The notes beneath the pieces are model-generated. The model was not told the DNA's origin. It searched no databases and saw nothing but the letters and a program-made list of their open reading frames with translations. The position numbers and the translations under genes were made by a program. DNA of 34,602 nucleotides from Candidatus Tayloriibacteriota bacterium (GTDB taxonomy: Bacteria; Patescibacteriota; Minisyncoccia; Phycocordibacterales; PALSA-1337): contig CAIMDI010000014.1 of assembly GCA_903839695.1 (NCBI GenBank), positions 1 to 34,602 on the forward strand. The letters are read 5' to 3'. Below, one piece after another: positions 1 through 34,602 of this stretch. Positions within the stretch are counted from its first letter, which is position 1; each line of letters opens with the position of its first letter.

Positions 1-60
1 ATTCTTTATTCTGTTAATTATTTGTTCCTTCAACTCTGGTGATATTTTGTGTGTTTTCAT
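1..60 (-). CDS. Start of a probable transposase (partial, runs off the left edge)
   Basis: Only the first 20 codons are present, beginning MKTHKISPELKEQIINRIKN and continuing past base 1. A short basic N-terminus of the form K-x-S-P-E-x-K-E-x-I resembles the helix-turn-helix start of IS3/IS481-type transposase OrfA proteins. The upstream segment up to about 139 (minus strand, TGTGTAATTTTGGCCCTC) has the look of an IS end beginning with TG. This is inference from 20 residues; another HTH protein is possible. Confidence 0.4.
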   Translation of the reverse strand, partial: MKTHKISPELKEQIINRIKN

Positions 61-139
61 ATTACTTATATATTTAATTAGTTCTATTATTTCTACAAGA
101 TTGGTGTATTAAATTTGGGGGGAGGGCCAAAATTACACA
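61..139 (-). mobile_element. Possible insertion sequence terminal region
   Basis: The 79 bases in front of the putative transposase start contain a C-run and begin, on the minus strand, with TGTGTAATTTTGG, compatible with an IS3-like end. The other end lies outside the window, so neither the inverted repeat nor a target duplication can be checked. The element abuts a terminator hairpin at 142-165. Confidence 0.25.
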
Positions 140-141
140 CT

Positions 142-173
142 GCGAGATTCTAACGAGGATCTCGCGGTTTTTT
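142..173 (+). terminator. Intrinsic terminator hairpin with T-tract
   Basis: GCGAGAT (142-148) pairs with ATCTCGC (159-165) and is followed by GG and six T. It acts on plus-strand transcripts coming from the left edge. It also lies downstream of the minus-strand kinase gene's stop (194), where it would be a hairpin without a U-tract. Confidence 0.7.
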
Positions 174-193
174 ATTTATTGTGATAATACAAA

Positions 194-1171
194 CTAAAAC
201 AATTTCTCCTGAAACTCCTCAAAGTTTTCAGAAAGATATTTTATTCTCTGTAAATCATTTAACAAAAAAAGATCAACTCTATCTTTTTTTTCTAAATAAT
301 GTTCACCCTCTACCCATGTACGGTGAATTATTTTTAAATAATACAATTTCAAACCTCTTAAAAGTTCATCCTTACTTGTTGGATACACTGATAAATATGA
401 CATCAAATATAATTTAGCTTTTTCGAATTCTTGCTCGTCAAAATTATTACTTAAGAATGTAACCATTAATGATCTAAATAATTCGTATGTCCTTGGAGAA
501 TAATCAGTTTTTTCAAAATCAAATACAAAAGATACTTTATTATCTACTCCAAAAAATACATTATGATCAAGATAATCTCCATGAATCAAATGATCGCATG
601 GCAAACCGAGATCTTCATATTTTATTGTGTTATTTTGAATTAATCTCTTTTTAGTTTCAATATTATGTAAAGCAAGCCTATCAAATTCCGTAAGGTCAGT
701 TAGTTTATTTATTTCATTATAAATTAAATCAATTTTTTTAAGAGCTTTTTCTTTGTCCCAAGCTTTAAATTTTTCTTTTATAGGTAATGTACTAGCCTTA
801 CCTAACAAATGTATTCTTCCCAACATTTCACCAAATGAAATAACTGCAGTGTCTGTTAGATATCCCCTTTCTAATTGAATATCTGAAACAAATGGAAAAA
901 GAGCAAAGTAACCATTCTCAAAAAAGAATAAGGTATTACCTTTAGTATTAGTAATTGGCAGAATTACCGGTATTCCCCCATCTGCAAAATATCTTTTTGC
1001 AGAATGAATTTCCTCTATACGGTCTTGTTTATCAAAACGATATCTTTTAAGAAAATACTTATTATCACCCTGAAAAATATGATTTTCAGATAGAAAACCC
1101 TTATTTACCTTTTCAGGCGAATGTAATTGAAGACTATAAAGACTATTAATTTCAGATATAAGATTTTCCAT
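194..1171 (-). CDS. Aminoglycoside/choline/homoserine kinase-like phosphotransferase
   Basis: The 325-aa protein has the layout of the APH family, which transfers phosphate from ATP to small hydroxylated molecules. Visible landmarks are a candidate ATP-binding lysine in FLKRY (about K42), the catalytic loop HGDYLDHNVFF (H197, D199, N204) and the metal-binding aspartate in FDFEKT (D218). The substrate cannot be read from sequence; homoserine kinase-like, choline kinase-like or antibiotic kinase are all open. There is no signal peptide or membrane segment, so it should be cytosolic. It is a single minus-strand gene next to the IS edge. The ATG has no Shine-Dalgarno sequence; an AT-rich stretch lies just upstream. 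Family assignment is firm, function is not. Confidence 0.8.
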   Translation of the reverse strand: MENLISEINSLYSLQLHSPEKVNKGFLSENHIFQGDNKYFLKRYRFDKQDRIEEIHSAKRYFADGGIPVILPITNTKGNTLFFFENGYFALFPFVSDIQLERGYLTDTAVISFGEMLGRIHLLGKASTLPIKEKFKAWDKEKALKKIDLIYNEINKLTDLTEFDRLALHNIETKKRLIQNNTIKYEDLGLPCDHLIHGDYLDHNVFFGVDNKVSFVFDFEKTDYSPRTYELFRSLMVTFLSNNFDEQEFEKAKLYLMSYLSVYPTSKDELLRGLKLYYLKIIHRTWVEGEHYLEKKDRVDLFLLNDLQRIKYLSENFEEFQEKLF

Positions 1172-1250
1172 TAATACAAGTTTAGCATTTTACTTGTAAT
1201 TTCTCATCTCAGCACATTGAATTACTTAACACAATTCACTCTAAAATAAT

Positions 1251-1279
1251 TTGACCCATCACAATTATTGTGATATTGT
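1251..1279 (+). promoter_or_regulatory. Promoter with an embedded palindromic operator
   Basis: TTGACC (1251-1256), a 17-nt spacer and TATTGT (1274-1279) form a good sigma70-type promoter for the metalloprotease gene. The spacer contains TCACAATTATTGTGA (1259-1273), a 7-bp inverted repeat around a single central base. A repressor bound there would block RNA polymerase. The leader also holds a small hairpin, GAGGTA / TACCTC, at about 1314-1329. Confidence 0.65.
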
Positions 1280-1345
1280 TTTGGAAGTTGTTTTTGGACA
1301 GTACAAATTTAAACCGAGGTATTTTACCTCAGATAGGAGAGTTTT

Positions 1346-2350
1346 TTGAAAAAAAATAGACTAGTAAAAGTAAAGATGGCAAAAATAAAAAGTGACTCTT
1401 GCCAGTACATTCTCGCGCTATTCATATTGTCTTTTATCGGATCGGCAATATTCTATGTTTGGAGAACTTCAAACAAAGAACACGTTCGTATGCTCGAGCT
1501 TACGCAGCGTGAAAATATTGATAATATAAATGCACTGATTAGAGAACACAACAAAGCCAAGTCTGACACAACCGATACTTGGTGGATTACAGATGAACCA
1601 CCGGCTACGTTAGAGATTTACAATTTGATTGAGGCAAAAAATAAACAAATTGAAAACCTTATAAAGATGTATGCCGACACTACTCCAGAAACACATCAAA
1701 TTTCTGAGCGTTTTAAAAACATTAAAATATCAGTCCTTATAAATGGACTGCCACAAGAGATCAACTACGATCATACAAAGATAAAGTATCCGGCAGGGGC
1801 CTTGGATATAATCTTTCTGCCAGAGAAAGTAGCAATGAAAGACAATCAGTTTTTACCAACCTTCAGTTCTGTTACTGATGCCCTTACCATACCGACAATT
1901 GAGATTCCAGAATCTCTTTATGCGCCGATACTCTTCCACGAGCTAGGACATGCGCTTAGACATTATGGGGAAAGAAATCTTCGCAATGTGAAAGCAATGG
2001 CAGAAAAGGATATCATGTTGGAAGAAGCTGAAATGCATTCACTTGGTGGAGAGATAATGAATGTAACTAGCAAGGGAGCTTACAAACAGTTAGTTAATAT
2101 CATCGTGAATCGAGCTCCCCTTTCACGAAGCTTCGGTGAAACAATCGCCAGTATCACCGAGGATGACCTTGCTTTATGCGATAAGATATTCGGCTGTAGT
2201 CACACACAAATACCTGGTATGATGCTATCTTCACAATTAATGATTGACGTAGGTTTTAATTACTGCGAAAAAAATAAATTGGGTATTGATAGTAAATTCA
2301 AGGTGTACAAATGGCTCACCGAGTATGTGTTCTTGAAATGGACACCCTAA
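1346..2350 (+). CDS. Membrane-anchored HExxH zinc metalloprotease-like protein
   Basis: The 334-aa product has one N-terminal transmembrane helix (about residues 21-39), a helical stretch (45-110), then a domain with HELGH at 198-202, the zinc-binding and catalytic motif of gluzincin-type peptidases. The downstream glutamates in EEAEMH (about 226-231) are candidates for the third zinc ligand. Topology suggests a domain outside the membrane. I could not place it in a named peptidase family. The start is TTG, chosen because AGGAGA lies five bases upstream; an in-frame ATG at 1376 is the alternative. The gene has its own promoter with a palindromic operator at 1259-1273 and its own terminator at 2353. 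Its higher G+C and SD use set it apart from the flanking AT-rich genes. Confidence 0.75.
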   Translation: MKKNRLVKVKMAKIKSDSCQYILALFILSFIGSAIFYVWRTSNKEHVRMLELTQRENIDNINALIREHNKAKSDTTDTWWITDEPPATLEIYNLIEAKNKQIENLIKMYADTTPETHQISERFKNIKISVLINGLPQEINYDHTKIKYPAGALDIIFLPEKVAMKDNQFLPTFSSVTDALTIPTIEIPESLYAPILFHELGHALRHYGERNLRNVKAMAEKDIMLEEAEMHSLGGEIMNVTSKGAYKQLVNIIVNRAPLSRSFGETIASITEDDLALCDKIFGCSHTQIPGMMLSSQLMIDVGFNYCEKNKLGIDSKFKVYKWLTEYVFLKWTP

Positions 2351-2352
2351 CA

Positions 2353-2392
2353 AAAATCCGCGCTACGTCCAAATCGTAGGCGGATTTTCTTT
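2353..2392 (+). terminator. Intrinsic terminator after the metalloprotease gene
   Basis: AAAATCCGC (2353-2361) pairs with GCGGATTTT (2380-2388), with inner CTACG/CGTAG pairing, followed by CTTTT. The stem is long for an intrinsic terminator. Confidence 0.85.
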
Positions 2393-2424
2393 TGTAAAAA
2401 TATAATCTATGTCTATTTGCGTTA

Positions 2425-2703
2425 TTATTCTGGTTTTGTAAACATTTTGATAAAGCCTGTATAAATAGAAATCATACCAGCCAAGAGAAGTAAGTGAATA
2501 ATAATTTCAATAATTTTCTCATTTAAATGAAGTAAATCAACTAATATAGTCTCAATTGTTTGTGATAAACCAATAATCACTATTCCGTAACCAATCATCA
2601 TTAATGCTCTACCAACTAAGCCACCATGTCCATTTATTTTAAAAAAAACCAATATTGATAAAACACCAATAAATATATCCACTAATATAGTTATAATATT
2701 CAT
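2425..2703 (-). CDS. Small three-helix membrane protein, unknown function
   Basis: The 92-aa product is almost entirely hydrophobic, with predicted helices at about residues 3-22, 32-52 and 62-86 and a short charged tail ending FTKPE. No enzymatic motif or family is recognised. The gene is AT-rich like the chromosomal background, has no SD site, and is divergent from the zinc-ribbon gene across a 115-bp AT-rich gap. Continuous frame, membrane pattern and orderly position between a terminator and a divergent promoter support it being real. Confidence 0.6.
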   Translation of the reverse strand: MNIITILVDIFIGVLSILVFFKINGHGGLVGRALMMIGYGIVIIGLSQTIETILVDLLHLNEKIIEIIIHLLLLAGMISIYTGFIKMFTKPE

Positions 2704-2818
2704 ACAATAATAATATAATATTTATGTGTTTATGTAAATTAATAGATATATTTTAAATTATGTGCTATTTTACTCTATGATAGTTATTTGGGCCAAAAAC
2801 AAGAAACTAGAACATATT

Positions 2819-3028
2819 ATGAGTAACCACACGGCGGAAAAAGCAGTAGAGGTTAAAAAAGTGAAGCTCTTTAAGATAGTCAGCCAACGAAGCAGTACCT
2901 GTCAAAACTGTGGAGAGAAAATCAAAGCTGACACAATTCACTTGATTTCAGAGTCATCACACGGCAAATGCACGGGCCGTTACTGCAGCAAAGAATGCAG
3001 AAAGGCCTCAAAAAATAAGCCCAAGTAG
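2819..3028 (+). CDS. Small zinc-ribbon-like protein
   Basis: From ATG 2819 the product is 69 aa, with cysteines in CQNC (C28, C31), C51, and YCSKEC (C56, C60): a CxxC ... C-x4-C-x3-C arrangement that suggests a zinc-binding fold. A lysine-rich tail is compatible with nucleic-acid binding. The frame is open further upstream to GTG 2762, but an extended -10 element (TGTGCTATTTT, 2762-2772) occupies that stretch, so a start there is unlikely; ATG 2777 would lie about at the transcript start. No clear SD precedes 2819. It is a single-gene unit closed by the terminator at 3061. Function unknown. Confidence 0.65.
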   Translation: MSNHTAEKAVEVKKVKLFKIVSQRSSTCQNCGEKIKADTIHLISESSHGKCTGRYCSKECRKASKNKPK

Positions 3029-3060
3029 TTCAGGGCTGAACCTTGGTCCCACACAAAATC

Positions 3061-3094
3061 ACCGCTCAAATAGACCTTATTGGGCGGTTTTTCT
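3061..3094 (+). terminator. Intrinsic terminator after the zinc-ribbon gene
   Basis: ACCGCTCAA (3061-3069) pairs with TTGGGCGGT (3080-3088) and runs into TTTTTCTTTT. It also separates the convergent uppP gene. Confidence 0.85.
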
Positions 3095-3095
3095 T

Positions 3096-3896
3096 TTATA
3101 CAAAACTAAAGTATAAAATAACAATAATACCCAAAACAATTCTATAATATGCGAATGGAATAAAATTATTTGATTGAATATATTTTATGAAGAATTTTAT
3201 AACTGATAATGCCACAACAAATGCCGTAATAAAACCTAAAATTAATAATATTACCTCTCCCCCATTCATAGAAAATCCATGTTTAAGCAAACTGTATGCC
3301 GAAGCTGCAATCATTGTTGGTATGGCCAAAAAAAATGAGAATTCTACTGCAGCCATTCTTGAAACACCCAAAATCATTGCGCCAATTATAGTTGCTGCGG
3401 ACCTAGATGTTCCTGGAATCATAGAGAAACATTGAAATAGTCCAATAAAAAATATTGTAAGTGTCGGAATACTTATAACGGAATCAAAACGTGATTGTAT
3501 TTTTTTTCTTTCAATATAAATTAAAATAAATCCACCAATTATCAATGCGCCTGCAACAACCCAAGGATTGAATAATCTTTTTTCAATAAAACTTCCGAGC
3601 AAACCACCGATTATAATAGCTGGAATTACACCAATAATAGTCTTATACCAAATACCAAAAATTTCCTTTTTCTTAATTTCATCTTTATTAAATGGCCAAA
3701 GTTTAGGCCAGAAAAATACAATCACAGCTAAAATGGCACCAAGTTGAATGACAATATCAAAAGTCTTAGTAAATGAAGAGTCAAAGTTAATCCATTGATT
3801 GAATAGAATCAAATGCCCAGTTGAAGAAATAGGAAGAAATTCAGTAATACCTTCTACGCCACCGAGAAACAATGATTTTATTATGTCTATTAACAT
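3096..3896 (-). CDS. uppP: Undecaprenyl-diphosphatase (UppP/BacA)
   Basis: This integral membrane enzyme dephosphorylates undecaprenyl diphosphate to recycle the lipid carrier of peptidoglycan and other wall glycans. The 266-aa length is typical. Both family signatures are present: GGVEGITEFLPISSTGH (residues 12-28, with E15, E19 and H28) and PGTSRSAAT (161-169), which together form the active site, and several hydrophobic helices fill the rest. The gene stands alone on the minus strand, ending next to a convergent terminator. A likely extended -10, TGCTATACT, ends at 3933 about 36 bases ahead of the ATG. There is no SD site. Identification is confident. Confidence 0.96.
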   Translation of the reverse strand: MLIDIIKSLFLGGVEGITEFLPISSTGHLILFNQWINFDSSFTKTFDIVIQLGAILAVIVFFWPKLWPFNKDEIKKKEIFGIWYKTIIGVIPAIIIGGLLGSFIEKRLFNPWVVAGALIIGGFILIYIERKKIQSRFDSVISIPTLTIFFIGLFQCFSMIPGTSRSAATIIGAMILGVSRMAAVEFSFFLAIPTMIAASAYSLLKHGFSMNGGEVILLILGFITAFVVALSVIKFFIKYIQSNNFIPFAYYRIVLGIIVILYFSFV

Positions 3897-3932
3897 GATT
3901 ACTTTTTAAAAAATAATAATTTGATAATAAAA

Positions 3933-3940
3933 AGTATAGC
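3933..3940 (-). promoter_or_regulatory. Extended -10 promoter element of uppP
   Basis: On the minus strand TGCTATACT reads toward uppP and matches the TGnTATAAT extended -10 pattern. No convincing -35 hexamer is seen at the usual distance. Confidence 0.5.
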
Positions 3941-4046
3941 ATATTAAAATTAAATTTTGATTGGTGAAAATAAATTAATTGACTTAAATGTAAGTTATGT
4001 TATAAATAAAAAGTAGTTTTAGGAAAAATACAACAAAAGGAACATC

Positions 4047-4307
4047 ATGGAAAAAATAGAGATTGGTACGCATGTGCTCATTCGTGGAGGCGTATTTAGA
4101 GTTAAGTGCAAAGAAGATGGAGAGTTTTGGACTTTGTCTCTGATGGCGAAAGTTATTCATGGCAAAGAAACTGCGACAATCAAGATACCTGAATCTGAGG
4201 TAATTCAAGGTATTCAAGATTACGAGAACGAAAAAATTATCAGGGACTGTTCAAGGACTGAGACGCCAAAAAAAGACATGTATCGCCTCAGGTTCTTGCC
4301 ACGGTAA
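4047..4307 (+). CDS. Unknown 86-aa cytosolic protein
   Basis: The protein begins MEKIEIGTHVLIRGGVFRV and appears beta-rich in its first half (alternating hydrophobic residues around a GTHVLIRGG turn), followed by a charged helix and a basic C-terminus (RLRFLPR). I recognise no family. The gene looks genuine: AAAGGA lies seven bases before the ATG, an extended -10-like TGTTATAAA lies near 3998-4006, and a strong terminator follows at 4321. It is a compact single-gene unit with higher G+C than uppP or the P-type ATPase, like the other modules of this region. Confidence 0.7.
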   Translation: MEKIEIGTHVLIRGGVFRVKCKEDGEFWTLSLMAKVIHGKETATIKIPESEVIQGIQDYENEKIIRDCSRTETPKKDMYRLRFLPR

Positions 4308-4320
4308 AATGGTAAAATAG

Positions 4321-4369
4321 CCCACTCAAACACAAGGAAAATCTACTTGTGATTATGAGTGGGTTTTTC
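4321..4369 (+). terminator. Long two-segment intrinsic terminator
   Basis: CCCACTCA (4321-4328) pairs with TGAGTGGG (ending 4363), and inner CACAAG pairs with CTTGTG; TTTTTCTT follows. Confidence 0.85.
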
Positions 4370-4476
4370 TTGCATAATTTTATAAAAAGACCTAGAGTTA
4401 TACGAGATGAATAGTTTGACAGTAATCAATAAAATCTGATGTGCTATACGTGCATCATACAAATGAAAGACTGAGT

Positions 4477-5634
4477 ATGCAGGGTGTAGAAAGATCCCAT
4501 CTTAATGCGGCATTAGTTGCAACACTGAAGGCGTATTACGACTTCAGAAACTCAAATATCGAGGATGCACTTCGACCAATTGCAGCCTATGGAAAAAAAG
4601 ACACACTTGGAATGGATGCGGGGCCAGAAATTACCATTTGTGAAGAATTGAAAAGATACGACGCTGGTGCTGTTGTGGTCACTGAGGAAATAGGCTCAAA
4701 AGGCCCACAACTTAGCGACACATTTCGTCCAAGCGACCCACAAACATTCCGCACGGTATTCATCAGCGATCCCACAGATCGCTCGAATCAACTCAAAGCA
4801 TTTCTTGCGCAATTTCCAGAGAACAATAAGATTGAGGATATTTTTGGAAACGAAGGAATTGTAGAGAAGTGGGAAAAGGAATTTAGTTATCCTGCTTCCA
4901 TAACAGGTGCCACATCAGCTATCAGTTGTATACGGCGTGGTGTGCCAATCTTTGCGGTGATTGTGAACTATATCACACAGGAACTCTCTGTATCGTGTGC
5001 TGCTGGAAATATGATACTCAGACTACCAAACCAAAGACAAGAGGAGATCAACCTGGACTATGTCCTAGCAAATGGAAAAGTGCTGCAATTCCCTGGTATT
5101 GATGGCGAGATGAAAAGCATGCAAAGGTTTGTAACTTTTCTAGGAGATGCTGGGAAAATTGGGTACAGGGAGAACTTCCTTGATAGTGAACTCGTGAGTG
5201 AGGAGCAAATGGAGGAATTCCTTCACTATGGAAAACCAGGCGGGCCATCTCGCGCACTTTATCTATCTTCACTTCAACCACGCGAAAAACCAATTGGATT
5301 CATTTTAGCTAATGGTGAGAAAATTGGTGAGTGGATTCACTGGTTATCTTTCGTACGATTCGCTCGTAGCTTACACGACGATAGTCAGCCAGCCCTGACA
5401 CTCTACGAAATATTCCAAGACAGACCTTGGACCAAGGAGGGTGTATTGATGTCAACACCTCCGAATTACAGTGTATTCAGGGAATATGACAAAAAGTTAT
5501 TTGTCGATACAAGTTGGTTACTGAGGATGCCAAATCCCAGTCAACTTCGCTCTACCTTAATCATTGCCCCACACGATAATCGCTGGGCCATGAGAGCAAG
5601 TAGCCAATCTGGTTACAGAACAATTATGTTCTAG
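4477..5634 (+). CDS. FIG-superfamily (inositol monophosphatase/FBPase-like) protein
   Basis: The product (385 aa from ATG 4477) carries two marks of the lithium-sensitive phosphatase fold: TEEIG (glutamates about E70-E71) and, 28 residues on, DPTDRS (D98, D101), equivalent to the metal-binding E-E and DPxDxT/S motifs of inositol monophosphatase and fructose bisphosphatase. The C-terminal half has no feature I can place; the second metal-site aspartate of the family is not obvious, so catalysis is uncertain. An open frame extends to GTG 4441, but TGTGCTATACG at 4440-4450 looks like an extended -10 box, putting the transcript start near 4457 and favouring ATG 4477. The gene is a single-gene unit closed by the terminator at 5654. 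Substrate unknown. Confidence 0.65.
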   Translation: MQGVERSHLNAALVATLKAYYDFRNSNIEDALRPIAAYGKKDTLGMDAGPEITICEELKRYDAGAVVVTEEIGSKGPQLSDTFRPSDPQTFRTVFISDPTDRSNQLKAFLAQFPENNKIEDIFGNEGIVEKWEKEFSYPASITGATSAISCIRRGVPIFAVIVNYITQELSVSCAAGNMILRLPNQRQEEINLDYVLANGKVLQFPGIDGEMKSMQRFVTFLGDAGKIGYRENFLDSELVSEEQMEEFLHYGKPGGPSRALYLSSLQPREKPIGFILANGEKIGEWIHWLSFVRFARSLHDDSQPALTLYEIFQDRPWTKEGVLMSTPPNYSVFREYDKKLFVDTSWLLRMPNPSQLRSTLIIAPHDNRWAMRASSQSGYRTIMF

Positions 5635-5653
5635 CCTTCAAATTCAATCACAA

Positions 5654-5680
5654 ACACTCCTCACTCTGAGGGGTGTTTTT
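5654..5680 (+). terminator. Intrinsic terminator after the FIG-family gene
   Basis: ACACTCCTC (5654-5662) pairs with GAGGGGTGT (5668-5676) with one G-U pair, followed by a T-run. Confidence 0.85.
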
Positions 5681-5714
5681 AATTTATTAAATTTTTTATG
5701 ATAAAATCATTTCA

Positions 5715-6230
5715 ATGAAAAGAAAAATTATACAAGTTAATGATTTAATGCAAAAAAATTATTGCTATGAATTAACTGAACCTATTGGTAAAAATTTCGA
5801 TCCTGATTTTAGACCAAATCTTACCCCCAAACAAATACTTAAATTGGGTGCTTTTGGCGGTGTATATATGCGTGATTGTATTAATGAATTTCCTAAAAAT
5901 TGGTTTACAAAAGCGAAATTTCAAAAAGTAAATTCAAATAAACAAGATCCGAAATTAAATTATTTTAAAGTTAAAGCAAGTCAATCTCTTTCTATTTGGC
6001 AGAAAAAAGGTTGGATTTATAAATATGATCCACGTGGCTGGTTCCAATGGTATTGCCGATATTATTTTGGTCGTAGATGCCCTGATGATGAAAGACAAAT
6101 AAAAAGATGGCGGGCAATGAGTAGGCATATATATCAAATTAAATACAATTGCAGGCCAGATGACTTGGCTTGTAGACCAGTACAAAGACAAGCGCTATTA
6201 CATTGGGCTTATGATAGTAGAAAAATATAA
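5715..6230 (+). CDS. Conserved W/R/Y-rich protein of unknown function
   Basis: The 171-aa protein is cytosolic-looking and unusually rich in tryptophan, tyrosine, arginine and cysteine in its second half, with segments GWFQWYCRYYFGRRCPDDE (about residues 107-125) and RQALLHWAYDSRKI at the C-terminus. I recall this type of sequence as a widely distributed family without an assigned role, but cannot name a domain. A TGATAAAAT extended -10 (5699-5707) ends eight bases before the ATG, so the mRNA is probably leaderless or nearly so. It is convergent with the P-type ATPase gene with a 2-bp gap and no terminator between. Confidence 0.7.
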   Translation: MKRKIIQVNDLMQKNYCYELTEPIGKNFDPDFRPNLTPKQILKLGAFGGVYMRDCINEFPKNWFTKAKFQKVNSNKQDPKLNYFKVKASQSLSIWQKKGWIYKYDPRGWFQWYCRYYFGRRCPDDERQIKRWRAMSRHIYQIKYNCRPDDLACRPVQRQALLHWAYDSRKI

Positions 6231-6232
6231 TT

Positions 6233-8170
6233 TTATTTTTTTGTATTATATTTACCGGCTCTAAAAGAATTTATTATGGGAATAAAATCAGTAACAAAAT
6301 TATAAGTTGCAGCACCTACTGGACCGATTCTACCAAATCCTGGAATACCAAATATAACCAAAAATAAACCTATAAAATTAGTTATACCCCAAATAATAAA
6401 ATTATTTTTTACAACTCTTTGTGTATTTTTCGATATCATTATTATGTCTGGTAATCTATCCAAATTTGCTCTAATTATAGTAATATCTGCTGCTTCAATA
6501 GACGCGTCTGATCCTGTGTCCCCCATTGCTATAGAAACATCAGCCAAAGCAAGTGATGCAGCATCATTAACACCATCACCAATATAACCTACAATTCCAG
6601 AATTTTTTCCTGAACCTGGAGCATGTTTCTTTTCAAATTCTTTTATAAATTCAACTTTTGCTTGTGGTGTGAGATTTGAATGGAAATGACTTATTCCGAT
6701 TTGACTTGCAATATCTTTCGCTACTTTTTCATTATCTCCAGTAAGCATATGCCATTCCAATATTCCCAAATCTTTTGTTTTACTTACAATTTCAGAAATA
6801 TGTGGTCTCAATTCGTCTACATACGATAACAAACCACAAACCTCATTATTGATTGCGATAAGAACTAAACCTCTACCAAAATTCTTTTCAAATTCTACAT
6901 CCTTTTTTAATTCATCAGATATTTTACAATTTCTATCCTCCATAAATGAAAGCCTTCCCATGATAAAAGAATTACCGTCATGTACAAAAGCAACACCTTG
7001 ACCTGAAATTTCAGAAAAATCATCTGGCACATGAGTCTTTATAGAAAATTCTTTTGAATAATCGATAATGGCCTTGGACACAGCATGGTTTGATTCGGAA
7101 GCTCCTGAGGCAAAGAATTTAGTAACTTCATCTTTTGACCATTTTCCATATACTTTTATGTCTATTACTTTTGGCGTTCCTTTAGTCAATGTCCCCGTCT
7201 TATCAGTAAGAAGATATTTCATTTTTGATAATTGCTCGAGCGCTCCTGAACCCTTAACTATCACACCCTTGCGAGCAATAGTCGACATGGCAATTGTATA
7301 AGAAAGAGGAACAGCCACAGCCACATCATCAGCACATACAACCAATAATATTGAGAGAATGATTTTTGAATCTACACCACATAAATACATAGATATCGAA
7401 GAAATAATTACAATAAATATATACCATACAGAAAATCTATTCGCTAACCTTTCAACTTTATTTTTTTGCCTACTAGATTCGTCTATCAAACTGATAATTC
7501 TTGAAAGTGTAGTATCAGTTCCTATTTTATCTGTTCTAATAATTATTGATCCAGATTCATTTATAGTTGAAGTATAAACATTGTCGCCTTTCTTTTTTTG
7601 AACTAATTCACTTTCACCAGTAAGAGAAGATTCATTTACTTCAGCTTGTCCGCTAACAACGGTTCCATCAACAGGAATATTATTTCCATCTTCAACTATA
7701 ATCAAATCCCCTATTTTAACTTCTTTAATATTTATCTCTTTAATATCATCTCCAACTTTTATACGTACCCATTCCACATGATATTTCATTAAGCTTTTTA
7801 TAATATTTTTAGCTTTAGCTTCTGTAATATGATCGAGGACTCTTGCGAAAGCCAACATTAGTGTAATAAACGAAGCCGAAGTCCATTCATGCATTAATAA
7901 TGAAGAAATCAAAGCAACGGAGGCAAGTAAATCTATTGTTAATTCTTTTTTAATCAATGACTTAATAACATTATTTAAAACTGGCAATAAGCCAATTATT
8001 GAAAGTCCGGCAAGTAAACCAGAAATCAAAAAAAGAAAAGATTGATTTAAAAAAATATATCTAAGAGAAAAATCCAATAATAAAAACAATAAAATAGAAA
8101 AAATTAGTACAAAATCAAAAATTATAAAAAATTTAGTTTTTCTATCAGAATGAAGTAATACATTAATCAT
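6233..8170 (-). CDS. P-type (P1B-like) cation ATPase with altered transport motif
   Basis: The 645-aa membrane pump has the P-type ATPase core: actuator TGES (184-187), phosphorylation site DKTGT (323-327), TGDN (477-480) and hinge GDGVNDAA (531-538), with an N-terminal group of membrane helices, a pair at about 246-292 and a C-terminal pair. Layout and length match heavy-metal P1B pumps without an N-terminal metal-binding domain. Two diagnostic motifs are changed: the membrane CPC/SPC site reads CADD (C279-D282), and the HP dipeptide of the nucleotide domain reads HA (362-363). Transported ion therefore cannot be predicted from the usual rules. A TGATATAAT extended -10 (8178-8186) lies about eight bases before the ATG, implying a leaderless transcript. 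Confidence 0.88.
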   Translation of the reverse strand: MINVLLHSDRKTKFFIIFDFVLIFSILLFLLLDFSLRYIFLNQSFLFLISGLLAGLSIIGLLPVLNNVIKSLIKKELTIDLLASVALISSLLMHEWTSASFITLMLAFARVLDHITEAKAKNIIKSLMKYHVEWVRIKVGDDIKEINIKEVKIGDLIIVEDGNNIPVDGTVVSGQAEVNESSLTGESELVQKKKGDNVYTSTINESGSIIIRTDKIGTDTTLSRIISLIDESSRQKNKVERLANRFSVWYIFIVIISSISMYLCGVDSKIILSILLVVCADDVAVAVPLSYTIAMSTIARKGVIVKGSGALEQLSKMKYLLTDKTGTLTKGTPKVIDIKVYGKWSKDEVTKFFASGASESNHAVSKAIIDYSKEFSIKTHVPDDFSEISGQGVAFVHDGNSFIMGRLSFMEDRNCKISDELKKDVEFEKNFGRGLVLIAINNEVCGLLSYVDELRPHISEIVSKTKDLGILEWHMLTGDNEKVAKDIASQIGISHFHSNLTPQAKVEFIKEFEKKHAPGSGKNSGIVGYIGDGVNDAASLALADVSIAMGDTGSDASIEAADITIIRANLDRLPDIIMISKNTQRVVKNNFIIWGITNFIGLFLVIFGIPGFGRIGPVGAATYNFVTDFIPIINSFRAGKYNTKK

Positions 8171-8177
8171 AATATCT

Positions 8178-8186
8178 ATTATATCA
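8178..8186 (-). promoter_or_regulatory. Extended -10 promoter of the P-type ATPase
   Basis: TGATATAAT reads toward the ATPase gene and ends about eight bases from its ATG (8170), so transcription should start at or next to the start codon. The divergent promoter at 8199 lies immediately beside it. Confidence 0.6.
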
Positions 8187-8198
8187 GATAAATTATAT

Positions 8199-8227
8199 TT
8201 GACACTTCTGATTATAAATGATAATTT
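8199..8227 (+). promoter_or_regulatory. Promoter of the 146-aa gene
   Basis: TTGACA (8199-8204), a 17-nt spacer and TAATTT (8222-8227). The leader is about 50 nt and ends with AAAGGG as the SD site. Confidence 0.6.
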
Positions 8228-8283
8228 ATTAGCAGCAATAGAAGCAAAGTTCGTAGGTCTTTAAACATACAAAAGGGATCAAA

Positions 8284-8724
8284 ATGAATGAAAAAACTAC
8301 TGGCAAAGCATTTGAGGGGTGCATGCGTCAAATATTCAATTCTGAACGAGAATGTCTTGTAGCACCAAAAAATGAAGTTCAACTTGGGGAAGTTGTACTT
8401 GGCACACTTGAAAATGATATAGCAAAAGCTCTCTACTCTGTTTGGCAGGAAATGGAATACAATTTAAAAATATATGTTGACGGTCTGCCAAAAAAAATGC
8501 CGAAAAACAAAGTGGAGGAAATTAATGCCATCAACATTCAACATCACAAGATTTGTAACAGAATCGAGTGTATAAAGGGTTTGTTTTGGGAAATTATTTA
8601 CACCCACTTTCCAAAGTCTAGATTGCCTGGTATCGAAGTCGGTATTCGCCAAGACTGGAAGGTTGTTATATTCAAATCTTCTCCCACAATTATTGAACTT
8701 TTAATGGCCGAGGATCCATTATAA
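8284..8724 (+). CDS. Unknown 146-aa cytosolic protein
   Basis: The sequence is mixed helical, with a charged central part (NKVEEINAINIQHHKIC) and no membrane segment or known motif. It looks real: TTGACA/TAATTT promoter at 8199, AAAGGG seven bases before the ATG, and a hairpin at 8735-8760 after the stop. It is one of the higher-G+C single-gene modules of the region. No function proposed. Confidence 0.65.
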   Translation: MNEKTTGKAFEGCMRQIFNSERECLVAPKNEVQLGEVVLGTLENDIAKALYSVWQEMEYNLKIYVDGLPKKMPKNKVEEINAINIQHHKICNRIECIKGLFWEIIYTHFPKSRLPGIEVGIRQDWKVVIFKSSPTIIELLMAEDPL

Positions 8725-8734
8725 GGTTTGCATC

Positions 8735-8768
8735 AGCGCCGCTCTGCCAAGAGCGGCGCTAGTTTATT
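8735..8768 (+). terminator. Strong hairpin after the 146-aa gene
   Basis: AGCGCCGCTCT (8735-8745) pairs perfectly with AGAGCGGCGCT (8750-8760); the following AGTTTATT is a poor U-tract, so termination may be partial. Confidence 0.7.
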
Positions 8769-8838
8769 AAATAGACAAATATTAAAATTAGTGTTAATTT
8801 CTAAACAGAAAATCTGTACTTTTAACAAAAAGATATTT

Positions 8839-9660
8839 GTGAAAAACTCAAAAAAACGATTTAAAAGCAAAGGGGTACTAATCGGCCTTTCATTGCTCCT
8901 TACTATCACTTTGATAATGTTGGCATATCATTTCATTTTTCAGACTCAGCAAAGCATGACGGAACGTGAACAAAAAATTCACATTGATGATTACACTCGC
9001 TTGATGTCTAAAATCTCGAAATCTAACACTTGCCCAGGAATTACTCCTGTGCATATCTGGAAAATAAAAAACACAAATATTTTTTTGTGTTCAGGCGGTC
9101 TAGTTAATAGCAGTGTTGATGGTCCATTCATTCTCACTTGTAGTCATGCATTCTGGAAAACAGAATCAAATAATGAGCCCTGCTATTACTACTATCAAAT
9201 TCTTCAACCATTCGATTCTACCGTATTTCCCATAAACTCATTGCGTAAATTGGAAAACCCAAAACAAGGAACAAAAAATGTTGAGAGTGATGTAATAGTC
9301 TGCATACCTGGCACTAAACGCTTGGTACCCGCAATAGACGGCACAGAAAGAAACGCAGTCGGTAGTCCGGAGAAAATGACATTTAGAAAACTGGACAAAA
9401 AACCGATCAAGTCTACAGTAACCGGTGAGATGAATTATGATTTAGGTATTGCAAGATTAGAAAATGGACTTGTGTTTTCAGTAATTGACTACAATGCATT
9501 TGAAGGTGAGTCTGGAACAATATTTTCAGGTGCTGATAATTGTTTGTATATCTTAAGTAGAGTAATCACAATCACCAGTGAAATATCAAAAATTTTTGAT
9601 GTACCAACAAATCATGAAGCGATTTCATTATGCTCTGTGATAAAAATAAATAAAAGATAA
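8839..9660 (+). CDS. Membrane-anchored trypsin-like serine protease-like protein
   Basis: From GTG 8839 the protein is 273 aa, with one N-terminal transmembrane helix (about residues 12-34) and a domain outside. The chymotrypsin-fold triad can be traced as H103 in LTCSHAF, D151 in ESDVIVC and S225 in GESGT, with spacings (48 and 74) close to the S1 family. D201 in YDLGIARL is an alternative acid. Cysteines in the domain could form disulfides. The frame is open to TTG 8728, but that stretch encodes the previous terminator hairpin, so the start must be later; 8839 sits after the basic segment and a possible TGTTAATTT -10. The start remains uncertain. A very strong terminator follows at 9668. 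Confidence 0.65.
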   Translation: MKNSKKRFKSKGVLIGLSLLLTITLIMLAYHFIFQTQQSMTEREQKIHIDDYTRLMSKISKSNTCPGITPVHIWKIKNTNIFLCSGGLVNSSVDGPFILTCSHAFWKTESNNEPCYYYYQILQPFDSTVFPINSLRKLENPKQGTKNVESDVIVCIPGTKRLVPAIDGTERNAVGSPEKMTFRKLDKKPIKSTVTGEMNYDLGIARLENGLVFSVIDYNAFEGESGTIFSGADNCLYILSRVITITSEISKIFDVPTNHEAISLCSVIKINKR

Positions 9661-9667
9661 GATCAAA

Positions 9668-9698
9668 GGGCCCGGCAACTTTTCAAGTTGCCGGGCCC
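9668..9698. terminator. Perfect 14-bp bidirectional terminator
   Basis: GGGCCCGGCAACTT (9668-9681) pairs with its exact complement at 9685-9698 around a TTC loop; it serves the convergent trypsin-like and GIY-YIG genes, with ACTTTTAT on one side and TTTGATC on the other. Confidence 0.85.
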
Positions 9699-9702
9699 AC
9701 TT

Positions 9703-10155
9703 TTATAAACCTCCTGCCTTACTCCAAGCCACATCCTTCCTATTAAGTTCAGACCCAACAAAACGTATGATAGCCTGTTCGATACCGTTGTATGGATTGA
9801 TTTCCAAAACTCCATCAATCAGAATCGTCGCTGGTTTGTAATAATAAGTCTCAACCTTTTTACCCTCAGCCAACTGCTGTTTGATAAATTCACGAACCCG
9901 GACATTCGTTGAGCCGGTATGAATAATGTACAATCGCATCCTATTACAAAAGGTATGCGAAGACTCACCCACGTACACAGGCTTTCCGTCTGCAACATGA
10001 ACATAAACGATATGTCTGTCCTCTTTTCCAGAGTCACAAATCCTCACTTTTAACTCTCCATTATCGAGAAAAAACTCACTACCCTTTTTGAAAACCAATC
10101 CAGCTATCGTTTTTGTTATACCGAGATCTATCAAGGGATAAACTAATTTACTCAT
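9703..10155 (-). CDS. GIY-YIG nuclease-family protein
   Basis: The 150-aa product carries the two strands of the GIY-YIG motif as HIVYVHVADGKPVYVGES (about residues 48-65), followed by an arginine candidate (R72 or R74), a glutamate in GIEQAIIRF (E126) and an asparagine in SELNRKD (N138), the usual order of catalytic and metal-binding residues. It is therefore a likely small endonuclease, with or without a cellular target; no other domain is visible. AAGGAGA lies nine bases ahead of the ATG and a TTGACA-N17-TAGTGT promoter lies at 10207-10235. It is a standalone gene sharing a bidirectional terminator with the trypsin-like gene. Confidence 0.75.
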   Translation of the reverse strand: MSKLVYPLIDLGITKTIAGLVFKKGSEFFLDNGELKVRICDSGKEDRHIVYVHVADGKPVYVGESSHTFCNRMRLYIIHTGSTNVRVREFIKQQLAEGKKVETYYYKPATILIDGVLEINPYNGIEQAIIRFVGSELNRKDVAWSKAGGL

Positions 10156-10206
10156 CAGTGTCTTCTCCTTTCTTATTTAATTGTTTAATTTACTATTGTT
10201 TAAAAA

Positions 10207-10235
10207 ACACTAACAACAAAAACACTTTTTGTCAA
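10207..10235 (-). promoter_or_regulatory. Promoter of the GIY-YIG gene
   Basis: On the minus strand TTGACA (10235-10230), 17-nt spacer, TAGTGT (10212-10207). The leader of about 45 nt ends in a strong SD, AAGGAGA. Confidence 0.7.
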
Positions 10236-10270
10236 AATATTTTTCTTCACTATTTAAAATTATTTTACTT

Positions 10271-12067
10271 TTACTTTATACCTACTTCTGTAAATGCCTT
10301 AACAAACTCACCAGAGCTATTACTACAGGTAATACCGAATGTGGTTTTACTTGATATAATAATCGACTGAGTACCTCCTAGATTTGATTTTGAACCACTC
10401 CAGCCAGCTATTGATGGTGAGGACTCTGCAGTACACGATGCCGTGTTTTGAGGTTTCCAGGTCAAAGTTACACTTGAACCAGATGTTGTCATAAAGGTTG
10501 ATGTGGTGAGTATAACATCAAAAAGTGAAGGATCTATTGTTGAGGTATACTTTCTTAAAGCAACAATTGTGCCATCTTTATTTTTTAAATGTATTTTTGA
10601 GGCATTTGGATCACTAATGTCAACCAGAGCAACTCTATATATATTGTTATTTTTACTAATCATTAAAGTAGAAGATGTCGCTGTTAATGGGTCTTCAATA
10701 GCTATGCTTTGTATGTCTGGTAATATGTTTGTACCCTGATTTACTTTTAAACCTATATCAATAAATGATTGAGCGCCATTTGAGTAATACAAATCACTTC
10801 TCTTCTCTATTAAATATGATTCGTGAAGTAAATTATTACCACTATATTTATCTATAACAGTACTTTTACTAAGTGTGTCACTAAAATTATAAATATTATC
10901 ACTATATATCTCTATTGGGCCTCCATAATATGTATAATTACTTATAGGATAATCAACTTTTTTATTGGCTATTAATTCACCAGAAAATAAACCTAATTTG
11001 TTATATTTAGCAAAAGACCTATCTACTGCACCTGTCATAAAATATATTCCAGAAGATCCTAATGCTGTATTTAATAGACTTGAATTTATAACAACAGGAT
11101 CTACGGAGTATTCCTTTCTCCAAAGTAAATTACCATTTTCCAAATCAAACTTTGAATAATAATTAATAGGTGAATATGTAGGTGATATTCTTTCATATGA
11201 AAGTCCAGTTACATAAACCCCAGTTGAATCAACTTCAACTTTTAAAGACCAATCGCTACTATTTATCTTATTTGTATTTATTGACCATATCAAAGAACCA
11301 TTACTTGCACTTCTTTTTTCAAGTATTCCTGTAAATTTACCATTTAAACTAAAATTTCCGATAGCATAAATCGAACCATTATATACAGATATATCTGACG
11401 CAGTCTCGACGTTTGAATAATATCCAGAATTTGAATCAATACTATGATCTAATTCTACTCTCCATGAAAGATTTCCTGATAAATCAAGTTTTTGAATGGA
11501 CCATTTTGGTTCCTTTGTAAAAGGTACGGTACGTATCGGATCCTTTAATCCAAATATATATACCCCTGTCGAATCTATTGCCATATTACCATCCGCAGAA
11601 CATTCGTAGCTAGGAATTTCAGATGATGGACAAATTTTTGTCGTACTAATTAATAATCCTGAAACTTTATCTCTTTTTTCAAGTTCCATATAGCCAGGTC
11701 CGGTTGATGGAGAACCAGTACTACCAAGTGCATAAATATTACTGGAATTTGAAACAATAGATTTGACTACTGGTGGACCAGCCACATATGAAGTAGTTTG
11801 ATGACTTGTTTTTGACCACACAATATTTCCCGATAAATCTCTTTTTTCTATAAGCCAATGGCCAAGTCGAGAGACAAGACTCCAAGTAAATCCACCATAA
11901 TATATTCCAGAGTCATCAATATGAGAAGTCATTAAGCGGCTTTCTTCAGAACCTAAAATTGATTGACTAGCTGACCATATCAAGTCGCCACCAGAAGCAT
12001 TTACCGAAAAAATACTTAAATTCATGCATAGCAACGAAACAATAATTATGAGTAAATTTTTCTTCAT
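10271..12067 (-). CDS. Secreted propeller-like surface protein with C-terminal Ig-like domain
   Basis: The 598-aa protein starts with a signal peptide (about residues 1-24, ending NASGG) and consists mostly of repeated units of the type 'L-x-K-R/x-D-x-x-G-x-x-x-W', with phrases such as LEKRDKVSG, IQKLDLSGNLSWR and LEKRSASNGSLIW recurring about every 45-60 residues, which suggests a beta-propeller of PQQ/WD-like strands. The final about 85 residues (GSSVTLTWKPQNTASCTA ... CSNSSGEF) match an Ig-like module with a cysteine pair common in secreted proteins of these bacteria. It follows the giant surface protein gene by 16 bp and probably shares its transcript. It is likely an exported adhesin or scaffold; no enzymatic motif is seen. 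Confidence 0.75.
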   Translation of the reverse strand: MKKNLLIIIVSLLCMNLSIFSVNASGGDLIWSASQSILGSEESRLMTSHIDDSGIYYGGFTWSLVSRLGHWLIEKRDLSGNIVWSKTSHQTTSYVAGPPVVKSIVSNSSNIYALGSTGSPSTGPGYMELEKRDKVSGLLISTTKICPSSEIPSYECSADGNMAIDSTGVYIFGLKDPIRTVPFTKEPKWSIQKLDLSGNLSWRVELDHSIDSNSGYYSNVETASDISVYNGSIYAIGNFSLNGKFTGILEKRSASNGSLIWSINTNKINSSDWSLKVEVDSTGVYVTGLSYERISPTYSPINYYSKFDLENGNLLWRKEYSVDPVVINSSLLNTALGSSGIYFMTGAVDRSFAKYNKLGLFSGELIANKKVDYPISNYTYYGGPIEIYSDNIYNFSDTLSKSTVIDKYSGNNLLHESYLIEKRSDLYYSNGAQSFIDIGLKVNQGTNILPDIQSIAIEDPLTATSSTLMISKNNNIYRVALVDISDPNASKIHLKNKDGTIVALRKYTSTIDPSLFDVILTTSTFMTTSGSSVTLTWKPQNTASCTAESSPSIAGWSGSKSNLGGTQSIIISSKTTFGITCSNSSGEFVKAFTEVGIK

Positions 12068-12083
12068 TCTTTATTATTATATA

Positions 12084-15000
12084 TTATCTTCCAATAAATG
12101 CTCTTGTTTTCGGACCAAAATACCCTATCGCTGGTGAAATATTTTTTGCTTTTTGGAATTTAATCAATGCTGCTTTTGTAGCTTTTCCGAAGATATTTGT
12201 TTCTTTTCCTATTGAACCTGGACCTGAGATTGAAACAGTGTATCCATTTTTATTTAAAAATTGCTGTAATAATCTAACCTCTTCACTAATAACGCCAAAT
12301 TGTAAATCTTTTGATTTCGTAAGTAGATTTGTAATATTTAATACCTCTGTTTGTATTACTTTAACCTTTTCGAAAATATTAGGATATTGTTTAATCAATT
12401 CATCTGCACTTTTTTGATTACCCATATTCTGTAAATTATAAACTCTACTTTGAACTGAACTGCCACTTGAAGAACTTCTATTTACAACTACTGGTGTAGA
12501 TTCAACGACTGTGGGTACGATAACCTCTGCAATGAATGCTGGATAATTATTTGTTATTTTATACCAAATAGGATCAGTGAAATTCCAATGATCAACGAAT
12601 GGCGCTTTTGTATTTACATCTAAACCTTTAAAATAATTTATACTTGTTGCTAATGTGGGTTGACTTGATCCATCTCTAGAATCACCAACTCCTACAGTTT
12701 GTGTGGTATTAAACCAATAATTATTTCCAGGAATACTATCTCCATTTCCTGTTTTATAATTATACTCTGTACCGTAACCGATAAAACCTCCGATATAAAT
12801 TGGTGTATTAGTACCCGCTGATACATTTCCAGTACTAAATGAATTACTTACACCACAAGTGCCACAATTGCTGTCTGTACCAATAAATCCACCAAGATTA
12901 TCATATCCAGAAACATTTCCAGTAGAATATGAATTTTCTACTTTTCCTGAATTAAATCCTATAAAGCCTCCGACATTAGTGCCGTCATTGATAGCATTTG
13001 CATTTCCTATTGAATATGAATTTTTTATTATTACATTTTGATGATTCACATTACCAACAAATCCTCCGATGTTTTGATATCCTGTAACATTTCCGGTTGA
13101 ATAAGAATTTTCTATTAATCCAACATCATAAATTCTTCCCACTAAACCACCGGTGTCACTTCCTGTAGATTCAACATCCCCAGTAGCATAAGATCCTGTA
13201 ATTGTTTTTTCATTATAACCCACCAAACCACCTATCAAATTTACTCCGATTGTCTTTGCAGTAGAATGTGAATTTATTATTGTGCTACTTTCAAATAATG
13301 TGCCAAAAATCATGCGTGTATTCCATCTTCTTAAATATTCAAGGTTTTTCGAAGTCAATGGATATTTTTCTGCTACTGAATATGGATATTTGGTCATACC
13401 CCTAAAAGGCAAAGGTTCAACAGTGCGTCCTATGGCACCCAACTTAGCGTGCTTAAACATATCATAATTATATAATACAAAATCTCTTTCCATTCCTTCT
13501 GCCGGTGGTACATATTGGAATTCAGCACTAATTTGATCACCATGATGCATTATTACAAACTGATCATCGGTACTTTGTAATAATTCTGATACATCACCAT
13601 ATTTCGTGAAATTACCAATTTGTGAAGCATAACTTTCTTTTGACGTAGATGATACCTTACTATAATCATGATTAAGGAAAAATTCATTATTTATAGAAGT
13701 ATATCCAAAGAAATGTAAATCAGCACTTGTAGGATGATACGTATTTACTGTGTATGTCTGTTGTTCGGTTGTATCTATTGCAAAATAATTCATTCTTGTT
13801 CTTGAATATCCAACACGAACCTCATAATTATTTGTTAAGAATTTATTTGTTAAATCAATAACTTGAGTTCTTGGAGATCCACCCATTGCAGATAATTCTG
13901 AACCACTATAAGCATTAACCCAATTCCCTTGTGTATTTTTTACTTGAACATAATGAAGATTTTTTGCATATCCATCTTCCGCACCATTTGTTATTAGCAA
14001 AATACGATTTGCTGCAGATAAATCTCCAAAATTTAATGTCCAATATGTATCGTTCATATCCCCCTTCTCACTCCATTTATTATCTAGATTATTTAATGAT
14101 GAAAGACAATTATTTCCAAATCTATCCGTACATGAAATTAATGGATTTGTAGGATTATCTTTTATTGTATAGAATTCATTGCTTTTATTTTTTTGTAATG
14201 ATGTTGCAATCTTATAACCAGGAGCATGATCAAATGTCTTCAATGCTAATTCATCATAATAAACTATTTCATTGTATTCCTGAGAAACATTTACTGAGTA
14301 CTTTCCATTTTTAGGCAATAATCTTGTGCCTTCTATTGGCAAATTATCATCTCCAGTTACGTTTCTAGAAAGACTGCGTCCAACATCTCCTATAAAATCA
14401 TATTTACTACCATTCCATGTATAAACCAAAGGACTTGATTGAAAATTACCACCAGCCACATGTCTTCCTACCAAACCTCCGACTTCTTCGTAACCATTGA
14501 CTGCTCCAGTACTATAAGAATTGGTAACTGTTCCAGCTAGCCCCCCTGCCAATGCTCCAACATAATAATTTCCAGTAATATTTACATTCGTTAAACCGAG
14601 ATTTGAAACAGATCCCCCTTCATTTATTACACCAAATAATCCTACATAATTATTATTAGGAAGATTTATATAAAGACCAGATATAGTATGATTTCCACCA
14701 TCAAAACTTCCAATGAATTGATTTGTTGAATCACCTATTGGTGAAAATCCATAATAACCATCACCAAAAGGCTGTTGAGAATTCCAAGTTGATGTCTCAG
14801 AACAATCTAAATCTTTTGTTAATGTATAACTTGAATATTTATCATTATTTATATTCTGTAATTCGGAACAAGATGTAATATTATAATTAGAAGAAGCTGG
14901 AAAAGTATATAAAAAGATATCTGATGTAACTCCTTCTCCTGCGCTATTGTATGCTATTACTTTAAATTCAAAAGTATGATTTGGTAAAAAACTATTTGAA

Positions 15001-16694
15001 AAAGCATATGTAGTAGTAGGACTGCCAATAGTAAATGTTGTCCAAGAACTACTTACAGACGGCTCTCTGTATAAAATTTTATAATCAAAAATATAACCGC
15101 CATCATCTACAGGAGGTGTCCAACCAAATACAAAATTATCATAAGTACCACTTACATGTCTCAGATTTGTGGGTGCTTCTGGTATAGTAGCATTAATATA
15201 ATTTACAGTAATTGAATCGACGGCTGGAGAAACGCCATCAGTTTGCGATAGTATGGTTTTAAATTGAACATATTCCTTTGCAATTAATCCAGCAGTATTT
15301 AAATCTGAAGTCAACTTTGTAAATGTTCCATCACTTGTTGTGCTTCCGATATTTATAAATGGCTCTGATTCTATATCCCAATAATTAGAACTCGTCCTCA
15401 TATAAATATCTACCAATCTATTAGAATTTAAACCTGAAATATCAATACTTACCGCCTCACTTCCGCCAGTACTGTCACCCCATTTACCTATAATTCCATA
15501 ATCTAATTTGCTGGATATCCATACCCCGTCTTGGTATACCGGAATTGTCGCGACCTCTTCAGTTCCAACACTAACACTTGGTAAAGGAAGTGCTGTAGAA
15601 AATACATCATTTATAGACATATTTTTTATTAGATGTGTATTTGTCTGACCTGCATTTCTTGAACCAAATCCATAATATTGACCACTCGTATTCCTAACAA
15701 TATCAGTATAGTCCATCATCTTTACTCCATCATAATAGACTTCAAATCTAGTATTTGTTTTTTTTATTCTTGCAGTATGATATCCACTATAACTCATTCC
15801 TGTCTTTGAAATAGCCTTGAGCAAATTACCATTATAATTTAATTGTATTTGACCTTGTGGACTACCGTTATATTCATCAAAATTTATACTATAACCTCCG
15901 TTTACAGCATCTTCACCTTGTGGGGTCGCGCTATTGTTGTATGCAAAAAAGTAAGTGGCATCTGCACCTATATTATTACAACATCCTCCACTTGCAGAAA
16001 AGTCAAAAGATACATCAAAATTTGTTCCCAACACTAAATCCGCAGGACCATAGGAAAGTTGTCCGTGACCACCAATATCTGCTGTATTTAACTTTACTAC
16101 TCCTCCTCCATTATCAACAGCTGTTCCATGAAGATGATTTGAATCTATAATCAAACTTATAGTTCCAGTAGCAATTGTTGCAGCAATAGAAGTTTGAGTA
16201 GAAATAGATCCATAATATAAATAAATAATCTTTGATGAAGACTTTGGTATAAATGGAACTTTCACAGATACTATCGTATTTGCAGTATTACACAAAGCAA
16301 TATCCATCTCTCGTAAATCAGAAATTTTATTTGAATCACGCATACGTATATCACCACAATCTGATTGTATCTTACCTCCAGTTATCAATGTGGCAGTATT
16401 TAATTCAAAAGAAACAATATTACTATACAGGTCATTGGAATTACCTGTATTGTTTATCGTGATCGGCAATAAATATTGATCGCCAACAGGTATAGTTGTG
16501 GTACTCAATTTTATAGAACCAGAATTTCCTGTGCCGACTATAGTCACGTTTGTAACTTCACTGCTAGCCGAAAAATCAGAAACTGAGGTAATGACTGATG
16601 TTATTGCAAAAACTTTTTGAATTTGAAAGAGAAAAGAAAAAACGAATATTATTAATAGGAAGAAAAAATATTTGTCACGAAACAAAACTTTCAT
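12084..16694 (-). CDS. Giant multidomain surface protein (DUF2341, LamG-like, FN3, GLUG, PG-binding)
   Basis: The product is 1536 aa from ATG 16694; the frame stays open to GTG 16730 but AT-rich promoter-like sequence lies there. A signal peptide (about residues 1-30) is followed by a DUF2341-like region (about 50-170), a lectin/LamG-like beta-sandwich (about 180-360), one FN3 domain (about 505-600), GLUG repeats (about 610-760 and 1130-1370, recognisable as GG-F/L-V/I-G ... SYSTG-x-V), and a C-terminal peptidoglycan-binding domain (about 1465-1536, EVRLLQQFLNKNGY ... FGPKTRAFIG). Between the two GLUG blocks sits an unrelated about 380-aa module. It is probably an adhesin held at the wall by its C-terminus. 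It heads a two-gene unit with the propeller-like protein. Confidence 0.85.
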   Translation of the reverse strand: MKVLFRDKYFFFLLIIFVFSFLFQIQKVFAITSVITSVSDFSASSEVTNVTIVGTGNSGSIKLSTTTIPVGDQYLLPITINNTGNSNDLYSNIVSFELNTATLITGGKIQSDCGDIRMRDSNKISDLREMDIALCNTANTIVSVKVPFIPKSSSKIIYLYYGSISTQTSIAATIATGTISLIIDSNHLHGTAVDNGGGVVKLNTADIGGHGQLSYGPADLVLGTNFDVSFDFSASGGCCNNIGADATYFFAYNNSATPQGEDAVNGGYSINFDEYNGSPQGQIQLNYNGNLLKAISKTGMSYSGYHTARIKKTNTRFEVYYDGVKMMDYTDIVRNTSGQYYGFGSRNAGQTNTHLIKNMSINDVFSTALPLPSVSVGTEEVATIPVYQDGVWISSKLDYGIIGKWGDSTGGSEAVSIDISGLNSNRLVDIYMRTSSNYWDIESEPFINIGSTTSDGTFTKLTSDLNTAGLIAKEYVQFKTILSQTDGVSPAVDSITVNYINATIPEAPTNLRHVSGTYDNFVFGWTPPVDDGGYIFDYKILYREPSVSSSWTTFTIGSPTTTYAFSNSFLPNHTFEFKVIAYNSAGEGVTSDIFLYTFPASSNYNITSCSELQNINNDKYSSYTLTKDLDCSETSTWNSQQPFGDGYYGFSPIGDSTNQFIGSFDGGNHTISGLYINLPNNNYVGLFGVINEGGSVSNLGLTNVNITGNYYVGALAGGLAGTVTNSYSTGAVNGYEEVGGLVGRHVAGGNFQSSPLVYTWNGSKYDFIGDVGRSLSRNVTGDDNLPIEGTRLLPKNGKYSVNVSQEYNEIVYYDELALKTFDHAPGYKIATSLQKNKSNEFYTIKDNPTNPLISCTDRFGNNCLSSLNNLDNKWSEKGDMNDTYWTLNFGDLSAANRILLITNGAEDGYAKNLHYVQVKNTQGNWVNAYSGSELSAMGGSPRTQVIDLTNKFLTNNYEVRVGYSRTRMNYFAIDTTEQQTYTVNTYHPTSADLHFFGYTSINNEFFLNHDYSKVSSTSKESYASQIGNFTKYGDVSELLQSTDDQFVIMHHGDQISAEFQYVPPAEGMERDFVLYNYDMFKHAKLGAIGRTVEPLPFRGMTKYPYSVAEKYPLTSKNLEYLRRWNTRMIFGTLFESSTIINSHSTAKTIGVNLIGGLVGYNEKTITGSYATGDVESTGSDTGGLVGRIYDVGLIENSYSTGNVTGYQNIGGFVGNVNHQNVIIKNSYSIGNANAINDGTNVGGFIGFNSGKVENSYSTGNVSGYDNLGGFIGTDSNCGTCGVSNSFSTGNVSAGTNTPIYIGGFIGYGTEYNYKTGNGDSIPGNNYWFNTTQTVGVGDSRDGSSQPTLATSINYFKGLDVNTKAPFVDHWNFTDPIWYKITNNYPAFIAEVIVPTVVESTPVVVNRSSSSGSSVQSRVYNLQNMGNQKSADELIKQYPNIFEKVKVIQTEVLNITNLLTKSKDLQFGVISEEVRLLQQFLNKNGYTVSISGPGSIGKETNIFGKATKAALIKFQKAKNISPAIGYFGPKTRAFIGR

Positions 16695-16796
16695 GCATAT
16701 ATTATAATTTATAAAAGTAATTATATCCACTGGATTTTATGTGAGTTGTCAACAGTTTTAAAATTAAATTTAAAAGACATAAAACCTAGTTTAAGC

Positions 16797-16802
16797 TATA
16801 AT
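16797..16802 (+). promoter_or_regulatory. -10 box of the metzincin gene
   Basis: A perfect TATAAT in the context AAGCTATAATTTAC, 24 bases before the ATG at 16826. The 130-bp divergent gap between this gene and the giant surface protein gene must hold promoters for both. Confidence 0.6.
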
Positions 16803-16825
16803 TTACAATGAAAAAATAGATTCAT

Positions 16826-17773
16826 ATGAAAAACTATCGCATAAATTCTTTTATCATCTTTTTTATTATCATACTTATACTAAGTAGTGGATATTATAAG
16901 TACAAAACAGAAATTAATTACTCAATTAATAATTTAGTAAATAGAATACAACCATGCCAAAGACCAATTACCTATTCCATAAACGCCTTAGATGAACGTT
17001 TTCATTTATCAAAAGAAGAATTAATAATACAAACCGAGAAAGCTCAAAAGATTTGGGGGTCAACACTAAATAAAGATCTTTTCAAATACAGTGAAAATGG
17101 AGAAATTAAAATAAATTTAATTTATGACTATAGACAAAAAGCAACTGATGAATTGAGTAAAATTGGCGTAGTTATAGATGGTGGTAAAACCAATTTAAAT
17201 ACATTAAAAGCAAAACATGATTCATATTTGGAATCATACAATAAAGAAATTGCCAAAATTAATCAGATGATTGCAAAATATGATTCAAATAAGGCTATTT
17301 ATGATAATGATTTAAGGAATTGGAACAATGGAACAAGACAATCAAATAGCGAATTCAATTCTATAGAGCAAAAAAGGTTAAATTTAAATAATGAAATTGC
17401 CTTAATAAACAAAGAAAAGGTTATTTCTAACGAATTAGTTAAAATGATTAATTCAAATGTGACATCTATAAATAAAGTAGTTAATAATTTTAACTTAAAT
17501 GTAAAAAATTATAATTCCATAGGATCATCAACTGGAAAAATATTTGATGAAGGAGAATATACAAGAGAATCTAGTGATATAAATATTAATATATATCAAT
17601 TTAAAAATTCAAATCAACTTTTACGAGTATTAGCCCACGAATTTGGCCATGCATTGGGAATTGAACACCAAGAAAGTCCAGAATCAATAATGTATTATCT
17701 AAATGAAAATGGAAATGATAAATTAACAATAGAAGATAAAGACGCATTAAAAAAGGCCTGCAAAATAAATTAA
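16826..17773 (+). CDS. Membrane-anchored metzincin (matrixin-like) metalloprotease
   Basis: The 315-aa protein has an N-terminal transmembrane helix (about residues 7-22), a proenzyme-like strand region (PITYSINALDERFHLS, 47-62, and AQKIWG), a long charged coiled-coil segment (about 120-235), then HEFGHALGIEH at 271-281 with the three zinc histidines (H271, H275, H281) and catalytic E272, and the metzincin Met-turn SIMY (M289). The protease domain is thus split by the coiled coil, which is unusual for matrixins. It should act outside the membrane. The ATG has no SD site but a TATAAT box 24 bases upstream. Its stop codon overlaps the convergent stop of the carboxypeptidase gene by three bases. 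Confidence 0.85.
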   Translation: MKNYRINSFIIFFIIILILSSGYYKYKTEINYSINNLVNRIQPCQRPITYSINALDERFHLSKEELIIQTEKAQKIWGSTLNKDLFKYSENGEIKINLIYDYRQKATDELSKIGVVIDGGKTNLNTLKAKHDSYLESYNKEIAKINQMIAKYDSNKAIYDNDLRNWNNGTRQSNSEFNSIEQKRLNLNNEIALINKEKVISNELVKMINSNVTSINKVVNNFNLNVKNYNSIGSSTGKIFDEGEYTRESSDININIYQFKNSNQLLRVLAHEFGHALGIEHQESPESIMYYLNENGNDKLTIEDKDALKKACKIN

Positions 17774-18732
17774 TTCATAACCTTAATAAGCACCTTTTCT
17801 GTATCCATTTCCCTTTCACCTATACTGGATCTAAGTAAAATAACAGCTACTGGACGCGTCGATGTTCCCATTTCTACATTAAAAAGAGAAATCATACTCT
17901 CTTTTGCTTCTTTAGTTCTTCCTGTTTTTCCGCCAATAAAGGGTTCATAGACAACAAAAGGATTGATAGAAATGTATTTGTGAAATCCATGATCTGTAGT
18001 TGTAGCTATAGCGAAATCTTTTTGTTTAGTTATTTCTAGAATTTTTTTCTCATTATCAAAATAATATTTTGATAATATAAATAGATCTCGTATATTTGAT
18101 ACATTGCCAGAATTTAAACCAGAGGCGTCTTTGAAAGATGTATGCTTCATACCTATTTCCAAAGCAATAGAATTCATAAAGCCTATAAATTTATCATAAC
18201 CGTATGATTGGGCTATGGCCTCAGCTGCGTCATTACTTGATTCCAACAACATAGGATATAACAATTCTTCTACTGTATATACTTCACCTTTTACAAGATT
18301 TCCTGCTTCCCCATAAGCTTCTAACATGGGTTGTGTAATAGTTACCTTACTTTTTAAATCCATTATATTAGTAGCTACAATAGCTGTAAAAAACTTACTA
18401 AGTGATGCTATTGGAAAAACTTTTTCTGAATTATATTCTAAATAAATTTTTCCACTTATAAGATCACCTACCATATAAGCTTCGGCGGTTATTGCTTCTA
18501 AATCTTTTTTCTCTTTGATTTTTATATCTACCTTTACTTGTTCTTTAACTTTTGTAGGTTCGATAATATCTTCGTCTATTATTATCGGTGGTTCCACATT
18601 TTTATTTTGTGTTAATTCATTAGTTTTAATTTCATTAGTACCAGGCTCAATAACTTTAGTAGAATATATTTTTGCAAAATATACATAGCTAATTAAAATA
18701 CAAGAAATTAATAGTAGGATATACTTTTTCAT
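17770..18732 (-). CDS. D-alanyl-D-alanine carboxypeptidase (peptidase S11, DacA/DacF type)
   Basis: The enzyme trims terminal D-alanine from peptidoglycan peptides outside the cell membrane. All three penicillin-binding signatures are present: SLSK (S110-K113, nucleophile and base), SSN (165-167) and KTG (269-271). An N-terminal hydrophobic helix (about 3-20) anchors it, followed by a low-complexity E/K/I-rich linker (about 28-78). At 320 aa it holds the catalytic domain but has little room for the C-terminal domain found in PBP5. It ends convergently against the metzincin gene with overlapping stops and lies just upstream-side of the pilus cluster on the same strand. Confident family call. 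Confidence 0.92.
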   Translation of the reverse strand: MKKYILLLISCILISYVYFAKIYSTKVIEPGTNEIKTNELTQNKNVEPPIIIDEDIIEPTKVKEQVKVDIKIKEKKDLEAITAEAYMVGDLISGKIYLEYNSEKVFPIASLSKFFTAIVATNIMDLKSKVTITQPMLEAYGEAGNLVKGEVYTVEELLYPMLLESSNDAAEAIAQSYGYDKFIGFMNSIALEIGMKHTSFKDASGLNSGNVSNIRDLFILSKYYFDNEKKILEITKQKDFAIATTTDHGFHKYISINPFVVYEPFIGGKTGRTKEAKESMISLFNVEMGTSTRPVAVILLRSSIGEREMDTEKVLIKVMN

Positions 18733-18787
18733 TACTTATATTTTACCACACATTAGCTATTGTATCTTTGCACTGTCGATTACCCTT

Positions 18788-19291
18788 TTATCTAGTTACA
18801 GATATTGACTCCGTTATTTCTCCTATAGAAGAAACTGTTATGCGACCGTTAGCATCCTGAAAAATCTTGTATTCGGTATTATATGCACCATTTTCAATAT
18901 ATCCAGCACCAGGTTTTGAAGGATCAAAAGGTAATGATGAAATGTAATTAGGCACAAGACAATCAGCGATATCAAACTTGGGAGTTATAGAAAAATCATT
19001 GGTCATAAGTGTAGATGTTCCAGGGATTTGTTGTGTTGTGGTTCCACAATAAAACGTGCCCCTATGTTCTGCAATATCTTGACCAACAGCATTTAAAATA
19101 GCTGTTACATTACTAACTCTTTGAGAATCTCTAGCCAATTTGAATTGTCTTGCAGGATTTATAGCAACAAGAACAACCGCTGCCAATACCGCTATAATAC
19201 CTATAACAATCAAAATTTCTATGAGTGTAAAACCCCTACTTTTATCTTTTCTATTCAAAACCAAATTCCCTGTTTTATTTGTTTTTATCAT
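18788..19291 (-). CDS. Type IV pilin-like protein (probable major pilin)
   Basis: The 167-aa protein carries a basic 20-residue leader ending RG, then FTLIEILIVIGIIAVLAAV, the class III prepilin signature. Cleavage is expected between G20 and F21, and E25 is the Glu5 that orders pilin subunits. The globular part has a pair of cysteines (about C82 and C111) that could form a disulfide and a beta-rich C-terminus. It is the last gene of the minus-strand pilus cluster and has its own upstream 11-bp repeat array at 19331, so it can be transcribed separately, as expected for the most abundant subunit. No prepilin peptidase gene is in the window. Confidence 0.9.
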   Translation of the reverse strand: MIKTNKTGNLVLNRKDKSRGFTLIEILIVIGIIAVLAAVVLVAINPARQFKLARDSQRVSNVTAILNAVGQDIAEHRGTFYCGTTTQQIPGTSTLMTNDFSITPKFDIADCLVPNYISSLPFDPSKPGAGYIENGAYNTEYKIFQDANGRITVSSIGEITESISVTR

Positions 19292-19330
19292 TATTTTAAT
19301 AATTATTTATAATACAAAAATAATATAAAA

Positions 19331-19374
19331 AAGTTCTTAAGAAGTTCTAAAGGAATCATAAAGAAATGATAAAG
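19331..19374 (-). promoter_or_regulatory. Array of four 11-bp units upstream of the pilin gene (copy 1)
   Basis: Plus-strand units start AAGTTCTTAAG and all end in AAG or AG at an 11-base step; the same 44 bases recur exactly at 23429-23472, and the first 22 recur at 34335. The array ends 39 bp before the pilin ATG. In-phase 11-bp direct repeats are the usual form of OmpR/PhoB-family response-regulator sites. An AT-rich stretch with -10 candidates (TATATT, TATTAT) follows toward the gene. Confidence 0.75.
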
Positions 19375-19386
19375 ATTTGTATTACG

Positions 19387-19767
19387 TCATTCTATAGATA
19401 ATATTTCAAGATGGTCATCAAATAACCTAGCTTTAGCCTTACGATAAACTACAATATTTTTATATTTTCCGTAAACTGAAATTATTTTTATACCATTTTC
19501 ATCAATTGCAGAAATTATTGAGCAATTTAAGTCTTTATAATTGATTTCTTTAAAACTATTAAAAAAATAATCATGCGCAAAAGCTAATAATGCTTGATCA
19601 ATACATGAATATGCTGAATAAAAAGCCATCAGTCTGTATTCCTTTCTTTGTACTTGATCAAAAAAATGTCCATATTCTATTGCCTGCATAAAAGAAAAAG
19701 CCAAAATCAAAGAGGAAATTGAAATTACGAGTATAAATGCGGCAAATCCTTTTTGTTTATTTTTCAT
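19387..19767 (-). CDS. Minor pilin-like protein lacking Glu5 (PilX/GspK-like)
   Basis: The 126-aa product begins KQKGFAAFILVISISSLILAF, a prepilin-like signal with Gly-Phe (G7, F8) followed by a hydrophobic helix, but position 5 of the mature chain is not glutamate. Absence of Glu5 is a property of GspK and some PilX-type tip pseudopilins. The rest has a paired cysteine (about C56 and C82) and beta-like segments. Its start overlaps the end of the 56-aa pilin-like gene by 11 bases, suggesting translational coupling in one transcript. Role at the pilus tip is inference from context. Confidence 0.75.
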   Translation of the reverse strand: MKNKQKGFAAFILVISISSLILAFSFMQAIEYGHFFDQVQRKEYRLMAFYSAYSCIDQALLAFAHDYFFNSFKEINYKDLNCSIISAIDENGIKIISVYGKYKNIVVYRKAKARLFDDHLEILSIE

Positions 19768-19927
19768 GAAAGTTTTTAATTAATAATAAATAATCACTAT
19801 CTTTAATTTCTGATCTTGTTAAACCAAAATGTAGATATGAAAATAATGATGAAAAAATTCCCAGCATTATAAAAGAAAGTAAAGTTACATATAACAGTGT
19901 CTCGATTAATGTGAAACCTTTATTCAT
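19757..19927 (-). CDS. 56-aa pilin-like protein (short pseudopilin)
   Basis: A short gene begins MNKGFTLIET, an exact prepilin cleavage signature after a three-residue leader plus glycine, with Glu5, followed by a hydrophobic helix to about residue 30 and a charged tail ending FHEK. It encodes essentially only the pilin N-terminal helix and no globular head. It starts one base after the stop of the propeller-pilin gene and its end overlaps the start of the next pilin gene by 11 bases, so the spacing is operon-like. It may be a minimal pseudopilin or the remnant of a PilW/PilV-type gene; nothing in the downstream frame restores a longer protein. Confidence 0.75.
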   Translation of the reverse strand: MNKGFTLIETLLYVTLLSFIMLGIFSSLFSYLHFGLTRSEIKDSDYLLLIKNFHEK

Positions 19928-19928
19928 A

Positions 19929-21233
19929 TTATTGATTTAATTTAATTATAGAAAATCCTTTTTCATCTCCATTGGCCAAAAATAGATTTGATGAATCACA
20001 TGAAATAACTACTGGCTTTAAACCAAGAGATTTCTCATATAATTTTAAAGAAAAATCTGAATTCCAAACCTGAAATTCAGCTGATGGTGTATGGGATATT
20101 AGGAAATTATATGGTGGTCTCATTAAAAAACCGTAAACACCACCTGGTATATCCTGAGAATATTTGATTTTATAATCTGAGCTTGTAGAAAATACGAAAG
20201 CCTCATGATTTAAAATTCTGTTTATTCCCCCAACTGTTCTACCTAAAGCTAATACATTTTCGAAATACGCAATCACTTTCCCTTGTTGCACTTGCCAGCC
20301 ATCAGCAGTAAAAGTATGTGTTAAGAAAATATTATTTTTATTATTAATATCAATTATTCTCATTTGATTTTCATCAGAAGTAGCGAGAAAAGCAAAATTT
20401 TCATATACATAAATATCATTAATTAATGTATTAGTTTCAAAACTCGAAATCAGAATTGGATTTAGGGGGTTTGAAACATCAATAATATTGAACTCCGCAC
20501 CATCCCATTTATTTGTCCCGAGATAAACATAACCATTACGATAAAAAATAGAATTTGCTCTAGGTGGAGTAGAAGATGCATTTGGTAATGGTAATTTTAA
20601 CTGAGAAACAATATGAGGAAAATTCCTATCATGAATATCTATGATTTGTAATTGTGATAAAGAACTCGTATTGGCTACATATGCGTATGGCCCAGCGATA
20701 GCGAGCGATGCCAATCCTGGACCAGTATTTAATGAAGAAATTATATAAGGATTTAGAAAATCCTCTGCATTAATTATGAAGAAGTCAGCTTGGGATTGAG
20801 TAGGCGAATCTGAAGTCAAATATATAATAGAATTTTTTGAATTAATTCCAGTACTTATATTTCCTGAGCCAAGATAAATACCATTGGGAAAATACTGCAA
20901 ACTTGATATTTCAAAATCAATATTTGTTGAACAAGAGGAATCACCCCAACCTTTTTGAAAATCAGACTTAACAATTTCAAATGGACTGACTTTAATAATT
21001 GTGGAATTATTACCATAAAAAAGTTTAGTGGAACTTGAAAATAATATAGCACTATCCATATCATGCACAGATGTATTTAGCATATCCAATTCTTTTAATG
21101 ACCATGTATTAATACCGTACATAGAAGAATTCAAGGAAAAAATTGAAATAGTAAAAAGTACAAATAAAGATATTGATATCATTATTTCAACAGTTAAAAA
21201 ACCATTATTTTGTAAGGTGATTGGTAATTTCAT
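19929..21233 (-). CDS. Pilin-beta-propeller fusion (pseudopilin with LVIVD-type repeats)
   Basis: The 434-aa protein starts with a prepilin signal, NNGFLTVEIMISISLFVLF: cleavage after G11, mature Phe1 at F12 and Glu5 at E16. From about residue 150 on it has repeats of the LVIVD type, hxIID followed by P-x-I-h-S, at 153-170, 196-212, 249-265 and 292-310, each about 45-50 residues apart, which build a beta-propeller. Pilin N-termini fused to propellers are unusual; PilY1 supplies a propeller at the pilus tip as a separate protein. Predicted role: a large minor pilin at the tip, acting in adhesion. Its start overlaps the pilC-like gene's end by 29 bases. Confidence 0.8.
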   Translation of the reverse strand: MKLPITLQNNGFLTVEIMISISLFVLFTISIFSLNSSMYGINTWSLKELDMLNTSVHDMDSAILFSSSTKLFYGNNSTIIKVSPFEIVKSDFQKGWGDSSCSTNIDFEISSLQYFPNGIYLGSGNISTGINSKNSIIYLTSDSPTQSQADFFIINAEDFLNPYIISSLNTGPGLASLAIAGPYAYVANTSSLSQLQIIDIHDRNFPHIVSQLKLPLPNASSTPPRANSIFYRNGYVYLGTNKWDGAEFNIIDVSNPLNPILISSFETNTLINDIYVYENFAFLATSDENQMRIIDINNKNNIFLTHTFTADGWQVQQGKVIAYFENVLALGRTVGGINRILNHEAFVFSTSSDYKIKYSQDIPGGVYGFLMRPPYNFLISHTPSAEFQVWNSDFSLKLYEKSLGLKPVVISCDSSNLFLANGDEKGFSIIKLNQ

Positions 21234-22266
21234 AAACAGGTAAAATAATAGATAATGCTATGGACCCAACTATCAGACCCATAAAAATCATAAGCGTAGG
21301 TTCAATCAGAGCAGAAAATCTTTTGAGAAAAATATCGATATCCTGTTCAAAAATCCTAGAGCAATGCCCCAACATAGCTGAAACATTTCCAGTTTTTTCA
21401 CCCAATGCGCACATGTCTATCATGGTTTGCAAAAATAGTTCAGGAAATTCTTTCATGGAATTTGAAAAAGATATTCCTTGTAGGGATTGATTGTATATAT
21501 ACTTAAAGGTATTTTTGTAAACAATACTTTCAGCAGAGTCACTGACAAAATAATGAAAATCAGATAATGATTTGCCTGAGGATAGAAACATTTCACCTAT
21601 TCCACAAATAGACGCCAAGGTATTGGTTTTAAAATATGATTCATACACAGGAATAATTAGAATAGATTTGTGGAATAATAGTCTAAAATAATTATTTTTT
21701 TTAATTAGTAAAAATACAATACCAATAAATGATAATAAAAATATAATAATATAAAAACCATGAGAAATAGATACTTCATAAATAGTTTTAACGGCAATGG
21801 TTAATAAAGGCAGCTTTATATTCATACTTATAAGCATTGGTAAGATTTTAGGAAAAATATACAAAACAAGAAAAAGGGCCATTGAAATAGTGGCAATGAA
21901 AATAAAAACAGGATAAATAAGTGTACTAATCAATCTTTTTTTTAATTCATTTCTTTTCTCTAAATTTTTTGCAACTTGTAATAATGAAGCCACAAGAGAG
22001 CCAGATAATTCTCCATTTTTAATAAGTGTAATTAGTAATGGATCAAATTTTACTTTTGATAAAAGCATACTTTTATACAAAGATACACCTTGTTCGCAAT
22101 TATTTATTATGAATTCATATATTTTTTTGTGTTTTATAGAATTATCAATAGATTTGATAATATGAAGCGATTCTATTAGTGAAATACCCGAATCAAGCAT
22201 TAAAGATAGTCTTTGTGCAAAAAAAATTTGTTCAGAAATAGAAAATGACTTTTTTGAATAATTCAT
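21205..22266 (-). CDS. Type IV pilus/type II secretion platform protein (PilC/GspF family)
   Basis: The polytopic inner-membrane protein couples the assembly ATPase to pilin extraction. The 353-aa sequence has the two T2SF repeats: the N-terminal FFAQRLSLMLDSGISLIESL (about residues 14-33), a membrane helix at about 115-135, another at about 165-190, the second repeat (GEMFLSSGKSLSDFHYF), LGEKTGNVSAML (about 288-299) and a C-terminal helix (about 318-342). Length is slightly below the usual about 400. It lies 14 bp after the ATPase gene and overlaps the propeller-pilin gene, consistent with one operon transcribed leftward from the promoter region at 23412-23472. Confidence 0.93.
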   Translation of the reverse strand: MNYSKKSFSISEQIFFAQRLSLMLDSGISLIESLHIIKSIDNSIKHKKIYEFIINNCEQGVSLYKSMLLSKVKFDPLLITLIKNGELSGSLVASLLQVAKNLEKRNELKKRLISTLIYPVFIFIATISMALFLVLYIFPKILPMLISMNIKLPLLTIAVKTIYEVSISHGFYIIIFLLSFIGIVFLLIKKNNYFRLLFHKSILIIPVYESYFKTNTLASICGIGEMFLSSGKSLSDFHYFVSDSAESIVYKNTFKYIYNQSLQGISFSNSMKEFPELFLQTMIDMCALGEKTGNVSAMLGHCSRIFEQDIDIFLKRFSALIEPTLMIFMGLIVGSIALSIILPVYEITNHLTK

Positions 22267-22280
22267 ATACTTTGTATTAA

Positions 22281-23411
22281 TTAATTGTGCACAACTCTAA
22301 GTATTTCTTCCCTACTAGTTATTCCCTTTTCTACCTTTTCCATACCGTCCTCGTACATAGTTATCATTCCTTTGCTTTTAGCATATTTGTCTAAGTCGTT
22401 TATTGAAATATGAGACATTATGTATTGTCTTAATTCATCATCAATAACAAGTGTTTCTGCAATAACTGTTCTACCTTTATAGCCAATCGTTCCACAATCT
22501 GCGCAACCAATACCCTTACACTCAATACAGATTTTCCTTACAAGTCTTTGCGCAATAACAAGAGATAATGTTGATGCAATGAGATAAGGATCAACTTTCA
22601 TATCTATAAGTCGAGGAATAGCACCCAATGCAGAATTTGTATGTAGAGTAGATAAAAGCAAATGACCTGTCAGAGAAATATTTGTAGATATTTGTGCGGT
22701 TTCTATGTCTCTTATTTCACCGACCATTATGATGTCTGGATCTTGTCTGACTATTGAACGTAAACCATTTGCAAAAGTTATACCGTGTTTAGAATGTATT
22801 TGTATTTGTCTAACACCTGGTATTGCATATTCTATAGGATCTTCGAGCGTAATAATAGAATTTTTTTGAGATGAAAGTGAAGAAATCAAAGTATAAAGTG
22901 TAGAAGTCTTTCCTGACCCAGTAGGACCTGTAACCAAAATCATTCCCTGATGATGTGTTAACGAGGAATTAATTCTTCCCATATCGTGTTCAGAAAATCC
23001 CAACTTCAGTAAAGAAGTAGAATCATTTTCATTTTTTAGAATTCTTAAAACGGCATTTTCACCATAATGTGTAGGTATAATAGAAACTCTAATATCGCAT
23101 TCACAAACACCTTCAGAGAATCTAAATCTTCCATCTTGCGGTACAAAATGTATATCTGTTCTTAAGCCTGACATTACTTTTATTCTAGCAATCAGCTCCT
23201 CGTGGCTTTCATTTTTTAATGTATCCTCATAAACTAAAACTCCATCAATTCTAAATCTAATAACTATACCCAATGATGTGGGATCTATATGTATATCAGA
23301 TGCGTTTCTGTAATATGCATAACAAATAATGGAATTTACTAATTCGACAACAGATCTTATGTCGTGAAGGATTTGATTATTTAAATTTATATTGTATTTT
23401 TCATCTTTCAT
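22281..23411 (-). CDS. Pilus assembly ATPase (PilB/GspE family), short form
   Basis: This hexameric ATPase powers pilin polymerisation. The 376-aa protein has the N2E-like segment (ASDIHIDP, 38-44), Walker A GPTGSGKTST (162-171), the Asp box (LEDPIEY), Walker B (DPDIIMVGE, 224-232), the His box (TGHLLLSTLHT) and a zinc-binding tetracysteine (C295, C298, C303, C306). The tetracysteine and context indicate PilB/GspE rather than the retraction ATPase PilT. It lacks the N-terminal MshEN/N1 domain of the usual about 560-aa PilB, which normally contacts PilM. The gene heads the cluster; the 44-bp 11-bp-repeat array ends 17 bases before its ATG and there is no SD site. Confidence 0.93.
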   Translation of the reverse strand: MKDEKYNINLNNQILHDIRSVVELVNSIICYAYYRNASDIHIDPTSLGIVIRFRIDGVLVYEDTLKNESHEELIARIKVMSGLRTDIHFVPQDGRFRFSEGVCECDIRVSIIPTHYGENAVLRILKNENDSTSLLKLGFSEHDMGRINSSLTHHQGMILVTGPTGSGKTSTLYTLISSLSSQKNSIITLEDPIEYAIPGVRQIQIHSKHGITFANGLRSIVRQDPDIIMVGEIRDIETAQISTNISLTGHLLLSTLHTNSALGAIPRLIDMKVDPYLIASTLSLVIAQRLVRKICIECKGIGCADCGTIGYKGRTVIAETLVIDDELRQYIMSHISINDLDKYAKSKGMITMYEDGMEKVEKGITSREEILRVVHN

Positions 23412-23428
23412 GAATAAAAGATAACAAT

Positions 23429-23472
23429 AAGTTCTTAAGAAGTTCTAAAGGAATCATAAAGAAATGATAAAG
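23429..23472 (-). promoter_or_regulatory. Array of four 11-bp units upstream of the pilB-like gene (copy 2)
   Basis: Identical to copy 1 over all four units plus three more bases. The gene-proximal unit ends 17 bases before the ATG; the gap contains TTGTTATC, also present at the same place in copy 3 (TTGTTATG), a likely -10 element. This would make the mRNA nearly leaderless. Confidence 0.8.
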
Positions 23473-23516
23473 ATTGTGGATAACTTTTTCATAATAACCA
23501 GTAATATCAACAATGC

Positions 23517-23544
23517 TTGCCAAAACAGCAAATTATGATAATGT
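23517..23544 (+). promoter_or_regulatory. Promoter of the candidate non-coding RNA
   Basis: TTGCCA (23517-23522), 16-nt spacer and TAATGT (23539-23544), the latter preceded by TG to give an extended -10 (TGATAATGT). Predicted start near 23551. Confidence 0.55.
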
Positions 23545-23550
23545 TTTACA

Positions 23551-23927
23551 AGCCCTGATGCCCTTTTATACCAAATAGTAAGGGGTAACGTCAGGATTGG
23601 TAAACCAGAAACAACGGGAGATCCATGTTGTCCAAAATAAGACGCAAACGGTGGGAGGCATCCAGAAGCAATGTACTTGTTGTAGGAGGTGAGTACAGAC
23701 TGGGTGGTAAATCAAGTGACGAAAGGACAAACGGGAACGGAGTGACGATGAACCATAATGGGGAAAATGGCCATCATCATCCACACGGGAGAAGGAATTC
23801 TCCTCCCAGACTGATAAAGGTAATTGGGGGGAATTTTAACTCCCGAACTGTAACTGGCAGGTAGGCGCCGGTTGAACCTTTTAAGTCATGGCCGCCCCTT
23901 CAGAGGAAGGGGCGGCCATAAATTTTT
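23551..23927 (+). ncRNA. Candidate large structured non-coding RNA, unidentified
   Basis: This stretch of about 375 bases stands out from the AT-rich surroundings: it is G+C- and purine-rich on the plus strand and full of complementary segments. Examples are CCTGA/TCAGG (23554-23558 with 23591-23595), CCCTT/AAGGG (23561-23565 with 23580-23584), GTACT/AGTAC around 23673-23695, CTGGG/CCCAG (23700-23704 with 23804-23808), GGGAG..CTCC around 23787-23804, AACTGGC/GCCGGTT (about 23852-23873) and a final 14-bp stem at 23888-23919. A promoter lies just upstream and a T-run follows the last stem. I do not find RNase P, tmRNA, 6S, SRP or group I/II intron signatures. A 79-codon frame inside (23625-23864) has biased, non-protein-like composition. 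Confidence 0.7.
23888..23927 (+). terminator. 14-bp hairpin closing the candidate RNA
   Basis: Arms 23888-23901 and 23906-23919 pair perfectly around AGAG, followed by AAATTTTTATA. It can be both the 3' stem of the RNA and its terminator. Confidence 0.75.
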
Positions 23928-23964
23928 ATATCAAACTCTTTTGTACACCTAATCGTAAAAGCAT

Positions 23965-23994
23965 TTGACTTTTACATCATTTTTATGCTTTAAT
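23965..23994 (+). promoter_or_regulatory. Promoter of typA
   Basis: TTGACT (23965-23970), 18-nt spacer, TTTAAT (23989-23994), predicting a start near 24001. The short leader contains the hairpin GCCCG-TTTT-CGGGC (24012-24025) followed by ACTTTTAAT, which could attenuate or protect the mRNA. Confidence 0.5.
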
Positions 23995-24037
23995 TGGTTT
24001 CCAACTTAATCGCCCGTTTTCGGGCACTTTTAATCAA

Positions 24038-25837
24038 ATGGATATAAGAAATATTGCAATTATCGCCCACGTAGACCACGGAAAAACTACGCTTACTGAC
24101 GCTATTATGACCCAATGTGGCCATGGAGACGACGGTACTATGGATTCTAACGCTTTAGAACAAGAGCGTGGTATTACTATTTATGCAAAAAATACCTCAA
24201 TAGAATACAAAGGTACAAAAATTAATATTGTGGATACACCAGGTCACGCAGATTTCGGTTCTGAAGTAGAGCGTGTTCTTCGTTCTATTGATACAGTTCT
24301 ATTGGTTGTAGACGCACAAGAAGGACCAATGCCACAAACTCGTTTTGTATTAAAAAAATCTCTTGAATTAGGATTAAAGCCTATTGTTATAATAAACAAA
24401 ATAGACAAACCAGCAGCAAATCCAAATCATTGTCACGAAATGGTTCTAGAACTTTTCATGGAACTTGGAGCAAATGATGAACAATTAAACTTCCCTACTA
24501 TTTATGCGATAGGACGTGAAGGTGTTGCGATGAAAGAAATTAATGATGAGAGAAAAGACTTAAAACCTCTTCTAGATATGGTACTTTCTCATGTACCACC
24601 AGCAAATCTAAATCACAGTTCTACAGCACCGCTTACAGTGCAAACTTTTAATCTAGGATATGACAATTTCTTAGGACGTTTAGCTATTGGACGTATTTAT
24701 GACGGAACAATAAAAGATGGACAAACTGTTTATGAAAAGAAAATTGATGGTAGTGTACAATCTGGAAAAGTTACTAAACTTTTTACTTTTGAAGGAAAGA
24801 AGAGAGTAGAAATAAAAGAAGCTACAGCTGGTGACATTGTTACTATCGCTGGTTTTCCCGAAATATATATTGGTGAGACATTAACAGACAATACTGATAC
24901 ACCAGCCCTTCCTGCTATCAAAATAGACGAACCAACAATTTCCCTAAACTTTTTAGTAAATAGTTCTCCTTTTGCTGGAAGAGAAGGAAAATTCGTTACA
25001 GGACGACAAATAAGAGAAAGACTTGAAAAAGAACTAGAAATTAATGTCGGATTAAAAGTTGATTTTACATCTAATGAATACTACAGAGTTTACGGTAGAG
25101 GTGAACTTCATATCGCAGTACTTCTAGAAAATATGCGACGTGAGGGATATGAATTACAAGTTTCCCAACCACAAGTTATTATAAAAGAAATTGAAGGAGT
25201 AAAAAGTGAACCTTTTGAAGAACTTACAATAGACACACCAGATGAATATACCGGTGCGATAATAGAAAAATTAGGAAAAAGAAAAGCTTCAATGACAGAC
25301 ATGAAAACCAAAGAAGGTATTTCAAGAATGATTTTTGAAATTCCTACTCGTGGACTATTGGGATATCGCGGTGCTTTTGTTATTGATACTAAAGGTGAAG
25401 GAATTCTTGCAAGTCGTTTTATAGACTTCAAACCATATGCAGGTGAAATAGAAAAACATTCTACAGGATCAATGACATCAATGATGTCTGGAAAAGCTCT
25501 TGCTTTTGCTATTTGGAATCTTCAAGAAAGAGGACGTATATTTATAGAACCCACTACAGAAGTTTACGAAGGAATGGTTGTTGGTGATACATCAAAAGGA
25601 GATGATATGGATGTTAATCCATGCAAAGGAAAAGCAATGTCTAACATGAGATCATCTGGAAATGATGAGCACATCATGCTTACCCCTGCTTGGAAAATTG
25701 ATATTGAAAGAGGATTAGAAACAATGCGTGAAGATGAATATCTAGAAATCACCCCAAAGAATGTACGCCTAAGAAAAAGATTCTTAACAGCAACTGACCG
25801 ATCAAGAGCAGGAAGAAAAGATCAAAGTGCTAATTAA
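24038..25837 (+). CDS. typA: Translational GTPase TypA/BipA
   Basis: TypA is a ribosome-binding GTPase that assists late assembly of the large subunit and growth under stress. The 599-aa length is normal. Visible are the P-loop [12 protein letters not shown] (residues 10-21), switch-region [15 protein letters not shown] (G3) and NKID (G4), followed by domain II, EF-G-like domains III and V ([16 protein letters not shown]) and the TypA-specific C-terminus with [19 protein letters not shown]. The ATG has no SD; the leader is about 37 nt and carries a short GC hairpin. It is a single-gene unit closed by the terminator at 25847. Confidence 0.97.
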
Positions 25838-25846
25838 TTAAACAAG

Positions 25847-25870
25847 AACCGCGATTAAGCGGTTTTTGTT
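25847..25870 (+). terminator. Intrinsic terminator of typA
   Basis: AACCGC (25847-25852) pairs with GCGGTT (25859-25864), followed by TTTGTTT. It also separates the convergent bPH2-AlbA_2 gene. Confidence 0.8.
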
Positions 25871-26844
25871 TAAACCCACTTACTCTTTATATATTCAGAG
25901 GCCTCACTCATTGAGTAAGGTTGGGTAGAGTTCCCTACTCTTACATAAAAATCTTCTTTATTATCTCCGTTTTTCAAGTATGCCGGCTTATGCCCTTCGT
26001 TTACAGTAACAAGACAAATTTCTTTATTCTCTACTTCTTCAAAACTTACAGTTACATATTTTGTAAAAGCTAAACCTATCATTGTCTTTACTAACATACT
26101 TACATGATTCTCAAATCCATCTTTGTCTTTCTTTGGCAAAGTTTTATAATCATTTTCTAAACCAATAATATTTCCATTATCATTTACACCTATTATTAAG
26201 GTTCCTCCATTTGCATTCAAAAATCCTACTATTGTTTTGACAATAACCTTTTCTAATTCCTTGCTAATTTCTCCTTTTCTTCCATCATATCTCATTGTCT
26301 CTTTAAATTCTGTAAAAAACCCTTCTCCCTCTTTTATAAGAACCTTAGGATCTCTAGTAGGAACTCTGCCGGAGGTATTTCTAACCATTTGTTTTATTAT
26401 GTGAACGTATTCATCAAAATTTGATACGTTTTTTATTTTTGTATTACGGCCGTTATTGTGTTCCATTACTATAGTCGCATGATTTGTTATTCTACCAAGC
26501 GGACTTTGATATATTTCAACGGAAGCAACATCAAATAAATTCACAGATTTTTTTCTACGAAACCACAATCCACTTTTTCTTATTATTTCTTTATCATAAA
26601 TCTCATAATGTGAAAAATACCAATTTAAAAACAATGAACTAATATAAAAAAGTTGAAAAATAGAGAAAATTAAAATTTCAAAAATATCAAAACGTATTAA
26701 TTTTGATAATCCAAAATTATTATAAATAATAGAATAATCAGTAATAAAAGAAATAGAAAAAAAGAATATTGAGGCCAATATTTCCATGTATAATACATTT
26801 CTTAGGAAAACTACTGGGCCTTCTTTTATAATTATTCTGCGCAT
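25870..26844 (-). CDS. Membrane protein fusing a bPH2 domain to an AlbA_2/Schlafen-like domain
   Basis: The 324-aa product has two transmembrane helices (about residues 17-38 and 53-75), then a bacterial PH-like (bPH2/DUF304, YdbS-type) region (about 79-155, with YFSHYEIYDKEIIRKSGLW), a linker, and an AlbA_2 (Schlafen AAA_4-type) domain at about 170-322, recognised by E-x-x-x-T/F-E-F-K-E at 174-182 and FLNANGGTLIIGVNDNGNIIGL at 208-229. AlbA_2 domains are linked to nucleic-acid binding or nucleotide-dependent regulation, so the architecture places such a domain at the inner membrane face. The last bases adjoin the typA terminator. Specific function unknown. Confidence 0.8.
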   Translation of the reverse strand: MRRIIIKEGPVVFLRNVLYMEILASIFFFSISFITDYSIIYNNFGLSKLIRFDIFEILIFSIFQLFYISSLFLNWYFSHYEIYDKEIIRKSGLWFRRKKSVNLFDVASVEIYQSPLGRITNHATIVMEHNNGRNTKIKNVSNFDEYVHIIKQMVRNTSGRVPTRDPKVLIKEGEGFFTEFKETMRYDGRKGEISKELEKVIVKTIVGFLNANGGTLIIGVNDNGNIIGLENDYKTLPKKDKDGFENHVSMLVKTMIGLAFTKYVTVSFEEVENKEICLVTVNEGHKPAYLKNGDNKEDFYVRVGNSTQPYSMSEASEYIKSKWV

Positions 26845-26887
26845 ATATTACATATTAACATAATATGTAAAATGATACTGCAAATAA

Positions 26888-27472
26888 TCAATCCGCGTTG
26901 TAAACACTCATTGCTTTATCCTTTCCCTCTTTAATCAAAACCTCTAAAGCCTCCGCAACTTTTTTGGAAATTTTATTAATTATTTTTATCTCTTCATCTC
27001 TAAATTTACCAAGAATAAATTTCTCAATTTTATCATCACCATGTGGAACTTTGGCAACTCCTTTGGCATTTTCTGGTGCTACTCCAATCCTTACTCTGAT
27101 AAAGGCCTCAGTTTTTATTGATTTTATTATAGAATTTAATCCATTATGTCCTCCAGAACTTCTATTGTATGAAATGCGAATCTTTCCTAAAGGCAAATTG
27201 AAATCATCATAAATTACTATTAATTTTTCTGCAGCTTTTATGCTTTTTACTATGCATGCAATGGATTTACCAGAATTATTCATAAATGTTTCTGGTGATA
27301 CCAACTTTACTTTCTCTTTACCAATCTTTACTTCGGATACAAGAGCGTTAATTTTCTTATCGAAGGAAAAACTATTATCAAAAACAGACATTAAAATAAT
27401 TCGTCCGGTATTGTGACGAGTATTTTCATATTCTTGTCCTGGATTTCCTAAACCTGCAATTATATATGCCAT
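26888..27472 (-). CDS. pth: Peptidyl-tRNA hydrolase
   Basis: The enzyme frees tRNAs from prematurely released peptidyl-tRNA. The N-terminus MAYIIAGLGNPGQEYENTRHN fits the family, with the catalytic histidine in TRHN (H20), and conserved SGGHNGLNSIIKSI and GxGxxF-type segments follow; length 194 aa is normal. An ATG 12 codons upstream (27508) is open, but the family start is the M before AYIIAGLGNPG at 27472, and the extra stretch would overlap the divergent lepB. Its promoter must lie in the 36-bp gap or inside lepB; TTGACA is seen at 27508-27503 on this strand. Confidence 0.95.
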   Translation of the reverse strand: MAYIIAGLGNPGQEYENTRHNTGRIILMSVFDNSFSFDKKINALVSEVKIGKEKVKLVSPETFMNNSGKSIACIVKSIKAAEKLIVIYDDFNLPLGKIRISYNRSSGGHNGLNSIIKSIKTEAFIRVRIGVAPENAKGVAKVPHGDDKIEKFILGKFRDEEIKIINKISKKVAEALEVLIKEGKDKAMSVYNAD

Positions 27473-27508
27473 ACCACTAGTGTGACATAAACATAAATCT
27501 TGTGTCAA

Positions 27509-28093
27509 ATGAACATTCGTAATACAATTAAATCAATGAACCCTGAAAATGAGCAAAAAAAAGATTATTTTTTGATAGAAATTATCAAATTTACAATTAT
27601 GGTATTAGTGATTGTAATTCCCATTCGTACTTTTGTCGCACAACCTTTTATAGTTAGTGGTGCATCGATGGATCCTTCATTTGGAAATGGACAATACCTT
27701 ATAGTAGACCAACTTTCATATAGATTAGAGGACCCTAAGAGAGATGATGTCATTATTTTCAAATTCCCCAAGGACACGAGTACTTATTACATAAAAAGAA
27801 TTATCGCATTACCAGGAGAAACACTTTCTATGAGTGAAGGAAAGGTGGCAATTTACAATAAAGAATATCCAGATGGATTTATTTTAGATGAGCCATATAT
27901 TACAGAGAATCACAAAACATCAGACACTTTCGAAATCAAACTAGGACCCACAGAATATTTTGTTATGGGCGATAATAGACCACAAAGTTCTGATTCTAGA
28001 TCTTGGGGTCCATTGGATTCGAAGTATATAGTAGGAAGACCGTTTTTGAGGCTTATTCCATTTTCAAAGATTTCAGTATTTCCAGGCAGATAG
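27509..28093 (+). CDS. lepB: Signal peptidase I
   Basis: LepB cleaves signal peptides of exported proteins on the outer face of the membrane. From ATG 27509 it is 194 aa with one N-terminal membrane helix (about residues 22-42). Catalytic residues are S53 in SGASMDPSF and K96 in YYIKRIIALPGE, and the C-terminal box is FVMGDNRPQSSDSRSWG. Upstream TTG 27500 and downstream ATG 27536 are possible alternative starts; a TGACATAAA extended -10 near 27483 would start transcription a few bases before 27509. The gene begins the rightward housekeeping run and is divergent from pth. It must serve the many exported proteins of this region. Confidence 0.95.
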   Translation: MNIRNTIKSMNPENEQKKDYFLIEIIKFTIMVLVIVIPIRTFVAQPFIVSGASMDPSFGNGQYLIVDQLSYRLEDPKRDDVIIFKFPKDTSTYYIKRIIALPGETLSMSEGKVAIYNKEYPDGFILDEPYITENHKTSDTFEIKLGPTEYFVMGDNRPQSSDSRSWGPLDSKYIVGRPFLRLIPFSKISVFPGR

Positions 28094-28102
28094 AAAACTT
28101 TC

Positions 28103-29335
28103 ATGAAAAAAGATAAAAAAAACATAAACGAAAATAAATTCATATCATATGATAATCTTGATAAGATAGGTGAAATACCTTTATATTACGGTTTTACACC
28201 ATATCAAAGTCCTGAAATTAAAAAGATTGATTTAGATAATTCAAAAAATCTACTTGATGGTGATTTTATTGATAATCCTGAAAATGAAAAAACTTATTTA
28301 TCATTGCATGTAGAAGAAAAGATTGCATTATTGAGAAAATACAGTGAAGAAAATATGCAAAGCTTTAGCCAACCAGTTATGATGTATTTTAAGGAACCAT
28401 TCAAAGGTTCATTAAAAAACTCTTCAAATACCTGCGCCAGATATTGTGATTTAGAAATACTTGGTAATTCAAAAAGTATAGCAGAAGCGACATTAATACA
28501 ATCCGCAAGGGCTATTTTACTTGAAGAAGGTTATGAAAATACCTTTATAGAAATAAATAGTATTGGAGATAAAGATTCTATAAACAGATTCACTCGTGAC
28601 TTAACAAATTATTATCGAAAAAATATAAATGAAATACATGCAGAATGCAGGCAATTATTAAAAAAAGACCCTTTTGAATTATTGAGTTGCCAAAATGAAA
28701 AATGTATAAAAATAAACAGTGAGGCACCAAAATCAATGGACTTTCTCTCTGAACCTAGCAGGAAACATTTTCAAGAAGTATTGGAATACCTCGAGGCACT
28801 TGAAATACCTTACAAAATAAACAATAACCTAATAGGAAATCGTAAGTATTGCACTGAGACAATTTTTCTTGTATCTAATTCTGATGATGATAAAAAGAAT
28901 AAAAAACAAAAAATCTTGGCTATAGGCACGCGTTATGATGGTCTATCAAAAAAGATTGGTATAAAAAAAGAAATTCAAGGAGTTGGTATTTCATTATTAA
29001 TAAAAGGAAATAAACCAGACTTAAGAAAAGAGGTAAAAAAAGTTAAGAAACCTTTTGCTTCTTTTGTTCAACTGGGCTTTGAATCAAAATTATTAAGTTT
29101 GTCTATCATTGAAAGATTAAGACAAGTCAAAATACCATTATTTCTATCTTTATCAAAAGATCGCCTTGGAGCTCAAGTTTCTATGCTAGAAAGACAAAAA
29201 ATCCCCTATTCCATCATAATGGGCAAAAAAGAAGCTGTGGAAAAGACGGCTATAGTTAGAAATACAGATACACATGCCCAAGAGATAGTCTCTTTGGATG
29301 AACTTTGTAAATACATTAAAAAACTTGAGAAATAA
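28103..29335 (+). CDS. Histidyl-tRNA synthetase-like protein with degenerate active site
   Basis: The 410-aa protein aligns by eye with class II HisRS: a motif-2-like region (QPVMMYFKEPFKGS ... ARYCDLEILG, about 90-121), a HisRS-type insert, LEYLEALEIPYKINNNLIG (about 227-245), GTRYDGL (275-281) and a C-terminal anticodon-binding domain (about 318-410). Key catalytic residues are missing: motif 2 lacks the FRxERPQ arginine, and the histidine-binding signature LVRGLDYYTGTVF reads LIGNRKYCTETIF. It is more likely a paralogue with a non-synthetase role (compare HisZ, which regulates ATP phosphoribosyltransferase) than the cell's synthetase. It lies 9 bp after lepB and 27 bp before rpsU. Confidence 0.75.
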   Translation: MKKDKKNINENKFISYDNLDKIGEIPLYYGFTPYQSPEIKKIDLDNSKNLLDGDFIDNPENEKTYLSLHVEEKIALLRKYSEENMQSFSQPVMMYFKEPFKGSLKNSSNTCARYCDLEILGNSKSIAEATLIQSARAILLEEGYENTFIEINSIGDKDSINRFTRDLTNYYRKNINEIHAECRQLLKKDPFELLSCQNEKCIKINSEAPKSMDFLSEPSRKHFQEVLEYLEALEIPYKINNNLIGNRKYCTETIFLVSNSDDDKKNKKQKILAIGTRYDGLSKKIGIKKEIQGVGISLLIKGNKPDLRKEVKKVKKPFASFVQLGFESKLLSLSIIERLRQVKIPLFLSLSKDRLGAQVSMLERQKIPYSIIMGKKEAVEKTAIVRNTDTHAQEIVSLDELCKYIKKLEK

Positions 29336-29362
29336 CAAACCCTGTGATAATATATAAAACCT

Positions 29363-29608
29363 ATGATAAATGTAGAAATTAAAAGGAACGGAACGGAGAA
29401 TAGTATGGGAGTTCTTCGTCGTTTTACAAAAAAAGTTCAAGGATCTGGCATATTACCTAGAGTAAGAAGTCTTAGATACAATCAACGTGGATTGTCTCAC
29501 TATAAAACAAAGATGAAAACTCTAAAGACTTTAGCTAGAAAAGTTGAAATCCAAGAACTTATTAAGCTTGGAAAAATGCAAGAAAAAACCTCAAGATTTT
29601 CAAAATAA
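29363..29608 (+). CDS. rpsU: Ribosomal protein bS21
   Basis: The 81-aa protein has the bS21 signature VEIKRNGTENSMGVLRRFTKKVQ-like N-terminus and a basic helical tail, and should bind near the anti-SD region of the 30S subunit. It is slightly longer than E. coli S21 (71 aa). A TGTGATAATAT element ends about ten bases before the ATG, so it may be transcribed from its own promoter as a nearly leaderless mRNA as well as from lepB. The ybeY gene follows after 8 bp. Confidence 0.93.
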   Translation: MINVEIKRNGTENSMGVLRRFTKKVQGSGILPRVRSLRYNQRGLSHYKTKMKTLKTLARKVEIQELIKLGKMQEKTSRFSK

Positions 29609-29616
29609 TTTCAAAG

Positions 29617-30003
29617 ATGGCAGGTATTTCATTTCATTTAACAAACACTACAAAAGCCAAGCTTCCTAGCTTGGCTTTTGCTGATATGAAAGATGCTATA
29701 TTGGGCAAAAAATACGAACTTTCAGTAATTATCATTGGAAAAAAGGAAATACAGAAACTAAATAAAGAATATAGAGAAATAAATAAACCTACAGATATAT
29801 TGAGCTTCCCTTTATCTGACAGTTTTGGAGAAATATATATAAATCCTGAAATGACAAAAATTGAGGCAAAGAAATTTGATCGAAGTTATGAGAATTTTTT
29901 TGCTTTCTTACTTATCCACGGTTTAGTGCATTTGAAAGGATTCGATCATGGTAGTACAATGGAGGACATGGAGATTCAATACCGAAAAAAATTCGGCGTT
30001 TGA
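29617..30003 (+). CDS. ybeY: Endoribonuclease YbeY
   Basis: YbeY is a zinc-dependent RNase involved in 16S rRNA maturation and ribosome quality control. The 128-aa product shows DILSFP (60-65) and the metal-binding motif HGLVHLKGFDH (H101, H105, H111). It sits between rpsU and ftsA with gaps of 8 and 12 bp, in keeping with a joint transcript. Slightly shorter than the E. coli protein (155 aa), with the core complete. Confidence 0.95.
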   Translation: MAGISFHLTNTTKAKLPSLAFADMKDAILGKKYELSVIIIGKKEIQKLNKEYREINKPTDILSFPLSDSFGEIYINPEMTKIEAKKFDRSYENFFAFLLIHGLVHLKGFDHGSTMEDMEIQYRKKFGV

Positions 30004-30015
30004 GTTTCTGACTAA

Positions 30016-31200
30016 ATGGCAAGAAACATTATTACCGGGATAGACATAGGAACATACCACATAAAAGTGGTTATTGCTGATGCAAGTGAAAAAAACGAAA
30101 AAGGTTTTCCAAAAATCATTAGCGTTGGAACAGCTGAGTCAAGAGGATTGAGACATGGATATATTGTAAATATACAAGACGTTACAGATAGCATAAAAGA
30201 AGCTATAGAAAGAGCTGAATCACATACAGAAATAAAAGTAAAAAAAGCATTTGTTTCTGTTGGAGGTATTGGGCTTGGTAGTATAACCGCAACAAGTTCA
30301 GTAATCATTACAAGAGCTGATTCAGAAATTACTTCTTTAGATGTAAAAAAGGTTCAAGAACAATGTGAAAAAGACATACCCACATCATCATCTTTAAACA
30401 AAAAAATTATTCATTCTATTCCGCTATATTTTAAAATTGATGGAAAGATTGCATTAGGAAAACCAGAAGGAATGAAGGGAAATAGACTTGAGGTTAAAAC
30501 ACTTTATATAACTTGTTTAGAACATCATCTAAACGACATCATTCAAGCAGTAGAAGATATTGGAATAAATGTCCAAGACGTCATGGCATCCCCTATTGCA
30601 GCTAGTTTGGTAACACTTACAAAATCACAAAAGATCGCTGGATGCGTGTTAGCAAACATTGGCGCAGAAACTGTATCTATCGCTGTATTTGAAAACAATA
30701 TTCCAGTGTCACTAGAAATTTTTCCAATTGGCTCAACGGATATAACAAATGATATTGCTTTAGGTTTAAAAGTTCCCCTTGAAGAAGCAGAACAAATAAA
30801 AATCGGTGCCATAACAGGAAGTTCTTATCCTAGAAAAAAACTGGAAGAAATTGTTTACGCCAGACTTTCTGATATTTTTGAACTTATTGAAGCACATTTA
30901 AAAAAGATAGGGAGAAATGAATTATTACCAGCAGGAATAATAATCACAGGTGGTGGTTCTGGATTAACAAATATAGAAGAACTTGCAAAAGTATCACTCA
31001 AACTCCCTTCTAGAATAGGCACGATACATCTTGGTATACAAGAAAAACAAAGTTATAAAGATTCTACTTGGGCTGTTGCATATGGACTATGTATTTTAGG
31101 TACACATTCAAATGAAGATGTCCCCCTAGACTCAAGTTCAAGAATCATAGAGAATTCAAAAAAGACCATAAAAGCTTGGCTAAAACAGTTTTTGCCTTAA
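30016..31200 (+). CDS. ftsA: Cell division protein FtsA
   Basis: FtsA is an actin-like ATPase that tethers FtsZ to the membrane. The 394-aa protein starts MARNIITGIDIGTYHIKVVIAD, the phosphate-1 loop of actin folds, contains IITGGGSGLTNIEEL (about 310-324, the adenosine motif) and ends in an amphipathic helix, KKTIKAWLKQFLP, the membrane-targeting sequence. It precedes ftsZ by 26 bp, the usual order. No SD site. Confidence 0.96.
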   Translation: MARNIITGIDIGTYHIKVVIADASEKNEKGFPKIISVGTAESRGLRHGYIVNIQDVTDSIKEAIERAESHTEIKVKKAFVSVGGIGLGSITATSSVIITRADSEITSLDVKKVQEQCEKDIPTSSSLNKKIIHSIPLYFKIDGKIALGKPEGMKGNRLEVKTLYITCLEHHLNDIIQAVEDIGINVQDVMASPIAASLVTLTKSQKIAGCVLANIGAETVSIAVFENNIPVSLEIFPIGSTDITNDIALGLKVPLEEAEQIKIGAITGSSYPRKKLEEIVYARLSDIFELIEAHLKKIGRNELLPAGIIITGGGSGLTNIEELAKVSLKLPSRIGTIHLGIQEKQSYKDSTWAVAYGLCILGTHSNEDVPLDSSSRIIENSKKTIKAWLKQFLP

Positions 31201-31226
31201 TTTTAGTTATCTGGTAAGATTTGAGC

Positions 31227-32429
31227 ATGCCTAACATTACCCCAGACATTGAAGCATTCGCAAGAATAAAAGTGATTGGAGTCGGAGGATCCGGTAAAAA
31301 CGCTGTAAACCATATGATTAATTCTAAGGTGAAAGGTGTTGATTTTATTTCTATTAATACCGACGCGCAAGATTTACATCATTCACTAGCTAAAAAACGT
31401 ATTCACATTGGTAAAAATCTAACTAGAGGACTTGGAACTGGAATGAATCCAGAAATGGGAAAACGTGCCATAGAAGAAACTAAGGAAGAGGTTCAGGAGA
31501 CATTAAAAGGCGCGGACATGATATTCGTCGCATGTGGACTTGGAGGTGGCACAGGTAGCGGTGCAAGTCCTGTAGTGGCACGTACAGCAAAAGAACTAGG
31601 TGCACTTACTGTTGCTGTTGTCACAAAACCATTCTTTTTCGAAGGACAACAAAGATCAAAGATTTCTGATATTGCGCTTGAGGAACTTCGAAAAGAAGTT
31701 GATGCCATTATTGTTATTCCCAACGATAGACTTCTTTCGACAATAGACAAAAGTACAACAGTCAAAAACGCATTCTCAATGTGTGATGAAATACTTCGCC
31801 AAGCAGTAGAAGGTATTTCTGATTTGATTACTACTCCCGGACTTATTAACATAGACTTCGCTGACATAAGAACAGTTATGGAAAACGCTGGTTCTGCACT
31901 TATGGGTATAGGTTCTGCTTCAGGTGAGAATCGTGCCATAGAAGCAGCAAAATTAGCCATAAACTCTCCCCTACTTGATGTTTCTATTCATGGTGCAAAA
32001 GGTGTTCTATTCTCTATAGCTGGTGGTGAAGACTTAACAATGTTTGAAATTCAAGATGCAGCTAAAGTTATTACAGAATCAGTTGACCCTCAAGCTAAAG
32101 TAATATTCGGTACAGTAAGAGATGATAAATTAAAGAAAAATGAAGTAAAGATTACAGTTATTGCTGCAGGTTTTCCTGAAGGTTTATTACCAAACACAAA
32201 TGACAATCAAGGAAATCAATACAGAGTTCCTATAAACAGTTCAACAAATGAAAGTAGAAGATCAGAAGACACAAAAGGCAAAATTTATAATTCCATACAA
32301 AGCCAACCTACTATTACCAAAGAAAGAGTTGTTATAGAAGAAAAGAAAGAAATTAAAATTGAAGAACAAGACAATGATGATGATTGGGGTGCTGTTCCAG
32401 CTTTCTTGAGAAGATCAAAGCTAAAGTAA
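31227..32429 (+). CDS. ftsZ: Cell division protein FtsZ
   Basis: FtsZ is the tubulin-like GTPase that forms the division ring. From ATG 31227 it is 400 aa, with the tubulin signature GGGTGSG (about 106-112), VIGVGGSGKNAVNHMI near the N-terminus, the T7 loop NIDFADIRTVM, a variable linker (about 320-375) and the conserved C-terminal tail WGAVPAFLRRSKLK that binds FtsA. TTG 31221 is an in-frame alternative start. It is co-oriented with ftsA (26 bp) and trxB (19 bp). Confidence 0.97.
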   Translation: MPNITPDIEAFARIKVIGVGGSGKNAVNHMINSKVKGVDFISINTDAQDLHHSLAKKRIHIGKNLTRGLGTGMNPEMGKRAIEETKEEVQETLKGADMIFVACGLGGGTGSGASPVVARTAKELGALTVAVVTKPFFFEGQQRSKISDIALEELRKEVDAIIVIPNDRLLSTIDKSTTVKNAFSMCDEILRQAVEGISDLITTPGLINIDFADIRTVMENAGSALMGIGSASGENRAIEAAKLAINSPLLDVSIHGAKGVLFSIAGGEDLTMFEIQDAAKVITESVDPQAKVIFGTVRDDKLKKNEVKITVIAAGFPEGLLPNTNDNQGNQYRVPINSSTNESRRSEDTKGKIYNSIQSQPTITKERVVIEEKKEIKIEEQDNDDDWGAVPAFLRRSKLK

Positions 32430-32448
32430 AATAAATATAAAAGTAAAA

Positions 32449-33372
32449 ATGATTTACGATTTAACAATTATTGGAGGAGGTCCAGCTGGTGTTGCTGCTG
32501 GTGTTTATGCCGCAAGAAAAGAATTAAAAACTCTTTTTATAACAAAAGACTGGAATAGTCAGAGTACAGTTTCTGAAGGTATTGAAAACTGGATAGGTAC
32601 AATCAAAATTTCTGGTAGTGATTTTGCAAAGAGTTTAGAAAATCATTTAAAGGCCTATGCTGCTGACTCTGTTCATATAAATGAAGGTGAATCATGCGAA
32701 AAAATAGAAAAAAAGGGTGAAAATTTTCTTATAAAAACATCAAAAGGAGAATATGAATCAAAAACTATTCTAATTTCTACTGGTAGTTTTAGAAGAAAGC
32801 TTGAAGTAAAAGGTGCTGATATTTTTGAACATAAAGGATTAACATATTGTGCATCATGTGACGGCCCTATGTTTTCTGGACAAGATGTCATAGTGATTGG
32901 TGGAGGAAATGCGGCCTTCGAAAGTGCTGCGCAACTTTTAGCATATTGTAAAAGTGTTACGCTAATTAACCGAAGTGATAAAATGCGTGCAGACCCCGTA
33001 ACCATAGATGCAGTATCAAAAAATCCTCATTTTAAAATAATAAAAAATGCTTTACCTAAAGAAGTAAAAGGTGAAAATTTTGTTTCTAGTTTTGTATACA
33101 CTGACTTAAATACTAATTCTGATATTGAGCTTTCTGCATCTGGTATTTTTGTCGAAATAGGATCAATACCCACAACATACTTTGCAAAAGATTTAGTAAA
33201 AATGAACGAAATTGGCCACATAACAACAGATACAAAAAACCAGCAAACTTCCGTAAAAGGTATTTGGTCTGCCGGTGATTGTACCGATGGTTTATATCAT
33301 CAAAACAATATTGCAGCAGGAGATGCAGTAAAAGCACTTGAAGATATTTATATTTTTTTAAAAGCTAAATAG
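32449..33372 (+). CDS. trxB: Thioredoxin reductase-like flavoprotein
   Basis: The 307-aa protein has the FAD-binding GGGPAGVAAGVYAAR (9-23), the redox-active CASC (C134-C137 in TYCASCDGPMF), the pyridine nucleotide loop GGGNAAFESA (151-160) and the C-terminal GIWSAGDCTDG. It should transfer electrons from a nucleotide to thioredoxin-like partners. The NADPH-specificity segment, HRRxxxR in E. coli TrxB, reads NRSDKMR (174-180), so NADPH preference is doubtful. It ends overlapping the thermonuclease gene by 8 bp on the other strand. Confidence 0.93.
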   Translation: MIYDLTIIGGGPAGVAAGVYAARKELKTLFITKDWNSQSTVSEGIENWIGTIKISGSDFAKSLENHLKAYAADSVHINEGESCEKIEKKGENFLIKTSKGEYESKTILISTGSFRRKLEVKGADIFEHKGLTYCASCDGPMFSGQDVIVIGGGNAAFESAAQLLAYCKSVTLINRSDKMRADPVTIDAVSKNPHFKIIKNALPKEVKGENFVSSFVYTDLNTNSDIELSASGIFVEIGSIPTTYFAKDLVKMNEIGHITTDTKNQQTSVKGIWSAGDCTDGLYHQNNIAAGDAVKALEDIYIFLKAK

Positions 33373-33934
33373 TAATACCCTTACACAAATCTCCCCACAA
33401 TCCCCTTTTGTTTTTTCTTGCATCATTTTCAAATTTATTAAAATCTTTTCTCATTTTGTATGGTATGCCATAAGTGTATTCATGTGCATAGCCATTTTTT
33501 AAAAGAAATTCATTTACAAACAGTCCGTCCCCAAGATACACATATGCCAATACCCTGCCGTATTTATCCAAGATTGATTGAGTCTTGTCAGTTTTAAGTG
33601 TAACAGACTGCCCCTCTAGCATTTTCTTTGTATTGTCAGATGCTTCCTTACCAAAACATTGAATTGGCTTTCTAGGATCAACAGTCTCGGGGGTATCGAT
33701 GCCAAGCATGCGTACTGTGACTAGTTTTTGGTCGACTTTAACTTCAAATGTATCACCATCAATTACAGTAGCAACTTGGTAAAGCTGAGATAGATCAATC
33801 TTGGGAATGTCTCTATGAGAGAATTTGGCAGGTGCTGATAAATATGCAGCAGTAGAACAAAATATTATTATAAATGTAATAAGTGCAATTTTTATTTTAT
33901 ATTTTTTAAATAATTTATACATTTTATTTGACAT
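33365..33934 (-). CDS. Thermonuclease (staphylococcal nuclease family), membrane-anchored or secreted
   Basis: The 189-aa protein has a hydrophobic N-terminal helix (about residues 14-32) and an SNase domain (about 52-184). Calcium/catalytic residues are visible: D60-D61-T62 in VIDGDTF, R75 and E83 in RMLGIDTPET, and R127 in YGRVLAYVY, matching R35, E43 and R87 of the staphylococcal enzyme. The C-terminal RGLWG is also typical. It should cleave DNA and RNA outside the cell, which would fit nucleotide scavenging by a CPR bacterium, and may supply DNA pieces for pilus-linked uptake (inference). Confidence 0.9.
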   Translation of the reverse strand: MSNKMYKLFKKYKIKIALITFIIIFCSTAAYLSAPAKFSHRDIPKIDLSQLYQVATVIDGDTFEVKVDQKLVTVRMLGIDTPETVDPRKPIQCFGKEASDNTKKMLEGQSVTLKTDKTQSILDKYGRVLAYVYLGDGLFVNEFLLKNGYAHEYTYGIPYKMRKDFNKFENDARKNKRGLWGDLCKGITI

Positions 33935-33955
33935 CTGGTTTGAGTTTGGTAGTAT
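33928..33955 (+). promoter_or_regulatory. Promoter of a very short transcript
   Basis: TTGACA (33928-33933), 16-nt spacer, TAGTAT (33950-33955). Divergent from, and overlapping the start codon of, the thermonuclease gene. The expected start near 33961 is less than 60 bases from the terminator at 33988-34015. Confidence 0.5.
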
Positions 33956-33987
33956 AGATACATTATGCCTTAAATGGCCCCGAGATT

Positions 33988-34015
33988 CCCCGCTTTACGG
34001 CGGGGTTTCGTTTTG
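33988..34015 (+). terminator. Intrinsic terminator close behind a promoter
   Basis: CCCCGC (33988-33993) pairs with GCGGGG (34000-34005), followed by TTTCGTTTT. With the promoter at 33928 it would give a transcript of roughly 50 nt. Confidence 0.7.
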
Positions 34016-34124
34016 AAAAGTAAAAATATATTTCATGCGAATAATTATATGTATATATTCTTCAAGACTAACTCGACAAATCTTTCTCAGAAGTCTCTTA
34101 TTGCTGATACTTTTGATTTGAGAA

Positions 34125-34250
34125 ATGAGAACGCTTGATGATATTGTCTCTAATTTGTATACATATGCATTATCTTTATGTGTACTAGTCAGTGGTATAA
34201 CTATCGCACTTTGTAAATTTATTTTTTTAATAATCAGAACGGGCCACTAG
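34125..34250 (+). CDS. Possible 41-aa membrane peptide
   Basis: A 41-codon frame, beginning MRTLDDIVSN, encodes a single hydrophobic helix (about residues 12-37) with a short basic end. GAGAA lies directly before the ATG. It overlaps the toxin-like remnant on the other strand by 17 bases. It may be a small membrane protein or a chance frame; nothing identifies it. The rest of 33935-34233 holds the promoter-terminator unit and otherwise nothing recognisable. Confidence 0.25.
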   Translation: MRTLDDIVSNLYTYALSLCVLVSGITIALCKFIFLIIRTGH

Positions 34251-34317
34251 GAAAAGAATTAATTCCCTTCTTAACCATATTCCAATTATCAAAGTCTTTT
34301 AGATATTCTTTGTTCAT
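34234..34317 (-). pseudogene. Short remnant resembling the start of a PemK/MazF-type toxin
   Basis: The 27-codon frame contains KDFDNWNMVKKGIN, close to the N-terminal DFDxWNxxKKxI pattern I associate with PemK/MazF-family proteins of these bacteria, then stops after PSGPF. The catalytic barrel is absent, so it is likely a truncated gene. Copy 3 of the 11-bp repeat array ends exactly 17 bases before its ATG. The family call rests on about 14 residues. Confidence 0.35.
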
Positions 34318-34334
34318 CCCCACACCATAACAAA

Positions 34335-34378
34335 AAGTTCTTAAGAAGTTCTAAAGAAAAGCTTAAGAAGTAATGAAG
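34335..34378 (-). promoter_or_regulatory. Array of four 11-bp units (copy 3)
   Basis: The gene-proximal two units are identical to copies 1 and 2; the other two (AAAAGCTTAAG and AAGTAATGAAG on the plus strand) have diverged in sequence but kept the 11-base step and the terminal AAG. The 17-base gap to the next minus-strand ATG and the TTGTTAT element match copy 2. Confidence 0.75.
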
Positions 34379-34408
34379 ATTTTATTTATTAATTATTTAG
34401 TTATGTAA

Positions 34409-34602
34409 TTATTGTGGTATCCCGCCCCCTGTCCCCGATCCTGGTGGATTAGTAGTTGTTGGAGTCAAAGTTCGTACAACCAACCCCGTTGATACAGCTG
34501 AAGTGTTTGGTACTGTTGCTTTGTCTACGGCAGATACTGTGAATGTGTAGGAGGTGTTGGCTGTTAGTCCTGTAACTGAATATGTATTTGTTGTTGATAT
34601 GC
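34409..34602 (-). CDS. C-terminus of an FN3-containing surface protein (partial)
   Basis: The last 64 codons of a minus-strand gene that begins beyond the right edge. The sequence TYSVTGLTANTSYTFTVSAVDKA is the C-terminal half of a fibronectin type III domain, followed by a Thr/Pro/Gly-rich tail (TPTTTNPPGSGTGGGIPQ) and the stop. It is probably exported like the other FN3/LamG proteins of this region. Confidence 0.8.
   Translation of the reverse strand, partial: ISTTNTYSVTGLTANTSYTFTVSAVDKATVPNTSAVSTGLVVRTLTPTTTNPPGSGTGGGIPQ

Follow-up and report, generated by a model that had tools for sequence, protein, structure and literature searches.

The propeller pilin gene and its operon

The window, a stretch of 34,602 nucleotides from a Candidatus Tayloriibacteriota bacterium, one of the ultrasmall Patescibacteria (contig CAIMDI010000014.1), carries a type IV pilus operon on its minus strand (Table 1). 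The gene at 19929-21233 of this operon, with its ATG at 21233 and its stop codon ending at 19929, encodes one protein of 434 aa (434 codons), which joins an independent non-pilin domain to a pilin module in a single chain and is thus a modular pilin. Its N-terminus is a class III signal peptide: the leader MKLPITLQNNG ends in glycine and is followed by F1 L2 T3 V4 E5 and a hydrophobic helix, giving the motif NNG/FLTVE with Glu at +5. The preliminary description had read a complete prepilin signal with Glu5 here, and that reading is upheld. It had also counted at least four propeller repeats, and four IID/IIN-type blades can indeed be read in the protein (FFIINAEDFLNPYI, LQIIDIHDRNFPHI, FNIIDVSNPLNPIL and MRIIDINNKNNIFL). 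The match to the LVIVD family (PF08309) has an E-value of 4.7e-13 and scores 48.7 bits against a gathering cut-off of 20.2, and the repeats therefore lie far beyond chance. A Pfam scan of the protein yields LVIVD alone, with no match to the PilY1 propeller family PF05567; the choice_anch_B model TIGR04312 scores 31.8 bits, below its curated cut-off of 100. The propeller pilin is a single-copy protein in the 732-kb genome, where we found no second LVIVD protein, and a gene for the prepilin peptidase PilD (Peptidase_A24) is present on contig C24. The 3′ end of pilC overlaps the propeller pilin gene by 29 bases, and because of this overlap the two are probably translated together.

Table 1. Positions of the propeller pilin, its parts and the neighbouring genes in the window.
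Feature	Positions	Strand	Basis
S11 D,D-carboxypeptidase, downstream of pilins in several relatives	17770..18732	-	Pfam, neighbourhoods
Probable major pilin, 167 aa, GFTLIEILIVIGIIAV	18788..19291	-	Profile matches, neighbourhoods
PilX/GspK-like minor pilin, 126 aa, without Glu5, two invariant Cys	19387..19767	-	Sequence
Helix-only prepilin, 56 aa, J/ComGF position	19757..19927	-	Sequence, relatives
LVIVD-propeller minor pilin, 434 aa, whole gene with stop	19929..21233	-	Sequence, Pfam, relatives, AlphaFold2
Seven-bladed LVIVD β-propeller, residues 106-434	19932..20918	-	Pfam, AlphaFold2, fold alignment
Cys412, invariant in 30 relatives, first strand of blade 7	19998..20000	-	Alignment
Cys101, invariant in 30 relatives; possible disulfide partner of Cys412	20931..20933	-	Alignment
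Pilin module, residues 12-100: α1 helix to about residue 65, Glu at mature position 5, small β-sheet	20934..21200	-	Models
Prepilin leader, residues 1-11, last residue Gly(-1); predicted PilD cut before F12	21201..21233	-	Sequence; G11 invariant in 30 relatives
PilC/GspF platform protein, 353 aa	21205..22266	-	Profile matches, tree
PilB/GspE-type extension ATPase, compact, 376 aa	22281..23411	-	Profile matches, tree

The fusion of pilin and propeller, as first proposed from this locus, proves to be real. Matches to the propeller pilin were found in 39 of 60 relatives and in 33 of the 35 within the window's own family, although in three of the latter (G014, G019 and G021) the match is a weak one to another pilin, of GspK-like type, and in one (G011) it is a fragment at a contig end. 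In all 30 aligned relatives a prepilin-type signal continues into the propeller, inside a type IV pilus operon, and none is split into two genes; an assembly error or gene split as the source of the fusion is thus ruled out. The leader Gly is invariant in these relatives and Glu or Asp stands at +5 in 29 of the 30; Asp is the usual residue in genus g7, and a single relative has Asn. Close relatives that bear a name belong to Ca. Taylorbacteria and Ca. Nomurabacteria. Farther afield, even samples of the class (285 genomes) and of the phylum (379 genomes) gave sparse strong matches, at roughly 7% by an approximate count, and the prepilin signal was in register at 41 of 52 further, distant loci from these surveys.

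Predicted fold and the class of the pilin module

A propeller had been expected from the repeats, and AlphaFold2, run with the 30 relatives, predicts one of seven blades (mean pLDDT 87.2, pTM 0.79, with pLDDT above 90 over most of the propeller). The model has a helix (residues 9-65), three short strands within residues 70-90 and 27 blade strands, which make up six four-stranded blades and a seventh that an N-terminal strand is able to close. Experimental structures of seven-bladed WD40 propellers superpose on the propeller region with Z of about 32 over about 280 residues at 2.0-2.4 Å; this likeness is one of common fold, not of common function. Conservation is higher in the loops on the da/bc face than in those on the opposite face of the propeller (JS 0.507 versus 0.396, permutation p=5e-5), and this contrast points to a ligand or partner common to the propeller pilin family. 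Residues of the conserved face lie around T170-G173, K242-E247 and R332-G336. Such strong conservation argues against a fast-evolving, species-specific receptor site, and the conserved face could instead dock to partner pilins. A disulfide between Cys101 and Cys412 is plausible from their conservation. Among 41 distant prepilin-bearing members both cysteines occur in 11, the first only in 8, the second only in 3 and neither in 19 (p=0.007 in a Fisher test that ignores the relatedness of the members); VKOR, which bears on this bond, is present.

The class of minor pilin to which the N-terminal module belongs was approached through profiles, fold and gene order. Propeller pilins match the NCBIfam models ComGE, GspI, XpsI or PilV, all weakly; the best I-class score for the propeller pilin is 22 bits against a curated cut-off of 49 (ComGE), and because these scores fall under the cut-offs we term the module I-like rather than filing it as a member of the I class. 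Using the modeled pilin module of one relative (L016, pLDDT 81), the second to fifth fold matches are I-class pseudopilins, namely 3ci0_I (GspI), 2ret_C and 5bw0_B (EpsI, XcpV) and 9a1f_R, with Z of 5.2-6.1 at 2.3-3.0 Å over 68-95 residues, where only 3ci0_I carries I in its chain name and the other chains were assigned by size. The first match is an unrelated autotransporter domain, and a Foldseek search with the module gave no match at E <0.001. This fold likeness in a model is suggestive of the I class. Elsewhere in the operons, the extra pilin of the more distant ones has GspH/ComGD or ComGE as its match, ComGF is the best match of the window's short pilin, and the PilX-like pilin lacks Glu5, as does GspK. 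The ComGE match was considered as proof of the slot but is weakened by the fact that the preceding H-like pilins match ComGE too. Taking fold likeness and gene order together, the I position (GspI/ComGE/PilV) of an H-I-J-K tip complex is our best guess for the propeller pilin.

A compact filament machine linked to the propeller pilin

The gene order across 20 neighbourhoods is pilB, pilC, in more distant operons an extra pilin, then the propeller pilin, the short pilin and the PilX/GspK-like pilin; in many of them the major pilin and the S11 carboxypeptidase complete the order, a few of the 20 being incomplete or cut. In at least six relatives (L042, L043, L045, L046, L054 and L055) the carboxypeptidase gene comes after that of the major pilin, and this place beside the pilin operon may perhaps reflect local wall remodelling. 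The 56-aa helix-only prepilin, which has no globular head, has counterparts of 55-66 aa in several genera and of 120-161 aa in more distant operons.

The genome encodes three filament systems: the propeller operon, a system on C16 in which a 582-aa PilB adjoins tpiA- and pgk-like genes, and a system on C36 which holds the only PilT of the genome above cut-off. The propeller operon itself has no retraction ATPase. PilB is short in propeller operons (344-436 aa) and mostly 536-626 aa elsewhere; the 352-aa PilB-type proteins found elsewhere stand beside a full PilB, as PilT does. In the PilC tree all 29 of the 29 propeller-operon proteins fall in one clade (support 0.984), of which the sole other member comes from a genome (G015) in which the contig breaks off directly behind pilC. 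Agreement is poorer in the PilB tree, with four misplacements and a support of 0.78. Because the propeller-operon PilC proteins form one clade, the propeller pilin and its machine evidently travel together. In the genomes without a propeller pilin that were examined we found no other module in its slot; these lack the propeller PilC clade altogether, and therefore miss the whole machine and not merely the gene.

Candidate roles of the propeller

We propose, with a probability of roughly 0.6, that this protein serves a compact type IV filament system as an I-like minor pilin, with a grafted seven-bladed LVIVD propeller as a built-in tip adhesin. The architecture, the predicted fold, the operon, the coupling to one PilC clade, the I-class similarity of the pilin module and the conserved propeller face come directly out of our analysis, and adhesion is favoured because pilin-grafted propellers and other modules act in adhesion where tested. 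Most likely, the propeller would be displayed at the tip as an adhesin that is PilY1-like in role, yet covalently part of the pilus. As a first step PilD would remove the 11-residue leader, and the short PilB and the PilC of the operon would load the α1 helix along with two partners, the helix-only J-type pilin and the K/PilX-type pilin. Homology to H-I-J-K complexes suggests that the loaded pilins may form a tip complex from which the filament starts; the major pilin would then polymerise below it and push the propeller outward, where its conserved face could bind a ligand on another cell or surface and do the job of a separate PilY1. The current view of H-I-J-K systems is that I sets off assembly of the complex and that K caps it (PMC9934059, PMC10191384); if this is valid here, the propeller would therefore be carried at the tip. 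The preliminary description had the propeller polymerised or capped as a minor pilin to give the pilus a built-in adhesin. The adhesin part of that proposal remains the best-supported function, and polymerisation into the shaft appears less likely than placement at the tip.

The main rival to an adhesin is a propeller that serves mainly as a structural cap, replacing a missing H pilin and a missing J head, priming or stabilising the tip complex and docking with its conserved face to the K and J pilins. We regard this as unlikely. In its favour, most genera of the window's family, and G037 as well, have only a bare helix left as J, the window operon has no separate H-like pilin of the kind that more distant operons possess, and the conserved loops lie on one face of the propeller. 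However, the same propeller occurs in operons that have a full J pilin as well as an additional H-like pilin (L049, L050 and L057) and is therefore not simply a replacement; at 330 residues it is also large for a cap alone.

Resemblances to other filament systems suggest further roles, both of which we consider improbable. The short PilB and PilC are like ComGA and ComGB in size and in sub-threshold profile matches, and the minor pilins weakly match ComGE and ComGF, as would befit a ComG-like DNA-uptake pilus whose propeller captures DNA or protects the tip. Against this, the propeller is acidic (pI about 4.9, with a median net charge of -12 in the family) and the operon has no PilT; known DNA-binding pilins use electropositive patches, which in S. 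sanguinis lie at the ComGD-ComGF interface (PMC12153270). Slightly more doubtful still is a type II secretion-like pseudopilus with a propeller that recruits a secreted substrate. PilB scores 446.6 bits with the GspE model and 399.3 with the PilB model, both below cut-off, the I-like module is nearest to type II secretion chains, and a large surface-type protein is encoded nearby (12084-16730, minus strand), but no dedicated substrate gene is consistently linked to the operon across the 20 neighbourhoods. This nearby protein has 1548 aa and combines GLUG repeats, fibronectin III and DUF2341 with a peptidoglycan-binding domain at its C-terminus.

The premise of the preliminary description that the tip propeller is a separate protein in known systems is out of date. 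TM7x (Nanosynbacter lyticus, Saccharibacteria) has a minor pilin, PilX2, that ends in a seven-bladed RCC1 propeller, and its deletion, published in 2025, lowers binding from about 10.6% to 4.6% of hosts (PMC12206443). The propeller pilin resembles PilX2 as a patescibacterial minor pilin with a C-terminal seven-bladed propeller, for which deletion has shown a host-binding role in the case of PilX2. The two differ in that PilX2 has RCC1 repeats, is named as a PilX (K-type), has no predicted PilD signal and belongs to a system with machinery and pilins at separate loci, whereas the propeller pilin has LVIVD repeats, a canonical PilD site and an I-like module, all in one operon. A 2021 survey of modular pilins included one with 12 copies of IPR013211 (PMC8179133), which is LVIVD (PMC10210494). 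This protein of Ca. Falkowbacteria likewise combines a pilin signal with LVIVD repeats in a patescibacterium, but is 860 aa long and is listed as a database architecture only (PMC8179133). In S. sanguinis, PilB (vWA) and PilC (lectin) also carry an adhesive domain grafted on a pilin and are thought to be displayed at the tip (PMC8179133, PMC9934059); the grafted folds are different and the I-type pilin there, PilA, is not modular. The PilY1/PilC tip adhesin places a propeller at the pilus tip with minor pilins and would share its role if the adhesin explanation holds, but PilY1 is a separate, non-pilin protein with its own propeller family, PF05567, and the propeller pilin has a pilin signal and no PF05567. 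A scan for PF05567 matched 0 of the 60 relatives, but the control genomes gave no match either, so that this zero carries no weight for an absence of PilY1. GspI, ComGE and PilV have a similar pilin module fold and likely the same slot in the tip complex, without a propeller.

Modular pilins, LVIVD on a pilin (2021) and a seven-bladed propeller pilin with a host-binding phenotype (2025) are thus already known; an LVIVD propeller on an I-like minor pilin is not described in the papers searched, and among open-licence PMC papers we found none with both the words LVIVD and pilin. Our analysis adds a phylum-wide family with its conserved operon and its PilC clade, and further an I-like module, a conserved face on the propeller and a J partner that consists of a helix only. 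It is possible, though we hold it tentatively, that these operons represent a distinct and old class of type IV filament in Patescibacteria, apart from the PilT-linked pilus and the tpiA/pgk-linked system, in which the tip complex was rebuilt around a propeller-bearing I-like pilin and, in one family, a bare-helix J. Such a pilus would be dedicated to recognising a host or a surface, by way of a single ligand conserved between lineages. As to how Patescibacteria recognise their hosts and hold on to them, the tested pilus adhesins in the papers found come from Saccharibacteria only. A conserved single-copy propeller pilin in uncultured Paceibacteria is a concrete candidate, for which expression and ligand screening are possible without culture.

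Other large prepilins occur among the relatives. In genus g9, LVIVD repeats stand on a GspK-like pilin of about 750 aa without Glu5, in a tpiA/pgk-linked system (L148:2207-4468, L153:2509-4767 and L158:2159-4399), apparently a second graft of this repeat. Together with the I-like pilins described here and PilX2 of TM7x, this suggests that propellers were grafted on pilins more than once. Beside pilC at L113:838-3492 lies the gene of a prepilin-like protein, 884 aa or longer, that has numerous LVIVD repeats and is possibly a double propeller. The C16 system of the window's own genome includes a 595-aa prepilin with a carboxypeptidase-regulatory/prealbumin-like domain (L131:7563-9350), and similar prepilins of 568-615 aa occupy the same place in several relatives.

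Follow-up and report, generated by a model that had tools for sequence, protein, structure and literature searches.

The locus analyzed here raises the question of why the same short array of direct repeats recurs in front of several genes of one contig, two of the copies preceding pilus genes, and what might read it. The window, that is, the whole stretch of 34,602 nt of a Candidatus Tayloriibacteriota genome that was analyzed, carries three intergenic 44-bp arrays on the minus strand: array 1 (19331..19374) in the promoter of a pilin gene, array 2 (23429..23472) in that of a pilB-pilC-prepilin operon, and array 3 (34335..34378) in that of a mazF remnant. They had been proposed in the first-pass annotation and are present as claimed, each made up of four 11-bp units. 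Arrays 1 and 2 are identical and read directly as AAGTTCTTAAG AAGTTCTAAAG GAATCATAAAG AAATGATAAAG on the plus strand; array 3 has the same first 22 bases and continues with AAAAGCTTAAG AAGTAATGAAG, two divergent distal units that retain the 11-base step and the terminal AAG, again as first described. On the minus strand, which is the direction of the downstream genes, all three read CTTTATCATTT-CTTTATGATTC-CTTTAGAACTT-CTTAAGAACTT or a close variant of this. With up to three mismatches allowed, the 22-nt core is found at three places in the window and in none of 100 dinucleotide shuffles, and a four-unit CTTWA-N6 model gives 11 overlapping matches against 0.24 expected.

Array 1 is separated by 39 nt from the ATG (19291) of a type IV pilin-like protein (18788..19291, minus strand; N_methyl, PF07963), which resembles a pilin found under an array in the related genome G020 (L240). 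Array 2 precedes genes for a short assembly ATPase of the ComGA/PilB/GspE family (376 aa; 22281..23411), a PilC/GspF/ComGB-like inner-membrane protein (21205..22266) and, in the same operon, a protein with a prepilin-like N-terminus and LVIVD repeats (19929..21233), all on the minus strand. Behind array 3 is a decayed MazF/PemK-like gene (34046..34317, minus strand), consisting of a 27-codon 5' piece and then a frame-shifted 3' piece that matches PF02452. The arrays were said to face minus-strand start codons, two of them across a gap of 17 nt, and this is the case at array 2 (ATG 23411) and array 3 (ATG 34317), where the gaps contain TTGTTATC and TTGTTATG, respectively, but the start codon at array 3 is that of the 27-codon remnant only. 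The first intact gene past the remnant encodes an SNase-family (staphylococcal-nuclease) protein with an N-terminal hydrophobic stretch (33365..33934, minus strand; PF00565), and array 3 is probably its promoter as well. An array also precedes this nuclease gene in the sister species (G004, L033), with a remnant beginning MKYVFIDESGDLGF in between, which we take to be reminiscent of DUF3800 proteins. Close to the pilus cluster of the window, and without an array, is the gene for a 1548-aa probable surface protein (12084-16730) with fn3, DUF2341 and peptidoglycan-binding domains and GLUG repeats.

The genome to which the window belongs comprises 732 kb in 36 contigs and is estimated to be complete. 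A search without any condition on the following sequence found nine core sites, and a looser model gave 11 promoter-like sites; a control with the reversed pattern had no matches at the stricter settings and one at three mismatches. A match with three mismatches at C23:3693 lies at the 3' end of a pyruvate kinase-like gene, in the wrong orientation, and was discarded as chance. All 11 sites are intergenic and face a gene start, so the genome-wide search suggested at the outset returned copies at gene starts, with targets enriched for one function. These targets are the pilin; the PilB/ComGA-like ATPase with PilC and the prepilin-like protein; the mazF remnant with the SNase gene; ComM/YifB; a MazF-like gene followed by ComEC; two further MazF-like genes; rpsF-ssb; a 75-aa coiled-coil ORF; a 131-aa ORF with a weak LPD3 match; and a 924-aa surface protein with an LCAT-like hydrolase domain (L025:3387-6161). 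Proteins with an N-terminal stretch similar to that of the 924-aa protein are under arrays in G004 (L043) and G020 (L241). Further down the ComEC stretch is a 254-aa protein that resembles the ComEC MBL domain by eye and gave no family matches. The promoter element is thus shared by core DNA-uptake genes, namely comEC, pilB/comGA, pilC, pilin and comM in this genome, comEC, pilB, pilin and comM in G020, and comEC, pilB and comM in G004. No site was found in this genome at the other PilB-type ATPase genes (e.g., C16:19951), nor at the recombination mediator genes dprA (C6:10262) and recA (L026, C3), and the regulon is therefore selective. The idea of a pilus/competence regulon holds for competence and DNA uptake but not for pili in general, as the other PilB-type ATPase genes lack a site, and the regulon also takes in MazF-like and other accessory genes.

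A predicted -10 element begins 5 nt past each array of the window, and reads TATTAT at array 1 (19320..19325), TATCTT at array 2 (23418..23423) and TATGGT at array 3 (34324..34329), all on the minus strand, the last two ending 6 nt before the ATG of pilB and of the mazF remnant, respectively. Genome-wide, TANNNT begins exactly 5 nt past the last unit at all nine independently found sites and at 11/11 sites overall, and the same is seen at 10/10 sites in G020; the motif was not demanded by the search pattern for the nine core sites or the G020 sites, and it has a background frequency of about 0.03 across the window, or up to 0.15 where the AT content is highest. The G004 sites give no independent count of TANNNT, as the search pattern used there itself contained the motif. 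An extended -10 TG is found at six of the 11 sites. At pilB, comM, the mazF-comEC gene, the mazF remnant and the 131-aa ORF the ATG lies 6 nt past the -10, which would place the 5' end of the mRNA on or beside the start codon, and several transcripts are predicted to be leaderless. Given the -10 register, the last two array units span roughly -18 to -39, which is where a PhoB-type class II activator would be expected to sit. Direct repeats with an 11-bp step that overlap the -35 are the kind of site sought for the regulon of an OmpR/PhoB-type response regulator, and the arrays are of this kind.

Two further features recur near the sites. Leadered targets in this genome (G000; C3:6844 and C10:53014) and in G004 (L037, L040 and L048) have a common 5' leader near CAAATTATTAAGATAATT, a short palindrome directly after the -10. 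At other sites (G000 C3:6193, C3:6844 and C10:63818; G004 L034, L036, L040, L041 and L043) the two distal units are replaced by a recurring sequence, approximately AATGCTGTTTTTTGACAAAAT, or by AACTACTAAAAACAGTGGTTTT, the latter containing an inverted repeat, and a second regulator may bind at these replacements.

The same 22-bp model finds 14 promoters in the sister species G004, and the target list is largely shared, including comM, mazF-comEC, pilB, the coiled-coil ORF and the surface protein; a site at a contig end is probably the pilin promoter. The exact 22-bp core was absent from 145 other relatives. At first this suggested a peculiarity of one species pair, but the regions upstream of comM and pilB in further relatives carry arrays of other units with the same 11-bp step. 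In G020, a member of another genus (g7), a 33-mer from the comM array was found ten times, nine of them perfect. These sites are before pilB, comM, the N-terminal part of ComEC, the MBL part of ComEC, the orthologs of the pilin and the surface protein, and a coiled-coil ORF, and at three less clear places, one of them about 100 bp behind the regulator gene described below. The spelling of the G020 arrays differs from that in the window's genome, and the 11-bp step and -10 register are the same. Among the ten genomes with both arrays, those of comM and pilB match at 35.8/40 positions within a genome and at 26.3/40 between genomes (permutation P = 5e-5); the pairs in G006 and G005 agree at 36/40 and 38/40, yet differ from the arrays of the window. 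Such a pattern is expected where every site in a genome is read by one trans-acting protein whose specificity drifts from genome to genome. A hand-made degenerate pattern had no matches in five congeners and was too strict, as arrays are visible there by eye and in self-comparison. In a set of comM regions from named genomes, most of them from outside the family of the window and serving as a negative control, 11 was the strongest period in only 3/78 contigs, and the trait therefore appears to be largely restricted to that family. Conservation does not extend to the rpsF-ssb site or to several accessory targets. The comparison with relatives, also proposed in the first-pass annotation, thus finds the regulon kept in the sister species and, with rewritten sequence, in another genus. 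In G012, a PilB match (C11:88409-89242) lies inside a reported open frame of 24574 codons, which is implausibly long for a gene and may reflect either a giant ORF or an artefact of how the contig is composed or masked.

An OmpR/PhoB-type regulator had been suggested from the form of the repeats, and a candidate is present. The genome has exactly one match to PF00486 (Trans_reg_C, winged-helix), and so a single OmpR/PhoB-type DNA-binding domain, and this is joined to a receiver domain (REC, PF00072) in one 224-aa protein (C25:17606-18280, minus strand). It is related in sequence to solved OmpR/PhoB-type regulators and matches no single named ortholog group; against the PhoB equivalog model (NCBIfam TIGR02154) it scores 160.8 bits where the cut-off is 296.2, and it does not belong to PhoB proper. 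The G004 protein is 64% identical, and orthologs occur throughout the family with a largely invariant DNA-binding helix (S-N-T-x-E-x-H). No kinase gene adjoins the regulator gene in this genome, where four kinase-like proteins besides gyrase are encoded away from it; in the congener G002 a histidine-kinase-like ORF, recognized by eye, directly follows the regulator. The regulator and the comM arrays show a correlated but imperfect distribution: upstream of comM, 11 is the strongest period in 13/20 genomes that have the regulator as a strong match, compared with 4/14 of those without it (Mann-Whitney P = 0.014 on z-scores). Arrays are present and the regulator was not detected in G005, G015 and G017, which gaps in these 90-92% complete MAGs may explain. 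Some genomes with the regulator have no array at comM, as in G002 (where there is one at pilB), G011, G060 and G062.

Taken together, the arrays are likely to be the upstream activating sites of a competence regulon read by this sole OmpR/PhoB-type response regulator. Each would serve one promoter, with copies of the regulator predicted to bind head to tail and cooperatively along the array, from one 11-bp unit to the next at a spacing of about one helical turn. The -35 region would be covered by the last two units, the array ending 5 bp before the -10 (TANNNT, often with an extended -10 TG), so that the bound and presumably phosphorylated protein would replace the -35 hexamer and recruit RNA polymerase in the manner of PhoB. 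It would thereby switch on a DNA-uptake regulon of a dedicated pilin, the short PilB/ComGA-like ATPase, PilC, ComEC and ComM, further targets probably being the SNase-family nuclease, the surface protein, the coiled-coil protein and the stand-alone MazF-like genes. What the genomes show directly is where the sites are, their register, which genes they face and how they are conserved, together with a single candidate regulator whose family fits; from this we infer binding, activation, phosphorylation, the input signal and the transformability of the cells.

Other explanations of the arrays differ widely in plausibility. The sites could be genuine competence-gene sites and yet be recognized by a different DNA-binding protein, or the candidate regulator could repress from them, which is possible because the promoters overlap the array. 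Conservation and co-evolution point to a trans-acting factor without naming which, and three MAGs have arrays and no detected regulator ortholog; however, head-to-tail 11-bp repeats over a poor -35, with a fixed -10, are what is seen where PhoB-type proteins activate, the genome has a single DNA-binding domain of this kind, and in G020 an array lies behind the regulator gene itself, all of which make this reading rather unlikely. The arrays could also belong to a mobile or repeat element scattered through the genome, whether REP/MITE-like or a cassette of promoter and toxin gene, and lie before genes by accident, but we regard this as very improbable. The C3 pair (6193, 6844) does have a common duplicated upstream stretch, and TATGGTGTGGGGATG is common to several accessory genes, suggesting copied promoter-gene cassettes, but the flanks are otherwise different, no transposase gene was seen adjoining the arrays, copies occur only at gene starts in one orientation and with a fixed -10, and orthologous genes retain the array across genera despite its rewritten sequence. 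As for chance periodicity in AT-rich DNA, the genome is indeed AT-rich and a period of 11 is only moderate in single upstream regions, but the absence of the core from all shuffles, the ten near-perfect 33-mers in G020 and the significance of the comM-pilB pairing have already refuted it, and its probability is negligible. Outcomes that had been named beforehand as speaking against a regulon (copies at random or inside genes, no association with co-functional gene starts, or ends of mobile elements) were not seen.

Of the six MazF/PemK-like sequences in the genome, four directly follow an array (C10:53014, C3:6844, C16:7623 and window 34046-34317), as do G004 loci L032, L034 and L040, the two without an array being C20:13969 and C26:48170. 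No antitoxin gene was recognized beside the array-borne copies. Several of these loci have the stretch TATGGTGTGGGRATG in common from the -10 to the start codon, as though the promoter had been copied along with the beginning of the gene. Among other accessory genes behind arrays in G004, N-terminal resemblances seen by eye are to KilA-N (L037), ORF6N (L048) and, in the case of the remnant at L033, DUF3800.

Known competence systems governed by ComK, the ComX sigma factor, CRP-S or ComE have sites of other forms and were set aside on that ground. PhoB sits near the -35, which it replaces, and contacts sigma. The Pho box of E. coli is a 22-bp box of two 11-bp direct repeats (PMC3978041). The system described here is alike in having a winged-helix response regulator of the OmpR/PhoB type and 11-bp direct repeats, but differs in site sequence, in regulon (competence rather than phosphate), in a regulator far below the PhoB cut-off, and in the number of units, which is four here and about eight in a relative. 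The streptococcal regulator CiaR recognizes NTTAAG-N5-TTTAAG (PMC3091779, PMC9603419), and the proximal pair of the present arrays, CTTTAG-N5-CTTAAG, has near-identical half-sites and the same 11-bp step when compared by half-site alone. CiaRH also affects competence; however, the targets of CiaR are small-RNA and other genes, and in the present system the site belongs to the genes for ComEC, ComM and the pilus ATPase themselves and has more units. RpaA, too, is an OmpR-type response regulator. In Synechococcus elongatus it controls the competence pilus genes pilA3 and pilW (PMC7125226), but as a global circadian regulator with more than 100 targets, in contrast to a small regulon centred on DNA uptake. 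A toxin-type gene under a competence promoter, often decayed between strains, is known from toxTA of Haemophilus influenzae (PMC6957337), which is comparable in both respects to the MazF-like genes described above, except that the regulator there is CRP/Sxy and that here no recognized antitoxin gene adjoins.

Within the Patescibacteria, ComEC-dependent natural transformation has been described in Saccharibacteria, in a paper where a term search found no discussion of competence regulation (PMC10633639). The open-licence literature yielded no description of a competence regulator or regulon for Patescibacteria, and the competence regulon reported here, specific to one lineage, is therefore new, as are its likely regulator, the arrays of several units, the probably leaderless promoters and the MazF-like genes carried along. 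Competence genes are abundant in Patescibacteria, and for one of their families there is now a named candidate regulator, together with its predicted sites, the layout of the promoters and a set of targets that is found again from genus to genus with sites of different sequence. The related genomes form a set in which the joint change of a regulator and its sites can be studied, and the inducibility of DNA uptake, its signal and the functions induced with it can be put to the test using short DNA fragments and a single purified protein, without cultivation. A bolder and more tentative reading, possible but somewhat doubtful at present, is that one response regulator may be a dedicated master activator of competence in a family of Patescibacteria, firing leaderless DNA-uptake transcripts and using the same promoters to express stand-alone MazF-type RNases. 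If this is true, DNA uptake in these presumed epibionts would be an induced state coupled to a slow-down of translation.

Follow-up and report, generated by a model that had tools for sequence, protein, structure and literature searches.

Organization of the pilB-typA spacer

The window, by which we mean the whole stretch of 34,602 nucleotides that was analyzed, is one contig (C14) of a patescibacterial genome (G000) of 0.73 Mb with a G+C content of 32.7%. Within it, a 626-bp spacer separates two divergently oriented genes: a pilB-like ATPase gene on the minus strand (22281..23411), which is the first gene of the pilus operon and whose named relatives include records from 'Candidatus Taylorbacteria' and 'Candidatus Nomurabacteria', and typA on the plus strand (24038..25837). 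This spacer houses an island of 408 bp (about 23549-23956) that is 47% G+C and 58% purine, against the 32.7% G+C of the genome. A preliminary description, made from the sequence of the window, had placed a purine-rich, G+C-rich island in AT-rich DNA directly between the pilus operon and typA, and both the composition and the placement are borne out.

An extended -10-like promoter element, TG-A-TAATGT, was recognized by eye on the plus strand at 23536..23544, and the sequence TGG-TATGAT of a sister species (G004) aligned with it. The same element had no entry in a consensus promoter scan, which requires a -35 box. Thus, the earlier proposal that the island has its own promoter agrees with inspection by eye and with the aligned counterpart but not with the -35/-10 consensus scan. 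At the other end lies a plus-strand intrinsic terminator (23888..23919), consisting of a 14-bp stem in which 10 of the 14 pairs are G-C, a 4-base AGAG loop and the tail AAATTTTTATA, just as the terminal stem and T-run had been described. Taken as boundaries, the promoter and the terminator predict a G+C-rich, purine-rich plus-strand transcript of about 370 nt (23550..23927). Between the terminator and its start codon, typA has a promoter-like sequence of its own, TTTGACTTTT...TTTTTATGCTTTAAT (about 23965-23993), which is kept across the genus and is also present in sister species without the island.

High G+C content between the genes of an AT-rich genome is an accepted signature for finding structured RNAs (PMC8632094). 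The genome has 209 intergenic stretches that are 120 bases or longer; when these were ranked by their best 150 bases of G+C, the island took rank 14, and 10 of the 13 stretches above it carry rRNA, tRNA or tmRNA. About ten other G+C-rich intergenic patches of this genome have no known RNA; therefore, G+C content alone is not diagnostic.

Coding signal, RNA families and predicted fold

The island contains an open reading frame of 79 codons on the plus strand (23625..23864) that starts with ATG and has GGGAG 4 bases upstream. Frames of at least 79 codons arose in 28 of 1,000 dinucleotide shuffles, so its length is above expectation. The frame showed no codon periodicity (p = 0.27-0.31), a property that most 237-base chunks of real genes display, and its G+C content by codon position was flat (0.47/0.49/0.45), whereas third positions in real genes range from 0.17 to 0.26. 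The preliminary description had named conservation of this frame as protein as evidence that would count against an RNA. We looked for such conservation and detected no protein relatives in 53 genomes of the family, GTDB contigs, IMG/VR or Pfam. The absence of relatives and periodicity, together with the flat codon-position composition, suggests that the frame is probably noncoding and probably not a gene.

A search of the window with Rfam 15 returned nothing at the gathering thresholds, and at E values up to 10 the island gave terminator-stem noise only, in keeping with the earlier view that it belongs to no recognizable family. Neither the RNase P RNA covariance model (RF00010) nor that of tmRNA (RF00023) matched in the window, ARAGORN called no tmRNA there, and the group I intron model (RF00028) and other Rfam intron and large-RNA families were likewise without a match. 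No match to SRP RNA (RF00169) was obtained in the island at E values up to 10 or in the rest of the genome. A nearly complete survey of the genome against Rfam located rRNAs, tRNAs, tmRNA (C9:21304-21679), RNase P RNA (C1:7163-7565, 116 bits), a group I intron and a LOOT RNA, all of them on other contigs; the island is therefore no displaced copy of a housekeeping RNA that Rfam recognizes. The island resembles tmRNA and RNase P RNA in its length (about 370 to 400 nt) and in its purine-rich loops but differs from both in having no Rfam match, and the genome encodes each of these two RNAs on a contig other than C14.

Several observations were made in passing during this inventory. The group I intron lies in the 23S rRNA gene region (L100:2300-2531, on contig C20), and the LOOT RNA (RF03000, 70 bits) is at L115:10207-10325 (contig C35). 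The 4.5S SRP RNA model (RF00169) matched none of 31 genomes, namely this one and 30 relatives, at E values up to 0.1, while 12 of 14 controls were positive. Scanning for the SRP RNA core with a permissive text pattern produced only noise. A motif scan of the genome with a crude pattern and no positive control detected no Ffh/FtsY-type GTPase.

With the terminator included, the island folded with a z score of -3.9 on the plus strand and -4.5 on the minus strand; the minus strand folds this strongly because the terminator dominates the energy. Once the terminator was removed, the plus strand scored -1.7 and the minus strand -2.2. Control sequences of this genome gave -5.5 for RNase P RNA, -2.9 for tmRNA, -2.1 for the start of 16S rRNA and -0.1 to -1.2 for coding pieces. 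The one part of the island that clearly exceeded chance was its 3' third (23780-23880), with a z score of -3.2, reached by 1 of 300 shuffles. Two plus-strand hairpins are predicted there: an 18-bp hairpin whose stem is interrupted by a symmetrical AA/AA internal loop and topped by a 20-nt apical part (23786..23845), and an 8-bp hairpin, UAACUGGC/GCCGGUUG, with a loop of 8 (23851..23874). The predicted fold also includes, on the same strand, a 5' hairpin (CCUGAUG...CGUCAGG, with an inner CCCUU/AAGGG stem; 23554..23595) and a middle hairpin (CAUCCAG...CUGGGUG, with an inner UGUACUU/GAGUACA stem; 23659..23706). These models suggest that the 3' third, with its 18-bp and 8-bp hairpins, is likely to be structured; structure elsewhere in the island is unproven. 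Of the many complementary segments noted in the preliminary description, only those between 23780 and 23880 are thus clearly supported, and its candidate large structured RNA is only half borne out, since the overall fold energy is near chance outside that region and no homologue, hence no covariation, was found.

Homologue searches and the palindromic hairpin

The island had no blastn homologue among 60 relatives or among the 397 genomes searched across the order; those weak matches in relatives (E values of 0.001 to 1) that we inspected look like chance and fall within recA-, initiation factor-like and similar coding DNA. Single-sequence covariance models of the two halves of the island, run against the 53 family genomes, gave nothing apart from the match of the 3' hairpin considered below; what the 5' model matched in G016, G020 and G067 was weak and broken. 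Phage and plasmid collections yielded nothing of note, and the literature on patescibacterial RNAs and CPR palindromes yielded nothing specific. Because no relative appeared in any collection searched, a new class of RNA cannot be claimed. The orphan structured-RNA candidates of a published screen based on G+C content and length of intergenic regions (PMC8632094) are comparable to the island in being long, G+C-rich stretches with their own terminator and no coding signal, but they have homologues and covariation, whereas homologues of the island were not found in the collections searched.

The divergent arrangement of pilB and typA is retained across much of the family, and typA itself is 86 to 92% identical in four sister species. 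None of the syntenic spacers of 13 relatives contained a homologue of the island. The spacer harbors kinase-like genes in eight relatives (G001, G003, G006, G007, G008, G015, G016 and G018), short orphan frames in two (G004 and G020) and promoters only in three (G002, G017 and G022). The pilB-typA spacer is therefore a variable slot with different content in nearly every species, and the island is, as far as can be seen from the genomes compared, private to one species. The kinase-like genes form a very divergent family with a P-loop and 240 to 285 amino acids (L168, L169, L171, L174, L175, L177, L178 and L182). The island is not a decayed kinase that we could recognize, as a hidden Markov model of the syntenic kinases found no remnant in the genome. 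We also rejected homology to the aligned 400-nt transcript of G004, whose local alignment score was no better than that of shuffles, and a likeness to the spacer of G020, which fell from a z score of 3.9 with lenient gaps to 1.4 with stricter ones and is not believed. The G004 transcript includes an 80-codon frame, which also lacked periodicity (p = 0.55).

The covariance model of the island's 3' half matched two places in G072, a genome of another genus in the same family (E = 2.5e-4 and 0.007). The matched sequence is a palindromic element of about 80 nt, with a consensus of about CACCCTTTTGGGGGGAGTAGTTCCTCTCCTCAAACCCnnAAGGGGAATCGGAGAGAAACTCTCCCCCCAAGCGGGTG, that forms a repeat family in G072, where its 14 matches are spread over about 11 places (among them L191:1501-1561, L192:1500-1558, L200-L207 and L210), and occurs in none of the family's other genomes. 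At least several copies lie in frame within protein genes, including LigA-like and TatD-like genes, and both orientations are represented. The 18-bp hairpin of the island has arms equal in length to those of the element, and 14 of its 20 apical bases are identical without gaps, a score reached by 21 of 200,000 shuffles. A hidden Markov model of eight G072 copies had the island hairpin as its sole match in our genome, with an E value of 0.52. Given that many hairpins were implicitly compared, these likenesses are no more than suggestive, and kinship between the hairpin and the G072 palindrome is plausible but not established. A further match of the hairpin model, in G168, is probably merely another long palindrome. 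By analogy, the in-frame G072 family resembles the Rickettsia palindromic elements, and we found no earlier report of such elements in its group in the literature searched. The island hairpin is similar to the Rickettsia elements in size and in the long-stem form of a palindromic insert, a likeness by analogy only, but it is present in a single copy in its genome and the stretch around it is no recognized gene.

Interpretation of the island

We tentatively favor the view that the island is an RNA gene of about 370 nt, an orphan confined to its lineage, and we hold this explanation at somewhat below even chances. Its G+C content ranks with that of spacers carrying rRNA, tRNA or tmRNA, it ends in a 14-bp terminator, its promoter element recurs in G004, its 3' third folds better than chance, its frame has no coding signal, and RNase P RNA and tmRNA are accounted for elsewhere. 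Against this stand the lack of a homologue by blastn, by the two covariance models and in the 13 syntenic spacers, and hence of conservation or covariation, as well as the near-chance fold without the terminator and the ten or so similar patches. The same lack of homologues, the changing content of the spacer, the fold and the resemblance of the hairpin to a mobile palindrome would fit the next most probable explanation, a nonfunctional stretch that was recently acquired or is decaying (foreign DNA or the remains of a former gene, plus a palindromic insertion) and retains a leftover promoter and terminator. This explanation is possible, though we consider it less probable than an RNA gene: no trace of a kinase was detected by the hidden Markov model search, decay in a 33% G+C genome should have drifted toward AT while the island stays at 47%, and neither the near-perfect terminator stem nor the 18-bp hairpin has been lost.

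A small orphan protein gene, encoding a basic peptide rich in Gly, Asn and His behind the GGGAG ribosome site, ranks third, and we regard it as unlikely. The frame occupies most of the transcript, ends 24 bases before the terminator and is of a length seldom seen in shuffles, and the aligned G004 transcript and other sister spacers also have short frames; yet searches of the family, GTDB, IMG/VR and Pfam turned up no relative, the third positions are not host-like, periodicity is missing here as in the G004 frame, and the two transcripts align no better than chance. Rather less probable still is a new large structured RNA of one patescibacterial lineage that evolves too fast for our searches and bears a mobile palindromic hairpin in its 3' domain. 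A cis-acting leader of typA, such as a riboswitch or an attenuator, would account for an island upstream of typA on the same strand with a terminator at its end, but it is very improbable, given that typA has its own promoter-like sequence after the terminator in island-less sister species too, that no clear antiterminator is apparent, and that the island is not conserved alongside the well-conserved typA.

If the island is an orphan RNA gene, transcription would proceed rightwards from the extended -10 promoter within the divergent spacer and would stop at the strong terminator, ahead of the promoter of typA. The RNA would comprise the 5' hairpin, the middle hairpin and three consecutive 3' hairpins (18 bp, 8 bp and the terminator), with purine-rich single strands between them. 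Most likely it would act as a free regulatory or protein-binding RNA, the unpaired purine-rich stretches serving as contact sites. The island may be a recent innovation or a recent arrival in a slot whose content differs from one species to the next, and the 18-bp hairpin may derive from a mobile palindromic element.

Should the predicted transcript prove not to be made or not to be stable, the island would be a caution that, where no homologue exists, G+C richness combined with a promoter and a terminator can wrongly suggest a large structured RNA. If it is transcribed and stable, it would represent a species-level RNA gene in a minimal genome that is sparing of noncoding DNA, and the pilB-typA spacer would be a site at which small transcripts are born or swapped.
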